NCBI RefSeq assembly: GCF_022647885.1
Contig: NZ_JALCLM010000001.1
Coordinates: 1,488,001 to 1,552,000, forward strand
Direction: 5' to 3'
DNA: 64,000 nt
From: Bifidobacterium sp.
GTDB lineage: Bacteria > Actinomycetota > Actinomycetes > Actinomycetales > Bifidobacteriaceae
The notes under the pieces: model-generated
What the model was told of the DNA's origin: nothing
Seen by the model: only the letters and a program-made list of their open reading frames with translations
The model's database searches: none
In this document: piece after piece, positions 1 through 64,000 of the stretch
How positions within the stretch are numbered: the first letter of the stretch is position 1
Layout: each line of letters opens with the position of its first letter
Position numbers and translations under genes: made by a program

Positions 1-3000
1 ACCACGAAGTAGCGGTTCACACGATTGTTCGCGGTCGAGGTGTTGAGGTCCTGCACGGAACAGCTGCCGAAGCCGTCGGGGTCCGGTGTGTGCACATCCG
101 ATGTCGTGCAGCCGCCGACCTGTTTGTCATGGGCGATGTCAAAGTCCCCGGAGGAATCCGTGTCTTCGTAGACCATGAACGTCGCATCTGCGAGCGCTGT
201 GGAGGTCAGCACGCCTTCACTGGTGCTGCGGAATTTGCTGATGACGATTTTCCCAGGATTCCTGGGATTGTTGAAGGTGTACTCCTGGTTCGTCCAAGCT
301 GTCGTCCCGGCATTGCCGCTGTCTATCACAATCAGTTCCGAGGTCACCCTATGAGGCAGTTCGTAGCCTTCAGGCGCTATCTCTTCCACCCAGTAATACT
401 TTCCCCAGGGCAATTGACCGACATCACACGTACCACTGGCATCAGTCGTGCAATCGTCAATTCTGGCGTCCGCAGGGTCAGGCGTTTCAGGGGCAACGCT
501 GCCGGAGGGATCGGAATCCATGCGGTACAGGGCGAATTTCGCACCTTCCAGCGGGGCACCGCCTACGAGTGCAGTTTTGCGGATGCTCAGGGTGGTCCAT
601 GTCTGCCAATCATTCGCGGTCGTGACGGCGAACTGAGTAGCCTGCCCCACATTTCCTGTGGTTACTACTATCGGACTGAAACCACTGAGGCAATCAACAT
701 AGAAGCCTGTGCTATTCGGAAATGGACATGGGTTGAGATCGTACCCGCTTGGAGCGGTGATTTCCTTCCAGTAGTACCGGCCAAGTGTGGGTGCATTGAC
801 GGTACAGTTCTTGAGTGCGCCGCCCGTGGTGCATCGCCACACCTCGTCGTCTGACGCGCCGGGATTATTGCCTGCCATGCGGTATAAGCCATAGGTGGCA
901 CCGTCGACTATCTGCAGATTGTCAAGGCTCACTTTGGCGACCGTCAATGGCGTCGGCAACGCCGTATTCGACACTTCGGCGTCGCTTATAGCAATCGCAT
1001 CCGGTTCGCTGGGCGTCTGCACGGTGATGCCGGAGAGTGCCGAACAGCCGTTCTCAACCACGACATAGCCAAACCCACTCGGTGCTTTGCACTCGCGGTA
1101 TACATAGTCTCCTGGTGCCAAATCCTCAACACTGCAGCTACCGTCGGCGCCGGTCGTGCAGCTGCCCTTCAACTGGCCTTTGCTCACCCCGCCCGCATCG
1201 CTCCATACTTCGAATACCGCTCCCGCCAGCACCAGAGAAGTGTTCTGGCTGTCATCAGGGTCCTGCGCATATTTCAGGAAACGTATCTGACCTGGATTGC
1301 GTGGGTTATAGAACTGCATGGGACTTGGCGACGTGCCTGCGTTTGAGGCATTGATGTGCATTATCGCGGAGGTTCGACGCTCAGGCAGTTGCTCTCCTGC
1401 CGGAACCCCGGTCTCCTCCCAGAAGAAATCCCCGAAATTGGTGATGTCGAGGGAGCACACGCCGGTGATATCGGCGCTGGTGCAACTACCGATGAGGATG
1501 TCCGAGACGTCATGAACATCCCCTAAAGCCGTTGTTGGGTCTGCCTTGCGATACAAGGCGAAGGTGTAGCCCCCCGCCTTGTGGTACGAGGTCTCCAACA
1601 GTTGTTTCGCCCACTTTTCGACGGTGAGCGTGCTTCGTTCGGGCAGGTTCTTCATCACGATGGTTTTCTGAATGGAAAAGCCGAAGGTGATTTCGTTGTC
1701 CTGCCATGCGCCTTGCGATGCCGAATCCCATGCTTCAGGAGCTGAAGAGTTGTCGGTGGGGAACATGGCGAAACTGGCATAACCCGAGTCAACCGTCACA
1801 TGGGTGGATTCACTGGCCTGCACGTTCCGGTACTTGCCCTCTGCCTGGGTCACCCAGGTGGCGGTATGGTCCTGTGGTCCAGTGCAGGGAAGATTTGTGG
1901 TGACCCCGCTTTCAACGCGGGCGCATGTATCTTGGCCATAGTCGTAGGTCAACGCCAACGCTGTGCCGCTGTCCGCCCATTGTGACCTGTCGAACGACGA
2001 TGTGCTTGGCGCTGTCTGTCCGAGCCCAAGCGTGAAGAGCTTCCCGGTAACACTGCTCAGATTCGCCAGTCTGTCGATGCCGGTGACCGGATCGTTCTGC
2101 CCTCGACCGACGATGGGAGCTTTGATGCGATTGAGCTCCAGTTCGACGGAGACCACGTTATCCGGGTCGTAGCTCCGAGCCGTGTACGCTTCACCTGCCG
2201 AAGGATTATTGGCACTGAGGTCACTGGTGCCTGCATCGGCGAAGTACCCTCCAGGCGAGTATGTCAGCGTAACCGCATTCGGATTGCTCTGGAAGCCTTC
2301 GACTGGCGGAGTGCTTTCCTTGAGATAATACTGCCCGTACGAATACGGGTTCAGCACATCCGCCGCGGTGAAGGTCACGTATCCGTTCTCATCAGTGAAT
2401 TTTTCTGATGTCAGTTTCTGGGCATCATTGCATGTGCCCGCCTGCGTCGCCTCGGCGCACTGTTTGTCGGTGAATATCTTGAACCCAACATTGCGCAGCG
2501 GATTGCCGTCGGCATCGACTTTACGCACTCTGATAAGTTCCGGGGTGTTGGGAATGATGATATCCGACACGCGCTGTCGTGAGAATGAGTTGTAATCCAG
2601 CAAAATCTTCTCCCCACCGTTGCCGGTGTCGAGATAGTACAGCACATCGAAGTTCAGCTCGGTACGGTTCGGAATGTTGTAATCCGTAATCATGCCGGGG
2701 AGGTCGGTGGCTCCGACTCTGAACGTCGAGCCGTAGGGGTCGAAATCGTACACCTTCGCACTGCTGATGTCGGAGTTTTTCAACACCCCTGCGCTGTCCG
2801 TAGTGACGGCCATGTATTGTCCCGCGGCGATATCGGTTTCCGGCATGATTTTTCGCCATCCGGTGGTGCTGGAACCGTTCATCAGATGGTAGCCGGTATG
2901 CTGCCACGAGCCAGAGGCATCCGGATTCGTCACCTGCGTATCGGCGTCGGGAAAATCCACATCATGATCGCCCGGAGCGTGCACCACGACGGCTTTCAAT

Positions 3001-4700
3001 CCGCCCCCATCGGTGACGGCCTGCCTCACGTCGTTCAGGTCGAATACCGTTTTCGTTCCCTCGGGACATTGCCCGGAGGTGTTCTCGTTGTATCCCGGGC
3101 TGTCGCTTTCCCCCGGGCACCAACGGTATATCGATGAGTTCACCGGAGTGGCCCACGAGTCGAAACTGGTTTCCACACCGGTCTCGTAATAATTCACCAC
3201 ATTCAGAGTGCCGGTTCCTGGTATTACCGTGCCGTCCGCCTGGCTCACAGGAATGAATTCGAGTTTGATGGCATTAAGCAACAGCGCATAGCCGGGTGGG
3301 GATTTCGTCTCTTTCAGCACGAAGTATGGTGTGGGGAATCTGCCGAAGTTCATCTGCGCTCCGGTCTGCTCATCCACGAAAGTGATGGCACCGTCCTCGT
3401 CCGTACTGAAACTCCCGACTTTCGTAGCTTCGTCCCCGGAAATATCGTAGTCGGCGGCGGTATTGTACAAATCAAACTCAGCGGACTGCCCAGCCGGCGT
3501 CTGGACATTGTTCCCGGCGATGTCCGTTTTTTGAATATGGGCTGCCGGCATGTAATTCAGATTCGTCGTAATCTCCAGATTGGACTGGTAATTGCCACGT
3601 TCCAGGTAGAACAGTGAAAAGCGGTGTCGCGTGCCGTCGACGAAGGTCGAGCCCTGCCAGCCAGATGGAGGCGTCAGTCCCGCTGCGCTGTACTGCTGCT
3701 GCAGCGTGGTGGAGGTGATGACCTGACCGCTGTTGCCTTTGACGGTGACCTGACCCGTACGAAAATTTATGGACCCGCTCGCAGGCGCGTGAGACCCACC
3801 AAGATCGAGTATCAATGCGCCGTCGATGAAAATCCACATATCGTCGTCGCCCGAGAAATCGAACACCATGTCATCGCTGCCGACGACTCCCCCCAGCGGC
3901 TGTGTGAAGGTGGAAAGCATCCCGAGTCCGAAGAAATGATTTATTTTGGCATCCGTTGCACTGATGTCATTTGCTTCGCCATTGCTAAACACCTGCTCCG
4001 CAGTGTTGAAGGGGAAGAACTGTCCGACATTCGAACCGGTCTGTACCGCAGGCTTGTTGTACACGTCGAATTGGCTGGTTTCCTTGTTGTAGGACGCGAA
4101 ATTCTCCTGGGAATTGTATTTCAGGTAGTTGCCGTCCATTTTGAAGAGGTTCGCACCGGTGACTTCGTAGTTCGCACGCCCTTCATGCGGGACTGCCGGA
4201 TTGAACAGATACGCCAATGAACCGTTGCCGTAACCGTTGAGAACGGGGAAATCGTCCTGCAGCGCCGGTTGAACTATTCCCTGCTTGACCGAATTGCCTG
4301 CGGAAAGATTGGTGGCATTCGACCCCCAGTTCGTCAGATTGCAACCCGAAGGCGGCCATTTCAAATCCTTTGCGAATTTCAACGCCTCGCCTTGAACACC
4401 CCCGCTGTTCAACGAGGCTGGCCCGTTGATACCCGATGTCAGAGCGCTCTTCCAGGCATTGCAGGTGGTCGGCGGCGTATTGTCCGGGACATCTTCGGCT
4501 GTCGTCCAGTAGTCGAAAAGTTGCATGGACGTCGAAGGCATGCTCACTGTGTCAATGGTTTTCAGTTCTGCGGCATATGCCGAATCAGGAGGTGCGACCA
4601 TCAGGGCAATCAGCATCGCCACCACCATCAGTGCGGACACCATCACCCTGTTGCCTCTGTTGAACCTGACCGACAATGAGGTATCGGTGATGTCCGTCAT
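1..4700 (-). CDS. large secreted fibro-slime / SpaA (Cna-B) repeat adhesin or pilin-like protein, 3' end outside window
   Basis: An uninterrupted reading frame of about 1,566 codons starts at the ATG at 4700 and runs off the left edge. The start follows a GGGGAG ribosome site. Residues 1-40 form a signal peptide: charged start, hydrophobic stretch, and a likely cut after ADSAYA-like residues (APPDSAYA|AE). A fibro-slime (PA14-like) domain lies near residues 200-400, with FDFSGDDDMWIFIDG at about 277-291. At least six SpaA/Cna-B modules follow. Their closing motifs hold the glutamate used for intramolecular isopeptide bonds in this family: LKETKSPPGY near 3320, LKESTPPVEGF near 2310, WEETGVPAGE near 1410, YRECKAPSGF near 1095, WKEITAPSGY near 755, WVEEIAPEGY near 380. 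Known members are sortase-anchored surface proteins for adhesion; an LPxTG motif and sortase would have to lie left of the window. It is GC-richer than the core genes. Function as adhesin is inferred. Confidence 0.85.
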   Translation of the reverse strand, partial: MTDITDTSLSVRFNRGNRVMVSALMVVAMLIALMVAPPDSAYAAELKTIDTVSMPSTSMQLFDYWTTAEDVPDNTPPTTCNAWKSALTSGINGPASLNSGGVQGEALKFAKDLKWPPSGCNLTNWGSNATNLSAGNSVKQGIVQPALQDDFPVLNGYGNGSLAYLFNPAVPHEGRANYEVTGANLFKMDGNYLKYNSQENFASYNKETSQFDVYNKPAVQTGSNVGQFFPFNTAEQVFSNGEANDISATDAKINHFFGLGMLSTFTQPLGGVVGSDDMVFDFSGDDDMWIFIDGALILDLGGSHAPASGSINFRTGQVTVKGNSGQVITSTTLQQQYSAAGLTPPSGWQGSTFVDGTRHRFSLFYLERGNYQSNLEITTNLNYMPAAHIQKTDIAGNNVQTPAGQSAEFDLYNTAADYDISGDEATKVGSFSTDEDGAITFVDEQTGAQMNFGRFPTPYFVLKETKSPPGYALLLNAIKLEFIPVSQADGTVIPGTGTLNVVNYYETGVETSFDSWATPVNSSIYRWCPGESDSPGYNENTSGQCPEGTKTVFDLNDVRQAVTDGGGLKAVVVHAPGDHDVDFPDADTQVTNPDASGSWQHTGYHLMNGSSTTGWRKIMPETDIAAGQYMAVTTDSAGVLKNSDISSAKVYDFDPYGSTFRVGATDLPGMITDYNIPNRTELNFDVLYYLDTGNGGEKILLDYNSFSRQRVSDIIIPNTPELIRVRKVDADGNPLRNVGFKIFTDKQCAEATQAGTCNDAQKLTSEKFTDENGYVTFTAADVLNPYSYGQYYLKESTPPVEGFQSNPNAVTLTYSPGGYFADAGTSDLSANNPSAGEAYTARSYDPDNVVSVELELNRIKAPIVGRGQNDPVTGIDRLANLSSVTGKLFTLGLGQTAPSTSSFDRSQWADSGTALALTYDYGQDTCARVESGVTTNLPCTGPQDHTATWVTQAEGKYRNVQASESTHVTVDSGYASFAMFPTDNSSAPEAWDSASQGAWQDNEITFGFSIQKTIVMKNLPERSTLTVEKWAKQLLETSYHKAGGYTFALYRKADPTTALGDVHDVSDILIGSCTSADITGVCSLDITNFGDFFWEETGVPAGEQLPERRTSAIMHINASNAGTSPSPMQFYNPRNPGQIRFLKYAQDPDDSQNTSLVLAGAVFEVWSDAGGVSKGQLKGSCTTGADGSCSVEDLAPGDYVYRECKAPSGFGYVVVENGCSALSGITVQTPSEPDAIAISDAEVSNTALPTPLTVAKVSLDNLQIVDGATYGLYRMAGNNPGASDDEVWRCTTGGALKNCTVNAPTLGRYYWKEITAPSGYDLNPCPFPNSTGFYVDCLSGFSPIVVTTGNVGQATQFAVTTANDWQTWTTLSIRKTALVGGAPLEGAKFALYRMDSDPSGSVAPETPDPADARIDDCTTDASGTCDVGQLPWGKYYWVEEIAPEGYELPHRVTSELIVIDSGNAGTTAWTNQEYTFNNPRNPGKIVISKFRSTSEGVLTSTALADATFMVYEDTDSSGDFDIAHDKQVGGCTTSDVHTPDPDGFGSCSVQDLNTSTANNRVNRYFV

Positions 4701-4718
4701 AGTGACTCCCCTGCCCTT

Positions 4719-4744
4719 GCAAGTCGCAAAGCTCTGTGACTTGC
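4719..4744 (-). promoter_or_regulatory. stem-loop in the 5' leader of the adhesin gene
   Basis: GCAAGTCGCA and TGTGACTTGC form a 10-bp stem (one G-U) with a 6-nt loop. It ends about 6 nt before the GGGGAG ribosome site of the adhesin at 4700, so it could act on translation or as an attenuator. Role inferred only. Confidence 0.4.
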
Positions 4745-4772
4745 AGTAACCGAAGCCAAGCCATACACGAAT

Positions 4773-4787
4773 CATACATATTGTATG
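4773..4787 (-). promoter_or_regulatory. palindromic operator-like site overlapping a candidate -10 box of the adhesin gene
   Basis: CATACATATTGTATG is a perfect 6+3+6 palindrome in an AT-rich stretch. On the minus strand it contains TACAAT, a good -10 candidate, about 75 nt upstream of the adhesin start. Partial copies of CATAC/GTATG occur at 4762 and near 4811. The matching -35 is weak. This arrangement suggests repression of the surface protein; no regulator is identified. Confidence 0.45.
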
Positions 4788-4956
4788 TTTTGATACATAT
4801 AGAATAGCGTATGTCGAATGTTTCGTTCGTCCACAAGAAGGCACCGGCCTTTGGAATAGTCGACGGGACGTAGACCGTTGATGCCTTATCCGCCGATGCG
4901 TGTTAGACTGTGTCTTTGTCTGTCAAGAATTAGCACACACGTCGTTTGGAGTAACA

Positions 4957-5217
4957 GTGGCAAACATTAAGTCGCAGAAGAAGCGCGTCATCACTAACGA
5001 TAAGGCGCACGAGCGCAACATCGCCGTCAAGAGCTCAATCAAGACGGCAGTGCGTTCCGTACGCGAAGCCGTTGAAAGCGGCGATAAGGCAGCAGCACAG
5101 TCTGCTTACCAACTTGCAGCTCAGCGTCTAGATAAGGCCGCGGGCAAAGGTGTGATTCACAAGAATCAAGCCGCAAACCGCAAGTCTGGTCTGGCTTCAG
5201 CTGTTAATGCTCTCTAA
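4957..5217 (+). CDS. rpsT: 30S ribosomal protein S20
   Basis: Small basic protein of 86 aa that binds 16S rRNA in the 30S body. The protein begins [20 protein letters not shown] and ends [13 protein letters not shown], both typical of S20. The start is taken as the GTG at 4957 because GGAG lies seven bases upstream and homologues begin MANIKSQ; the open frame extends further upstream to 4900 without family similarity. It is a single-gene unit, divergent from the adhesin, and followed by a strong terminator. Confidence 0.97.
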
Positions 5218-5242
5218 TCTGTTCAGCTCAATAGCTGTTCAT

Positions 5243-5278
5243 TGCTAATCCCCGCACCTGATGATGCGGGGATTAGCA
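5243..5278 (+). terminator. rho-independent terminator after rpsT
   Basis: TGCTAATCCCCGCA and TGCGGGGATTAGCA make a perfect 14-bp stem with an 8-nt loop, 25 nt after the rpsT stop. The T tract is poor on both strands. Confidence 0.75.
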
Positions 5279-5293
5279 TATGTAGTCATACCG

Positions 5294-5409
5294 ACGTTAG
5301 TGTAGGGATTTGTAATTATTCAAATCTCATCGTTACAGCAAAACCTTGGTATTAAGCCAAATATATCTTTTCCTATATTGAGAGCTACAAAAAATCCCTA
5401 CACTAACGT
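5294..5409. repeat. dispersed TIR element, copy A (116 bp)
   Basis: The ends ACGTTAGTGTAGGGATTT (5294-5311) and its exact complement (5392-5409) form 18-bp perfect terminal inverted repeats. The interior is AT-rich and holds a smaller TTGG/CCAA hairpin. It sits 14 nt downstream of the stop of the leftward TRIC-family gene, in a convergent intergenic region. It belongs to the same family as 24384-24493, 32490-32604 and 43983-44070. It carries TTAGTG where copy C has TTTGTG, and the change is matched in both arms. Confidence 0.85.
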
Positions 5410-5423
5410 AGATTGTTCAGAAA

Positions 5424-6200
5424 TCAAGCAAGATCATCCGGATTATGGGGCGCAGAACCTTCGTGGTTATCTCTGTGCACTTCATGCATCTGAGGATGCA
5501 CTACAGGTCGTCGCAAATAGCGAGAACGCATGTTGAGATGCGCACGTTCTCGTTCCAAAGCGCCTGGAAGCATAATATTAAACTTTACCGATAACAATCG
5601 CATTGCAACAATCAGAGCAACAATTGCTATATCGAGAATCATCTCACCGTGAAGATTAATTTTTCCTGCCTCTACAAATTTCCCGACCACAACAGTTAAA
5701 ATGCAGCCCACAAATGATGGAACAGCATACCAATGTTTATCCCTTATCACTGATGGGACTTCGTTAAGCAAGGCGTCCCTAATCACTCCACCAGCCAAAG
5801 CAGTAAACATACCCATAAACACCGCAGTCATTCCGGATGTATGAAAAGCCATAGCTTTAGCTGTGCCGTTGACAGCAAACAAGCCTAAGGCCATCGCGTC
5901 CACAACCACCATCGATCTGGTGAGGTTACCTATTTCTGGATGAGCTACCGCAATGACGATTCCGGAGAGTAATGCCGATAACACATAACCTTTATTAGTA
6001 ATACCTGCGGGAGGCAGACTTCCCAAAAGCACATCGCGAACAATACCGCCACCTAACGCAGTGACCCAAGAGATTATTAGAATAGTAAAAATATCGTAGT
6101 GTTTACGAGTTGCAGCTAAACCTCCGGACAAGCCAGAACAGAAAATAGCCAGATATTCGATAGCAATAAACACGGCATTGCTCTCTAACGCAACCGACAT
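5424..6200 (-). CDS. TRIC / UPF0126 family membrane channel protein
   Basis: Polytopic inner-membrane protein of 258 aa with about seven hydrophobic segments. It shows the two internally repeated signatures of the family, GGGIVRDVLLG in the first half and GGVIRDALLNEVP in the second, which reflect an ancient duplication. Relatives (YadS/YicG, trimeric intracellular cation channel fold) are linked to cation flux or glycine uptake, so the substrate is open. The ATG at 6200 is chosen because GGGAG lies just upstream; a TTG further up (6239) has no ribosome site. The last 40 residues are hydrophilic and Arg/His-rich, longer than in many relatives. It is convergent with rpsT and separated from it by repeat copy A. 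Confidence 0.85.
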   Translation of the reverse strand: MSVALESNAVFIAIEYLAIFCSGLSGGLAATRKHYDIFTILIISWVTALGGGIVRDVLLGSLPPAGITNKGYVLSALLSGIVIAVAHPEIGNLTRSMVVVDAMALGLFAVNGTAKAMAFHTSGMTAVFMGMFTALAGGVIRDALLNEVPSVIRDKHWYAVPSFVGCILTVVVGKFVEAGKINLHGEMILDIAIVALIVAMRLLSVKFNIMLPGALERERAHLNMRSRYLRRPVVHPQMHEVHRDNHEGSAPHNPDDLA

Positions 6201-6293
6201 AGTTTTCTCCCACAACATCAGCGATACCAGCGTTGCCAAGACTACCCGAAATCAATGGCGACTCACGATGGGAGTATCGATATTTTTTAGGCG

Positions 6294-7352
6294 TTACTGA
6301 ACGAGAACAACAGGTTTGATCAGATCGCGCGGCTTCTCTTTCATCAGAGCCACCGCATCCTCTATATGTTCAAACCCCTCAAAACGATGAGTAATCATCA
6401 ATGAGGGATCGACTCTGCCGTAAACCACAAGACTAGCCAACCGTTCCATGCGAAGTCTGCCACCTGGCATAAGACCACCATGTATAGTTTTATGTCCCAT
6501 TCCGACTCCCCAATCCAGTCTTGGAATTTTCACGTAGTCGCCGCTACCAAGATAATTCACATTACCGATGGCTCCCCCTGGCTTGAGCATGCGTATCGCC
6601 GGCTCGAAGGTATCGACATCGCCACCAGCGATGAGCACTCGGTCAACACCTTCACCGCCAGTCATGTCCAGAACCTGTTCGTCAATCGCACCATCCTTAT
6701 AACTGATGGTGTCTGTAGCTCCGTATTTCTTAGCAACCTCAATGCATATTGGTCTGGAACCAACCCCAATAATTCTTGAAGCTCCTCTCAGCACAGCACC
6801 GCGCACGCACATTAAACCCACCGGACCAATGCCGATCACGCATACTGACTCGCCATACGTGACTTTTGCCATCTCAGATGCGTGAAATCCTGTCGGAACC
6901 ATATCAGAAAGCATGCATCCTGTTTCAAAACTTATTGCTTTAGGGAGCAAAGCCAAATTAGCATCTGCCTCGTTAATATGAATTTTTTCTGCGAAAACAC
7001 CATCCTTGCCATTAGAGAACTTCCAACCACCCAGCATGCCACCAGAGTGCACGGGATATCCGCGTTGTGCTTCACGAGAGCCCCAATCTGGGGTTATAGC
7101 AGGCATAATAACAATATCGCCAGGTGAAAAATCTCTCACTAAGTCACCAACTTCGATTATCTCTCCTACACCCTCATGCCCCAAGACAAGATTGCGGCGG
7201 TCCCCTATCGCGCCTTCCCACACGGTGTGCACATCAGAAGTACAAGGAGCCAAGGCGACAGGCTTACATATGGCATCGAGTGGACCACATACTGGGTCCT
7301 CCTTCTCAATCCATCCAGCTGAGTTTAATCCGAGCATTGCATACGCTTTCAT
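6294..7352 (-). CDS. adh: zinc-dependent NADP-dependent secondary alcohol dehydrogenase
   Basis: Reversible oxidation of secondary (and primary) alcohols with NADP(H). The 352 aa equal the length of the Thermoanaerobacter brockii/Clostridium beijerinckii enzymes and align without gaps to their key residues: catalytic zinc ligands C37, H59 and D150, Rossmann motif GIGPVG at 174-179, and the NADP-phosphate binding set G198, S199, R200, Y218. N-terminal GroES-like and C-terminal Rossmann domains are complete. The start ATG has AAGGAC upstream. It is a single-gene unit with its own candidate promoter and palindromic operator (7414-7456). It probably re-oxidises NADPH by reducing aldehydes or ketones; the physiological substrate is unknown. 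Confidence 0.92.
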   Translation of the reverse strand: MKAYAMLGLNSAGWIEKEDPVCGPLDAICKPVALAPCTSDVHTVWEGAIGDRRNLVLGHEGVGEIIEVGDLVRDFSPGDIVIMPAITPDWGSREAQRGYPVHSGGMLGGWKFSNGKDGVFAEKIHINEADANLALLPKAISFETGCMLSDMVPTGFHASEMAKVTYGESVCVIGIGPVGLMCVRGAVLRGASRIIGVGSRPICIEVAKKYGATDTISYKDGAIDEQVLDMTGGEGVDRVLIAGGDVDTFEPAIRMLKPGGAIGNVNYLGSGDYVKIPRLDWGVGMGHKTIHGGLMPGGRLRMERLASLVVYGRVDPSLMITHRFEGFEHIEDAVALMKEKPRDLIKPVVLVQ

Positions 7353-7413
7353 AGCGCTGTCCTTTCATAGAAGGTCATCATTGACCACGTAGCACAGAGG
7401 CCGAATCGGCTGT

Positions 7414-7456
7414 TGTGGAACCACACACTATGGTAACAAATTAAACAATGAGTCAA
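7414..7456 (-). promoter_or_regulatory. candidate promoter and operator of the secondary alcohol dehydrogenase
   Basis: On the minus strand TTGACT (7456-7451) is followed after 15 nt by TACCAT (7435-7430). Directly downstream lies the perfect palindrome TGTGGAACCACA (7414-7425), placed where a repressor would block the start of transcription, about 62 nt before the gene. The spacing is slightly short for sigma-A. Regulator unknown. Confidence 0.45.
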
Positions 7457-7554
7457 GTGACCGCGTATACGACGCCAGCTATGCAATATCAGAGGTGGGT
7501 GTCACCCTATGGATGATACCCACCTCAAAACACTAGCTATTACAAATCAGTCCT

Positions 7555-8682
7555 TCAGCAAACCTTCCACATCCAGTTATGGGTATCTTCACGCTCACCC
7601 AACTGAATACCAAGCAGTTCTTCGCGCAACTTAACAGTCAAATCTCCCGACTCTCCGTTTGCAACGGTGACATCGAAGGTGTCCGACTTAAAACGACCGA
7701 TTGGTGTGATAATCGCTGCTGTCCCGCAAGCGAATACCTCAGTCACTTCGCCTGATTTAATATCGTCGAGAAGATCCTGAAGTTTAATCATCGTTTCTAC
7801 AACATCGCGACCTTGATCCTTAAGCAATTGGATTAGTGAATCGCGAGTAATGCCTGGCAGAATGCTGCCTGTCAGGCTTGGAGTCTCCAAATGCCCATCC
7901 TTATGAACTGCAAACATATTCATGCCGCCAAGTTCCTCAAGGTAAGTTTTGGTTGCAGCATCTACGAAGCACACCTGCTCGCATCCGTTTTCCAAGCCGC
8001 GATATTCTCCCAACAGGGATGCCGCATAATTACCACCACACTTGGCAAATCCTGTGCCTCCAGGACCAGTACGGAACCACTTGTCCTCAACCCAGATGCT
8101 CACAGGCTTGACTCCGCCTGGGAAATATGGTCCTGAGGGTGACGCAATAACGCAATAATCAACCTCTTCGGGTGCACGAACGCCAAGGAATGGCTCCGAG
8201 GCAAACATGAATGGACGCATATATAAGGTGTATTCACGCCTTGTAGGTACCCACTCAACATCTTGTTTCACCAACGCTGCCACTGAACCTAAGAAGTCGT
8301 CAATACCTAATTCCGGAAGATACAAGCGCTTCGCAGAATTCTGAAAACGACGGGCGTTGGCATCTGGTCTGAATAACCAAGTCGAACCATCTGCATGCCG
8401 ATATGCCTTAAGACCTTCAAAAACCTCTTGGGCATAATGCAAAACCGATGCGCCTGGGTCGAGTTTCAAAGGTGCATATGGCTCAACGCGACGATCTGAC
8501 CAACCTTCGCCTTTAGTCCAGCTGATATGACTCATATGATCTGAAAAAACCTGACCAAAAGCAGGCTTGTCAATAAGTTCTTTCCTCTTAGATTCAGAGG
8601 CCGGCTCAGTATTCGCCAGAATAGTAAATGCCTTGGTCTGAGAATCCAAGGCCGCGGGATCGTGATGTGATTGCTCTGTCAT
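7555..8682 (-). CDS. ilvE: branched-chain amino acid aminotransferase
   Basis: PLP-dependent class IV aminotransferase that interconverts leucine, isoleucine and valine with their 2-keto acids using glutamate/2-oxoglutarate, in the cytoplasm. Its 375 aa fit the long (type II, BCAT) form. The PLP lysine is K214 in AKCGGNYAAS. Other family marks are LHYAQEVFEGLKAYR (81-95), RPDANARRFQNSAKRL, YLEELGGMNMF and the C-terminal EVFACGTAA. It stands alone between the alcohol dehydrogenase and rplY. No leader peptide or T-box is visible in the roughly 130 nt upstream. Confidence 0.96.
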   Translation of the reverse strand: MTEQSHHDPAALDSQTKAFTILANTEPASESKRKELIDKPAFGQVFSDHMSHISWTKGEGWSDRRVEPYAPLKLDPGASVLHYAQEVFEGLKAYRHADGSTWLFRPDANARRFQNSAKRLYLPELGIDDFLGSVAALVKQDVEWVPTRREYTLYMRPFMFASEPFLGVRAPEEVDYCVIASPSGPYFPGGVKPVSIWVEDKWFRTGPGGTGFAKCGGNYAASLLGEYRGLENGCEQVCFVDAATKTYLEELGGMNMFAVHKDGHLETPSLTGSILPGITRDSLIQLLKDQGRDVVETMIKLQDLLDDIKSGEVTEVFACGTAAIITPIGRFKSDTFDVTVANGESGDLTVKLREELLGIQLGEREDTHNWMWKVC

Positions 8683-8823
8683 GCTCTATCTTGCTTCTTC
8701 TTGCTCTTGCCGCATATGCGGCTTGTCAATTTGGGTCCTATGGGCTTCTGGCTTGGCACCCTTGTACCTGTACTATCACACAGCATAGGTAATGCCATAT
8801 GTTACAGCTCATATATTGAAAAA

Positions 8824-8852
8824 ACGCACGACCGTTTTGGACGGCCGTGCGT
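8824..8852 (-). terminator. rho-independent terminator of rplY
   Basis: On the minus strand ACGCACGGCCGT and ACGGTCGTGCGT form a 12-bp stem with one mismatch and a short loop, followed by a run of T (the A run at 8819-8824). It lies 23 nt after the rplY stop. Confidence 0.85.
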
Positions 8853-8874
8853 GAAACTGCGGAAAAGCGAAAGC

Positions 8875-9504
8875 TTACTCAGCGTCTGCGGTTTCGGTAT
8901 CACTCTCAGCGGCGTCAGCGGCTGCAGGAACCTCTGCAGGAATTTCAGGCTCGAGAGATTCTTCCTTAGGAACTTCAACGGTCACCACTGAATCTTCTGG
9001 GTCATCGATAACCAATTCTGAACCTTCAGGCAGTTCAACGTCCTTGGCAAGAACCTTCTCACCATCAGCAAGTCCCTCAACGTTAACTACAATGCGCTCA
9101 GGAAGGTTGGTGACGTCAGCACGAACCTCAAGATTCTGCATGTCAACGAATGCCACAGCAGCACCCTTCGTTTCACCCTCAACGAAGACAGGAACCTCAA
9201 CAACAACCTTTTCTCCTGCGCGGACCTCAAGGAAATCAATATGCTCAATCTGGCGCTTGACTGGATTGCGCTGTACGTCCTTAACCACGGCCATTTTGGA
9301 ACCGTCGTCATACTTGAGTTCGAACAGTGCATTGGTGTGACGGAGTGCGTTAGTGGTTTCTTTCATCGGTAAAGCGATAAAAGTTGGCTCGATACCGCCG
9401 GCATAAATGGTTGCAGGGATCTGCTGAGCTACGCGCATACGACGTGCAGCACCTTTGCCGAACTGTGTTCTTGTTGATCCTGCAATAGTAATGGTATTTG
9501 CCAT
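8875..9504 (-). CDS. rplY: 50S ribosomal protein L25 / general stress protein Ctc
   Basis: Binds 5S rRNA in the central protuberance of the 50S subunit. The 209 aa are the long CTC/TL5 form: an N-terminal L25 domain (residues 1-95, starting ANTITIAGSTRTQFGKGAARR, with VVKDVQRNPVKRQIEHIDF) and a C-terminal beta domain (about 100-185), then an acidic Ala/Glu tail. AAGGAG precedes the ATG. It is a single gene with a clear terminator. Confidence 0.95.
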   Translation of the reverse strand: MANTITIAGSTRTQFGKGAARRMRVAQQIPATIYAGGIEPTFIALPMKETTNALRHTNALFELKYDDGSKMAVVKDVQRNPVKRQIEHIDFLEVRAGEKVVVEVPVFVEGETKGAAVAFVDMQNLEVRADVTNLPERIVVNVEGLADGEKVLAKDVELPEGSELVIDDPEDSVVTVEVPKEESLEPEIPAEVPAAADAAESDTETADAE

Positions 9505-9690
9505 AATGCTCTCCTTGTTGGCTGTCGTGTAATCACTTGCATCTCTGGCGCTTCAACGCGCCGAGACATTCCAACAAGAAGTGGTCTGTCCGCCGAGTCG
9601 ATTACGGAATGCAACGTGACATTCCCTCGCCAAAGCTCTGAAAAGAGATACTAGCACGCAGAGTATGACAAATGATTATTTATGCTGCCC

Positions 9691-11097
9691 TTAGGCGTCG
9701 AGTTCCTTCACTGCTGCAATGATTGCCTGAAGCTCAGCCTTCGCGTCGCCGAAGAGCATTTGCGTATTGGGATTGAAATACAGTTCATTCTCTATTCCTG
9801 CATAGCCTTTACCTCTTCCGCGCTTAATCACCACAACATTCTGTGCTTTATCAACGTCAAGAATAGGCATACCCGATACTGCAGTACCGGGCTTTCTGGC
9901 AGCGGGGTTGGTCACATCATTGGCGCCGACAACTAAGGAAATAGAGGCAGTTGGGAATTGCGGATTGATGTCATCCAAATCAATAAGCTCTTCATAGGGC
10001 ACATTCGCCTCTGCTAACAACACATTCATATGTCCTGGCATACGACCAGCTACAGGATGAATTGCATACAGTACCTCGATGCCTCGTGCCTTCAACAACT
10101 CTCCTAAATCAGCCAATTCGCGTTGCGCTTGAGCTTGTGCGAGACCAAATCCTGGGGTGAATATAACTTTCTGCGCATACGCAAGTTGGACTGCAACATC
10201 ATCTGCCGTTGTCTCGCGCATGGAGCCTTCCGGCCCCTCAACATCTGCGTTAGCCGATGTGTCACCGAAACCGCCCAATAGCACACTTGACAATGGTCTA
10301 TTCATAGCTTTTGCCATCAACACCGACAGCGTCACACCCGCTGCGCCAACTAAAGCGCCTGCAATAATGAGTGCCACATTATCGATTGCTAAACCGCTCA
10401 TGGCGACGGCAGTACCCGTGCATGCGTTGAGCACAGAAATCACCACAGGCATATCTGCCCCACCTATGGGGAATACAAACAACAACCCATACAACAACGC
10501 AAACACTGCTGTCGAAACAGACCAGAGCAGTCGATGTTCCGACTGCATTACGAGCATGACTACGCTGAGTACCGCAAGCACAGCACACACAATATTCCAC
10601 AAGTTTTTCGCAGGTAGAGCTATCGGTTTGCCGGGAATAATACCTTGAAGTTTACCTGCTGCCACCAGAGATCCTGTAAAAGTTACTGAGCCAATAAGCA
10701 CACCTAATCCTGCGGTTACCAATACGACCTGGTCAGGTGTCTTGGCTGAGGCAAGAATATCGTTGAGTGCAACAAGTGCTGCAGCACCTCCACCGACGGT
10801 ATTAAAAATTGATACCAATTGGGGCATATCAGTCATTTTGACTTTTTTAGCTGAGTACACACCAGCCAGTCCACCGACTAATACACCAGCAACGAGCACT
10901 ATAACGGCAGTAATTGAAAGGAACCCTACCAAGAACAGGCGAGTGAATGCCATAACTACAGCAAGCACCATGCCGGCTGCCGAGATTTGATTGCCTTTAC
11001 GAGCTGATTTAGGCGAATTCATAAAGTGCAAACCGATGACAAACATCACCGCCGCAAGCAAATACACGAACCATGCAACAATATCTATGGTGGTCAT
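9691..11097 (-). CDS. pntB: NAD(P) transhydrogenase subunit beta
   Basis: Beta subunit of the proton-translocating transhydrogenase that transfers hydride from NADH to NADP+ at the cost of the proton gradient. The 468 aa comprise about nine hydrophobic helices (residues 1-260) and the soluble NADP(H)-binding domain III (about 290-468), with TPGFGLAQAQAQ and GANDVTNPAARK typical of that site. Its ATG overlaps the stop of pntAb (TGATG), pointing to translational coupling in a pntAa-pntAb-pntB operon. Confidence 0.95.
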   Translation of the reverse strand: MTTIDIVAWFVYLLAAVMFVIGLHFMNSPKSARKGNQISAAGMVLAVVMAFTRLFLVGFLSITAVIVLVAGVLVGGLAGVYSAKKVKMTDMPQLVSIFNTVGGGAAALVALNDILASAKTPDQVVLVTAGLGVLIGSVTFTGSLVAAGKLQGIIPGKPIALPAKNLWNIVCAVLAVLSVVMLVMQSEHRLLWSVSTAVFALLYGLLFVFPIGGADMPVVISVLNACTGTAVAMSGLAIDNVALIIAGALVGAAGVTLSVLMAKAMNRPLSSVLLGGFGDTSANADVEGPEGSMRETTADDVAVQLAYAQKVIFTPGFGLAQAQAQRELADLGELLKARGIEVLYAIHPVAGRMPGHMNVLLAEANVPYEELIDLDDINPQFPTASISLVVGANDVTNPAARKPGTAVSGMPILDVDKAQNVVVIKRGRGKGYAGIENELYFNPNTQMLFGDAKAELQAIIAAVKELDA

Positions 11098-11453
11098 CAG
11101 GCCCGATCCTTATGGTTGTTTGTATTACCGGATGCATCTATCGCTCCAGCTGTAGGAGACTGAGTCGAGGTTGGCTTTGACGATTTGAACATCTCTAACA
11201 TGCGGTCTGTGACCACATATCCTCCGACAACATTCATTGTTCCAAGTACCGCTGCTAGGAAAATAAAAACATACGATAGTGGAGTATCTGCGTGCGCAGC
11301 AACAATAACGACACCGACGATGACAATGCCGTGTATGGAATTTGCTCCGCTCATCAAAGGCGTATGTAAAGTGGCGGGCACTTTGCCGATTACTTCAACG
11401 CCAAGTAATAACGCCATGATGAACAACGTTATGGGTACCACGAGCTCTTCCAT
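11097..11453 (-). CDS. pntAB: NAD(P) transhydrogenase subunit alpha part 2
   Basis: Small membrane part (118 aa) of the split alpha subunit; it contributes helices of domain II to the proton channel. Three to four hydrophobic segments are visible (from about residue 3, then 36-58 and 62-88), with the conserved pattern THTPLMSGANSIHGI-like (here TLHTPLMSGANSIHGIV). The ATG is two bases after the pntAa stop, with GAGGAAGG inside the end of pntAa. The last 35 residues are a hydrophilic Ser/Thr-rich tail longer than usual. Confidence 0.93.
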   Translation of the reverse strand: MEELVVPITLFIMALLLGVEVIGKVPATLHTPLMSGANSIHGIVIVGVVIVAAHADTPLSYVFIFLAAVLGTMNVVGGYVVTDRMLEMFKSSKPTSTQSPTAGAIDASGNTNNHKDRA

Positions 11454-11455
11454 AA

Positions 11456-12592
11456 TTACTTACCTTCCTCGTTTTTCCCAGCAACAATTAGTGCCTTATC
11501 GAGTTCACTGCTCAAATCCACATGTAAAGTAGTGTCGTTGTCGATAAAGTGCGCAAGGGTATCTGCCAAATTACGGGACAATAGTCTGGATGCTGTTGAA
11601 GAAACCTCGCTAGCAAGATTGGGACAGCCAAGGATAATAACCCCACCGGCAGTTGTGGTCTTCCCTGGAGTGGACCCCTCAACGTTGCCTCCCAAGTCAC
11701 TGGCTGCACAGTCTACGATGACAGCACCACGGTGAAGTGCTTCAACTCCTGCGGCAGTCAGCAGTACAGGCGGCTTACGACCGGGAACTTTGGCTGTGGT
11801 GATGACGATGTCAAATTGTGAAGCGCTGCGATCAACCGCGGCCTGTTGCTCAGCTTGCTCCTGTGCGGAAAGTTGACGCGCATAACCTCCCTCACCCTGC
11901 CCAGAAGACAAATCAATATTGAGGTCGAGGAATTTAGCTCCCAACGATTCAATCTCTTCACGAGCTGCAGGTCTAACATCGTAAGCTGTCACCACAGCTC
12001 CAAGACGTTTGGCAGTGCCTATGGCTTGTAGCCCTGCAATCCCAGCACCCAGCACTAATACCTTCGCAGGGCGTACAGTGCCTGCTGCGGTTGTCATCAT
12101 GGGCAGGAATGAGGCATAGGCATTCGCCGCAACGAGTGCTGCCTTATACCCCATAACAGAATTTTGTGAGGTCATCTCATCCATGGATTGCGCCGAGCTG
12201 AGTTGTCTGGGCAAACGTTCTAAAGCAACGGCAATTAACCCAGCGGATTCAAGTTGTTGAATGTATTGAGAGTCCGTAAACGATCCTAGAATTCCGAGAA
12301 TCCAGGTTCCTGATGCAAGGGCCTTGAGCACATCAGCATCCGGACGGCTAACAAATCCTAACGCTTGGGACTGCGTAATCACTGCGTTTCTATCTAAGAC
12401 ATTGACTTGAGCCTGCCGGTAGTCATCATCACTGAATCCTGCAGTCAGGCCAGCACCTGATTCAATATTACAAGTGACGTGTAGACGCTTGAGGCGGGTA
12501 GCAACGTCAGGAGTAAGTGCCACACGGGACTCTTCTGGTGACTGTTCACGCAGAACTCCATAAGTCACCGCTGAATGGTTTTCTTGACCCAT
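11456..12592 (-). CDS. pntAA: NAD(P) transhydrogenase subunit alpha part 1
   Basis: Soluble NAD(H)-binding domain I of the transhydrogenase, 378 aa, related to alanine dehydrogenase. The N-terminal part has the family pattern LREQSPEESRVALTPDV, the Rossmann site is VLVLGAGIAGLQAIGTAKRLGA split over about 170-192, and the RPAAREEIESLGAKF segment follows. The three-gene (split alpha) organisation is the actinobacterial/Rhodospirillum type. AAGGAA precedes the ATG. The operon starts here; the divergent acyl-CoA synthetase lies about 150 nt away. Confidence 0.94.
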   Translation of the reverse strand: MGQENHSAVTYGVLREQSPEESRVALTPDVATRLKRLHVTCNIESGAGLTAGFSDDDYRQAQVNVLDRNAVITQSQALGFVSRPDADVLKALASGTWILGILGSFTDSQYIQQLESAGLIAVALERLPRQLSSAQSMDEMTSQNSVMGYKAALVAANAYASFLPMMTTAAGTVRPAKVLVLGAGIAGLQAIGTAKRLGAVVTAYDVRPAAREEIESLGAKFLDLNIDLSSGQGEGGYARQLSAQEQAEQQAAVDRSASQFDIVITTAKVPGRKPPVLLTAAGVEALHRGAVIVDCAASDLGGNVEGSTPGKTTTAGGVIILGCPNLASEVSSTASRLLSRNLADTLAHFIDNDTTLHVDLSSELDKALIVAGKNEEGK

Positions 12593-12744
12593 AGAATTTC
12601 CTTCTTAATTTGCGTGTAGGATTTGTACGAATCTCACTATGCACAGTGTATACATTATTCGCTTAGCCTCATATACGTGTGTCTATGCAATTTTCTCCAT
12701 TCCACGGGCTACTGTTAGAAGGTCGTATAGATAGAGGAGAGAGC

Positions 12745-14760
12745 GTGTCTTTGATCAAATCTGCGAAGTCCTACCTCGGTGCAATGGCACAACGCGCAGC
12801 CAGCGTGGGTAGATACCATGAACACGAGAGGGTCGATACAGCTGAACGTCCCTTATCAACACCAAACCCAACAGTCGGGTCCGACACAATTATCCATGAA
12901 TGGTCAGCGGGTTATCCCACAGTTACTGCAGTAGACCCAGTATCAGGCCTCTTAACTACCTCAACTACGGGCGCTAATACTCTCTCTGATGATATGACTA
13001 TCTACGACTTGTACGCCTTAAGGGCCAAAAACATGCCCGGGGAAACGATGTATCACTTCCAACGTAACGGTGAGTGGATTAGTAAAACCACCACCCAAAC
13101 GATTGAAGATATTCGTTCAACTGCAAAGGGACTACTGCACGCAGGAATGAAAAAAGGTGATTCAGTCGCCTTTATGTGCCACACCAGTTATGAGTGGAAT
13201 ATTGTTGATGCAGCAGTTCTTGCAGTCGGTGGTGTTATAGCGACTGTTTACGACACCGATTCAGCAGAGCAAATCCGCTACATTGTCAATAATTCTGATG
13301 CAAGCCTGCTGATAGTAGAAACACGCGAAATGCGAGAAAAAGCAGACGGAGCAATTCAAGAATGTCCAAGTCTTGAACGTATCTCTTGCCTTGAAAATGG
13401 CGCACTAGAAGAACTTCAAGCCTACGGGACCTCAGTAAGCGATGAGGCTTTGGACGCCCGAATTGCATCAATACACGCCAGTGATTTGTGCTCAATTGTG
13501 TATACCTCAGGCTCAACTGCTGCGCCAAAAGGCGTTGAGATGACACATGCGCATTATTGCAACTTAGCACTGAATCTTAATGCCTATATACCGGATTTAC
13601 TTGGTGATACTAATGGATCTGTGTTGCTGTTTCTTCCACAGGCACATTCATTTGCTCGAGCAATTAATTACGCGTGCGCGTACAGTTCCATACAGATTTA
13701 TATCGCGCAAGGTATTAAAACTCTAATTTCTGATTTACAGGTAGCAAAGCCAACAGTGATGATTGGTGTTCCGCGTGTGTTTGAAAAAGTCTATAATGCG
13801 GCTTCTCAAAAGGCAGGACATGGCGCTAAGGGAATGGCCTTCGCTGCTGCCGTGGTTGCTGCTCAAGACTATATGAAGCAGGTCTCCGAATCAGGTAAAG
13901 CTAATACTAGAACCTCGTTGCGCAGAGGTATTTTTGACCCGGTAGTCTATAGCTCATTGCGCCAAGCATTAGGTGGACGTGCTAAATGGATTGTTTCCGG
14001 TGGAGCCCCGATAGACCCAGCATTGCTGAGCTTCTTCCGTGGTGCCGACGTACCGGTATATGAAGGTTATGGACTCACCGAAACAACGGCACCGTGTGCC
14101 TTCAGCCCACTAGGCACGCCTTTCCACGAAGGATCCGTTGGCATCGCTTTCCCTGATTTCTCTATACGCATTGCTGCAGATGGTGAAATTCAGATTTCAG
14201 GAACAAGTGTTTTCCACCGCTACCACAAGAATGATGAAGCTACCACGAGTTCATTCACCGAAGACGGTTGGTATGCCACTGGGGATTTGGGACGTTTAGA
14301 CAGCGACGGCTTCTTGTATATTACTGGCCGAAAGAAAGATTTGATTATTACTGCAGGCGGCAAAAACGTCTCCCCTGGTCCTATTGAGGAAATGATTCAA
14401 CGTTCCGAAGTTGTTTCACGCGCCGTTGTGCTTGGTGATAAACGTCCATTTATCTCGGCTTTAGTAACGCTCGATGAAGAAACTTTACGACCGTGGCTCG
14501 CTTCCAAAGGACTTGACAAGGATATGCCTGTGGCACAAGCTGCACAAAACGCCGCGGTACGAGCAGAAGTTCAGAAGTTCGTTGACACCGCCAATGAGGG
14601 TGTTTCACGCGCTGAGTCAGTACGTAAATTCATTATCCTTCCAGAGGATTTCACTCAAGAAAATGGTCTCCTGACTGCTTCAATGAAGGTCATCCGTCCA
14701 AAAGTTATCGCGCGTTATAACGATTTACTGAATACCCAAATGTACACTCCGAGAAAGTAG
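12745..14760 (+). CDS. fadD: AMP-dependent long-chain fatty acid-CoA ligase
   Basis: Activates fatty acids to acyl-CoA through an acyl-adenylate, in the cytoplasm or at the membrane. The 671-aa protein has the P-loop-like AMP motif YTSGSTAAPKG, the EGYGLTETTAPC motif, and the C-terminal hinge and catalytic lysine region TGDLGRLDSDGFLYITGRKK/GGKNVSPG. This is the FadD15/Faa-like type found in actinobacteria. The GTG at 12745 is preferred over a GTG at 12679 because AGAGGAGAGAG lies directly upstream. Bifidobacteria lack beta-oxidation, so it probably feeds lipid remodelling or exogenous fatty acid use (inference). A long hairpin follows. Confidence 0.88.
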   Translation: MSLIKSAKSYLGAMAQRAASVGRYHEHERVDTAERPLSTPNPTVGSDTIIHEWSAGYPTVTAVDPVSGLLTTSTTGANTLSDDMTIYDLYALRAKNMPGETMYHFQRNGEWISKTTTQTIEDIRSTAKGLLHAGMKKGDSVAFMCHTSYEWNIVDAAVLAVGGVIATVYDTDSAEQIRYIVNNSDASLLIVETREMREKADGAIQECPSLERISCLENGALEELQAYGTSVSDEALDARIASIHASDLCSIVYTSGSTAAPKGVEMTHAHYCNLALNLNAYIPDLLGDTNGSVLLFLPQAHSFARAINYACAYSSIQIYIAQGIKTLISDLQVAKPTVMIGVPRVFEKVYNAASQKAGHGAKGMAFAAAVVAAQDYMKQVSESGKANTRTSLRRGIFDPVVYSSLRQALGGRAKWIVSGGAPIDPALLSFFRGADVPVYEGYGLTETTAPCAFSPLGTPFHEGSVGIAFPDFSIRIAADGEIQISGTSVFHRYHKNDEATTSSFTEDGWYATGDLGRLDSDGFLYITGRKKDLIITAGGKNVSPGPIEEMIQRSEVVSRAVVLGDKRPFISALVTLDEETLRPWLASKGLDKDMPVAQAAQNAAVRAEVQKFVDTANEGVSRAESVRKFIILPEDFTQENGLLTASMKVIRPKVIARYNDLLNTQMYTPRK

Positions 14761-14785
14761 CTGCGTCACACTGCTGTCTCATAAT

Positions 14786-14850
14786 CGAGTGTGCAACTTT
14801 CTACATTTCACGCGGAAAATCGTGATCGTATGTAGGAGGTTGCACACTCG
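14786..14850 (+). terminator. long hairpin between convergent fadD and era
   Basis: A 65-nt region folds on itself: CGAGTGTGCAAC (14786-14797) pairs with GTTGCACACTCG (14839-14850), CTACAT with ATGTAG, and CACG with CGTG inside. TATTTGTTTT follows on the plus strand, consistent with termination of fadD; it may serve era in the other direction. Confidence 0.6.
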
Positions 14851-14892
14851 TATTTGTTTTCATAGGAGACTCATTCCTATGAAAAGTTTCAT

Positions 14893-15909
14893 CTAAAAAC
14901 CGAGACGAGCCAACTTCTTAGGGTCGGACTGCCATCCTTTAGATACTTTAACGTGTAGTTCCAATTTGGATTTTTGGCCAATAATACGATTGACGGGAGT
15001 GCGTAACTTCTTTTTCACCTGCACCAAATGTTGTGCACCCTTACCAATGATGATGGGCTTCTGTGAATCGCGTTCAACATATATAGACACCAGCACACGA
15101 ACTTTGTCGCTAGGATTAACTGAATCATCACCACTGTTGTCTTCATCAGGATAAATAACGGAGTCCACTACCACCGCCAAGGAATGAGGCAGTTCGTCAT
15201 CTAGCTCTTCCAGGAATGCTCCACGTATCAGTTCTGCTATGGTATCTTCGGGTTTTTCTTCGCTAATCTGTTCGTCCGGATACATCTTCGGACCCTCGGG
15301 CATAGCTTGAACTAGAAGAGATTGCACTTCATCGAGATTGTCATGCTGCACTGCGCTAACCGGAATGATTTCAGAGAAAGCACCAAATTGCTCGATTTCA
15401 ATCAATTTGCTGATTAACGCTTCTCTATCGAGAGTGTCGATTTTTGTTACTACTGCAATAACCGGTACTTTCCAACCATCTTTGCCTTCGGCTCCCTTGC
15501 CATATTGGGAGCGTAAGCGAGTAAGAATGCGAGTGTCCCCTGGTCCTACCTCTTGATCGGCAGGCAAGAGAAATGCGATGGCATCCACTTCACTTAGGGA
15601 TTCATCGACCATGTCATTTAGCCGCTGCCCTAACAGGGTGCGAGGTCGATGAATCCCTGGCGTATCAACCAAAACTAACTGCGCATGGTCTAAGGTCAAA
15701 ATCCCACGAATTGCTTTTCGTGTAGTCTCCGGCCGCGAAGAAGATATAGCAATTTGAGTGCCAATGAGAGCGTTAATCAATGTTGATTTACCAACATTCG
15801 GTCGACCTACAACAGCAACGAAGCCAGAACGATATGGCATATCATCTCGCAGTGCGTTGTCGGAATCAGCCTGCGATGTACCCTGCAAGCTTGAAGCTTC
15901 CAAACTCAT
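14893..15909 (-). CDS. era: GTPase Era
   Basis: Ribosome-associated GTPase that binds the 3' end of 16S rRNA during 30S maturation. The G domain has G1 GRPNVGKS (35-42), G3 DTPG, and G4 TKID; the C-terminal KH domain ends with GKGAQHLVQVKKKLRTPVNR-type sequence and a FxxKVSKGW-like tail. The 338 aa are about 35 longer than E. coli Era, with a 25-residue N-terminal extension and an acidic insert (about 230-245). It lies three bases after corC in the phoH-ybeY-corC-era series. Confidence 0.96.
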   Translation of the reverse strand: MSLEASSLQGTSQADSDNALRDDMPYRSGFVAVVGRPNVGKSTLINALIGTQIAISSSRPETTRKAIRGILTLDHAQLVLVDTPGIHRPRTLLGQRLNDMVDESLSEVDAIAFLLPADQEVGPGDTRILTRLRSQYGKGAEGKDGWKVPVIAVVTKIDTLDREALISKLIEIEQFGAFSEIIPVSAVQHDNLDEVQSLLVQAMPEGPKMYPDEQISEEKPEDTIAELIRGAFLEELDDELPHSLAVVVDSVIYPDEDNSGDDSVNPSDKVRVLVSIYVERDSQKPIIIGKGAQHLVQVKKKLRTPVNRIIGQKSKLELHVKVSKGWQSDPKKLARLGF

Positions 15910-15912
15910 TGA

Positions 15913-17313
15913 TTACTCCTGTTCATCTGACTTGTCTTCAATTGCTTGTGTATCCTCTTCAGCAGAAGCCTCACTCGATGCTGCTGCGGGTTCAACAAGA
16001 ATCGTAGATACTTTCTTACGTCGTCCTGCAGAGTCAATAGCAGTAAGGCGCAGGCCTCTTACTACAGCTGACGAGCCAACTATAGGTACTCTACCGAGTA
16101 CCTTCGTCAGCAAGCCATAGACAGTATCCACATCGTCTTCATCGATATCGATTTCAAAGATCTCTTCTAGATCAGCAATTGATGTGCGTGCGGGGAGTTT
16201 CCACGTAGAGTCTTTAACCTTTTCGGGATCTTGATGCTGCGTTCTATCATGTTCATCTTCAAGCTCGCCAACGATTTGCTCAATGGCATCTTCGATAGTG
16301 ACCATACCAGCAATGCCACCATACTCGTCAACAACAATTGCTACGTGCTGCCTTGTTTGTTGCATGTGGTGAAAAAGGTCGTCAACAGGCTTTGATTCTG
16401 GTACCAGCATAGGATCACGGCACACAGAAGCGATTTCACGCCCGTCAGCAGCAGGATTAAAAGCCACCGTTCTGACGGCATCTTTGAGATAAGCAACACC
16501 CACCAGATCGTCGACGTCTTCCCCAATCACTGGAATGCGGGAAAAACCTGAACGAGAAAATAGTTTCAACGCAGAACGCAAGCTGACGTGCTGATCGACA
16601 CAAATCATATCCGTTCGAGGAACCATGATCTCTCTGGTCAACGTATCAGACAGAGTGAGTACATTCCGAAGCATTTCTGAGACTTCAGGATCAAAACCAT
16701 TGGTTTCAACAAGTCTGTCGACCATAGCCCGACCCTGTTCCAATTGAATTTTTTCAAGCTCTTCGTCATCGGACAGACTGACATCCTTATTATGTTTACG
16801 CCCTTTATTAGGGTTGCGAGCTTTAGCAAAGGGCGTCAGCACCGTAGCGACAGCAGTAATTTTGCCGTAGGCCAGCATAATATCAAGAGGCTTGGAAGCT
16901 CCAGCAACTCGTGGACGAACAAGAATTGATACAAAACCCACAATTAACGCAAAGATCAATCCAGATACCACACCGACCCACAAGGGCAGACCGAATAGCG
17001 AAATGATGGTAACTACTAACGCACCATCTAAGATGTTACATACGATGCGAAAGAAGGCACACGAGCCAGCAGTAGCGTAACGATCAGATATCAAACGCTG
17101 AACTCTATGAATTTTTTCAATTCTCTTCATACGTGAGAACTGTCCGAGATCAAGATCTGTTTGCACAGTAAGAATAAGATTATTCAAACTCGCTCGAGTG
17201 ACTCTTGACACAGCACCTTCTGTCGCTGCCATCACCAGAGAGAGCCAAACCAACGCAGATGCTACCAGTACCATTACCACGACGAGTGCAAGTAATTCAG
17301 CCTGCATATTCAC
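15913..17313 (-). CDS. CNNM/CorC family transporter-like protein (hemolysin family)
   Basis: Membrane protein of 466 aa: an N-terminal CNNM (DUF21) domain with about four hydrophobic segments (residues 5-150), a cytoplasmic pair of CBS domains (about 215-335, beginning [11 protein letters not shown] and including [20 protein letters not shown]), and a C-terminal CorC_HlyC domain (about 350-435). The family is implicated in Mg2+ or Co2+ export. The last residues are Ala/Glu-rich. Its ATG overlaps the ybeY stop by 4 nt. Confidence 0.9.
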
Positions 17314-17858
17314 GCCTCAATATCCTTCTGTGTATCATCGCGGTCACCCACAACTCGTGTGGTTGAAGTGTTTTCGCGATCTTGAATCCAAGCCTGTGTG
17401 GTACCAGCCGGCAGCTGTGCCAAAAACGTCAGCAATAGCTGCCGTTGCAAGCCAAACATCTGCCGTTCTTGCTCAGCGGTGGTATGGTCATAACCCAACA
17501 AATGCAGCATCCCATGAATCGCCAACAACAACATCTCTTCCATAGTTGAATGCCCTGCAGAAACTGCCTGCTGCGAAGCCACTTGAGGGCAAATAACAAT
17601 ATCCCCTAAGATTCCTTCAACTACAGTTTTCCCATCACCTGGACGTAACTCATCCATAGGAAAGCTCATCACATCAGTAGGGCCAGAAAGATTCATCCAT
17701 CTCTCGTGAAGCTCAGCAATGGCATCTGCTTCGTAAAATAGCACGGTGAGATCCGATTGCGTACTTACCCTCATCTGATCTAAAACCCATATTCCTAAAT
17801 CAGAGAACAGCTTTGGTTCAATATTCCATGATGTTTCATTAGTAACTTCAACGCTCAT
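17310..17858 (-). CDS. ybeY: endoribonuclease YbeY
   Basis: Metal-dependent single-strand endoribonuclease needed for 16S rRNA 3'-end maturation and 70S quality control. The zinc signature [11 protein letters not shown] is present with H115, H119 and H125; the preceding [10 protein letters not shown] is also conserved. The 182 aa include a C-terminal extension of about 40 residues beyond the usual end. It overlaps phoH upstream and corC downstream by 4 nt each, so the three are translated as one unit. Confidence 0.96.
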
Positions 17859-18925
17859 AATGCTGAGCCCTTTGCAACAGTACGGCGTTGAGCAGATACA
17901 GCTGCACCTTGCTGCGCTCGACGGTCATATGCTTGCACGATTTTGCCTACGAGGGCATGGCGCACTACATCTGTAGCATCAAGGTGCGCGAAAGCAATAT
18001 CATCAATCCCATGCAAAATGCTTTCGATAGTGGCCAATCCAGATTTTGGTACTGCCAAATCCACCTGAGTAATATCTCCAGTAACGACCATGCGTGTATT
18101 GAAACCTAGCCTTGTCAAGAACATCTTCATCTGCTGCTCTGTGGTGTTTTGAGCTTCATCAAGAATCACAAAGGCGTCATTCAATGTTCTTCCACGCATA
18201 TAAGCCAACGGCGCTACTTCTATAGTTCCATCATCCATATATCGACGCATTTGTTCGGCACCAAGCATGTCGGAGAGCGCATCGTACAGTGGACGAAGAT
18301 AAGGATCGACCTTCTCATTCAATGTGCCTGGCAAAAATCCCAAATTTTCGCCGGCCTCAACAGCAGGTCGAGTCAAAATGATTCTGCTGATTTCCTTATT
18401 CTGAAATGCGTGAACTGCCTTCGCAACAGCCAGGTACGTTTTGCCTGTTCCTGCCGGACCGATGGCAAAGGTTATAGTATTTTTTTCAATAGCGTTGACA
18501 TACGAGACCTGACCTGCAGTTTTAGGGCGTACAGGAACTCCTGAAGCATATGTAATCACTCCTGGTACATTCATAGTTTTTGCCGTACTTCGTTCTTGAC
18601 GTAATACTTTTGGAGTTTCGCGATCCAAACGACGACTGTGAGTGCCATGAACGTGCTGCGTTTCAATAAGCCGCCTAACAGTATCGGCATCCATTGGCGC
18701 TGAGTATGCAGCATCAATGATTGCACTGACAACATCTTGTGCTTTCGCTGCCTGCGATTCCGTCTGCTTACTTCGCGACATAATCGCTACTCGATTACCT
18801 CTAACGATGATAGTCAAATCAGGAAATGCGCGCTCAACTTCCCTGATAACCTCATCAACTGGCCCGAGTACTGCCACCGGATCAAGCTCCGACGGAATCG
18901 TGATGGTACGTGTAGTTGTGGCCAC
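17855..18925 (-). CDS. phoH: PhoH family ATPase
   Basis: Cytoplasmic P-loop ATPase, 356 aa, thought to act in RNA metabolism beside YbeY and Era. A KH-like N-terminal region (about 15-60) precedes the PhoH domain. Walker A is GPAGTGKT (156-163) and Walker B is [10 protein letters not shown], followed by the sensor-like TGDITQVDL. It is first of the tight phoH-ybeY-corC-era group, 37 nt after the HIT gene. Confidence 0.93.
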
Positions 18926-18962
18926 GGAAGCCTTTCTCTATTCTTGATTTAATAGTAATACG

Positions 18963-19301
18963 CTACTCGTCCAACACTTCGCCGGTGAGCACATGAGCGT
19001 GAGCGTGGAACACTGTCTGACCGGCATCACGTCCAGTATTAAAAACTAATCTAAACGAACCGTTGTAACGTTCCTGCGCAATGTTTTTAGCAACATCGAC
19101 GATGTGTGCCAAGGTTTGAGAGTCTGAATCTGCCAATTCAGCAACAGAAGCAACATGTTTTTTGGGCACTATCAGTACGTGAACTTTAGCTTTCGGAGCT
19201 ATATCCTCGAAAGCAAAAACACGCTCATCTTCAAAAACCTTGGTGCTCGGGATATCCCCTTTGATAATGCTGCAAAACAAGCAGTCTTCACCATCGCTCA
19301 C
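18963..19301 (-). CDS. HIT (histidine triad) family nucleotide-binding protein
   Basis: Small nucleotide hydrolase/transferase of the HINT type, 112 aa. The N-terminus has the CxxC-containing DCLFCSIIKGDIPS; the histidine triad is QTVFHAHAHVL near the C-terminus. The GTG at 19301 is chosen because AAGGAG sits six bases upstream and the protein then starts at the usual point; a GTG eight codons earlier would include the ribosome site in the coding part. It precedes phoH by 37 nt. Confidence 0.93.
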   Translation of the reverse strand: MSDGEDCLFCSIIKGDIPSTKVFEDERVFAFEDIAPKAKVHVLIVPKKHVASVAELADSDSQTLAHIVDVAKNIAQERYNGSFRLVFNTGRDAGQTVFHAHAHVLTGEVLDE

Positions 19302-19418
19302 GTTGACTCCTTCGATAACTATCACTTTCCTACCATGCTATTGCAAAAGCGCGATAATTCGGCTTATCGCCAGCGTTTATTGACAAGATTTCGCATTATT
19401 TAGTTGTTCTGATAGTCA

Positions 19419-20216
19419 TCACGACCATCTACCAAGCGTTCGAGATAGCAGAGACAATGCAACAACCCCAGCACAAGAAGCTCTAAGAATATTTGTGCCT
19501 AATACGCAGCACTTTGCTCCTGCGGAACGGAACATCTCGATTTCTTCGTCACTAATACCACCTTCAGGTCCCACAATCACCGATATTGTGCGGGGACGGG
19601 CATCGGCTAGACATTTGGCAGCCATATCATCCACAGCTGTTTCGATTTGAGACCAAGTATCGGTAGCATCTTGGTGCAAGACAATCACCAAATCACCATG
19701 CACATTTGCCCGCTGACATATTGCCACAATCTGTTTGTCACTAACATGGTCGCACAGTTCAGGAAGCCATGATCGACGCGACTGTTCAGTAGCTGATTGC
19801 AAAGTTTGGAACCATTTGCGATCTGTGCGACCATCTTTCCAACGAGCGATTGAACGGGAACTCTGCCAAGGAATGACAACATCGACACCAATCTGTGTGG
19901 CCATATCTATGGCCTGTTCATCATGCCCACCTTTAGCTAAAGCCTGGATTAATGCGAGTCTCATAACTGGCTTGTCTTGTCTGCCGACAGAGAGGATCTT
20001 CACCAAACCTGATTCCGCATCCTCGATTCTTGCCTGAATCCGCAATCCTTTCCCATCTGATAATTCCAGGTCATCGCCACGTCCCAGCCTCATAACCTGG
20101 ATAGCATGCTTACGCACACTCTGAGGAAGTGCGATATTCCATCCTGAGTGCAACTCATCGGTCTGAATTGGTGCATCATCACTAGTTGGGTCGAAAAGAA
20201 ACAGCGCTTCAGTCAT
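19419..20216 (-). CDS. rsmE: 16S rRNA (uracil1498-N3)-methyltransferase
   Basis: SPOUT-fold methyltransferase that modifies U1498 of 16S rRNA with S-adenosylmethionine. The N-terminal PUA-like domain (about 25-80) is followed by the knotted domain with LIQALAKGGHDEQAIDMATQ-type sequence, the SAM loop VGPEGGISDEE and the C-terminal LGTNILRASCAG. The length of about 265 aa is slightly above average. The ATG at 20216 is used; a GTG two codons earlier is possible. It heads the leftward series toward era. Confidence 0.93.
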   Translation of the reverse strand: MTEALFLFDPTSDDAPIQTDELHSGWNIALPQSVRKHAIQVMRLGRGDDLELSDGKGLRIQARIEDAESGLVKILSVGRQDKPVMRLALIQALAKGGHDEQAIDMATQIGVDVVIPWQSSRSIARWKDGRTDRKWFQTLQSATEQSRRSWLPELCDHVSDKQIVAICQRANVHGDLVIVLHQDATDTWSQIETAVDDMAAKCLADARPRTISVIVGPEGGISDEEIEMFRSAGAKCCVLGTNILRASCAGVVALSLLSRTLGRWS

Positions 20217-20371
20217 GCACACCAGAGTACCGTGCCAGAAGCCATTGAGAGGTGTTCGACAATGCGAAAATTCAACTTACCAGCTCAAACTCTCAAGAAA
20301 ACGCATTGCGACACGGCAAACCATGGTCGTGAAAATGTGTTATAGTTTCATCCGTTGCCTAAACAGCATAT

Positions 20372-20458
20372 GTCCGGGTGGCGGAATGGTAGACGCGCTA
20401 GCTTGAGGTGCTAGTGCCTATTTATACAGGCGTGCGGGTTCAAGTCCCGCTCCGGACA
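20372..20458 (+). tRNA. tRNA-Leu(GAG)
   Basis: An 87-nt class II tRNA folds from the sequence. The acceptor stem is GTCCGGG with TCCGGAC (one G-U); the anticodon stem CTAGC/GCTAG encloses TTGAGGT, giving anticodon GAG (codon CTC). A long variable arm TGCCT..AGGCG identifies Leu. The T arm is GCGGGTTCAAGTCCCGC. No CCA is encoded. It reads CTC/CTT leucine codons. Confidence 0.95.
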
Positions 20459-20465
20459 CAAGTAG

Positions 20466-20490
20466 CGGGAGTCTTCGGACTCCCGTTTTT
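20466..20490 (+). terminator. terminator after tRNA-Leu
   Basis: CGGGAGTC, a TTCG tetraloop and GACTCCCG make a perfect 8-bp stem, followed by TTTTTG. It lies 8 nt after the tRNA. Confidence 0.92.
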
Positions 20491-20579
20491 GTTTGAATGA
20501 AGCCTTGTTCGCATCGAGCATGTCTTACATGCTGTGCAGCTCGGCCTTTGCCAGCAATACTCTAGGACGGTGGTACAGA

Positions 20580-21476
20580 ATGCGACTGATACACATAAGC
20601 AGTATTGAAGACACACAAATCGCCGAGTACACCCACTTGACTGAACTTCAATTACGCAATCGACTTGAACCGGAACACGGTGTATTCATTGCCGAATCTC
20701 CGAAGGTTATCACTCGCGCTCTCAATTCAGGTGTCGAGGTGAAGTCTTTTCTTGTTGAAGAACCTTGGTTGAGCGGTATGAGCGATACCTTCGCATTCGT
20801 AGACGCTCATTGGGGTACTGATATTCCCGTTTATGTAGCTTCCCCTGAACAACTCAAACGTATTACAGGCTACCGTCTGCATCGCGGAGCTCTCAGTGCA
20901 ATGAAACGGTGGACACTGCCTACTGTTGCAGACTTATGCCGCAATGCAACGCGTATAGCCGTTATGGAAAATATCGTCGATCACACTAACGTGGGCGCAA
21001 TTATGCGTTCTGCAGCTGCTTTGGATATTGACGCGGTGTTGCTGACACCCTCTTGCGCAGATCCTCTGTACCGTAGAGCAGCCAGGGTGTCAATGGGGAC
21101 TGTTTTTCAAGTACCATGGACGCGAATTTGTCCAGATAATTCAGCGGATTGGCCGCAAGTCGGCCTTAAAGAATTGCATAATCTTGGCTTTACTACAGTA
21201 GCGATGGCTTTACAGGACGATTCACTATCGATGCAAGAATTAGTGACTCGTCTAGGAAACAGTCACCAGGACCCAACGCACATTGACAAGCTCGCTCTGA
21301 TTTTTGGTACTGAAGGTGACGGACTCTCGTCCAAAACTATTGCTCAAACAGACTTAACGGTCAAAATAGCAATGGGCCACGGCGTGGACAGCCTCAATGT
21401 TGCTGCCTCAAGCGCCGTGGCTTTCTGGGCTACCTCAGATATTGGCGCACAAGCATCAGCACCTATATCTGACTGA
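20580..21476 (+). CDS. TrmH/SpoU family RNA 2'-O-methyltransferase
   Basis: SPOUT methyltransferase acting on rRNA or tRNA ribose. The 298 aa contain an N-terminal substrate-binding domain (about 1-100) and the SpoU domain with motif 1 NIVDHTNVGAIMRSAAALD, motif 2 LIFGTEGDGLS and motif 3 MGHGVDSLNVAASSAVAFW, including the catalytic Asn/Arg and SAM loop positions. The ATG at 20580 (MRLIHISS) is chosen on family length; the frame is open upstream to 20493 but that part is unlike the family. Target nucleotide not predictable. Confidence 0.9.
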   Translation: MRLIHISSIEDTQIAEYTHLTELQLRNRLEPEHGVFIAESPKVITRALNSGVEVKSFLVEEPWLSGMSDTFAFVDAHWGTDIPVYVASPEQLKRITGYRLHRGALSAMKRWTLPTVADLCRNATRIAVMENIVDHTNVGAIMRSAAALDIDAVLLTPSCADPLYRRAARVSMGTVFQVPWTRICPDNSADWPQVGLKELHNLGFTTVAMALQDDSLSMQELVTRLGNSHQDPTHIDKLALIFGTEGDGLSSKTIAQTDLTVKIAMGHGVDSLNVAASSAVAFWATSDIGAQASAPISD

Positions 21477-21487
21477 ATGTATTAATC

Positions 21488-22819
21488 TCACTGCTGCAAA
21501 TCGTCAGAATTACTATTTTCAGCAGCACCGTTTTTAATAGCACTGTTCTCACGTGGAATTGTACCTGTTGCACGGCCAATGGCAGTCAATCCGTGATACA
21601 GCACAAGAACAGCAACCGAGCCAATAGCAATACCGTTGAAGCTGATACCAGCAATAGCGAAGGTGAAATTCGCGATACCCACAATCATCGTGACAGCACC
21701 AACCATCATATTGATGTTTTGCCCAAAATCGACCTTATTCTCAACCCAGATACGCACACCGAGCATGCCAATCATGCCGTAGAGCAGTGTAGTTACACCG
21801 CCGAGGACTCCCCCAGGAATCGAATTAATAACAGCACCGAATTTAGGGCACAGTGCCAAAATAAACGCAAAGGCTGCCGCACACCAATAGGCAGCTGTGG
21901 AGTACACCTTTGTTGCAGCCATCACACCAATATTTTCAGCGTATGTGGTAGTTCCGGAACCACCACCAAAACCGGCAAGCATAGTTCCCACACCATCAGA
22001 GAACAGTGCAGAGCCCATCTGTTTATCATAATTACGTCCAGTCATCAGTGAGACAGACTTAATATGTCCAATGTTTTCTGCTATTAAGACGAGCACTACT
22101 GGAATAAACATCGGCAATATACTCATATCAGCTTGTGGAAGATGGAACTTTGGCAAACCGATCCATGCCGCTTGTTCTATAGCAGCTAACTTAACTTCGC
22201 CTCTGAAATATGCAAATGCATATCCAATTAACACGCCAATAAGAATATTCAGACGTCCAATCATGCCTTTGAACAGCACGCCGACCAGCATAACGGCCAG
22301 TAATGTCACCAAAGCTGTAACCGGTGCACCTTTGAAGTTCGTCCAAGCGGAAGGTGCAAGGTTAAAGCCGATGATGGCCACAACAGCTCCGTTAACTATT
22401 GGTGGCATTAACATGTCAATCCATTTTGCCCCAGCAAAATGAACGACAATACCAACGACAGCCAACAGCACACCGGTGATGAGAATACCAAAACTGGCCA
22501 CTGCCAAGCCTTTATTCGCACTCGCAACAGCGGCAATGGGTGCTATGAATCCAAATGAACTTCCCAGATAACTAGGCAACTTGTTTTTGTTGATTAACAG
22601 GAACAATGCGGTTGCTATAGCAGTGAAAAAGAGTGTGGTAGAAGGGTCGAAATGAGTGATAACTGGAACCAGGAATGTAGCACCAAACATTGCGATGACA
22701 TGCTGAGCACCAATACCGATGGTTCTCGGCCATGTCAGCCGTTCGTCAGGCTCGACAACTTCACCCGGCGCCAGCGTTTTGCCGTCACCGTGCAACTTCC
22801 AACCGATTGACTTTGCCAT
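21488..22819 (-). CDS. uraA: uracil/xanthine (NCS2) permease, UraA type
   Basis: Proton-coupled nucleobase symporter of the NCS2 (SLC23) family in the cytoplasmic membrane, 443 aa from the ATG at 22819, with about 12-14 hydrophobic segments. Family marks include GAQHVIAMFGATFLVP near the N-terminus, LPSYLGSSFGFIAP, and the central GGGSGTTTYAENIGVMA, which matches uracil rather than purine transporters. An ATG 13 codons upstream is possible but adds a charged leader. It is convergent with the methyltransferase gene. Confidence 0.9.
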   Translation of the reverse strand: MAKSIGWKLHGDGKTLAPGEVVEPDERLTWPRTIGIGAQHVIAMFGATFLVPVITHFDPSTTLFFTAIATALFLLINKNKLPSYLGSSFGFIAPIAAVASANKGLAVASFGILITGVLLAVVGIVVHFAGAKWIDMLMPPIVNGAVVAIIGFNLAPSAWTNFKGAPVTALVTLLAVMLVGVLFKGMIGRLNILIGVLIGYAFAYFRGEVKLAAIEQAAWIGLPKFHLPQADMSILPMFIPVVLVLIAENIGHIKSVSLMTGRNYDKQMGSALFSDGVGTMLAGFGGGSGTTTYAENIGVMAATKVYSTAAYWCAAAFAFILALCPKFGAVINSIPGGVLGGVTTLLYGMIGMLGVRIWVENKVDFGQNINMMVGAVTMIVGIANFTFAIAGISFNGIAIGSVAVLVLYHGLTAIGRATGTIPRENSAIKNGAAENSNSDDLQQ

Positions 22820-23022
22820 AACTGCTCTCTCTCGTAAAGATTGCGTCATGCTCTTCATGACACTCTGACATAGAGTAATCCAGCAGTGTGACGCGCTGAA
22901 GTCGCATATTCTGCCAGCAAGTCAAGAATTTATGCAATGATGGAGGCGATGAAGTTTCGCAATGTCGCGAATCGGCTGCTTCAGCGGGTCGTACGCCATC
23001 AAGCTGACGGAAGGAGAGCGAG

Positions 23023-24267
23023 ATGAGTAAGAATCCTAAGATTCTGTCCATTGTTCTGGCAGGAGGAGAGGGAACCCGGCTAATGCCGCTCACGCGAGAC
23101 AGAGCAAAACCAGCCGTTCCCTTTGGTGGGGTATTCCGCCTCATTGATTTCCCCTTAAGTAATCTGGTGAACTCTGCTTACCGACAAATCGTGGTATTAA
23201 CGCAATATAAGTCACACTCTCTTGATCGTCATATATCACAGATGTGGCGTTTTTCACCGATGCTTGGCAGCTATGTCTCCCCTGTTCCAGCTCAGCAGCG
23301 TCTCGGTAAGCATTGGTATTTAGGCTCTGCTGACGCTATTTACCAGACCATCAATATCATCGAAGATGTCCGTCCAGACATTGTCGTTATTCTTGGCGCT
23401 GATCACGTCTACCGCATGGATTTTGAACAGATGGTTCAGCAGCATATCGATTCTGGAGCAGAATTTACCGTTGCAGGAATAAGACAGCCCGCTACAGATG
23501 CTAAACAATTTGGTGTTATAGATGTAGACCCTGATCACCCTGACATGATCCGCAGCTTCCAAGAAAAGCCGGATAACCCTTCTGTGATGCCGGATGACCC
23601 CAGCACGATTCTGGCCTCGATGGGCAATTATGTTGCCAATACCAAAGCCTTATTCGAGGCATTAGCTCTCGACGAAAAAGCTTCGGACACGAAACACGAT
23701 ATGGGCGGCGATATTGCGCCATTCTTTGCTGGGCGACATGAAGCTGGCGTCTATGATTTCAACAAGAATGACGTACCTGGCTCAAATACCAAAGATCATG
23801 CATATTGGCGAGATGTGGGAACCATCAAACAGTTCTACGACGCACACATGGATCTCATTGCCTACGTACCAGAATTTAATCTCTACAACACACAATGGCC
23901 TATTTACACCAACATCGGTTCACTGCCTCCTGCGAAGTTCGTTCACTCAGGACAAGACAGGCTTGGCCACGCTACTGATTCAATAGTTTCACCAGGCGTT
24001 ATCGTTTCCGGTGGTGAGGTTCATCACTCGGTGTTATCTCCGAATGTACGAATCCATTCTTGGGCACAGGTTGTCGACTCAATTCTATTCAACGGCGTGA
24101 TTGTTAATCGACGTGCACGCATCTATAAAGCAATAATCGACAAGAATGTGATTCTTGAAGAGAATGCAACAGTCGGCATTGACACTCAACACGATATCGA
24201 ACGCGGTTTTACTGTAACTGCGGAGGGAATAACCGTGGTGCCAAAGGGCACAGTAGTTAAAGATTGA
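23023..24267 (+). CDS. glgC: glucose-1-phosphate adenylyltransferase
   Basis: Makes ADP-glucose from ATP and glucose-1-phosphate, the committed step of bacterial glycogen synthesis. Its 414 aa hold the nucleotidyltransferase signature [14 protein letters not shown] with K in [10 protein letters not shown], the catalytic [12 protein letters not shown], the sugar-binding DFNKND-type segment and a C-terminal left-handed beta-helix (about 290-414). GGAAGGAGAG precedes the ATG. It stands alone without glgA or glgB, ends in a strong terminator, and is followed by repeat copy B. Confidence 0.96.
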
Positions 24268-24289
24268 TCAAATCTGATTCAATTCAGTA

Positions 24290-24335
24290 ATTATTGAGAA
24301 AAGTCACCTCCGCAGAGGTGGCTTTTCTCAATAAT
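24290..24335 (+). terminator. strong bidirectional terminator after glgC
   Basis: A 21-bp stem runs from 24290-24310 to 24315-24335 with loop CGCA and a single G-U pair. The stem includes CTTTTCTCAATAAT on its right arm, so U-rich sequence follows the GC core in both directions. Confidence 0.9.
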
Positions 24336-24383
24336 CGAAGCAATTCGCTTGAATACTCACCATTATCGAGCAAGCTAAAACGA

Positions 24384-24493
24384 TTGTGTAGGGATTTGCT
24401 CGAGAAACTCGACTATATCAATCAATAAAACCGCGCCATTCCGCCATTCTTGGAAAAGATATACATCGGGTATCACTATAAAACCCTACACAA
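24384..24493. repeat. dispersed TIR element, copy B (110 bp)
   Basis: TTGTGTAGGGATTT at the left end is matched by AAACCCTACACAA at the right end with one difference. The interior contains CGAG/CTCG and the motif GGAAAAGATATA, which is also present (reverse strand) in copy A, and GAATGGCG (reverse strand), shared with copy D. It lies 33 nt downstream of the stop of the SufT-like gene, between convergent genes. No flanking target-site duplication is visible. Confidence 0.82.
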
Positions 24494-24526
24494 AAGAGAT
24501 CCAGACGCGATTCGCTTCTAGAATGC

Positions 24527-25099
24527 TCAGGTGTGAGGCATTGCACTGAAGTTAAACCCGAGAGCAGCCAACTGTTCACGACCTTCTGGAGAAATCATGT
24601 CCATCGTCCAGCGTGGAGTCCATGTCCAATCAATTCTAAATTCTTCGACCAACCCCGCTAGCACGCTGGCACATTGATCCTCAAGCATATCCGTCAACGG
24701 GCATGCCGGTGTGGTAAGCGTCATCGTAATAATTGCTCTACCCTGCTCGTCGATTTCAATGCCATAGACTAAACCAAGGTCTATCACATCAATACCAAGT
24801 TCAGGATCGATAACTTGATGGAGAGCCTCCATCACATCTTGAGCCGTTGCCCGTCCGATGTCATCAAGAGCTTTGATAGGAATCTGTGCCTCATCGTCAT
24901 CTCCACCACAGCCGCAGCTACCACCACAGGCGCAGTTCGAATCATTGGCGTGAGAGTGTGAATCAGCAGAGCGATTGTATAAGGCAGCACGTTCTGGATT
25001 AGCCATGACTTTACGTGCAGCGTCCTCACTACCGACCACTGACTCGATAGAGTCAAGTATCGAACCAGTAGGCTCAGGAACCAAGCTTGAGTGCGTCAT
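24527..25099 (-). CDS. sufT: SufT-like metal-sulfur cluster assembly factor (MIP18/DUF59) with Cys/His-rich arm
   Basis: The C-terminal half (about 85-185) is a MIP18/DUF59 domain, the iron-sulfur maturation module of SufT and PaaD: DPELGIDVIDLGLVYGIEID and LTTPACPLTD with its conserved cysteine. The N-terminal half carries an additional segment with H48, H50 and C56, C58, C62, C64 in a Gly/Asp-rich run (CACGGSCGCGGDDD), a plausible metal site not part of the core family. The ATG at 25099 follows GAAGGGA and lies one base after the sufU stop; the frame is open 22 codons upstream. It is the last gene of the SUF operon. Confidence 0.85.
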   Translation of the reverse strand: MTHSSLVPEPTGSILDSIESVVGSEDAARKVMANPERAALYNRSADSHSHANDSNCACGGSCGCGGDDDEAQIPIKALDDIGRATAQDVMEALHQVIDPELGIDVIDLGLVYGIEIDEQGRAIITMTLTTPACPLTDMLEDQCASVLAGLVEEFRIDWTWTPRWTMDMISPEGREQLAALGFNFSAMPHT

Positions 25100-25100
25100 C

Positions 25101-25757
25101 TTAACGTCCCTTCGTTTGTAAAACGGCTGCTGGCTTATTCTCCAACGCAGACAGTGCCTGAGCAACTGAGGCTTTCATGCCTTCCCAACCTAGCAAAGCG
25201 CATTTTATACGCATCGGATACCTCGAGACGCCCTGAAATACCACAGCATCTCCCAGCGCCTCATCATCAAAATCTTCAGGCATTCCTTTGCCACGAGAAT
25301 CCATAAGTGTATGAAAGTCTTGGGCTACTTTCATGGCTTCATCAACCGTTTTATGTTCAATCAGATCAACCATAACTGACAGACTGGCCTGTGAAATTGA
25401 ACAGCCCTGGCCGTCCCATACTAAACGCTGGATACGAGGTGGATTGCCGTCAGTGCCGTCAGAAACTTCAACGTGAACTGTTACCTCGTCACCGCATGTC
25501 GGGTTAAATTGGTGAGATTGCGCTGGGACACAATACTCGTGCGCTACTGCGAGTGTGGTGCTTCCATCCGATTCAGTCTCAGATACGCCTAAATCTGTTT
25601 TGCCGTGAGGATCTCTTGCAGCATCCAGAATAACCTCCTGGTACATCTGCTCAAGATCCTCATCAGTCATGCCATATAAAGCCATGGAGTCTAAAATACT
25701 CGTTTCCTGTGTAGTAATCGATACTTCTTCACTTGACGCGGAAGAAGGCTCGCACAC
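25101..25757 (-). CDS. sufU: iron-sulfur cluster assembly protein SufU
   Basis: IscU-fold protein that in Gram-positive bacteria is a zinc-dependent sulfurtransferase partner of SufS. The expected metal ligands are present: Cys-Gly-Asp in NPTCGDEV, Cys in GQGCSISQAS, and Cys in RIKCALLGWEG. The GTG at 25757 overlaps sufS by 29 nt; an ATG at 25685 (MALYGMTDEDLEQMYQ) fits homologous N-termini better but has no ribosome site, so the start is uncertain. Total length is 218 or 194 aa. It lies between sufS and the SufT-like gene. Confidence 0.9.
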   Translation of the reverse strand: MCEPSSASSEEVSITTQETSILDSMALYGMTDEDLEQMYQEVILDAARDPHGKTDLGVSETESDGSTTLAVAHEYCVPAQSHQFNPTCGDEVTVHVEVSDGTDGNPPRIQRLVWDGQGCSISQASLSVMVDLIEHKTVDEAMKVAQDFHTLMDSRGKGMPEDFDDEALGDAVVFQGVSRYPMRIKCALLGWEGMKASVAQALSALENKPAAVLQTKGR

Positions 25758-27012
25758 CCGCTACTGCATCCACAAGCTGCTGAGCCTCTTGTGGACTGTT
25801 GTATACAGCACTAGATGCCCTGTTTGAAGCAAAAACACCAAAATGCCTGTGGACTGGCTGAGCACAGTGATGGCCAACTCTGATGGCAATCCCCTGTGCG
25901 TCGATGAATTGACCTACATCATGAGGATGCACGCCAGCCACATCGAAAGCAACTGTACCAATGCGTTGTTCTGGACTATTGGGGCCGAGTATACGTACAC
26001 CCTCAACTTCACCAAGCTTCAGCAATTCGCGTGTAATCATTGCCTCATGAGCTTCAACCCGTTCCATGCCAATATTCATCAGCCAGTCAGCTGCAACACC
26101 AGCAGCTACAATTTGTGCTACTGGTTGAGTGCCGGCCTCAAAACGAGCAGGAGGTGCCATGTATTGGGCAGGTTTATCCATAAATGCCAATTCGACCATG
26201 GACCCGCCGAAGTTTGCAGGAGGAAGTGCCTCGAGTAGTTCTCGTTTACCATACAAGAAACCAACTCCTGTTGGCCCATACATTTTATGAGCGCTCCAAG
26301 CCGCAAAATCAACATCGAGTGCATGGAAATCCACAGCTAAATGTGGCACCGATTGGCATGCGTCCAACACAACGATCGCTCCGACTTCGTGCGCGCGTTT
26401 AACAATCGGGGCAATATTAGTGATAGCGCCTGTGGTGTTTCCGACATGGGTTATAGCCACCACTTTGGTTTGAGCAGTGATAACAGTCGATGCAGTGTCA
26501 GCAAGCACTCGTCCTTCATCATCCAAATCAAACCACTTCAGTGTTGCTCCTGTGCGCTGAGCTAACTCTTGGAAAGGTAACAGCACTGAATGATGCTCAG
26601 CTTTACTGACCACGATTTCATCACCAGCGTGGAGAGCAAAACGTTGAGCTGCTGCCCCGCCCTGACCTAATGAAGCGTTACCAAAAGCAGTAGCTAACAG
26701 GTTTAGCGATGCAGTCGCCCCTGCGGTGAAGACGATTTCCTCTTCACCTTCCTGTGCATTGGCATTAACCAAACGTGCAATCTTCGCACGCGATTCTTCA
26801 AATGCTACGGTACTTCTGGCCGCGAGCTCGTGCGCACCACGATGCACTCCGGCATTAATGGTGCGGTAGAACTCTGACTCAGCCTCGATAACAGACTCAG
26901 GCTTTTGAGACGTAGCTGCTGAATCTAAATAGACTAAAGGGTGACCATGTATCTGTTGATCGAGGATAGGAAACTGTTGTCTTATCGACTCAAACTCGTC
27001 TAATACACTCAT
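25729..27012 (-). CDS. sufS: cysteine desulfurase SufS
   Basis: PLP-dependent class V enzyme that releases sulfur from L-cysteine as a persulfide. The PLP lysine lies in WSAHKMYGPTG, the catalytic cysteine in RVGHHCAQPVHRHFG, and THVGNTTGAI and DACQSVPH are cofactor contacts. The 427 aa are the normal length. Its ATG overlaps the sufC stop (TGATG). Confidence 0.96.
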   Translation of the reverse strand: MSVLDEFESIRQQFPILDQQIHGHPLVYLDSAATSQKPESVIEAESEFYRTINAGVHRGAHELAARSTVAFEESRAKIARLVNANAQEGEEEIVFTAGATASLNLLATAFGNASLGQGGAAAQRFALHAGDEIVVSKAEHHSVLLPFQELAQRTGATLKWFDLDDEGRVLADTASTVITAQTKVVAITHVGNTTGAITNIAPIVKRAHEVGAIVVLDACQSVPHLAVDFHALDVDFAAWSAHKMYGPTGVGFLYGKRELLEALPPANFGGSMVELAFMDKPAQYMAPPARFEAGTQPVAQIVAAGVAADWLMNIGMERVEAHEAMITRELLKLGEVEGVRILGPNSPEQRIGTVAFDVAGVHPHDVGQFIDAQGIAIRVGHHCAQPVHRHFGVFASNRASSAVYNSPQEAQQLVDAVAGVRAFFRVK

Positions 27013-27791
27013 CAGGCCAGCGCTGATTCCGAGTTTGCGCCTTCAGGCAGGTAGCGGTCATATCCTGATTCTTCAAGCTCATCCGCAAGTTCAGGTCCAC
27101 CCGTTTTCACAAAATGACCGTCAGCAAACACATGAACGATATCAGGTTTGATGTATCTGAGAATACGTGTGTAATGCGTAACCATGAGGATACCTAATCC
27201 GGAATTCTCTTTAGCACGATTCACACCCTCAGACACGATGCGCAGAGCGTCAACGTCCAAGCCCGAATCAGTTTCATCGAGAACAGCAAACTTCGGCTTC
27301 AACAACTCGAGTTGCAATACCTCAGCACGCTTTTTCTCACCGCCTGAGAAGCCCTCATTAACCGAACGTTGAGCAAACTTAGGATCCATTCGTAACTTCT
27401 TCATAGCGCCTGAAAGATCTTTAGTCCATTGTCGAATCGCTGGTGCCTTACCATCAATTTCAGTTTTAGCAGTTCTTAAGAAATTAGTCATCGATACACC
27501 AGGAACTTCTACTGGATACTGCATTGCCAAAAACAGCCCCGCCTTGGCTCGCTCATCTGGTGTCATCTTGAGGATATCTTCACCATCAAGAAGGGCTACT
27601 CCAGAATCAACCTCATATTTTGGATGACCTGCGAGTGTATAAGCCAAGGTCGATTTACCTGAACCGTTAGGTCCCATGATGGCATGCGTCTCATTTGAGT
27701 TTACTGTCAGGTTTACACCCTTGAGAATCTGTTTCTTACCTTCCTTGGTCTCGACAGAAGCATACAGATCCTTGATTTCCAGCGTTGCCAT
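27012..27791 (-). CDS. sufC: Fe-S cluster assembly ATPase SufC
   Basis: ABC-type ATPase of the SufBCD scaffold, cytoplasmic, 259 aa. Walker A is GPNGSGKS (about 40-47), the signature is FSGGEKKRAEVLQ, Walker B is FAVLDETDSGLD, and the H-loop is in MVTHYTRIL. The ATG follows GGAGG across the sufD stop. Energises cluster building on SufB/SufD. Confidence 0.97.
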   Translation of the reverse strand: MATLEIKDLYASVETKEGKKQILKGVNLTVNSNETHAIMGPNGSGKSTLAYTLAGHPKYEVDSGVALLDGEDILKMTPDERAKAGLFLAMQYPVEVPGVSMTNFLRTAKTEIDGKAPAIRQWTKDLSGAMKKLRMDPKFAQRSVNEGFSGGEKKRAEVLQLELLKPKFAVLDETDSGLDVDALRIVSEGVNRAKENSGLGILMVTHYTRILRYIKPDIVHVFADGHFVKTGGPELADELEESGYDRYLPEGANSESALA

Positions 27792-27792
27792 A

Positions 27793-29034
27793 TCAGTTTT
27801 CCTCCAAAACGTGTTGCATATCCTCTGACTCTCCCTTGGCGAGTCTGCGATCGATTGTGCTCATCAAATGACCAGAAATCGAGGGGATGCCAATTTCTTC
27901 AATCAACTCTCCGAAGAAACCTCTAACTACTAGCTTGCGTGCCTCGGTAGAGGTAATACCACGAGACTGTAGGTAAAACAGCTCCTCGTCATCAAAGCGA
28001 CCAACCGAGCTTGCATGTCCAGCACCGATAATGTTGCCATTCTCAATTTCAAGATTTGGCTCAGAATCTGCAACAGCACCTGGTGTTAGCACTAGGTTTC
28101 TATTGAGCTCATATGAGTCGGTCCCTGGAGCAGAAGGCAAAATCATAGCATTACCAACCCACGTCGAATGAGCCCCCTTACCTTCAAGAGCACCCTTATA
28201 TACCACTCGGGATTTGCATTCAGGATGGTTATGTACCACCATCGTGCGATGCTCCATGTGTTCACCAGGATCAACAAAATAGATGCCCAACATGTTGAGA
28301 TCACCTTGTGGTCCGCCAAAATCTTGATCCATACGGAGTCGAATCACATCACCGCTAAGTGTGACCACTGAATGGCGCAGAGATGCTTCTTTGCCAACGT
28401 GGATACGTTGATTGCCGACATGTTTGGAGTCGTGTGTCCATTCCTGCACGAATGTGGTGCTCACATGAGATTGCTCACCAGTAGTGATTTCTACACCTTC
28501 TGCGAGTTTGGCTTGCCCTTGATGCTCAACCACAACATCAGCATGAACTCGATCAGCGACTGCGATCACCAAATGCAGCGCGTCAAGCTCAAGTCCACCG
28601 CCTGTTACCGTCACCAACACTGGCGATTGAGTGTCTTTACGAACATCAATCACCACTGCTTCTTGTGCGCTAGCCCATTCGACTGATGACACACGATCGT
28701 TAGGCATAGAAATAGTGCCACTCGGAGCTGTGTCTTTAGACACTCGACTCACGCGAACCACGGAATCATCAAGTGGTGTTCCATCAATAGAACTCACTGC
28801 TACTGAGGTCTTACCTGACGGTTCAAATACCTGAAAGAATTCCTGGATACGATCAACCGGCGTAAAACGCCAATCATTCTGTCTGCGCGTAGGAATCTTG
28901 TAAGTGTCTGGTGAGAACGAACGAGGTGATCTATCTGCACTCGACGGCATCAACGCTGGAATGGCGTAGGGATCGTGAGGATTTGCCTGTGGCATCGTCA
29001 CTTCATGTTCTGTAATACGTTCCGATTCACTCAT
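27793..29034 (-). CDS. sufD: Fe-S cluster assembly protein SufD
   Basis: Scaffold partner of SufB, 413 aa, with the right-handed beta-helix core typical of the SUF family (about 130-370), including GMGFHSxxx-like ITSTEARKLVVRGFFGE near the end and HNHPECKSRVVYKG in the core. The ATG overlaps the sufB stop by one base. It shares the C-terminal EAR..VRGFF element with SufB. Confidence 0.94.
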   Translation of the reverse strand: MSESERITEHEVTMPQANPHDPYAIPALMPSSADRSPRSFSPDTYKIPTRRQNDWRFTPVDRIQEFFQVFEPSGKTSVAVSSIDGTPLDDSVVRVSRVSKDTAPSGTISMPNDRVSSVEWASAQEAVVIDVRKDTQSPVLVTVTGGGLELDALHLVIAVADRVHADVVVEHQGQAKLAEGVEITTGEQSHVSTTFVQEWTHDSKHVGNQRIHVGKEASLRHSVVTLSGDVIRLRMDQDFGGPQGDLNMLGIYFVDPGEHMEHRTMVVHNHPECKSRVVYKGALEGKGAHSTWVGNAMILPSAPGTDSYELNRNLVLTPGAVADSEPNLEIENGNIIGAGHASSVGRFDDEELFYLQSRGITSTEARKLVVRGFFGELIEEIGIPSISGHLMSTIDRRLAKGESEDMQHVLEEN

Positions 29035-30488
29035 CAGCCTACCGACCCCTCCATCTGCAATTCCACCAAACGGTTCAGCTCAAGTGCATATTCCATTGGC
29101 AACTGACGCGAAATTGGCTCAACAAATCCGCGAACAATCATTGCCATGGCTTCCTTCTCTTCAAGACCTCTACTCATAAGATAGAAGAGTTGATCTTCGG
29201 AAACCTTGGAAACAGTGGCCTCATGCGCCATAGAAACGTCATCTTCGCGTACATCAACATGCGGATATGTATCTGAACGTGAATATTCATCGACCAATAG
29301 TGCATCGCAGACCACAGAGGAGCTCGAACCTTCAGCGCCTTTGAGTATCTTTACCAAACCACGATACGCAGATCGACCACCACCTCGAGAAATTGATTTA
29401 GCTACGATAGTCGAACTGGTATGAGGCGCCAAATGAATCATCTTGGCTCCAGTATCTTGATACTGCCCTTGCCCTGCGAAACCAAGAGACATCGTCTCAC
29501 CCTTGGCATATGGCTCCGCAAGGATACAAGCCGGATACTTCATCGTGGCCTTAGAACCGATATTGCCGTCAACCCATTCCATCGTGCCGCCCTCACGGAC
29601 GTACGCACGTTGCGTTACCAGGTTGTAGACGTTATTAGACCAATTCTGCACCGTAGTGTATCGCACTCGAGCATGTGGCTCTACAAAGATTTCTACAATG
29701 GCTGCGTGCAAAGAATCTGTAGAATAAATCGGCGCTGTGCAACCCTCAACATAGTGCACGTATGAACCCTCATCGGCAATTATGAGAGTTCGTTCGAACT
29801 GACCCATATTTGGGGTGTTGATACGGAAGTAAGCCTGTAGCGGGATATCGACATGAACTCCCTTGGGCACATAGACGAATGATCCACCTGACCATGCTGC
29901 AGTATTGAGAGCACCAAATTTATTGTCATCTGGTGGAATCACCTTACCGAAGTATTTTTTAACGAGTTCAGGGCATTCCTTGACAGCCGTATCGGTGTCG
30001 AGGAAGATCACTCCCTGTTCCTTCAAGTCTTCGCGAATCGAGTTATAAATAACTTCAGATTCATATTGTGCTGCCACACCAGACACTAGACGATTCTTCT
30101 CAGCCTCTGGGATTCCCAGCCTGTCATACGTGTTGCGGATATCGTCAGGCAGCTCTTCCCAAGTTTTAGCCTGTTTATCCAGAGGCTTCACATAATACTT
30201 AAAATCATTAGCATCGAAGCCGCTGAGATCAACGCCCCAATCAGGCATGGGCTTGTCAAGAAATGACTGGTAGCCCTGAAGTCGAATGTCAAGCATCCAT
30301 TCAGGCTCACCTTTATCTGCGGATATTGCCCGGACTACATCCTCGCTGATACCTTTTTTAGCTGCTTCGCCTGCGCTATCGGTATCATGCCAGCCATAAC
30401 CATACTCACCAAATTCAGCAATGAGTTGGTCATCCTGCTTTATCTTGTCTTCATTTACGTGTGCGCGGTCAGCAACGTACTGACTCAT
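29034..30488 (-). CDS. sufB: Fe-S cluster assembly protein SufB
   Basis: Main scaffold on which the cluster is built, 484 aa from the ATG at 30488. The core shows YVPKGVHVDIPLQAYFRI, HYVEGCTAPIYSTDSLH and the C-terminal YLMSRGLEEKEAMAMIVRGF. The frame is open 33 codons upstream (to 30587), but that part is unlike the family and the ATG at 30488 has a GGAC..GGAG stretch before it. First gene of the sufB-D-C-S-U-T operon; no SufR-type repressor gene precedes it. Confidence 0.95.
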   Translation of the reverse strand: MSQYVADRAHVNEDKIKQDDQLIAEFGEYGYGWHDTDSAGEAAKKGISEDVVRAISADKGEPEWMLDIRLQGYQSFLDKPMPDWGVDLSGFDANDFKYYVKPLDKQAKTWEELPDDIRNTYDRLGIPEAEKNRLVSGVAAQYESEVIYNSIREDLKEQGVIFLDTDTAVKECPELVKKYFGKVIPPDDNKFGALNTAAWSGGSFVYVPKGVHVDIPLQAYFRINTPNMGQFERTLIIADEGSYVHYVEGCTAPIYSTDSLHAAIVEIFVEPHARVRYTTVQNWSNNVYNLVTQRAYVREGGTMEWVDGNIGSKATMKYPACILAEPYAKGETMSLGFAGQGQYQDTGAKMIHLAPHTSSTIVAKSISRGGGRSAYRGLVKILKGAEGSSSSVVCDALLVDEYSRSDTYPHVDVREDDVSMAHEATVSKVSEDQLFYLMSRGLEEKEAMAMIVRGFVEPISRQLPMEYALELNRLVELQMEGSVG

Positions 30489-30616
30489 CTCCACGTCCTG
30501 TGACGCATCCACGTTCCGTTCAGGATCGGTCAATTCGCGTCCTCCCATTCCTCTGCCGCTCGTACAGTGCCATCTACACCGTGTCAAGACAGCGTTGCCA
30601 GTCTAGTGAAGCATGT

Positions 30617-30677
30617 CATAAAAAGGAACCCCTGAACAGTATGCTTCATGTACAGCGAAAGGTTCTGTTAAGGGGTT
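30617..30677 (-). terminator. terminator of pyrG
   Basis: On the minus strand AACCCCTTAACAG (30677-30665) pairs with CTGTTCAGGGGTT (30639-30627, one mismatch), then CCTTTTTATG follows. The loop is long (about 25 nt). It lies 49 nt after the pyrG stop. Confidence 0.7.
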
Positions 30678-30726
30678 TATGCCGTTATACGGTCTCTTGG
30701 TAATCTCCCGATGAGGTAGAAAACTA

Positions 30727-32382
30727 TCAGCCCTGATTGTGGGCAATCGCAGCTTTCACCAAACCAGCGAACAGAGGATGTGGGCGGGTTGGGCGCGATT
30801 TAAACTCAGGATGCGCCTGTGTACCAACGTAGAATGGATGCACATCTTGAGGGAGTTCAACGAATTCGGTAAGTTCGCCATCAGGGCTGGTTCCTGAAAT
30901 ATGCAGACCGCCTTCATCGAGCTGATCCTTGTACGCTACATTAACTTCGTAACGGTGACGATGACGCTCACTAACCTCAGTATGCCCGTAGAGACCCGCT
31001 ACAACTGAGTTTGGATCTAATACAGCAGGATATGCGCCTAGACGCATGGTGTGCCCCATATCGCCTTTACCTTCAACGATATCTTTCTGCTCTTCCATAG
31101 TTGCAATAACAGGATTCTCACACCCTGGTTCAAACTCTGAAGAATTTGCATCTTCAAGACCAAGTACGTGTCTGGAATACTCGATAACCATGGATTGCAA
31201 ACCTAGGCAAAGTCCCAATGCTGGAATCTTGCGTTCACGAGCCCAACGAAGCGCACCAATTTTGCCTTCAATACCACGAATGCCGAAACCTCCTGGGATG
31301 ACGATGCCGTCCATCTGTGATAGTGCAGCTTCAGCCCCTTCCATGGTTTCACACACATCAGCAGCAACCCACTTCACATTTGCCTTGGCATAGTTAGCAA
31401 AGCCGCCAGCTTTAATCGCTTCTGTAACTGAAAGGTAAGCGTCTGGGAGGTCAATATATTTGCCGACTATAGCGATATTCACCTCATGCTTAGGGTGATG
31501 CACACGCTCGAGCAGATCTTCCCATTCATTCCAATCGACATCGTGGAATGGCAACCCAAGTTCACGCACAACATAGGCGTCAAGACCTTCAGCAAAGAGA
31601 ATCTTCGGCACATCATAGATGCTCGGCGCATCAACGCAGTTAACCACACCCTCTTCATCAACATCACACATTAACGAGATTTTGTCTTTAATGCTGGTGC
31701 TGAGTTCCCTGTCTGATCGCAATACCAAAGCATCTGGGGCAATACCCAGCTGACGCAGCATCATCACCGAGTGCTGAGTAGGCTTCGTTTTCAGCTCATG
31801 CGCTGCAGCAATGTATGGCACTAAAGAAACATGGACAAACATGCAGTTTTCAGGACCGATATCGCGGCGAACTTCGCGTGCAGCTTCAAGGAAGGGTTGT
31901 GATTCAATATCACCTACGGTGCCACCGATTTCAGTGATAATGACATCCACATCATCAGAGGCCTGGGCACGCATGCGACTTTTAATTTCATTAGTGATGT
32001 GCGGAATAACTTGTACACATTCACCGAGATATTCTCCGGCGCGCTCTTTACGTAGCACGCTCTGATAAATCTGTCCGGTAGTTACATTCGCTTTTTGAGA
32101 CAAGAAAACGTCGAGAAAACGCTCATAGTGTCCTATATCTAAATCGGTTTCTGCACCATCTTCTGTAACGTAAACTTCGCCATGCTGGAAGGGATTCATA
32201 GTGCCCGGATCAACGTTGATATAAGGATCTAGCTTCTGTTGAAGCACATGAATACCACGACTGCGAAGCAATCTACCAAGTGATGAGGCAGTCAGTCCTT
32301 TTCCAAGTGATGAGACAACGCCGCCGGTCACAAAAATGTGTTTAGTGATATGTTCTTGAGAGTTTCCATGTTGTCTAGCCAT
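30727..32382 (-). CDS. pyrG: CTP synthase
   Basis: Converts UTP to CTP with glutamine and ATP. The 551 aa comprise the N-terminal amidoligase domain (about 10-280, with [20 protein letters not shown]) and a class I glutamine amidotransferase domain (about 300-545) with nucleophile C in GLCLGLQSM and the His/Glu pair in [14 protein letters not shown]. The downstream neighbour on the same strand is the SUF operon after a terminator; upstream lie repeat copy C and aroQ. Confidence 0.97.
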
Positions 32383-32489
32383 GGGACTTCAGCCTATCAC
32401 TCAAGGGTGACTCAGCGTGTTTCTTGAGTGAATTTCTGAACAATAATTTTTAGGAAGGCAAATTTCAGCTTACATTCCAGATAGCCCTG

Positions 32490-32604
32490 CGTTTGTGTAG
32501 GGATTTGTTGTAAAAAGCTCAACTCCCCATGGGCGAAAAGACTGGAATTCCAACATTATGAGTTTTGAGATATATCAGAAACTCTACAAATCCCTACACA
32601 AACG
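32490..32604. repeat. dispersed TIR element, copy C (115 bp)
   Basis: CGTTTGTGTAGGGATTTG (32490-32507) and its exact complement (32587-32604) form 18-bp perfect terminal inverted repeats. The right half also holds GAGTTT/AAACTC and GATATATC. It starts 12 nt after the aroQ stop and about 107 nt upstream of pyrG, both leftward genes, so it is not confined to convergent gaps. Confidence 0.87.
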
Positions 32605-32616
32605 AAATCAGCCTGA

Positions 32617-33063
32617 TTATTCAACAGCTGCGATGGCTCTGAGGGCAAGATGATAGCCTTCAAAGCCAAAACCAGCGATAGTTCCAGTCGCAACCGGGGA
32701 AATCACCGAGCGACGTCGAAAGGCTTCGCGAGCTGATGGATTGGATATATGCACTTCAATCAACTTCAGCCCCGCATCAGTCACTTGTGATGCAGCATCT
32801 GCAAGACCATAGCTGTAATGGGTAAATGCTGCAGGATTCAACACCACAGCTAAGGACTTATCCACTGCTTCATGCATCCAATGGATAACCTCAGCTTCAT
32901 CGTCACTTTGTCGGACTTCAACCTCGAACCCCAGTTCAGTGCCCCACTGCTCACATAATGTCCGAAGTTTTTCAAGGTTATCGTGGCCATACACCTCAGG
33001 GTCGCGCACACCTAGACGCCCAAGATTAGGCCCATTTACTACCATCACTCGTTGTGAACTCAT
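32617..33063 (-). CDS. aroQ: type II 3-dehydroquinate dehydratase
   Basis: Third step of the shikimate pathway, dehydroquinate to dehydroshikimate; dodecameric cytoplasmic enzyme. The 148 aa show VNGPNLGRLGVRDPEVYG at the N-terminus with the catalytic Tyr, NPAAFTHYSYGLADA, and the HISNPSAREAFRRRS substrate segment. GAGGAG precedes the ATG at 33063; the frame is open 14 codons further up. It follows aroKB in an aroC-aroKB-aroQ operon. Confidence 0.96.
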   Translation of the reverse strand: MSSQRVMVVNGPNLGRLGVRDPEVYGHDNLEKLRTLCEQWGTELGFEVEVRQSDDEAEVIHWMHEAVDKSLAVVLNPAAFTHYSYGLADAASQVTDAGLKLIEVHISNPSAREAFRRRSVISPVATGTIAGFGFEGYHLALRAIAAVE

Positions 33064-33148
33064 AAAAACTCCTCTTGTGCATGCTCTTAGTGTTGCCAGA
33101 ACCATCGAACTATTTTAGCTACCCCAATCCCGTCTTCGTTAAGGAATT

Positions 33149-34837
33149 TCAGGGCTTACGTATGCGGTTAAATGCCTCTCGCACAGCATCATCATCAGGA
33201 TTATCCAAATGAATGGGATGGCCAATATCGTCGAGTACAACAAAACGTAGCGTATTCCCGCGTGCTTTTTTATCACGATGCATCAAGGCAAGCACATCTT
33301 CAAAGTTTGCGCCGTCCCAAGAAGTTCTCAACCCCAAAGAATGCAAGAGGTCACGGTGATATTCAACTACATTCTCGTCAATATATCCAAGCAGATGTGA
33401 TAATTCGGCTGCATATACCATACCTACGGCAACAGCCTGCCCGTGACGCCATGTGAAGTGTTCCAACTGCTCAATGGCATGCCCAAGAGTATGCCCATAG
33501 TTCAAGAATTCACGCATCCCAGATTCTCTGAGATCAACCGACACGTGGCGCGCTTTTACTGTTACGGTGCGTTCGATAAGCTCTGCGATAACCTCACGCA
33601 GCTCATCATTAATGTCGTTTCCTTGGAAATTTCTCAGCTCTGCAGCGTGGTCCTCAAGCAGATCCAGTATGCCTTCATCCATGATGAAGCCAGACTTCGC
33701 CACCTCTCCCAATCCTTCGACGAAGATGTCATTAGGCAGGGTGCCAAGCGTGCGTAAATCAGCGAGCACACCCCGTGGAGTGTGAAAACTACCAACAAGA
33801 TTTTTGCCCTGCGGAGTATTAATGCCGGTTTTCCCACCTGTAGAAGCATCTACCATCGCCAACAATGACGTTGGACAGTTCACATACGAAATACCACGCA
33901 TCCATGTTGCAGCGACGAATCCAGCCAAATCAGTGGCTGCTCCTCCCCCAAGGCCTACTACTGCATCTGAACGCGTAAATCCTTCATGAGCCAGTCTCTC
34001 CCAAATGCCGTTCGCAACCGTGATAGTCTTACCAGCTTCAGCATCCGGTATTACCAAATCCAACACTTGGTAACCAGCGGAACGCATCAATGCGCGAGCA
34101 TGATCACTGTGACGCTGCACAGTGCTTGTGTGGATCAATGCCACCCGCACCGTGTCGCTACCGAGAACCTCACGTAAACCTTCCATACAGCCTTCACCAA
34201 TGAAAACGCTGTATGGATTGACACCGCCGACAGACACTCTACGTTCTCGCAGTGCACTGACCAACTTCTGCGCCGCAACTGAAGGGGGCGCTCCGTGAGT
34301 TCTAATGACTCTTGTAGAAAGAGATTCAAACACCGGCCTGCGCTCGCGATACAAACGCATCCAACGAGCATGTGCATCTCCAGCAAGAAGTGGTCTGTTG
34401 CCACTTCTACTGGCGCGCTCCATCATTTCTTCAGGATCAGCATCGAGGTAGACCACCATGCCTCCTTCAGCCGTGTACTGTTCCAGAGCTTGACGTGTAC
34501 GAAGAGTCATTGGTGCGCCGCCGCCTAATGCCAATACACCAGTGAAGTTTTCTAGCTCGTCGAGTATTAATTCACACTCAAGTCTGCGAAACTCACTTTC
34601 CCCATCCTGCTCAAAAATCTCTGGGATACGTCGGTCTTGTTGCCGCTCCAACGCTACGTCAGAATCTCTAAATGGAATGGAAAGTAGCGATGATGCCTCT
34701 TTGCCAACACGAGTCTTGCCAGCCCCAGGCATACCAATTAATACGGCCCTAGGGCCGTTATATCTTGGAGATTGTTTACCTTCTGTCGCATTATATTGAG
34801 AAGATGATGATTGCTGAACTTCGCTGAAATTTTCCAT
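33149..34837 (-). CDS. aroKB: bifunctional shikimate kinase / 3-dehydroquinate synthase
   Basis: One 562-aa chain joins two shikimate enzymes. The N-terminal shikimate kinase (about 30-195) has Walker A GMPGAGKT (35-42), the shikimate-binding FRDSDVALE and LALGGGAP. The C-terminal 3-dehydroquinate synthase (about 205-562) has the NAD-binding [38 protein letters not shown] and the zinc ligands near [17 protein letters not shown] and [18 protein letters not shown] precedes the ATG at 34837, seven bases after the aroC stop. The fusion occurs in bifidobacteria. Confidence 0.96.
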
Positions 34838-34844
34838 CTCGCTC

Positions 34845-36038
34845 CTAGCGCAAATGCTCAGGCCAAGAAGCCACGTATTGCTGAGCATTTCTTGAGGTTT
34901 CCTCTATGCTGTCTCCACCGAATTTCTCTATCACAAACGATGCCAGCGTTAAACGCATCATAGCTTCAGCTACAACTCCGGCAGCAGGCACTGCAGTAAT
35001 GTCTGAACGTTGATGAATTGCTGTTGCAGCTTCACCGGTCAGTACATCAACGGTTTTTAATGCTCGTGGAACAGATGAAATTGGCTTCATAGCCGCACGC
35101 ACGCGAATTGCTTCGCCATTAGACATACCACCTTCAATTCCACCTGCACGGTTGGTTTGCCTAGCAATATGGCCCTCAGCATCGGGGACGATCTCGTCAT
35201 GGGCCTGCGAACCAGGACGTTGAGCCTCTAAGAACCCGTCGCCAATTTCTACACCCTTGATAGCTTGAATTCCCATAAATGCTGATGCCAATGCGGCATC
35301 GAGACGACGATCCGATTCAACATAGGTTCCCAAACCTGCTGGAACACCATAGGCAATCACTTCAATAACTCCACCAAGCGTATCCCCCGCCTTTTGAGCT
35401 TCATCGATACGCTCAATCATGCGCTGTTCGGCTTCAGGATCAAGTGAACGTACCGGAGATGCGTCAAGACGCTGTACATCCTCGGGCGTAGGTAACACAT
35501 AGTCTTCCGAGGCACCTACACCGCCAATTGAGAGCACATGTGAAATCACACGGATGCCGGCAACCTGCTCAAGAAAATGACCTGCTATTTCGCCTAAAGC
35601 TACACGGGATGCCGTTTCGCGTGCACTAGACCGTTCAAGCACTGGTCTGGAATCCAAAAATCCATATTTCCGCATGCCGGTGAGATCTGCATGCCCTGGC
35701 CGAGGTCTGCTCAACGGAGCATTACGGCCGGTTGTGGGCAGCTCAACTCCCTCAGGAAGTGGATCAGCACTCATGACCTGGACCCATTTAGGCCATTCAG
35801 TATTGCCTATTTCAATAGATACAGGAGAACCCAAGGTCTTACCGTGTCGGACTCCGGTTAGCAAGCGTACTTTGTCTTTTTCAAACTTCATTCTTGCACC
35901 ACGGCCATGCCCAAGTCTGCGTCGTGCTAAAGCCTCAGCAATGTCTTCCGTGGTAATTTCTATGCCCGAAGGCAGACCTTCAATCATTGCCACAAGAGCC
36001 TCACCGTGGGATTCCCCTGCCGTCTGCCAGCGCAACAT
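34845..36038 (-). CDS. aroC: chorismate synthase
   Basis: Last step of the shikimate pathway, EPSP to chorismate, requiring reduced FMN. The 397 aa start [23 protein letters not shown], with the catalytic His in [31 protein letters not shown] and the [13 protein letters not shown] end segment. GAAGGAGATAGT precedes the ATG. First gene of aroC-aroKB-aroQ; its 5' end overlaps the leader of the divergent prepilin peptidase gene. Confidence 0.97.
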
Positions 36039-36062
36039 ACTATCTCCTTCAATGCCAATTTG

Positions 36063-36554
36063 ATGTCCAAGTGCAACTTCGGTATATCTTACGTAATGCC
36101 CTACATCTTATTGTTGCCGAGTCTCATATGCGCTGTGGCTTTGTCCATAGAAGACATCAACAGCCGACGCATCCCCAGGCTATGGGTCATCTTAGGAGCT
36201 ACTGTACAACTCTTAGTATTCATCTGCTGGACTTTGATTAATGGCAATCTAAGTAGCTTGGTAGTTTGCGTGTTACTAGCATTTGGCAGCACTGCAATTC
36301 AATTTCTCGTGTTGCTCATCAAACCAGGAATTATTGGCTTTGGCGATGTAACATGCACTTTCGTTGTGGCGCTGGCTGTTGCTTGGTTAGGTGTGACAAC
36401 GACGTTGATTTGGTGGTGCTTGATGGGAATCTTGGGAGTGATAGGCATCGCCGTTTTTGCACGCAGAAACGGCTCAATAGCCTTTGCGCCAGTCATCACT
36501 ATCGCCATGATATTGGCAATAATGGCTGATGCCATGTCACCCTTACTTGTGTGA
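36063..36554 (+). CDS. minimal A24-family prepilin peptidase-like membrane protein
   Basis: Aspartic membrane protease fold of about 163 aa with five to six hydrophobic segments. The two catalytic aspartates of prepilin peptidases are visible in EDINSRRIP and GFGDVT. The N-terminal methylase domain of PilD is missing, as in TadV/FlaK-type enzymes. The ATG at 36063 is one option; 36096 (MPYILLL) is another, and neither has a clear ribosome site. It is opposite in direction to its neighbours, and its 3' end overlaps that of mltG by 12 nt. It would process prepilins encoded elsewhere. Confidence 0.75.
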
Positions 36555-37733
36555 AGACTCCCACTGCTTGTATTCCTTCACATAGGTATCAAATTCACTG
36601 ACATCTGCAGTAAATTTTGTTTCACCAGTTTCAAGGTTGACAGTAACGAAATATAACCAATTACCATTTTCTGGGCTTAGCGCCGCTTTGATGGCATTAT
36701 CTCCGGGATTACTAATCGGTGTTGGTGGTAGACCTGTGTGGACTCGAGTGTTGTATAAGTTCGATGTGTCACTGAGCTGCGCGTTAGTGAGATCTGAGGC
36801 CGACACATTCGCACCGTAAGCCACGGTCGTATCCATTCCCAGAGTCATACCCTTAGCCAAACGGTTATCAATCACCCTGGTGACCTTGCTGTAATACTGC
36901 TGCTGATTAACTTCAGCCTCTGCTATTGAAGCTATGTTGAGAATGCGTTCTCTATCAGCGCCCGTGGGGACATTCAGCTCATTGAGCTTAGCTATTCGCT
37001 GGTCGACCAAATTCTTGAGAATATCCGAGGCTGAGCCTTTTCCTTTGACATTATATGAACCAGGTTCAAGCCAACCTTCAAAACTGCCATTCGCCTCGCT
37101 CGGTAATATACCGGTGCCTTTAGCCTTGATTACGTCATCAAATGCCGATTTTTTAATACCTGAGAGCGTTGCGGCTTTGGTAATTACATCCTCAACTTTG
37201 TCACCAGACCTAACCTCTAAGAATCCTCCTGCTTTGCTTGAATCAGTAAGGATCTCGACAACATCAGATGCCTGCATATGGAGTTTGAGTTCGAAAACCC
37301 CAGGAAACAACTGATCCTGTACACCTGCAGCCGCCACTGCTTGGGTGAACGCGGCAGCTGATTTCACTATGTCAGCTTTTACAAGATTCTCTGCGATTTT
37401 GTCTGCACTTTGTCCTGTTTCAACAGTGAAGTCTGTTTCTGAACCGCCAGAACCCGTGTAATCTTCAGCAACTGATTTCGTAGCAGTAACCATTGAACTG
37501 ATGCCAGAAAGTTTGCTCGTCAGAAACCAACCACCACCGCCAACTAAAACCACAACCAAAAGAATGACTAAGCCTACAACATATTTTTTGCGATGCACCG
37601 AGACACGTTTGCGGCGCATATCACGTCGTGATTTAGGTGGACGTGGAGGCGCAGAGGACTCTATAGGTTTGCCCTGCTCATCCACTAAGTGGGAGGCGTC
37701 GGTGAAAAAGTCATTAAGATCTTGATCCACCAC
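36543..37733 (-). CDS. mltG: endolytic peptidoglycan transglycosylase MltG
   Basis: Membrane-anchored lytic transglycosylase (YceG) that cuts nascent glycan strands. The 396 aa contain a basic cytoplasmic N-terminus, one transmembrane helix (about 50-72), a LysM-like region, and the catalytic domain with the glutamate in NIASIAEAEVN and the ending TGLPPTPISNPG. It is one base after the ruvX stop in the alaS-ruvX-mltG operon. Confidence 0.94.
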   Translation of the reverse strand: MVDQDLNDFFTDASHLVDEQGKPIESSAPPRPPKSRRDMRRKRVSVHRKKYVVGLVILLVVVLVGGGGWFLTSKLSGISSMVTATKSVAEDYTGSGGSETDFTVETGQSADKIAENLVKADIVKSAAAFTQAVAAAGVQDQLFPGVFELKLHMQASDVVEILTDSSKAGGFLEVRSGDKVEDVITKAATLSGIKKSAFDDVIKAKGTGILPSEANGSFEGWLEPGSYNVKGKGSASDILKNLVDQRIAKLNELNVPTGADRERILNIASIAEAEVNQQQYYSKVTRVIDNRLAKGMTLGMDTTVAYGANVSASDLTNAQLSDTSNLYNTRVHTGLPPTPISNPGDNAIKAALSPENGNWLYFVTVNLETGETKFTADVSEFDTYVKEYKQWESSHK

Positions 37734-38204
37734 TTACTCCTTTATTGTTCTTCGACTATCAAGCGCAGATTGCAACAGCACGACTGCGGACTGTTGATCC
37801 ACAAATGGTCGGTGTTCTCGACCAGAGACCTTTGCATCGCGCAGTTGTCTGTGGGCACTCACCGTTGTCAATCGTTCATCCAGCAGCTGTATTTGGGGGA
37901 TGCTGCTGAGATTAAGCGAACCTTCATTCATCAGTGCAGACATACGGTTCTTCAAAGCGTTAACCCATCGGCTTGCTTTTCTCCCGCTTCGTCCACTTGT
38001 ACCATCGAGCAACAGCGGTAGCCCGACTACGACCTTACCAACAGATTCTTGCTCAATGATGTCAATCACTGATTCAAGTGCCAAAAAGCTATCTCCTTGC
38101 ACGACTACATTGCCTGCAGGATGAGCGAAAGTCAACTCGGGGTCGGACAAAGCAAGTCCGACCCGAGCATCTCCGAGATCTACACCTAACCAGGGAGCAG
38201 ACAT
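37734..38204 (-). CDS. ruvX: YqgF/RuvX family ribonuclease H-fold nuclease
   Basis: Putative Holliday junction resolvase, or pre-16S rRNA nuclease, with an RNase H fold. The 156 aa start MSAPWLGVDLGDARVGLAL, holding the first catalytic Asp; VVGLPLLLDGTSG and LLDERLTTVSA follow. The ATG at 38204 is eight bases after the alaS stop; the frame is open 74 codons upstream into alaS without similarity. Confidence 0.93.
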   Translation of the reverse strand: MSAPWLGVDLGDARVGLALSDPELTFAHPAGNVVVQGDSFLALESVIDIIEQESVGKVVVGLPLLLDGTSGRSGRKASRWVNALKNRMSALMNEGSLNLSSIPQIQLLDERLTTVSAHRQLRDAKVSGREHRPFVDQQSAVVLLQSALDSRRTIKE

Positions 38205-38211
38205 ATAGTCT

Positions 38212-40902
38212 TCAGCCCTTCTGTGCCTCGGCACGCAAAGACTCAAGCGCCGAATCGATGCTGGCGGCGTCGCGGCCACCACCCTGAGCGAAATCGGCTT
38301 TGCCACCGCCACCGCCACCGAGAACCTTCGAAGCACCCCTGACAAGATCCCCAGCCTTAATACCAAGCTGACGAGCTTTATCGTTTGTTGCGACCAAGAC
38401 CACAGGACGTTCATCTTCGCTGACACCAGCCAAAGCGACTACGACAGCCTGCTCGTCACCAAGACGAGCGCGAAGTTCACTAACCGTTTTACGCAAGGCA
38501 TCAACTGAGCCAAAATGGCCGACATTTTTCGATGCTACTTTCACGCTGGCATTTTGTGCTTTTGCCTCATCAAGAATGGAAGGTATCGACTGCGAAAGTT
38601 GCTGTTCATACATAGCAGCAAGACGCCTATCCGATTCTTTCAGCTTTCCCAGCAGAGCGGAAATTCTGGATTCCAACTCGTCAGGACGTGCATTGAATTT
38701 GTCTGAAAGCTGTGAAACTAAGGCATGTTCTCGAGCATTGTACTCATACGCACCTTGACCAACAACAGCATCAACACGGCGTACTCCTGTGCCGACAGAT
38801 GCTTCTGAAAGGATAGAAACCTGAGCAATCTTTCCAACATGATCAACATGGGTACCGCCGCAAAGCTCGCGGCTCCATCCATCCTGTCCGATGGTAACGA
38901 CTCTGACGATGTCTCCATATTTTTCGCCAAACAAATGCATAGCGCCGAGAGCAATCGCGTCGTCGAACTTCATTTCCTGGGTAGTAACCGCAAGGTTGTC
39001 ACGAAGACGATCGTTCACTCTGGCTTCAACAGAATTCATGGCATCTACACTCGGAGCCCCAGACCACTGGAAATCGAAACGAAGCCTATTCGGGGCATCT
39101 TCAGAACCTCGCTGTGTAGCTTGAGGACCTAACTCTTCGCGTAGAGCTTTGTGCACCATATGCGTTGCCGTATGAGAACGAGCAATTGCTCCTCTACGCT
39201 GCTCATCAATGGTCGCGGTTACCTCAGAGCCAACTACTAAAGTACCTTCGTTGATTCTGCACTGGTGAACAGTGAGTCCTTTGATGGGGTGTTGGACATC
39301 GTCCACATCGAGCACAGCTCCCTCATCAGACAGGATCTCGCCTTGGTCAGCCAACTGGCCACCGGCCTGTGCATAAAAAGGCGAACGGTCGAGAATTACT
39401 TCGACATATGCTGGTGCAGTAACAGCTGGAACAGCACCTTTACCTGACTCGATAATTCCTAATACTCGGGAGCGGCTCGAAAAATCTGTGTATCCAAGAA
39501 ACTCTAATGGCTTATCAAGAGTTTTTTTGAAATCGTCATACACACGTAGATCAACGTTATGACGTTTACTAAGCGCATCTGCGCGAGCACGGGATTTCTG
39601 CTCAGCCATGAGTTCACGGAACTTGGCTTCATCTACATGAACACCCTGTTCTTCAGCCATTTCGAGAGTTAATTCGATAGGGAAACCGTAAGTGTCGTGC
39701 AAGGTAAAGGCTTCCTTGCCGCTGACAATCCCCTCGCCCCCCGAGACGGCCGTCTGTTGCGCCTTCTTGACTGCTACATCAAGAATGCTGGTTCCTTTGT
39801 CGAGCGTGCGACGGAAGGACTCTTCTTCACCGTATGCAGCAGCAGAAATATCGGAGAACAAAGTGTTGAGTTCTGGATAACTCGGTGACATCGCTTCTTT
39901 GGAAACGGGGAATAAATGTGGAAGTACGTCCTCATGGACGCCAAGCATGCGCATTGAACGTATAGAACGACGTAGCAGCCTTCTCAGCACATAGCCACGA
40001 CCCTCATTACTTGGGCGTACGCCATCGCTCATAATCATCAACGCGCTACGAACATGGTCGGCAACTACTCTAAAACGTACGTCGTCGTCCTCATGATCTC
40101 CATAATGAAGGCCAGACAGTTCTTCGGCAGCTTGAATGACTGGGTAAACCTCGTCCGTTTCATAGATGTTGTTCTTGTGCTGCAGCAGATACGCAAGACG
40201 CTCAAGTCCTGCACCAGTGTCGATATTTTTATTCTCTAACTCACCGACGATATGAAGGTCGGTTTTCGATTTGACGTTATCGACTTCGTAGTTTTCAAAA
40301 ACCAGATCCCAAATTTCGATATAACGACTCTCATCTGCAGCCGGACCGCCTTCTAAGCCATACTCTGGACCACGATCAACATAAATCTCAGAGCAAGGAC
40401 CTCCTGGCCCTGGGCCTCCGGTCGTCCAGAAGTTGTCTTCCATACCCATAATCTGCATATGAGCAGGATCCATGCCTTCGTTGCGCCACAGCGAGCGAGC
40501 TTCCTCATCATCGGTATATGTGGTCACCCACAATGATTCTGGGTCGAAACCATAACCGCCCTGATCCTGTGAGCTGGTCAACAGCGTCCATGCATAATGA
40601 ATGGCTTCTTCTTTGAAGTAATCACCAAAAGAAAAATTGCCTAGCATCTGGAAAAATGTGCCGTGGCGAGTGGTTTTGCCAACCTCATCGATATCCAAGG
40701 TACGGACACATTTTTGATTACTTGCCATGCGCTTACTGGGGGGCGTTTGCTCACCAAGAAGATAAGGGATAAACGGCACCATGCCGGCTATGGTGAACAA
40801 GGTTGTAGGATTCGGCGATATCAGCGAAGCCGAAGGCACAACCATATGCCCTTGTTTGGCGAAAAAATCAAGATAGCGCTTGGCGATCTCTGAGGTGCGC
40901 AT
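38212..40902 (-). CDS. alaS: alanine-tRNA ligase
   Basis: Class II synthetase charging tRNA-Ala, 896 aa. The N-terminal catalytic domain begins [19 protein letters not shown]; the editing domain has the zinc-type HxxxH in [11 protein letters not shown] and [10 protein letters not shown]; the C-terminal domain ends with the glycine-rich [16 protein letters not shown] of C-Ala. The ATG at 40902 is preferred because AAAGGAG lies 11 bases upstream; an ATG at 40926 would contain that site. No T-box is seen. It heads alaS-ruvX-mltG. Confidence 0.97.
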
Positions 40903-41089
40903 TCTTCTAGTAACTCCTTTTAGCATGCATCCGTGTACCTATAGACCTACGATATCTAGGTCTGATCGGTAGTTTATACGTAATGCCCTGTTTGCATTCA
41001 TGCACTGTTGAAATAGTTGGCTGTATATAAGAATTCATTAACCAATATCGATAAATGAGTTTCTCGTTATTTCTGGGGAAAGTAGCAAT

Positions 41090-41326
41090 CTAGCGCGTAC
41101 GCTCGATATATTCGCCGTTTAACTCTGCTTCTCGAGCCTTTCGGGCTTCTTGGAACTCATCGTATAATCCAAGAGCTGTAGATACTGCAACATTATTGGT
41201 TTCGCGTCCGAAAACAAATTCACGAGCCCCAACTGGCGTGTGAGCTTTCACATAGGCTCTGGCTTTGCTAGCTGTAACAACGCCTATGGTCACTCCAACT
41301 CCTATCCAAAACAGACGTTTGAACAT
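41090..41326 (-). CDS. small membrane-anchored protein of unknown function
   Basis: A 78-aa protein with one N-terminal hydrophobic helix (residues 4-21) and a charged, probably helical C-terminus rich in Arg and Glu. Its ATG overlaps the stop of the DUF948-like gene (TAATG), so the two are likely made together and may form a membrane pair. The same pair upstream of alaS is seen in other actinobacteria. No catalytic motif. Confidence 0.75.
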   Translation of the reverse strand: MFKRLFWIGVGVTIGVVTASKARAYVKAHTPVGAREFVFGRETNNVAVSTALGLYDEFQEARKAREAELNGEYIERTR

Positions 41327-41763
41327 TACTTCCCTCCCTTGCCAGCATGGGAACTCGGCGTCGTCAAATTAGCCGGATCAGGGATATTTGCATACTGTGT
41401 TTTAGCACGACGTCCCTTGAAAAAAGAAGTTGCTGTGGTTCGCAACGCAAAGAATGTTGAAGCAATCTTGATAACAGGTTTGCCAAGCATCGATCCGTAT
41501 AAATCAGTGAGCGCACCGACATTACCAGCAGTGGTTGAGGCTGCTGCTGAAATGCGGTTGACATCTTCTAGCGTCTTATTCACCTGTTGAACGGTGGTAG
41601 TTGATTCATCAAGAGCAGGCATAGCGTGCTCACCAGTCTCTTTAACAGTGTCTGCCAATTGGTCAAACAACCGTCCAAGACGAATCAACGGATAAATCAG
41701 GAACCCTGCGAGCACCGCGAAGGCGATGGCAGCGATAAGACCCGCAATCTGGCCTATATCCAT
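41326..41763 (-). CDS. DUF948-like membrane protein
   Basis: A 145-aa protein with one N-terminal transmembrane helix (about 5-28) followed by a heptad-like helix (about 35-80, DQLADTVKETGEHAMPALDESTTTVQQVNKTLEDVN), the pattern of DUF948 proteins, and a basic, Pro/Ser-containing tail. The ATG at 41763 has AGAGGTG upstream; a start ten codons earlier is possible. Coupled to the 78-aa gene and lying ahead of alaS. Function unknown. Confidence 0.78.
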   Translation of the reverse strand: MDIGQIAGLIAAIAFAVLAGFLIYPLIRLGRLFDQLADTVKETGEHAMPALDESTTTVQQVNKTLEDVNRISAAASTTAGNVGALTDLYGSMLGKPVIKIASTFFALRTTATSFFKGRRAKTQYANIPDPANLTTPSSHAGKGGK

Positions 41764-41865
41764 CTTCAACACCTCTTTCTTAACCCCAGTCATGTTACCC
41801 GCTCAAGGCTACCACGATGAGGTCATCCTCTTACCTCAGTGAAATATCTGGCCCGTGAACATGCC

Positions 41866-42537
41866 TTATTGGTTATAGCTGACAACTGTAATAGCTTGAG
41901 CAATGGGGTTACTAGTCTCGAAATCAAGCGAGGTCACACTACCATTACGAGGACGCTCGCGTAAGTCGTAACCTTCAGGCGCATACCGATGCATCAAGCT
42001 GAGAAGGGTGTTTCCGTGAGAAATTACTAGCACATCATCGCCTTCTTGGAGCTGTGAATTCTCAGCGATGATGGTGAATCCTCCTTCAATCCGTTGCCAA
42101 TATTCGTCATCAGTTTCAGCATCATGAAATGGGTCAGCTTCATGCAGAAAATCTCTGCTAGCTCCTAAGCCAAATTGTTCAACTATGGCGTTATATGAAC
42201 CAACTCCATGAGGTGCGCCTGCTGCCCACCATGATGCAGACATGTCCTGGCCTTCGAAATATCCATAGCATTGCTCGCGGAAATGCATATCTGATTTGAG
42301 TTCTGGCAGTGGTCTGCTTGCCTGATTGGCAGCCAGAATTGTTTGCGCTGTAATCATCGCTCTTGTGGTATCTGAACAATATGCTGCTGAGAATCGTACA
42401 TGTGTAAGTTTTGATGCAGCCCGTTCAGCATCCTTCAATCCTGCTTGAGTCAAAGGGGAATTCGACCACCCCTGCAGACGGTTATAACGGTTAAACAGCG
42501 TTTGCCCATGACGAACCAAGTGAAGATGAAGTAGCAT
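41866..42537 (-). CDS. histidine phosphatase (phosphoglycerate mutase-like) family protein
   Basis: The 223 aa show the phosphohistidine motif LVRHGQTLFNRYNRLQG near residue 8, the second catalytic segment SDTTRAMITAQTIL, a Glu in HFREQCYGYFEGQ and the closing VISHGNTLLSLM. These are hallmarks of the branch 1 histidine phosphatases; they act on phosphosugars or small phosphoesters, and the substrate cannot be read from sequence. The ribosome site is weak. Divergent from the small membrane protein at 42586. Confidence 0.88.
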   Translation of the reverse strand: MLLHLHLVRHGQTLFNRYNRLQGWSNSPLTQAGLKDAERAASKLTHVRFSAAYCSDTTRAMITAQTILAANQASRPLPELKSDMHFREQCYGYFEGQDMSASWWAAGAPHGVGSYNAIVEQFGLGASRDFLHEADPFHDAETDDEYWQRIEGGFTIIAENSQLQEGDDVLVISHGNTLLSLMHRYAPEGYDLRERPRNGSVTSLDFETSNPIAQAITVVSYNQ

Positions 42538-42585
42538 ATCTTCGATTATTGCACCATACTGAGTCGCTTACCTCATAATGGTGTC

Positions 42586-42951
42586 ATGGGTAGATTCTTC
42601 GGACGGTGGTTCACACTTACTATTGCAGTTGGCGTTATGACCTGGTTACTGCCTGGCATGATTGTTCAGGGGTCCAACACCTTCTTGTCAATCGCAAGTT
42701 TTGCGCTCTTTATGGCATTAATCAATGCCTCAGTAAAGCCTGTAGTTCAACTGCTTGCTCTACCACTGACAATACTGACATTCGGTCTGGCTGCGTTAGT
42801 GCTCAACGTTATGTTCATGCAATTAGCATCGTGGCTGTCTATTACAGTCTTTAATGCGGGTATATATATAGCAGGATTCTGGTGGGCAGTTATTGGTAGT
42901 TTCATCATGATGGTTGTTGACGGCATCCTTGGCGCTATTACGCGTGACTAA
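42586..42951 (+). CDS. phage holin family 4-like (DUF360) membrane protein
   Basis: A 121-aa protein made almost wholly of four hydrophobic helices, with the family's INASVKPVVQLLALPLTILTFG segment (residues about 45-66). Despite the Pfam name, such proteins are ordinary chromosomal membrane proteins in actinobacteria and no phage genes surround it. Function unknown. Confidence 0.82.
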   Translation: MGRFFGRWFTLTIAVGVMTWLLPGMIVQGSNTFLSIASFALFMALINASVKPVVQLLALPLTILTFGLAALVLNVMFMQLASWLSITVFNAGIYIAGFWWAVIGSFIMMVVDGILGAITRD

Positions 42952-43071
42952 TTTCGGCAATAACCATATGTAATACGCTTGATGTATCAGCAATTCTCAA
43001 GGCGAGAGCATCACGTATATATGTATTCAGCCAATGTAGCTGCTATAAGTCGCAATACGCTTGAACATACG

Positions 43072-43106
43072 AAGATGCGCCACACATAAACTGTGTGGCG
43101 CATCTT
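43072..43106 (-). terminator. terminator-like hairpin after rpsD
   Basis: AAGATGCGCCACACA and TGTGTGGCGCATCTT form a perfect 15-bp stem with loop TAAAC, 24 nt after the rpsD stop. No clear T tract follows in the leftward direction, so it may also protect the 3' end. Confidence 0.75.
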
Positions 43107-43130
43107 GTTAATGTCTCGGAAGTATCCGAA

Positions 43131-43757
43131 TCAGCGAGCGTAGTACTCGACCACGTACTGAATATTGACCTGTACTGGAATCTCTTCCGGTTCAGGCTTA
43201 CGAGTCAACGTGGCCTTGAGTGAAGCAAGATCAACATCAAGGTAGCCAGGAACTGCAGGAAGTACATCGCGGTGTACGCCTTCAGCAGCAATCTGGAATG
43301 GAACGGTGGTCTGGCTCTTTGGCTTGACCTGAATGGTCTGGCCAGGACGCACGCGATAGCTTGGGCGATCGACGATATTGCCATCAACGAGGATGTGACG
43401 ATGAACCACATACTGACGAGCCTGAGCAGTAGTACGTGCGATACCCGCACGCAGCACGAGGTTGTCAAGACGAACCTCGAGATCTCTCAGCATAGCGTTA
43501 CCGGTCTGGCCTGCTTCGTGGGTGCCCTTCTCGTAAGCTGCACGAAGCTGCTTCTCGGAAAGACCAAATTGTGCGCGCAGACGCTGCTTTTCGCGCAGAC
43601 GTACTGCATAATCTGATTCGGTACGACGACGAGTACGACCATGCTCACCTGGAGCATATGGGCGCTTCTCGAAAATACGCTGTGCCTTGGGAGTCAGAGC
43701 GATTCCCAGAGCTCTAGACAGACGCACCTGACGGCGCGAACGCTGAACCTTAGTCAT
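43131..43757 (-). CDS. rpsD: 30S ribosomal protein S4
   Basis: Primary 16S rRNA binding protein, 208 aa. It has the N-terminal R-rich region, REKQRLRAQFGLSEKQLRAAYEKG, and the S4 RNA-binding domain LEVRLDNLVLRAGIARTTAQARQ with HILVDGNIVDRPSYRV. AAAGGAA precedes the ATG. It is a single gene outside the alpha operon, as in other bifidobacteria. About 220 nt lie between it and repeat copy D; a leader for S4 autoregulation may be there but no fold is claimed. Confidence 0.97.
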   Translation of the reverse strand: MTKVQRSRRQVRLSRALGIALTPKAQRIFEKRPYAPGEHGRTRRRTESDYAVRLREKQRLRAQFGLSEKQLRAAYEKGTHEAGQTGNAMLRDLEVRLDNLVLRAGIARTTAQARQYVVHRHILVDGNIVDRPSYRVRPGQTIQVKPKSQTTVPFQIAAEGVHRDVLPAVPGYLDVDLASLKATLTRKPEPEEIPVQVNIQYVVEYYAR

Positions 43758-43982
43758 ATATTCATTCCTTTATTGCTGTCGTTATCTGAACGCAGGTGGT
43801 AAACCCACCGAGTCAGCCTCTCCAATGCTTCACCGTGCTGTGCACGAGCGATGTTTCCACCGCCGTCCCATTGACGGGCTAAGACTCCAGAAAGATGCCT
43901 CCTTGTGCAGGCACCAGCGTTTAATCCTACACTATGGTCTGAATTTTTACGACACACAGCTAGGCAGTACTTCTCATTTCAG

Positions 43983-44070
43983 TTGTGTAGGGATTTTTCG
44001 TCAAATGCTAAGTACAATGCCTGTTGTTACGCCATTCATAGTGCCGATATACCGAAAAATCCCTACACAA
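43983..44070. repeat. dispersed TIR element, copy D (88 bp)
   Basis: TTGTGTAGGGATTTTTCG (43983-44000) and its exact complement (44053-44070) are 18-bp perfect terminal inverted repeats. This is the shortest copy, yet its terminal stem is intact, and the TTTTCG inner part differs from the other copies in both arms together. GAATGGCG on the reverse strand is shared with copy B. It lies 41 nt after the stop of pcrA. Confidence 0.86.
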
Positions 44071-44111
44071 ACGTACTACTCGTTGAAAAATCTAGTCTAG
44101 ACGCTGTAATC

Positions 44112-46712
44112 TCAGAGTTTTTCTATAGGTGCAACACGGAGCATGAGCCGTTTAACTCCATCTGAACCGAAATCAACGGTGATTACCGAATTGCGGCCTT
44201 TATCTTGCAGCTGCACAACAGTACCCAAACCATATCGGTCATGAGATACCTTATCTCCTATGGTGAAGTCCTCAATTAGATGCTCTTGAGCTCGCTTTGA
44301 AGAACTGACTTGAGAAGTTTTTGCTGCCACGCGACGTGTGGTCACTGAGGAATGCTTCACTCCTCGTGAAGAGCTACCTCCTGCACGATAGGAAGACCCT
44401 TTGCTCCCATATGACGATCCACTCCATGCAGAAGAAGATGTCGAGCCAGTCGATCCACGTCTATACGCCCCTGTCTCATGAGTAGATCGACCACTACCCC
44501 ATCTGCTCAAGGACTGAGATGATGCATTGCCAAAACTCGATGAAGATCCAAACGCTGCACCGAATCCGTCATCTTCAAAACCACCGAACTCGTTGGCATC
44601 ATCGGTCCAATTACTGCGCATACGCTCCACGCTGGATTCGCGACGCTTCCAATCAATCAAAGCATCAGGAATATCGTCAAGGAACTGACTCGGCAACATT
44701 TCACTCGCCTGACCCCATTGAGCTCTCACAGCAGCACGCGTTAAATACAAATGCTGCTTAGCACGAGTAATACCTACATAAGCAAGTCTTCTCTCTTCTG
44801 CCAACTCACTCGTGTCTTCGAGGCTTCGAGAATGCGGGAATGTTCCTTGTTCCATACCGGTCAGAAATACCACCGGATATTCCAAACCTTTGGCCGTGTG
44901 GAGGGTCATAAGCGTAACTTTGCCAAAGTCTGCACCAGAATCTGGCAATTGGTCCGAATCTGCAACTAGAGCAGTAGTTTCCATAAATGCAGAAAGCGAA
45001 GCATCTGGAGTGTTCTGTTCAAACTCCGCAGCAACCGATTGCAATTGCGAGAGATTTTCGACTCTTGATGCATCTTGTGGGTCGGTGGATTTTTTCAGTT
45101 CTTCCAGTAAACCAGTCTGTTCGAGTGCTTGAGCAACGATGAGCGACGGTTTCGCGTCATGTTCTTGTGCAAACAATGCAAGTGCGTTCATCAGTTCTCG
45201 GAATGCCTTTAACATTGTTGCAGTTCTGGTTGGCACTCCCTCAATTGCCTCAAAATTACTAATGCCACTCCAAAAACTCACACCATGTACCTGTGCATAT
45301 TGAGTGACCAAGGCCTCTGCTCTAGCACCGAGACCACGTTTGGGAACGTTAAGGATTCTTCGCATGTTCACATCATCATCAGGGTTTGCTAAAGCTTGCA
45401 TATATGCCAGCGCATCCTTGATTTCACGACGTTCATAAAACTTTGTGCCACCAATTAACTGATAAGGAATTCCGGCATTAATCAGAGCCTCTTCTAATGA
45501 ACGAGACTGTGCATTAGCGCGATACATGATAGCCATATCGGAGTAATGGATTTCATCCTCGGCTGCAAGTCTGGCAATCTCGTTAGTAATCCAAGAAGCT
45601 TCCTGCTGCGCATTATCCGCCGCAAACGCAGTAATAGGGCTCCCCTTGCCTAAAGCAGTCCAGAGTTTTTTAGGTTTACGACCTTCATTCTTAGCAATTA
45701 CTGCGTTAGCAGCGTCGAGAATTGTTTGAGTTGAACGGTAATTTTGCTCCAACATTATTGTTGTTGCATTAGGGAAATCTTTTTCAAAGTCTTGAATGTT
45801 GCTGATATCAGCGCCACGGAATGCATAAATTGATTGGTCTGAATCGCCAACAACAGTTATCCATGCTGGCCCTGTGCTCCCAGCTGCAACAGCCGTGTTT
45901 GAAACGGGTGCACCATGATCAATTCCGGCGAGCTCACGGATTAGTTCGTACTGGGCATGATTGGTGTCCTGATATTCGTCTACCAAAATGTATCGGAACT
46001 TGTGGCGATAGTATTCTGCTGCCAAAGGATCAGTACGTAACAACTCAACCGTACGACCGATAAGATCGTCAAAATCTACAGCATTGGCTTGTGCCAGTCT
46101 GTGTTGATATTCGGCATAGATAACCGCATACAGTTCCTCAACATTGCCGAATCGCCCAATCTGCTGCCCACGATTGCCTGGTTTATAGTCCGGCGCATAA
46201 TCTTTAAGCTGTTGCTGCCAGCTCTGCAGATTATTTTTATAATCCGAGATTCTCGAGAGTATTGCTCTGGGGGTGTAACGCTTGAGATCAATGTTCAAAT
46301 CATTGCCGATAATCTTTACCAAACGCTCTGAATCAGCTGAATCATAAATCGAAAAACCAGAACGTAGCCCTATCGATTTACCGTCACGTCTGAGAATCCG
46401 CACACATGCAGAGTGGAATGTTGATACCCACATGCGCTGAGCTACAGGACCGATAAGAGTAGCAAGACGCTCACGCATTTCAGCAGCCGCTTTATTGGTG
46501 AAGGTGATAGCAAGAATTTGACTCGGCCATGCCCCAAATTGGCTCAAAATCCATGCGATTCTGCGAGTAAGTACACGGGTTTTACCTGAGCCTGCCCCTG
46601 CGCCAATCAAGAGGGCAGGTCCTTGATGTTGAACAGCCTCAGCTTGCTGTTGATTGAGATCGCCTATTAAATCTTGTGCACTACGTTGTATGAGATCTGG
46701 ATCAACCGTCAC
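44112..46712 (-). CDS. pcrA: ATP-dependent DNA helicase PcrA/UvrD
   Basis: Superfamily 1A 3'-5' helicase for repair and replication restart, 866 aa. Motif I is GAGAGSGKT (about 37-45), motif II DEYQDTN, motif III DSDQSIYAFRGAD, motif V TLHTAKGLEYPVVFLTGME and motif VI RRLAYVGITRAK. A Ser/Gly-rich linker (about 720-800) leads to the C-terminal Tudor-like domain VSHDRYGLGTVVQL, which binds RNA polymerase in PcrA. The GTG start has GAGGAG 12 bases upstream. It follows guaA by 49 nt. Confidence 0.96.
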   Translation of the reverse strand: MTVDPDLIQRSAQDLIGDLNQQQAEAVQHQGPALLIGAGAGSGKTRVLTRRIAWILSQFGAWPSQILAITFTNKAAAEMRERLATLIGPVAQRMWVSTFHSACVRILRRDGKSIGLRSGFSIYDSADSERLVKIIGNDLNIDLKRYTPRAILSRISDYKNNLQSWQQQLKDYAPDYKPGNRGQQIGRFGNVEELYAVIYAEYQHRLAQANAVDFDDLIGRTVELLRTDPLAAEYYRHKFRYILVDEYQDTNHAQYELIRELAGIDHGAPVSNTAVAAGSTGPAWITVVGDSDQSIYAFRGADISNIQDFEKDFPNATTIMLEQNYRSTQTILDAANAVIAKNEGRKPKKLWTALGKGSPITAFAADNAQQEASWITNEIARLAAEDEIHYSDMAIMYRANAQSRSLEEALINAGIPYQLIGGTKFYERREIKDALAYMQALANPDDDVNMRRILNVPKRGLGARAEALVTQYAQVHGVSFWSGISNFEAIEGVPTRTATMLKAFRELMNALALFAQEHDAKPSLIVAQALEQTGLLEELKKSTDPQDASRVENLSQLQSVAAEFEQNTPDASLSAFMETTALVADSDQLPDSGADFGKVTLMTLHTAKGLEYPVVFLTGMEQGTFPHSRSLEDTSELAEERRLAYVGITRAKQHLYLTRAAVRAQWGQASEMLPSQFLDDIPDALIDWKRRESSVERMRSNWTDDANEFGGFEDDGFGAAFGSSSSFGNASSQSLSRWGSGRSTHETGAYRRGSTGSTSSSAWSGSSYGSKGSSYRAGGSSSRGVKHSSVTTRRVAAKTSQVSSSKRAQEHLIEDFTIGDKVSHDRYGLGTVVQLQDKGRNSVITVDFGSDGVKRLMLRVAPIEKL

Positions 46713-46761
46713 GTTACTTTGTTCTCCTCATATTGGCTGTTGTTGTCGGTAGATTTCCGCT

Positions 46762-48324
46762 CTACTCCCACTCGATGGTTGCCGGCGGTTTGGAAGTGAC
46801 GTCGAGTGCGACTCTGTTGATACCACGGCATTCATTGGTAATTCGTGTTGAAATCGCAGAAAGCACATCATAAGGCACACGGGACCAGTCGGCCGTCATG
46901 GCATCTTCGGAACTCACAGGTCGCAGAATAATTGGGGAGCCATAGGTACGTTCGTCGCCTTGGACTCCAACCGAATGAACGTCTGCGAGTAGCACCACAG
47001 GGCATTGCCATATATCGCGATCGAGACCTGCATTGCTTAATTCCTCTCGAGCAATAGCATCGGCTTCACGCAACAGATCTAAGCGTTCCTGTGTGATAGC
47101 GCCAATAATGCGGATGCCTAATCCAGGACCGGGGAAAGGCTGTCTCCAAACAATGTCATCAGGTAATCCAAGTTCAGTACCTATAGCACGAACTTCATCC
47201 TTAAACAACGTGCGAAGAGGTTCCACGAGTGAGAATTTCAAATCCTCAGGTAATCCTCCAACATTGTGATGCGACTTGATATTTGCTGCACCGTCGCCAC
47301 CGCCAGACTCGACAACATCTGGATACAGAGTCCCTTGTACGAGGAATTTCACTTCCTCACCTTGTTCACCTGCCTTGCTGACAATATCTCGAGCTGCTTT
47401 TTCAAAGGTTCTAATAAAGCGCTCACCAATAATTTTGCGCTTCTTCTCAGGTTCGCTCACACCTTCGAGAGCTTGAAGGAAATCAGCAGAAGCATCAACA
47501 GCAACTAATTTGATACCTGTAGCTTGAACAAAGTCCTTGCGGACTTGTTCTACCTCACCTTTGCGCAACAAACCATGATCGACAAACACACAGGTCAGTT
47601 GGTCGCCAACAGCTTTGTGCACCAGCGCCGCAGCCACTGCGGAATCTACTCCCCCAGATAGCCCACAGATCACTTGATGACTGCCGATCTGATTCTTGAT
47701 CTTGGTGACTTGTTCTTCGATGATGCTCGAAGCATCCCAATGAGCTTGAATTCCGGCGCAATCGTGCAGGAATCTTTCGATGAGATTTTGTCCTAATGGC
47801 GTATGTCGCACCTCCGGATGCCACTGAACACCAAACAGGCCTCTGCTGACATCTTGCATAGCAGCCACAGGAGCTCCCTGTGTATGTGCTAGCACCTCAA
47901 ACCCCGCAGGGGCACTTTCAACGGCGACTCCGTGACTCATCCATGTACTTTGCTCCGCAGGTGAGTCTTCAAGAATACCTTGAGCTTGATCAATAGTCGC
48001 AGGGGTTTTGCCGTACTCACCAAGTGCTGCACGATCGACTTTGCCACCGAGTTCATGTGCCATGACCTGGAATCCATAGCATATTCCCAAAACAGGAATC
48101 CCAGCATCGAATATTTTCGGGTCAATGCCTGGTGCTCCTGGTTCAAACACAGAAGCTGGACCACCAGAGAGAATAATCGCCCTAGGATCTTTTGCAAGAA
48201 TCTCTTCTACAGGCATTGAGTGCGGAACTAACTCTGAATACACATGTGCCTCACGCACCCGGCGTGCAATCAATTGCGCATATTGCGCACCGAAATCGAC
48301 TACAAGAACGGGACCTTGTGCCAT
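46762..48324 (-). CDS. guaA: GMP synthase (glutamine-hydrolysing)
   Basis: Converts XMP to GMP using glutamine and ATP. The 520 aa contain a class I amidotransferase domain (about 1-200; nucleophile Cys in GICYGFQVM, His/Glu in QWHPEV), an ATP-pyrophosphatase domain with the P-loop SGGVDSA, and the dimerisation domain with [10 protein letters not shown] and the ending KPPATIEWE. The ATG follows a GAGAGAG stretch. It is divergent from xfp across about 600 nt, a gene order known in bifidobacteria. Confidence 0.97.
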
Positions 48325-48922
48325 ATATACTCTCTCTTTCGAATAGTGTCAGTTCGAGCCTTATCCCATAACAAGCTTTATTAACGAGGCAATTCTCAAA
48401 GAGCGCTGTGCATAGTAAAGCTATATACGGAATTAAGAGTTCCTGAATACTCCGATTATGTCTGTTGTTTTCGACATTCAGATATTACGCGCGTTCATGG
48501 TCCAAGTTGGCCAAGAGCACGTTGACTCTATATATATCTCCATATATATCTCCATACTTATATCTCGATGATTTATGTATAAATATGTCACATAATGAAT
48601 GTTCATTCGAACTTTGTAATTACCATTCCCCTCGACAATTTCATTCTGAGTCAAATCTCAAAAAATGGTCAAAATCATTGCCATGCCTGATGAATGCGAG
48701 TTATTCAGCCATATCTAGTCTCAAAAAAAGATAACAAAACCCATACTTTCTTGAACAACAACGAACAGACACGCAAAAAAGACTCCATAAGTCTGCTAGT
48801 CAAAGTAGCATGTTTAACGACTGGTGATGAGGGTTCCAAGAATCGGAAACGTTTGGCGGAACGCTCACAACCGAACGAAAATAATCAATCGCACAACACA
48901 GTGCAGGAGTACAGGAGTATAT
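48325..48922 (+). promoter_or_regulatory. long AT-rich control region between guaA and xfp
   Basis: No gene is supported in these 598 nt. A candidate xfp promoter is TTGACT (48523-48528) with TATATC 17 nt further on, inside two near-tandem ATATATCTCCAT units (48533-48556). An inverted repeat AATGAA-TG-TTCATT sits at 48594-48607. If this promoter is used, xfp has an untranslated leader of about 370 nt. The open frame from 48824 to the xfp start shows no similarity. The AGGAG at 48913-48917 serves xfp. Confidence 0.55.
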
Positions 48923-51400
48923 ATGACGAGTCCTGTTATTGGCACCCCTTGGAAGAAGCTGGATGCCCCAGTCTCCGAAGAGACCCTGGAAGCCGTCGAT
49001 AAGTATTGGCGTGCAGCCAATTACCTCTCCATTGGCCAGATTTACCTTCGTAGTAATCCACTGATGAAGGAACCGTTCACACGTGAAGATGTTAAGCATC
49101 GTCTCGTGGGACACTGGGGAACCACACCTGGTCTGAACTTCTTGATCGGCCACATTAATCGCCTTATCGCCGATCACCAGCAGAACACGGTTATCATCAT
49201 GGGTCCAGGCCACGGCGGTCCTGCTGGCACCTCCCAGTCCTACTTGGATGGAACTTACACCGAATACTTCCCGAAGATCACCAAGGATGAAGCTGGTCTG
49301 CAGAAGTTCTTCCGTCAGTTCTCATACCCAGGCGGCATTCCTTCCCACTACGCACCAGAGACACCAGGCTCAATCCACGAAGGTGGAGAGCTGGGTTATG
49401 CCTTGTCACACGCTTACGGCGCAGTGATGAACAACCCGAGCCTGTTCGTTCCAGCAATCGTCGGTGACGGTGAAGCTGAGACCGGTCCTCTGGCAACCGG
49501 CTGGCAGTCCAACAAGCTGGTCAACCCACGTACCGACGGTATTGTGCTCCCAATCCTGCACCTCAACGGGTACAAGATTGCCAACCCAACCATCCTTTCA
49601 CGTATCTCCGATGAAGAGCTTCACGAGTTCTTCCACGGCATGGGCTACGAACCATATGAGTTCGTTGCAGGATTCGATGACGAGGACAGCCTCTCCATTC
49701 ATCGTCGTTTCTCGGATCTCTTCGAGACCGTCTTCGACGAAATTTGCGAGATCAAGGCAACCGCGCAGACCGATGATATGACTCGTCCGTTCTACCCAAT
49801 GATCATCTTCCGTACACCTAAGGGCTGGACTTGCCCGAAGTTCATCGACGGTAAGAAGACCGAGGGTTCATGGCGCGCCCACCAGGTTCCTCTGGTTTCT
49901 GCTCGCGATACCGAAGCTCACTTCGAAATTCTGAAGAACTGGCTGGAATCATACAAGCCTGAAGAGCTCTTCGACGAGAACGGCTCTGTCCGTTCAGACG
50001 TTCTTTCCTTCATGCCTGAAGGTGAACTACGTATCGGTGAGAACCCGAACGCTAACGGTGGTCGCATCCGCGAAGATCTTAAGCTTCCTAACCTTGACGA
50101 CTACGCAGTCCGCGAGGTTGAACAGTACGGTCACGGCTGGGGACAGCTTGAAGCTACACGTCGTCTGGGTGTCTACACTCGCGACATTATCAAGCTCAAC
50201 CCTGATTCCTTCCGTATCTTCGGACCAGACGAAACCGCTTCAAACCGTCTTTCTGCAGCATACGAAGTAACCAGCAAGCAGTGGGATGCAGGTTACATCT
50301 CCGACCAGGTTGACGAGAACATGAAGGTCACCGGTCAGGTCACCGAGCAGCTCTCTGAGCATCAGATGGAAGGCTTCCTTGAGGGCTACTTGCTCACTGG
50401 TCGTCACGGCATCTGGAGCTCCTATGAGTCCTTCGTTCACGTCATCGACTCCATGCTCAACCAGCATGCGAAGTGGCTTGAGGCAACCGTGCGTGAGATT
50501 CCTTGGCGTAAGCCAATCTCCTCGGTCAACCTTCTCGTCAGCTCGCACGTATGGCGTCAGGATCACAATGGCTTCAGCCATCAGGATCCAGGCGTGATTG
50601 ACATCCTGCTGAACAAGAACTTCAACAACGACCACGTTGTGGAGATCTACTTCCCAGCTGATTCGAACTTGCTGCTCGCCGTTTCCGAGCGTGCATACAA
50701 GTCCACGAACAAGATCAACGCCATCATCGCCGGCAAACAGCCAGCAGCAACTTGGGTCTCACTTGATGAAGCTCGCGCTGAACTCGAAAAGGGTGCAGCT
50801 GAGTGGAAGTGGGCTTCCAACGTCAAGGACGGCGAAGATGTTGATATCGTGCTCGCATCCGCAGGCGATGTTCCTACTCAGGAACTCTTGGCTGCAGCTG
50901 ACAAGCTGAACCAACTTGGTGTTAAGTTCAAGTTCGTCAACGTTGTGGATCTGCTCAAGATTCAGAATGCTTCCGAGAACGATCAGGCACTCAGCGCTGA
51001 AGAGTTCACCGAACTCTTCAGCGCCGACAAGCCAGTCCTCTTCGCGTACCATGCTTATGCACGCGAGATTCGTGGACTCATCTGGGATCGTCCAAACCAC
51101 GACAACTTCAACATCCACGGCTACGAAGAGCAGGGTTCAACCACTACTCCGTACGACATGGTTCGTGTCAACAACATCGATCGTTACGAACTCACCGCCG
51201 AAGCACTGCGTGCAGTCGACGCGGAGAAGTTCGCATCAAAGATTGATGAACTTGAGAAGTTCCGTACCGAGGCATTCCAGTTCGCAGTGGATAAGGGCTA
51301 CGATCATCCTGATTACACCGATTGGGTGTGGCCAGACGTGAAGACCGAGCTTCCAGGAGCTGTTACTGCAACTGCTGCAACTGCAGGCGACAACGAGTGA
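48923..51400 (+). CDS. xfp: xylulose-5-phosphate / fructose-6-phosphate phosphoketolase
   Basis: Thiamine diphosphate enzyme splitting xylulose-5-P or fructose-6-P with phosphate into acetyl phosphate and glyceraldehyde-3-P or erythrose-4-P; the defining step of the bifid shunt. The 825 aa start [20 protein letters not shown], nearly the known bifidobacterial sequence. Visible marks are [35 protein letters not shown], the thiamine-binding [15 protein letters not shown], and the C-terminal [14 protein letters not shown]. The ATG at 48923 follows AGGAG. Codon use is strongly biased to C-ending codons, as expected for a very abundant protein. A terminator separates it from pta. Confidence 0.98.
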
Positions 51401-51426
51401 TTTGAGATATTAATCCTCTGAATTGC

Positions 51427-51464
51427 AGAAGGGGTCCAGGTGTTTAGGCATCTGGACCCCTTCT
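51427..51464 (+). terminator. terminator after xfp
   Basis: AGAAGGGGTCCAGGTG and CATCTGGACCCCTTCT form a 16-bp stem with one G-U and a 6-nt loop, then TTTG. It lies 26 nt after the xfp stop. Confidence 0.9.
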
Positions 51465-51683
51465 TTGTAATCTCAGCGCCTTAGGCGTAAATACATTAGC
51501 TAGTCTCTGTGGTGATTCATATCACAAAAACGCACTACAATATGAGTTGCTAAGCACAGAGCTGTCCAAGCAGCGATGAATACACCGCAGTGTCACAGAA
51601 TGCCTGGTCATGGCTCTGCTGCTACCGTAAATTCGTTGCCGCTACACAGCTGTAGCAGCCTCGCAATCCGAATGGAGAGATCA

Positions 51684-53360
51684 TTGAGTTTCCGCAGTGT
51701 ATCCATACTCAGTCCAGAATCAGCTAATGGCCGCAACGTCGTTGCTTTGGGTGTAACAGCCGCATTTTCTCAGAACGGCCCAACGACAGTATTCAGACCA
51801 GCAGCCCGTGCTAATGATTCATTTACCAAGGTTTTGCTTAATCTTTCTGGTAAACATGTCAATGTTGATGACGCTATAGCCGTGAGTCCGGAGGCATTCC
51901 TCTCCCACAATAGTGATATGAGAGCCGATATAGTCTCAAGCTTCCACACTATTGTTGACTCAGCTGCTATAGCCAGCGTGGTTATCGTCGGTACTGATAA
52001 ATCGCCGATTACTGATCCTGAAGAATTTTCGATTAATGCCAAAGTGGCTGCGGATCTTCAATCCCCTGTTTTTCTGGCTGTTTGCACCTTACATAGAAAC
52101 CCTGCTGAAGTACTCGCTACCGTTAAAGCTTGCGAGACATCTGTTAAGGAATCAGGGTCGCAAGTATTGGGACTGTTTGTCACAGGCTGCTCAGCACAAC
52201 GTAGTGCAGAAACTCTTGAAGGTCTTTCATCGTTGACCTACCCTGTATGGACTTTGCCCGCACAAACAGTTGACCCCGAGCAAGAAGATTCGATTCACAG
52301 TGCTCTAGACCTCTTTCAACAGCACGTACCAAGCGACGAGCTACTGGCAGCAGCATCAGCAACATGGGATATCCCAGTCACACCTCTACACTTTCAACAT
52401 TCCTTGTTGCGTCAAGCAAAAATGAAGCACAAAACTATCGTTCTTCCCGAGGGTGAAGAGGATCGTATTATTCAGGCAGCGGACTTCCTGCTTGCTCGTG
52501 ACATCGTTAACCTTATTATCGTTGGAGAGCGTGAGGCGATTCTCAGCAGAGCCGAGGAACTCGGACTTTCACACTTGGATAAAGCCCAATTCCAATCACC
52601 AGATGATGAAGCTTTATTAAGCGATATGACGACTGCTCTATGCGATTTACGTCGCAAAAAAGGAATGACAGAAGAACAAGCACGAACAACTCTCAAAGAT
52701 GCTTCGTATTTCGGTACCATGCTGGTAGTACTGGGCAAAGCTGACGGCTTGGTCTCAGGCTCAATCAATTCCACAGCAAACACAGTACGCCCAGCACTGC
52801 AAGCTATTAAGACCAAAGCTGGATCGTCATTAGTCTCAGGAGCATTCCTCATGTGCTTCGATACGCATGTTGCTCTTTTTGCAGACTGCGCTATTAACCC
52901 GAATCCGAGTGCTCAATGTCTTGCTGAAATTGCAATACAATCCGCACAAACAGCACGGTCATTCGATATTGAGCCTCGCATTGGTATGCTGTCATACTCC
53001 ACACTTGGCTCCGGAAAAGGCCCTGATGTAGATCTCGTAGAGGAAGCTACTGCGCTGGTTCACGAGCAGGCACCTGAACTGGAGGTCGTTGGACCGATAC
53101 AATTCGACGCAGCGTGGTCACCACAGGTCGCCGCCAGCAAAGCCAAGGGTAACTCGGTTGCAGGCCACGTAAATGTATTTGTGTTCCCCGATCTATCCGC
53201 AGGAAACATCGCTTACAAGGCTGTACAACGCTCTTCCGGAGCTTTGGCAGTTGGCCCTGTACTGCAAGGTTTGAACAAGCCAGTAAACGATCTTTCTCGT
53301 GGCGCACAAGTTGCAGACATCATCAACACCGTAGCTCTCACAGCAGCTCAAGCAGATTAA
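51684..53360 (+). CDS. pta: phosphate acetyltransferase
   Basis: Interconverts acetyl-CoA and acetyl phosphate, linking pyruvate-derived acetyl-CoA to AckA. The C-terminal PTA_PTB domain (about 230-555) starts KHKTIVLPEGEEDRII and includes DASYFGTMLVVLGKADGLVSGS and VFPDLSAGNIAYKAVQR. The N-terminal part (about 10-200) corresponds to the BioD-like/DRTGG region but lacks a P-loop and is shorter than in enterobacteria. The TTG at 51684 is taken as start because GGAGAG is six bases upstream (protein MSFRSVSILSPES); an in-frame start at 51576 lacks support. It lies between xfp and ackA. Confidence 0.93.
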   Translation: MSFRSVSILSPESANGRNVVALGVTAAFSQNGPTTVFRPAARANDSFTKVLLNLSGKHVNVDDAIAVSPEAFLSHNSDMRADIVSSFHTIVDSAAIASVVIVGTDKSPITDPEEFSINAKVAADLQSPVFLAVCTLHRNPAEVLATVKACETSVKESGSQVLGLFVTGCSAQRSAETLEGLSSLTYPVWTLPAQTVDPEQEDSIHSALDLFQQHVPSDELLAAASATWDIPVTPLHFQHSLLRQAKMKHKTIVLPEGEEDRIIQAADFLLARDIVNLIIVGEREAILSRAEELGLSHLDKAQFQSPDDEALLSDMTTALCDLRRKKGMTEEQARTTLKDASYFGTMLVVLGKADGLVSGSINSTANTVRPALQAIKTKAGSSLVSGAFLMCFDTHVALFADCAINPNPSAQCLAEIAIQSAQTARSFDIEPRIGMLSYSTLGSGKGPDVDLVEEATALVHEQAPELEVVGPIQFDAAWSPQVAASKAKGNSVAGHVNVFVFPDLSAGNIAYKAVQRSSGALAVGPVLQGLNKPVNDLSRGAQVADIINTVALTAAQAD

Positions 53361-53459
53361 TAGATGCGGTGTTGTACCAGTATTTTGTAAGCCCCAAAGA
53401 GTAATCTCACAACAGTAGGGAGCGTTCGCTCCAGGTCATATCATCAGGAGGAAGCCATA

Positions 53460-54686
53460 ATGGCGAAAACCGTCCTAGTCATCAATTCTGGCTCAAGTTC
53501 AATTAAATATCAGTTAGTCGATCTTGAATCAGGCGAAGGCCTTGCTTCCGGTCTTGTCGAGAAAATCGGCGAGCCGTCAGATGGTCATTACAAGCACGAG
53601 TACAACGGAGAAAAGCACGAGCTCGAAGAGCCAATCCCCGACCATGAAGTCGGACTCAAGCGCGTTTTGGAATTCTTTGAAGAGTACGGGCCAAGCATCC
53701 AAGAGGCTGGAATCGTAGCTGTTGGGCACCGTGTAGTTCAAGGTGGTTCGGTATTCCCGAAGCCTGCTCTAGTAACCGATAAAACCATCGCACAGGTCAA
53801 GAATCTTGCCGTATTGGCACCGTTGCACAATGGACCAGAAGCAGTTGGCGCCGAAGTCATGCGCTCACTGTTACCAGATACCCCTCAGGTCTTTGTATTC
53901 GACAGCTCATTCTTCTTCGATCTGCCAAAGGCAGTGAGTACCTATGCATTAAATAAAGATATCGCTGACGAGTACCATATCCGTCGTTATGGCGCTCATG
54001 GAACCAGCCACCAATACGTTGGTTCCTTAGTACCGGAACTCATCGGAAAACCTGCTGAAGGTCTTAAGCAAATCGTTTTGCACATCGGCAATGGCGCTTC
54101 AGCTTCAGCTCAGATTTCAGGCAAGCCTGTGGAGACCTCAATGGGGCTCACTCCACTTGAAGGCCTCGTAATGGGTGGCCGTACTGGCGATATTGACCCT
54201 GCTGTGGTCTTCCATCTCATTCGTAACGCTCACATGAACGTCGACGAGCTCGACACCCTTTTCAACAAGCGTTCTGGCTTAACTGGTCTCACCGGACATG
54301 GCGATATGCGCGAAATTCATCGCATGATTGCCGAGGGCGATGAGAATGCGAAGCTTGCACTAGACATCTACGTTCATCGTATTGTTGGTTACATTGGCAA
54401 CTATGTAGCTCAAATGGGTGGCGTTGACGTAATCACCTTCACAGCAGGTGTTGGTGAAAACGACGAAGTGGTGCGCAGAGAAGTTGCTAAGAAGCTTGCT
54501 CCATTCGGCGTAAAGATCGACTTGGAGAAGAACGATATTCGTTCCAAGGAGCCACGTATCATTTCTACTCCAGACAGCAGCATTGCTATATGCATTATTC
54601 CTACTAACGAGGAACTCTCTATAGCTCGTCAAGCTGAAGTCATTGCCAGTGAAGGCGATTCCTACGGCAACGTGTTCAGTAAGTGA
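53460..54686 (+). CDS. ackA: acetate kinase
   Basis: Makes ATP from acetyl phosphate, the pay-off of the bifid shunt. The 408 aa show VLVINSGSSSIKYQL at the N-terminus, HRVVQGG, the catalytic Asp/Arg regions FDSSFFFDLP and RRYGAHGTSHQYV, HIGNGASASAQ and the ending FTAGVGEND. AGGAGG lies six to eight bases before the ATG. A small GGAGCG-TT-CGCTCC hairpin (53419-53432) precedes it. It is cotranscribed with pta or made from its own promoter in the 99-nt gap. Confidence 0.98.
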   Translation: MAKTVLVINSGSSSIKYQLVDLESGEGLASGLVEKIGEPSDGHYKHEYNGEKHELEEPIPDHEVGLKRVLEFFEEYGPSIQEAGIVAVGHRVVQGGSVFPKPALVTDKTIAQVKNLAVLAPLHNGPEAVGAEVMRSLLPDTPQVFVFDSSFFFDLPKAVSTYALNKDIADEYHIRRYGAHGTSHQYVGSLVPELIGKPAEGLKQIVLHIGNGASASAQISGKPVETSMGLTPLEGLVMGGRTGDIDPAVVFHLIRNAHMNVDELDTLFNKRSGLTGLTGHGDMREIHRMIAEGDENAKLALDIYVHRIVGYIGNYVAQMGGVDVITFTAGVGENDEVVRREVAKKLAPFGVKIDLEKNDIRSKEPRIISTPDSSIAICIIPTNEELSIARQAEVIASEGDSYGNVFSK

Positions 54687-54719
54687 TACACGCTACTTTG
54701 TAGTCCTATAAGTAAGCAT

Positions 54720-54756
54720 TTGGCCTCTCCACATACTTCATGTGGAGAGGCCAAAA
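54720..54756 (+). terminator. bidirectional terminator after ackA
   Basis: TTTGGCCTCTCCACAT and ATGTGGAGAGGCCAAA form a perfect 16-bp stem with a 5-nt loop between convergent genes, flanked by short A/T runs on both sides. Confidence 0.88.
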
Positions 54757-54789
54757 CATTATTGCTTACAGCGCTCGTGAGCTCAAGAA

Positions 54790-55620
54790 TCAGCGCAGAG
54801 CATCTAATACGGTCTGGTGTATGAGGCCATTGCTGGCTAGTCCGTTGCCACCCCACGGCCCTGGTTTTCCGTCGAGATCAGTAAAACGTCCGCCAGCCTC
54901 AACAACTACTGGAACCAAGGCAGCCATGTCGTAAAGATCCAATTCTGGCTCTGCAGCGACATCTACGGCTCCCTGTGCAACGAGCATATATTGCCAGAAA
55001 TCCCCAAAACCGCGTAGTCTCCACATGCTATCGCTCAAGGCAATTAAGGAATCCCTATCCCCTCGCTCTTTCCATCCTGTTAACGATGACAATGACATGG
55101 AAGCATTTGTAATATCTGAAACTTGCGAAACATGCAACTTCACTGCATGTTCAGGGTTCGCTCCCATATAGGAACCACCATCTTTAAGTGCGAACCAACG
55201 ATTATGCAACATCGGCGCTGAGACTACGCCCACTACGATGTCGTCACCCTCTTGAAGACCTATTAAGGTGGCCCACACTGGCACACCTCGCACGAAATTC
55301 TTGGTTCCATCGATAGGATCAATAATCCAGCGTCTGCCGGTCGAATCCGATTTGCCGAGTTCTTCGCCGTAGATGCTGTCTTCTGGCCTGCTCTGTGCCA
55401 GCATGGTCCGTATAAGGCCTTCTGTGGCCTTGTCAGCATCCGTAACTGGTGTGTGGTCAGGTTTATCTTGGATGCGCAAATCCATCGCACCAAAACGACG
55501 CGAGGTGAGCTCGTCTGCAGCGTCAGCCATTTCTAGAGCCAACAGCAGATCACCATAATGTGGATTAGCAGATATGTCTTGTGTAAAGGATTGCTCGTCA
55601 TATACCGTTTGTGTGGTCAT
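54790..55620 (-). CDS. inositol monophosphatase family phosphatase (HisN-like)
   Basis: Mg2+-dependent phosphatase of about 276 aa. The metal motifs are complete: EELG (GEELGKSD), the WIIDPIDGTKNFVRG signature and the C-terminal DLYDMAALVPVVVEAGGRFTD. This resembles the actinobacterial histidinol-phosphate phosphatase HisN, although inositol or other substrates remain possible. Its ATG shares a base with the aroA stop (TGATG), so it is coupled to aroA. Confidence 0.88.
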   Translation of the reverse strand: MTTQTVYDEQSFTQDISANPHYGDLLLALEMADAADELTSRRFGAMDLRIQDKPDHTPVTDADKATEGLIRTMLAQSRPEDSIYGEELGKSDSTGRRWIIDPIDGTKNFVRGVPVWATLIGLQEGDDIVVGVVSAPMLHNRWFALKDGGSYMGANPEHAVKLHVSQVSDITNASMSLSSLTGWKERGDRDSLIALSDSMWRLRGFGDFWQYMLVAQGAVDVAAEPELDLYDMAALVPVVVEAGGRFTDLDGKPGPWGGNGLASNGLIHQTVLDALR

Positions 55621-56987
55621 CACCGTGCCGCCTTGTAATTCTTGCCATACAGCATCGAATGCCACATAGCCTCAAAATCTGGAAGTGTTTTGCTTGTAGT
55701 TCCGATGTCATCGATGGTTATGCCGTGGACTCTGAGCCCAAGCATGGCTGCAAAAGTCGCCATGCGATGATCGGCGTAGCTCTTCAAAGGAGCTGGATGA
55801 AGCTGATCCTGTGGCACGGGCGTAATTGCTATCCCATCTGGAAGTTCTTGAGCATTTCCACCAATGCTCTCGATTTCGTGGACAAGAGCAGCCAGTCTGT
55901 TGGTCTCATGTCCTCTGAGATGGCCTATACCAAGCAGCTGCGTAGGTGAATCAGCAAAAACTAGTAAGGCTGCCAACGACGGGGCAATCTCTCCAGCAGC
56001 GGTGAGATCAAACTCACCCAAACCATGAATAGTGCCGTCAGAAGAGACTCTACACAAACGCTGCCCCTGCTCTTCAACCATATTCACTTCGGCACCCATA
56101 GCTTCGAGATATCCAGGTAGGAGTGCACCAGGCTGTGTGGTTTCTTGTGGCCAATTCGGTATAGACACACTTCCACCAGCAAGCAAGGCAGCGCCAAGGA
56201 ATGGGGCAGCATTCGACAAATCAGGCTCGATCATAACTTGTGCAGGCAGTTGTATGGTGCCATGCTCAACAAGCCATTCTCGTTGGTATTCATGTGCTTT
56301 TACCTGAGCACCTGCATGTTTCAAATCGTCAACGCTCATGCGTATATGAGGCAAACTCGGCAACGAACTTCCAGTGTGTTTGAGAATGACACCGCGTGGA
56401 TATGTTGGCGCTGAAAGTAAAATCCCTGAGATAAATTGAGAAGAACCAGAGGCATCGATAGTTATTTTCCCTGAATTCCAGCGCGTAGGTGGCGTTAAGG
56501 TGAAAGGCAGATAGCCTTGCTGACCGTGATAAACAACACTCGCACCTAACTGCTCTAAACCATCGAGGAGTGGAGCCATAGGACGTTGATATGCTTGACT
56601 ATCGCCGTCAAAGGTCACTGGCCCATCAGCACTCATAGCTAGGGCTGGAACAAAACGCATCACTGTGCCCGCAAGACCACAATCTATGGTGGTGTGCCCA
56701 CTGTATTTGCCTTGTGCAGGTGGTGTCACCTCAACACTCGTGGGATCAGAGCGATCTGAATTGATACGTACTCCAAGGGTCTCTAGAGCGCCAATCATCA
56801 GCTCAGTGTCGCGGGAACGCAACAAGCCTTGTAAACGCACAGACTTGGTCCCAGCAGCAGCCAGCAACAGATACCTATTAGAAAGCGACTTACTCCCTGG
56901 AACAGCTACCAAGGCATGCAAAGGACCAGTGGGTTCGGGAGCCTTCCATGCCTGATTCTTATCGGAGTCTGCTGTCATACCTGACAT
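55620..56987 (-). CDS. aroA: 3-phosphoshikimate 1-carboxyvinyltransferase (EPSP synthase)
   Basis: Joins shikimate-3-phosphate and phosphoenolpyruvate, the sixth shikimate step. The 455 aa contain VPGSKSLSNRYLLLAA (substrate Lys/Ser/Arg), the LAGTVMRF loop (the LxGTxMRF signature here reads CGLAGTVMRFVPALA) and the C-terminal KSYADHRMATFAAM. The ATG at 56987 follows GGGAGGG; the frame is open 13 codons upstream. It is coupled to the HisN-like gene and remote from the other aro genes. Confidence 0.95.
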   Translation of the reverse strand: MSGMTADSDKNQAWKAPEPTGPLHALVAVPGSKSLSNRYLLLAAAGTKSVRLQGLLRSRDTELMIGALETLGVRINSDRSDPTSVEVTPPAQGKYSGHTTIDCGLAGTVMRFVPALAMSADGPVTFDGDSQAYQRPMAPLLDGLEQLGASVVYHGQQGYLPFTLTPPTRWNSGKITIDASGSSQFISGILLSAPTYPRGVILKHTGSSLPSLPHIRMSVDDLKHAGAQVKAHEYQREWLVEHGTIQLPAQVMIEPDLSNAAPFLGAALLAGGSVSIPNWPQETTQPGALLPGYLEAMGAEVNMVEEQGQRLCRVSSDGTIHGLGEFDLTAAGEIAPSLAALLVFADSPTQLLGIGHLRGHETNRLAALVHEIESIGGNAQELPDGIAITPVPQDQLHPAPLKSYADHRMATFAAMLGLRVHGITIDDIGTTSKTLPDFEAMWHSMLYGKNYKAAR

Positions 56988-57037
56988 GGTATCTGCCCTC
57001 CCTGATTTTCCATGCGATAACACCACTTTGACTAAGG

Positions 57038-58219
57038 TTATTGGTCTGCAGAAAGCCTTGACTCGACTAATACTGGATCATCAGTTGGTATATGTTCAGA
57101 TGAACTTTGGATAAAGACGATTTGTGCCTGAACGCGGTCAGCTTCGATTGCTGCAATCTGTCTTGAAAATACGATGAACCAGCCAAGAAACATTAATCCA
57201 GCTAAAGCTTCAACGTTGGTCAGTGTGTTGGCTCCCTCTAGCCACACAAAACCCGCAACCGCACATAACGCTATGGCAAGATCAGAAATGATATACATAG
57301 CTTTTGATAGTTGAGGCGCAAGCCACGGTAGACCAATCAGCAGCAGACACATCAGGCCAGGTAGCCCTCGAGCAAAAACATTATGCAATATTGGGTGAGG
57401 CGAGTAACGAAAAGTGCCAATACCAATAAAGGCTATTCCAGAACATACCAACAGTACCGAGAGAAACGACGTGCGGGTTTTAAAGTGCGACACTTCGCCC
57501 GATAAGGCAGGGACATCATCTACTGCTGGTGCCGGACGATGGGCCGATGACCAAGCTAGACGCATGCGATGCGTTGCTCTGAGCTCCGAAATAGCAAAGT
57601 AACTGATAATAATGATGCACACACCAGCCAGAATCAATGTTGAATTGAACATTCGAGCTGCAAATGTGGTGCGATCACCAAGCTGAGAAAAGTTGTTATG
57701 CCACCAATACGGATCATCTGTGGTTAAACCAGCGGTTGATACGCCAGCCATAACAAATAGCGGTAGCAATGACGCAATAGTCTTTGCATCCATCAGATCA
57801 GCTTGAACAAAGGTGATATAACCAGCAATTCCCGCGAAGATTCCACAAACCCATGGAATATAGCCACTAAATATTCTTACCCCCATCATGTCGTTCAAAA
57901 TGGCGAGAATCGCATAAATGGATAAGAAGATGGTGGCCGCATACACCACTGACAGAGCAATAATCTCAACAACTCTTCGTATTGGAATCCACCAGCCTTT
58001 GCCACCGGTAAGAGACCGCGACCTTCTGGAGTAACCAACAATGAATGACAACACGCCGCACAGGGCCACTACACCTGAGCCGACGATAAACACTCTTCTA
58101 GTCACCAGCCAAATCGCCGGTGCGTTATCTAGATACAGCGTCATCGAAACAGCAGCAACCAACAGACAGAGTATGAAGGAGATCAAGCCGGACGTCTCGG
58201 CACGCTGATGCCTCCCCAT
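57038..58219 (-). CDS. polytopic DUF998-like membrane protein
   Basis: A 393-aa protein with about ten hydrophobic segments. The motif DDPYWWHNNFSQLGD between helices matches the (D/N)P.WWH.NFS.LG pattern of DUF998-like proteins; a second similar half may exist. The C-terminal tail is acidic and hydrophilic. Function unknown. It lies between aroA and the tRNA-Pro integration site and is the last core gene on this side. Confidence 0.7.
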   Translation of the reverse strand: MGRHQRAETSGLISFILCLLVAAVSMTLYLDNAPAIWLVTRRVFIVGSGVVALCGVLSFIVGYSRRSRSLTGGKGWWIPIRRVVEIIALSVVYAATIFLSIYAILAILNDMMGVRIFSGYIPWVCGIFAGIAGYITFVQADLMDAKTIASLLPLFVMAGVSTAGLTTDDPYWWHNNFSQLGDRTTFAARMFNSTLILAGVCIIIISYFAISELRATHRMRLAWSSAHRPAPAVDDVPALSGEVSHFKTRTSFLSVLLVCSGIAFIGIGTFRYSPHPILHNVFARGLPGLMCLLLIGLPWLAPQLSKAMYIISDLAIALCAVAGFVWLEGANTLTNVEALAGLMFLGWFIVFSRQIAAIEADRVQAQIVFIQSSSEHIPTDDPVLVESRLSADQ

Positions 58220-58362
58220 AAAAAGCCCTCCTCAGGTTGTCAATTGCTCCCCCGATTCTAGCCGCAACACGCTACGGGCATTTATGGGTTACAATATTAT
58301 CTTGTGCTCACAATGAAGCGTCGATAAGAGCTTCACACTGAGTCACAGAAGTCTTCGGACAT

Positions 58363-58436
58363 CGGGCCGTAGCGCAGCTTGGTAGCGCGCCTGCTTTGGG
58401 AGCAGGATGTCGCAGGTTCAAATCCTGTCGGCCCGA
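58363..58436 (+). tRNA. tRNA-Pro(TGG)
   Basis: A 74-nt cloverleaf: acceptor CGGGCCG with CGGCCCG, D arm GCGC/GCGC, anticodon stem CCTGC/GCAGG around TTTGGGA (anticodon TGG), and T arm with TTCAAAT. Discriminator base A, no encoded CCA. The integrase gene begins 366 nt downstream, so the 3' half probably is the attachment site of the neighbouring element; the second copy of the repeat is not in the window. Confidence 0.95.
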
Positions 58437-58531
58437 CAAGAATGGCGGAATTCCAACGGTTTGAAGGTGTTGGGTTCCGCCTGTTTTGCAAATCGGGTAC
58501 TCATCGGGTACATGACTTATGCAAGGTGGGG

Positions 58532-58747
58532 TCATTCGTCGGGGTTGACGAGGTGGTTTTCCAGCCATGTTTCGAGGTCTTGTCTGCGGTATCTGACGAG
58601 TCTGCCGATTTTCACGTATGGCAGTTCCCGGTGTTCACTTCGCCATCTGGCCAGCGTGCTGTCTGGGATGGCGAGTATGTCGCATACTTGTCCGGGTGTG
58701 AGCAGGTTGCTGGTCGGTGTGCTGTGGGCTATGTCTTGTGTGTTCAT
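58532..58747 (-). CDS. xis: excisionase-type helix-turn-helix protein
   Basis: A 71-aa protein from the ATG at 58747. LTPGQVCDILAIPDSTLARWRSE is a MerR/HTH_17-like helix-turn-helix split here into its two helices, followed by the wing PYVKIGRLVRYRRQDLETWLE. Such proteins direct excision of integrated elements or regulate the integrase. It is divergent from the integrase, with a 54-nt gap between starts. The ribosome site is weak; the frame is open to 59005 but only the C-terminal part is convincing. Confidence 0.8.
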   Translation of the reverse strand: MNTQDIAHSTPTSNLLTPGQVCDILAIPDSTLARWRSEHRELPYVKIGRLVRYRRQDLETWLENHLVNPDE

Positions 58748-58801
58748 ACTGATGTCTATGCGCTTGGCACTGATGGCGCTGGTGTCCGCATAGGGGTCAC
58801 T

Positions 58802-60070
58802 ATGGCAAAGGCATGGATTAGTGACCGGTGGCTGACCAAAGCCCCGAAGATGATGACTGATGGTTCGACACTCATGGTGGAGGCTCCAGCCATCGTGCGC
58901 CGTTCCCTGGCGATGCATGTGAACTCTCCTGACAAGGCACAGGTACCCGTAGAGTATCGCACCACGGAGTTCGGCAGGGGTGCGCGTTGGACAGTGTTCT
59001 GGCATGCCGACGGCAAACGCCGGAAACGCAATTTCCGTGAATACCGTGCGGCCGAGGAGTTCGTGGCGGGACTTGAGGATGATATTCGTTCAGGCCGGTA
59101 TGTCGACCCGGCTGGTGAGTTGCATACTTTCGCACAAGTGGCCGAACTATGGCTGGCCGGGCTTAGAGGCACGATGAAAGGCTCTACCGAACACCGGTAC
59201 CGGCGTGAACTCCAGGTGTGGGTGTTGGCTCGCTGGGCTGACGTGCCTCTTGGTCATATCACCACGGCGGCGATACAACGCTGGGTCGCCCAACTGGTCG
59301 AAGGAAAGGCGCCACGTGACGCGCAACGAGCCGTCTCGCATGCGTTGTCGCCGAAAACGATCCGCTCCGTGGTCAAGATCGTCATGAACAGCGTCCTCGA
59401 ACACGCGGTCAACGAAGGGTGGCTCGCGGTGAACCCCATCAAGAAAGTGAAAATCCCCAGACCCGTGGCCGTGGTCAAGCGTGTCTACCTGGTACCAGCT
59501 GAAATCAAGGCATTGGCTGACGAGATGCGTGGAGAGGATGCCTCCAGCGTGTACATCCTCGCTTACACTGGAATGCGCATCGGTGAGCTCCTGGCGTTGC
59601 GTTGTGCGGACGTGGACTTCGAGCGCATGCGCATCATGATATCCAAAACACAATCAGTGGATGTCGACGGGCGCATATGCGAGACCTTGCCCAAAGGCAA
59701 CCGCACACGCACGGTGCCGATCCCCGCAAGCCTCCTACCGCGGTTACGTGAGCTCACCGACGAACGTGGTGATGACGAGTATCTTGTGCGTGCTCCGCGG
59801 GGAGGCCAGCAATCCGTGCAGAACTGGCGCAATCGCATCTGGATGCCCGCACTACGACGCGCGGGCATGAACGACATCAAGGGGTTGGTACCGCATTCAC
59901 TACGGCATTCCTACGCCTCGCTGGCCATCAAAAGCGGAGCCGACGTCAAGACCCTTCAGTCGGTGCTGGGGCACGCCTCGGCCACCGAAACTTTGGACAC
60001 TTATGCCGACCTATGGCCTGACCGCAAATCCGATGTCGCAGCCGCCATCGACGGGGATATTGTGATGTGA
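58802..60070 (+). CDS. int: tyrosine-type site-specific integrase
   Basis: Phage/ICE integrase of 422 aa. The N-terminal arm-binding part (about 1-90) contains RTTEFGRGARWTVFWHADGK, the SAM-like core-binding domain (about 100-190) follows, and the catalytic domain holds R259 (TGMRIGE), H365 and R368 (PHSLRHSY) and nucleophile Y401 (TLDTYADLW). The ATG at 58802 follows GGGGTCACT; the frame is open back into the tRNA without meaning. Intact and probably functional. It integrates at the 3' end of tRNA-Pro, by position. Confidence 0.94.
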   Translation: MAKAWISDRWLTKAPKMMTDGSTLMVEAPAIVRRSLAMHVNSPDKAQVPVEYRTTEFGRGARWTVFWHADGKRRKRNFREYRAAEEFVAGLEDDIRSGRYVDPAGELHTFAQVAELWLAGLRGTMKGSTEHRYRRELQVWVLARWADVPLGHITTAAIQRWVAQLVEGKAPRDAQRAVSHALSPKTIRSVVKIVMNSVLEHAVNEGWLAVNPIKKVKIPRPVAVVKRVYLVPAEIKALADEMRGEDASSVYILAYTGMRIGELLALRCADVDFERMRIMISKTQSVDVDGRICETLPKGNRTRTVPIPASLLPRLRELTDERGDDEYLVRAPRGGQQSVQNWRNRIWMPALRRAGMNDIKGLVPHSLRHSYASLAIKSGADVKTLQSVLGHASATETLDTYADLWPDRKSDVAAAIDGDIVM

Positions 60071-60096
60071 ATTTGGGTTGTCTTGTGGTGGGTCTA

Positions 60097-60121
60097 CACA
60101 ATGTGAATTTTTGGTGTACAC
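60097..60121. promoter_or_regulatory. paired palindromes downstream of the integrase
   Basis: CACAATGTG (60097-60105) and GTGTACAC (60114-60121) lie nine bases apart and are themselves similar. This looks like a double operator for an element-encoded regulator. The 220 nt to the next gene also hold a possible 26-codon frame (60123-60203, MSYPKNIENLCENPSG..) and a GCTCC/GGAGC hairpin at 60252-60270; none is secure. Confidence 0.35.
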
Positions 60122-60290
60122 TATGTCCTACCCGAAGAATATTGAAAACTTGTGTGAGAACCCATCAGGGTGCGGTCGTGAAACCAGCGGCCAGACGGAT
60201 TGAATAAAGGCTGTGGGCCTGGGGACGTCGTGGTGACGTGCATCTGATAAATGCTCCTTTTTATGGAGCGTATGCACGAGGAGTTCTCAC

Positions 60291-60944
60291 ATGGGGACAC
60301 AAGTCGATGACGGCGTTATCGCCGCGTTTATGGAAGATTTGAAAAAACAGGTCGCTGGCACGGTGCCGTCGACCGCTGATTCGAAGAACCGTCCCACGGC
60401 GGAAGTCGTGTATGCGATAGCGTTGGACCGGTTCACCCTTGGTCGTGATGCCGAAACTAACGTGGCGCTGGCTGTTGACGGAACCCGAGGACTGGCGTTC
60501 GATGTTCGAGGAGACGTGTTCGCATCGATGCTCAACAATTTTGTGTTTGAGGATACCGGGTTCATCCCGTCTAAGGCGGCATTGACGAACGCGATTTTCA
60601 CGCTGGATGGTCAGGCGAAGTTGCAAACCTGTGTTGATGCGCGTTTGAGGGTTGCTAATTCTGGTGGTGTGGTGTGGTTGGATATGGTCGGCGACGACGA
60701 TCATGTCGTGAGGTTGGATTCTTCTGGATGGCAGTTCCTTGAACGTGCGTCGGCGGTGGATGTTCCCGTGTTTCGGCGGCCCCCCTTGCAGTCTCCCTAC
60801 GTTGTGCCGGTCGAGGGTGGTGACATCGGCGAGCTGTGGCGAGTGCTGAACATACAAGGCAACCAGCGGGGCATGTTGCTGGGCTGGATCGTCTTTGCGT
60901 TGCTTAACGGGACGGCATCGTTCGTATCTTATATACGCGGATAA
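60291..60944 (+). CDS. truncated replication/ATPase-like protein of an integrated element
   Basis: A 217-aa protein with a good AGGAG eight bases before the ATG. The segment GDIGELWRVLNIQGNQRGMLLGWIVFALLN resembles (read in two parts) the stretch just before the Walker A motif in ATP-binding proteins encoded by actinobacterial integrative elements and phages, where several hundred more residues with a P-loop follow. Here the frame stops soon after, at FVSYIRG, and no P-loop is present. I read it as an amputated N-terminal fragment; family assignment is inference. If translated, it is soluble except for the hydrophobic end. Confidence 0.5.
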   Translation: MGTQVDDGVIAAFMEDLKKQVAGTVPSTADSKNRPTAEVVYAIALDRFTLGRDAETNVALAVDGTRGLAFDVRGDVFASMLNNFVFEDTGFIPSKAALTNAIFTLDGQAKLQTCVDARLRVANSGGVVWLDMVGDDDHVVRLDSSGWQFLERASAVDVPVFRRPPLQSPYVVPVEGGDIGELWRVLNIQGNQRGMLLGWIVFALLNGTASFVSYIRG

Positions 60945-61139
60945 TTCCTTCGCCCCACCGCTGACACCGCTCAACTACCCGAGATGCAGACCCCGTACCC
61001 CACGGGCGCCAATGTCAGGGATCTCGATCCCGCACTGCTGGTGACAGGGGCATCGGGATTCGCTGCCGTCGGCTGCGCCATCGTGCATGTCGTTCGCAGG
61101 AGGAACATACGCGGTGCGCACATACATACCGCTATTTAG
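60945..61139 (+). pseudogene. possible C-terminal membrane-anchor fragment
   Basis: In the same frame after the TAA at 60942, 64 codons stay open to TAG at 61137. The translation contains a hydrophobic segment ALLVTGASGFAAVGCAIVHV followed by RRRNIRGAH, the shape of a C-terminal transmembrane anchor with positive stop-transfer. There is no start codon with a ribosome site. It may be a relic joined to the truncated gene by a deletion. Confidence 0.3.
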
Positions 61140-62190
61140 CGAAGCCGAGCAATCTATCCGCCACCCCCACCGTGAGTGGACGACCTTTGGTCTTGTTCTT
61201 CAACAGGTATCCGCCGAATCTCTCTACAAACATCTGCACCCCAAGGGTCGCCGCGAAGGGCTCTGCGCGCTCCATGGAGTCGATAGCACGACAGGACTCC
61301 GCTTTAACCTCGCGGAAAAACTTCTTTCTCGTATATAGTCGTTCATTTCTCGGATATGTCATATGTACCGTTCCGGCTGGCATATCCCGCTCGTACGACC
61401 AAGCGCCGCCCCCAACGGGAGGTTTATGCATCTGACATAGATAGTGTGCATAAGGTCGGACGCCCCAATCCTTACCATCATGGGAGCAGTCGAAGACCCG
61501 AGCGGACGTCATTTTATCGGTGATGGTCGTGCCCGAGCTCAGAAGGATCCAATCCACACTGCCCGCCGCCTCTCGGAGCAGGGAAAGTATTTCCGCAAAC
61601 ATCGGCAGCTCGCCTTGTTCGCACCTACGTACTGCCGTGTGGGGAGCGTTGAGGAACAAGTCCGAAAAATCTGAGCGTGTCTCTATGAACAGCGCCAATC
61701 CCCCATATGTTGAATGTTCTTGCGCAGCCAGATCCTCGACCGTATGCCTGTAGGACTCGAGCTTGTTCAGGTGATTATGGAGCGTCTTCTCGAACACCTG
61801 GACGAAGTTGTCGAGACCGCAATCGAAATGCACCCTCTGATATTCTCCCAGCAGCGCTGTGAAGCTCTTCAACGCTGAGTCAAACGACCCATCGTCGGCG
61901 AACTTGCGTTGCATCTTTGTTATCTCACTCTCCAGCACCTTGTATTGCGACTGGTTGGCGCCGTGTTTTCTATGTCCGCCCGCATCCACTTGAAAGTGCT
62001 CGATGCCGATCAGACGATGCCTGTTCTGTGCGGAGCGAACCACGAAATCAGGATGCTCATTCTCCCCGTCGACCATCTCGCCAAAAGGAATAGCATGACT
62101 CGCTGTGTTGTGCTCAGCCAGCTCAAGAGCCCTGGCATAACGGGACTGCTCCCTGTTCTTTTTTTCGTCATTCGAAGAATTATCAGACAT
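61132..62190 (-). CDS. uncharacterised 352-aa protein in the island
   Basis: I do not recognise this protein. It begins with a charged, low-complexity segment (SDNSSNDEKKNREQSRYARA), then HPDFVVRSAQNRHRLIGIEHFQVDAGG split at about 48-72, which has a D...E spacing like PD-(D/E)xK nucleases but no clear lysine. The middle is helical (about 90-190, repeated Leu/Glu heptads); the C-terminal third is basic with conserved-looking FGGYLLKN. No signal peptide or membrane segment. No ribosome site precedes the ATG, so start and expression are unsure. It lies head to head with an McrC fragment, a setting typical of defence cargo. Confidence 0.6.
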   Translation of the reverse strand: MSDNSSNDEKKNREQSRYARALELAEHNTASHAIPFGEMVDGENEHPDFVVRSAQNRHRLIGIEHFQVDAGGHRKHGANQSQYKVLESEITKMQRKFADDGSFDSALKSFTALLGEYQRVHFDCGLDNFVQVFEKTLHNHLNKLESYRHTVEDLAAQEHSTYGGLALFIETRSDFSDLFLNAPHTAVRRCEQGELPMFAEILSLLREAAGSVDWILLSSGTTITDKMTSARVFDCSHDGKDWGVRPYAHYLCQMHKPPVGGGAWSYERDMPAGTVHMTYPRNERLYTRKKFFREVKAESCRAIDSMERAEPFAATLGVQMFVERFGGYLLKNKTKGRPLTVGVADRLLGFAK

Positions 62191-62211
62191 GAGGCAAGCA
62201 TAACGCCATAG

Positions 62212-62793
62212 TCTTTACGACCATGCCCCTCAACACCGGGCATCTGCTCTACTACCTCAGGGTGTGAGAAAGCAACATTCGCAGACGCAGAGCCACATGC
62301 AGATCAGGAACCGGCAAGATGCCGAAACGAATGGGCGAACGGGGCATTCCTGTTTCAGCTGCAGTACCTTTACGAGAATTACGTGGAATCAAAGCTTCGC
62401 GAAACAATGGAGGGGTACACCATCCAAACCCAAGGATGCGGGAACCGAGGTATGTATCTTTTGGACCAGTCCAAGACGCTGAAGCTCAAACCGGATTTTC
62501 ATCTGACTGCCGGTGGTAACACGATCATCATCGACACCAAATGGAAGACGCCGCATGCAAGGAGCGAAGGCAAGCCGGACCGCAACGACCTTTACCAGCT
62601 ATTTGCATATAGCATCAAATTCCACGCAAAGAAAGTCGTTCTGTTGTACCCCAAGCAATCCAACAAGGACCCACAGCCGAAAACATACACATCAACCTGC
62701 CCCGAAGTCACGATTATCGTCTGTTTTATAGACTTATTGAATGCCGAGCAGTCCTTTAGTAAGCTTGCCTGTTTGCTCAACAAATCTCCATGA
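62212..62793 (+). pseudogene. mcrC: McrC C-terminal fragment (5-methylcytosine restriction component)
   Basis: The frame is open from 62212 but has no usable start before a GTG at 62383. From about 62323 it reads like McrC: RNEWANGAFLFQLQYLYENY, then the PD-(D/E)xK nuclease core KPDFHL..NTIIIDTKWK (Asp, Asp and Lys positions present) and NDLYQLFAYSIKFHAKK with VVLLYP. The N-terminal half that contacts McrB, and McrB itself, are missing. Probably a remnant; if started at 62383 a 136-aa nuclease domain could still be made. Confidence 0.72.
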
Positions 62794-62862
62794 CAGAAGA
62801 TTACTTGTCCCTTAGTGCCCCAACGATCTTGCGGTGCGTGGTGAACTGAGTCAAGGACAACA

Positions 62863-62894
62863 GCAAGGCCCTTCACATGCGTGAAGGGTCTTGC
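62863..62894 (-). terminator. terminator of the coiled-coil envelope protein gene
   Basis: GCAAGGCCCTTCAC and GTGAAGGGTCTTGC form a 14-bp stem (one G-U) with loop ATGC, about 18 nt after the stop of the gene at 62912. Moderate T content follows leftward. Confidence 0.75.
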
Positions 62895-62911
62895 GAAATG
62901 CCAAACATCAA

Positions 62912-63934
62912 TCAGCTAGAACCGCCATCGACAGTTTTTGATTCAAAGCACTGCCCCATACTGAGATAGAATCCCGATGGGCATGAAGTTGTAGCGCCGC
63001 TACCCGAGTTCCCACCGCCGTTCCCACTGCCCGAACCCCCACCACCATTGCTTCCGCCGCTGTTGCCGCCCGCTCCGGAACCTTTGCTGCCGGACGATCC
63101 GCCGCTCGAAGTCGTCTTTTTGCTGCTTGTCCCGCTTGACGTCCCACTGCTCTTTTTCGTGTTCGTTGCATTCGCGGCCGCCTGTGCCGCCGCCTCGGCA
63201 TCTGCCTTTTCCTTCGCTGCTTTCGCGTCGCCGACGGCCTGCACTTTGCCCGCCACGTTTCCAGCTTGGTCGCCCAGCGCCTTGATGTCCTTCGAGTCCT
63301 TGGTCTTGATGGCGTTGTCCAACGCCTCCCGGAGCTGCTCGCGCACCGTGTTGTCCTGCACTTTGCCGTCCGAGTCGGCCAAGGTCTGCTCGCCGTTGGC
63401 TATGGCGTCGGTCAATGTCTTCTGCGCGTCAGCGACCTCCTTAGCCGTCTTCGACTCGGTGACCTTGGCGGCACTGTCGGTGATGGCCTTGATGCTCGTA
63501 TCTACAGTCTTGGTCTGCTCGGCCAGCTTCGCCGTTTTGGCATCGAGGGTCTCGGTGTCGCCGTCCGCAGGGCAAGCTACAGGCTTGGGTGCCTCTGTTG
63601 CCACTGCCTTGGACAGCGCCTCCACGGTGGCTCCGTCGGCCACTTGTTCGGCGGTGATCGTCACCGTCTCGGCAACGTCCGTCTTCGCCTTGTCGAGGTC
63701 CGTGAGAGCGGCTGTGAACTGTTTCAGTTCCTTCTCGCAAGATGCGAGGGATTCCTGCCTGTGTTGTTCGTCGAGGTGTCGCTTGTAGGCGAGCCCGCCG
63801 GAGATGCCACCGGTGAGGAGCAGCACGAGGGCGCTGACCAGTGCGATGATTTTGACGCGCCTGCGGCTGTTCTGCACTTCGGGTGTCTCGTCACCGGTCT
63901 GGTCAAGGACTTGGGTCTGGTCGAGGTCGGTCAC
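62912..63934 (-). CDS. membrane-anchored coiled-coil protein with Gly/Ser-rich stalk and Cys-containing tip
   Basis: A 340-aa envelope protein. A short acidic cytoplasmic N-terminus with QNSRRRVK is followed by one transmembrane helix (about 29-50), then an Ala/Lys/Glu-rich coiled-coil region (55-250) with SCEKELKQF and VACPADGD, a Ser/Gly/Lys low-complexity stalk (about 255-315), and a tip TSCPSGFYLSMGQCFES. Four extracellular cysteines could make two disulfides. The GTG start has AAGGAG upstream. Similar proteins occur in bifidobacteria without known function. GC-rich like the left-end adhesin. Confidence 0.8.
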   Translation of the reverse strand: MTDLDQTQVLDQTGDETPEVQNSRRRVKIIALVSALVLLLTGGISGGLAYKRHLDEQHRQESLASCEKELKQFTAALTDLDKAKTDVAETVTITAEQVADGATVEALSKAVATEAPKPVACPADGDTETLDAKTAKLAEQTKTVDTSIKAITDSAAKVTESKTAKEVADAQKTLTDAIANGEQTLADSDGKVQDNTVREQLREALDNAIKTKDSKDIKALGDQAGNVAGKVQAVGDAKAAKEKADAEAAAQAAANATNTKKSSGTSSGTSSKKTTSSGGSSGSKGSGAGGNSGGSNGGGGSGSGNGGGNSGSGATTSCPSGFYLSMGQCFESKTVDGGSS

Positions 63935-64000
63935 TTGGGGGCTCCTTATTATGGACGTGCTGTTAATTATTGTAATCGGACGCGAGGAAGGCTGTTGTTG

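Follow-up and report, generated by a model that had tools for sequence, protein, structure and literature searches.

We analysed a window of 64 kb (positions 1,488,001–1,552,000 of a Bifidobacterium sp. genome, G000, a 2.34-Mb single contig) that encodes a bifidobacterial-type phosphoketolase equivalog. The locus of copy A consists of the gene 5424–6239, the element itself, an rpsT hairpin and rpsT, and it has the same arrangement in a sister species, G008, in which the orthologous element lies at C2:847923. Three further elements, copies B, C and D, are situated elsewhere in the window (Table 1).

A preliminary description of this DNA had reported four elements with shared ends, and all of them are present where it placed them. 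The perfect 18-bp terminal inverted repeats that it had noted in three copies are likewise there, measuring 18 bp in A, 19 bp in C and 18 bp in D; that of B is 10 bp long. The window contains GTGTAGGGATTT four times and AAATCCCTACAC three times, and copy B ends in AAAACCCTACAC. A profile model trained on 48 genomic copies, copy C among them, matches exactly copies A–D in the window (best-strand E 1.5e-18 to 9.4e-11), with no fifth element in the 64 kb up to an E of 10. Of the short words reported earlier as shared between interiors, GAATGGCG and GGAAAAGATATA, the former includes a half-site of the central palindrome (see below). No plasmid relatives of copy A were found.

Table 1. Elements in the 64-kb window, with their phased flanks and neighbouring genes (positions within the window)
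Feature	Position	Strand	Details
Copy A with CGTTT-type end extensions	5295..5408	.	Pattern and model match; flank-phase score z 2.56 (both flanks)
Copy A core, GTGTAGGG..CCCTACAC	5300-5403		104 bp, arms 52+52
Copy A central (dyad) palindrome region	5342..5361	.	Unconstrained weight-matrix location
Copy A left phased flank	5150..5294	.	Extent is the genome-wide average
Copy A right phased flank	5409..5553	.	Enters the 3′ end of gene 5424-6239 (-)
Copy B	24381..24496	.	Core 24386-24491, 106 bp; flank z 4.37
Copy B neighbour, glgC-like gene	23023-24267	+
Copy B neighbour, gene	24527-25165	-
Copy C	32490..32604	.	Core 32495-32599, 105 bp; flank z 2.13
Copy C neighbour, aroQ 3′ end	32617	-
Copy C neighbour, pyrG start	32382	-
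Copy D	43980..44073	.	Core 43985-44068, 84 bp, 8-turn class; flank z 3.11
Copy D neighbour, pcrA-like 3′ end	44112	-
Copy D neighbour, rpsD start	43757	-

The complete G000 genome has 83 matches to the strict pair GTGTAGGG-N40..100-CCCTACAC and none to a reversed-pattern control; G008 has 55 matches to the pair. With one mismatch allowed, the count is 92 for G000 and 54 for G008, in stretches fetched around pattern matches, so that degenerate copies elsewhere are missed; the exact pattern is also blind to total lengths above 116 bp. The profile model adds at least four degenerate copies in G000, its counts for both genomes being lower bounds (the best ≤136 candidates were scored per genome). 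The whole-genome search proposed in the preliminary description thus uncovers a large family, with at least 92 copies in G000.

The elements are restricted to one lineage. The strict pair is absent from the other 25 genomes of the genus and from 32 additional genomes at family and order level, and a longer form of the pattern is absent from 393 other genomes of the class, a draw without G008. In the remaining 25 genomes of the genus, the model detects no element at E ≤0.01 among the best ≤136 candidates per genome, and 787 kb of genome G011 likewise gave no match. A wider scan of genome contigs, at total lengths of 78–98 bp and so below the common 104–106 bp class, turned up named relatives sharing the element. 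A lone exact match outside Bifidobacterium, 82 bp long and single in its genome, lies in Alkalihalobacillus macyae (L046); its interior has no core palindrome by eye, and it is probably due to chance.

Both ends of an element carry a directional 16-bp motif, CGTTTGTGTAGGGATT, that points inward. In 52-bp arms, GTGTAGGG is preceded on its outer side by C (87%), G (75%), T (75%), T (98%) and T (95%) and followed on its inner side by A (98%), T (94%) and T (91%); conservation of GTGTAGGG itself follows from the way the search was built, but that of its CGTTT and ATT neighbours does not. Weaker A.AC and GTAT motifs recur at constant offsets from the end (about +18 to +21 and +27 to +30, respectively), and a central palindrome, AAnGGCGGAATTCCGCCnTT, which was located by a weight matrix with no positional constraint, marks the dyad. 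Beyond the core and a few similar sets, the interiors have no common sequence.

The distance from the dyad to the end is 41–43 bp in 28 arms, 51–53 bp in 235 arms and 63–64 bp in 10 arms, and 273 of 278 arms fall into these classes of four, five or six helical turns. Among the elements with a strong core (n = 123), whole-turn classes account for 245 of 246 arms. Total lengths are therefore 84, 93–95, 103–106 and 115–117 bp, corresponding to about 8, 9, 10 and 11 turns. All elements outside the 103–106 bp class have whole-turn lengths, both in G000 (25/25, P 5.3e-18) and in G008 (13/13, P 1.0e-9). In a gap-free alignment made by eye, 7 of 10 positions are identical between the core half-site TGGCGGAATT and the end TGTAGGGATT, which suggests that one protein may read four sites pointing at the dyad. 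All but a few of the end motifs in G000 pair at a spacing of 84–117 bp, and hence no longer parent with these ends is seen in this genome.

A minority of elements have long near-perfect internal palindromes around the core (G000 204854, 214509 and 250897; G008 C1:133553 and C2:749081). We also observed three inside-out pairs in G000, in which the end motifs face outward (353494/353612, 573943/574060 and 1003416/1003491; L221, L053 and L223). They are separated by 107, 107 and 65 bp, the difference of 42 bp being four turns. No such pair was found in G008, where total spans of 54–114 bp were covered, a range that takes in just one of the three G000 pairs.

According to simple ORF calling, the 92 elements in G000 comprise 39 with convergent, 45 with tandem and 7 with divergent flanking genes, plus one for which a gene call on one side is lacking; of the 54 in G008, the flanking genes are convergent for 30, tandem for 19 and divergent for 5. 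Since about 8–9% are located between divergent genes, gene 3′ ends are not required. The median distance, pooled with the array-bearing species described below, is 50 bp to gene 3′ ends (237 such flanks) and 121 bp to gene 5′ ends. Regular spacing along the chromosome was not seen (CV 0.92 versus 0.99 for random placement, s.d. 0.10). The stretch G000:C1:1-135304 is without elements where 5.3 are expected (P 0.005), and the model also finds none in 1–120 kb.

The proximity to gene 3′ ends, the inverted repeats and the long internal palindromes of a few copies are all features that would suit a transcribed hairpin, be it a terminator, an RNase III site or a 3′-UTR stabiliser, and a structured 3′-UTR or terminator element had been one of the readings in the preliminary description. 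However, a 16-pair stem has 93.2% of its cells paired over 48 copies versus 93.0% after shuffling, and the covariation score of the ends is 0.043 versus 0.041. At each position, the complementarity of left and right ends equals that expected from independent conservation, with the exception of position −1 (z 4.5). As the ends show no covariation, the inverted repeat thus represents a binding motif present twice rather than a stem maintained as such. Rfam matches in the window are limited to two tRNAs, and positions 5100–5600 hold no terminator-like site; the rpsT hairpin is separate from the element and stays in G011, where the element is absent. Whole-turn lengths and the phased flanks described next also have no RNA explanation. 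The covariation counts rule against an RNA hairpin, and we give this reading almost no credence.

The DNA on either side of the elements is helically phased; neither this nor the spacing in whole turns had been noticed in the preliminary description. Across 184 half-flanks in G000, the mean frequency of dinucleotides made up of A/T only (WW) oscillates from about 0.1 to 0.6, with a period near 10.5 bp, for which phase drift yields an estimate near 10.45 bp. The phasing starts just outside the element, extends about 150 bp and reaches background by about 150–200 bp in G000; in G008, it can be followed clearly for about 90 bp. AA, TT, AT and TA have a common phase and G/C dinucleotides are half a turn off in both species. 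In successive 42-bp windows of the G000 flanks, the WW amplitude is 0.101, 0.069, 0.039 and 0.017, against random-shift maxima of 0.024, 0.023, 0.016 and 0.015 for the same windows, and random shifts of 0–10 bp per flank abolish the periodicity. Measured from the element end, the phase agrees within 0.3 bp across the 84, 94, 105 and 116 bp classes. Such phased alternation of A/T and G/C is the rotational signature of DNA that is bent or wrapped.

The phasing is seen in coding as well as non-coding flanks. In phase, z exceeds 1.64 for 82 of 92 elements in G000 and 44 of 54 in G008 (z is below −1.64 for none), and at four-fold degenerate third positions of 3′ ends facing an element the A/T content in G000 is 61% in phase versus 49% out of phase (z 3.8; control at synonymous sites 300–600 bp away, z −1.5), the effect being weak in G008 (30% versus 26%, z 1.7); these per-element and synonymous-site z values are somewhat flattering because the phase was derived from the same flanks. 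Around 20 old shared copies, the phasing is as strong as around the others. In orthologous coding DNA of G011, which is element-free, the in-phase amplitude is 0.019 (s.e. 0.010) versus 0.057 in G000, and 0.013 (s.e. 0.013) versus 0.059 in G008, so the phasing goes with the element. Recent copies already have phased flanks (for example, G008 C2:55128, z 5.4, and C2:75268, z 4.4), and a choice of curved targets may therefore contribute part of the signal.

Periodic flanks around a symmetric centre are also a property of strong DNA gyrase sites. If the elements were such sites, the dyad would be the gate and the flanks would wrap on the GyrA C-terminal domains, relieving positive supercoils between converging genes. 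Passages of the report on E. coli gyrase sites describe 10.75-bp periodic G/C flanks and an over-representation in intergenic BIME-2 (PMC6379681); convergent pairs are favoured by our elements, and the core consensus includes GAATTC, which is the palindrome in the gate segment of a solved gyrase structure, as given in part of that work (PMC12393610). However, the E. coli motif in the same passages is 130 bp long, with 47-bp flanks and a degenerate 36-bp centre (PMC6379681), whereas the phasing here has a period of about 10.45 bp over roughly 300–400 bp, and it is the 16-bp motif, 42–64 bp from the dyad, that is most strongly conserved. Moreover, gyrase is general in bacteria, but the elements are found in few species. 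A gyrase site appears improbable.

Comparison of G000 and G008 reveals 20 pairs of elements between the same two flanking genes and 16 more with one flanking gene in common. In the 20 orthologous pairs, the interiors are 36.5% identical (30.2% for random partners) and the flanks 31.5% identical (27.1% for random partners); the ends are intact, and two of the pairs differ in length by one turn. Intact ends combined with mostly unrelated interiors at orthologous sites indicate that the ends are held by selection. The empty sites that the preliminary description suggested looking for are represented by one orthologous element-free site, the copy-A locus of G011, which has the same genes (neighbour protein 87% identical) and the hairpin but lacks the element, in line with mobility.

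Similar interiors occur in three sets (G000 1180820/1190327, 94%; G008 C1:133553/137460, 96%; G008 C2:55128/75268, 85%), whose flanks appear unrelated over 45 bp, and copies thus also move. A target-site duplication was not detected in 139 elements at offsets of 0–12 and lengths of 2–9 (largest z 2.5 among 91 tests), and such a duplication may have been lost from old copies. The earlier MITE-like reading holds with respect to mobility and inverted terminal repeats; it does not hold for a target duplication, a common interior or a longer parent with the same ends.

Related arrangements are present in B. jacchi, B. myosotis, B. reuteri and B. goeldii, which carry arrays of a 19-bp repeat (CCCAYSRTGTAGGGANNN). 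As in the elements, sites (TGTAGGGA) point from both sides at a core of the GGCGGAATTCCGCC type; the arrays differ in having as many as five sites on each side, repeated every 19 bp, whereas the elements have one end motif on each side. In 31 of 34 arrays, the innermost sites are spaced by 56 or 67 bp, values that differ by one turn, and by eye the 19-bp step continues into the core half-site. Among the 31 array loci fetched, 24 score E ≤1 with the G000/G008 model. Flank periodicity is weak in the arrays (0.021, noise 0.007). Within the 19-bp units (L184-L214), a four-base stretch at +8 to +11 varies from unit to unit.

In viral contigs, the 16-bp end is found in four stretches, each with one isolated match, and the paired pattern in five, of which those with examined flanking genes lie near D5-type primase genes or a terminase gene. 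We rejected these five paired stretches as family members, since they give no match to the element model and, on a rough estimate, a few such matches would arise by chance. Inverted repeats of the TGTAGGG type are present in four phage-like contigs of 64–68% G+C (L179, L180, L181 and L183), three of which (L179, L180 and L183) have D5-type primase/helicase genes nearby; these, too, are without a model match and may include chance occurrences.

To our knowledge, local target contacts of transposition reach far less than about 150 bp. This bears on the main rival explanation, a REPIN- or MITE-like selfish element with the same complex geometry, moved by a putative transposase or recombinase. The ends would be outer sites and the core half-sites inner sites, the whole-turn arms would serve a synaptic complex, and the phased flanks would reflect insertion into curved DNA. 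The inverted directional ends, the similar copies in unrelated flanks, the recent copies in phased flanks, the empty site in G011 and the inverted 19-bp repeat arrays, which in B. myosotis include similar copies at separate places, all agree with such an element. On the other hand, there is neither a detectable target-site duplication nor a longer element with the same ends in G000, the ends remain intact at orthologous sites though interiors are nearly unalignable, and the phasing extends for about 150 bp on each side, much farther than such target contacts. The Y1 transposase domain Y1_Tnp (PF01797) is also absent from all 27 genus genomes searched (control search positive in 5 of 14 named genomes). 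We regard such a selfish element as unlikely, although a more serious contender than a gyrase site.

We looked for proteins that might act on the elements. The archaeal-type histone fold (PF00808) is absent from the 27 genus genomes (control positive in 3 of 14); a nucleosome built on an archaeal-type histone was rejected on this ground, even though the flanks show the rotational dinucleotide signal. HU/IHF (PF00216) has one match each in 26 genomes, including G000 and G008, and two adjacent partial matches in G024; an extra HU/IHF paralogue in the element-bearing genomes can be dismissed, as neither G000 nor G008 has an additional copy. Genes between close elements or beside inside-out pairs yielded no binding-protein candidate: ten were searched, and they gave ordinary matches (e.g., melibiase, IspD, ABC transporter, PIF1 helicase and MFS), with two remaining without a match.

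Taken together, the best-supported account, which we hold to be somewhat more probable than all others combined, is that the elements are mobile sites that may nucleate a helically phased DNA-bending complex and are selected at many loci. Each element would act as a double-stranded DNA site, not as an RNA or DNA hairpin. A putative protein, probably a C2-symmetric oligomer, would read the directional end motifs and the central palindromic pair, and only arms of four, five or six turns would survive because the parts must share one face of the helix. The bound complex would bend or wrap the DNA, with bending continuing beyond the ends, so that the neighbouring DNA, including the codon choice in gene 3′ ends, would carry the phased pattern of A/T facing in and G/C facing out over about 90–150 bp per side. 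Bending combined with phased flanks would thus make the site the nucleus of a bent nucleoprotein loop of roughly 300–400 bp, mostly near gene 3′ ends. Spread would occur by rare copying into new intergenic places, followed by retention.

The anatomy, the phasing, the selection on the ends, the mobility of copies and the restriction to one lineage are direct findings; a single protein for all half-sites, wrapping in vivo and an architectural role are what we infer. The latter could consist in supercoil handling, for example the pinning of plectoneme tips or the restraint of supercoils between converging genes. More tentatively, about a hundred sequence-encoded nucleosome-like particles may exist on the bacterial chromosome, each nucleated by a mobile element whose directional ends and dyad are in helical register, and each with a protein wrapping roughly 300–400 bp, their code overlapping coding sequence.

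If the favoured account of a DNA-bending complex is correct, some bacteria use sequence to position bent or wrapped DNA particles at about a hundred chromosomal sites, which a mobile element spreads, and this would link the evolution of selfish repeats to chromosome architecture. The family would then be a natural comparative system for the positioning of supercoils and DNA loops in bacteria, and the register predicts which insertions (5 bp versus 10 bp) would break a site.

We call the family a new kind because each known kind compared with it fails at least one defining feature and because topic and sequence-string searches found no description of it in the open-access literature; titles were unrelated among the matches listed in the sequence-string search. 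The earlier statement that no named bifidobacterial family with these ends was known therefore stands for the literature searched, and novelty in this sense is not proof that no description exists.

The closest parallel in anatomy is provided by the REPINs with their RAYT (Bertels and Rainey 2011), which are likewise intergenic mobile units with two inverted conserved 16-bp ends and a less conserved interior; in parts of that work, the ends of each class are a set distance apart (71 bp for GI), hairpin changes are compensatory and a Y1 transposase is associated (PMC3116915), and REPIN populations are described in part of another study as persisting long (PMC8049555). Unlike in REPINs, the end distance of our elements steps by helical turns, and a REPIN/RAYT assignment was rejected, as there are no compensatory hairpin changes and no Y1_Tnp in the 27 genomes. 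GTAG-tagged REP dimers are inverted pairs 20–100 bp apart, whose spacers can be similar in length and different in sequence, according to sections of PMC3733652, and GTAG is also contained in the element end motif GTGTAGGG. REP units are stem-loops in those sections (PMC3733652), whereas the element end motif is non-palindromic and read directionally; the words 'Bifidobacterium' and 'helical' are absent from the main text of that paper.

Strong gyrase sites share with the elements a symmetric site and nucleosome-like periodic flanks, whereas conserved distal ends, whole-turn arm classes or mobility are not part of the motif as described in passages of PMC6379681. Intrinsically curved plectoneme-pinning DNA is, in the portions of PMC6301789 that deal with it, an effect of bare DNA of about 75 bp upstream of promoters, with neither sequence-specific ends nor a repeat family described there. 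Our elements nevertheless resemble it in having a sequence-encoded curvature of the kind that is thought to position supercoil tips (PMC6301789).
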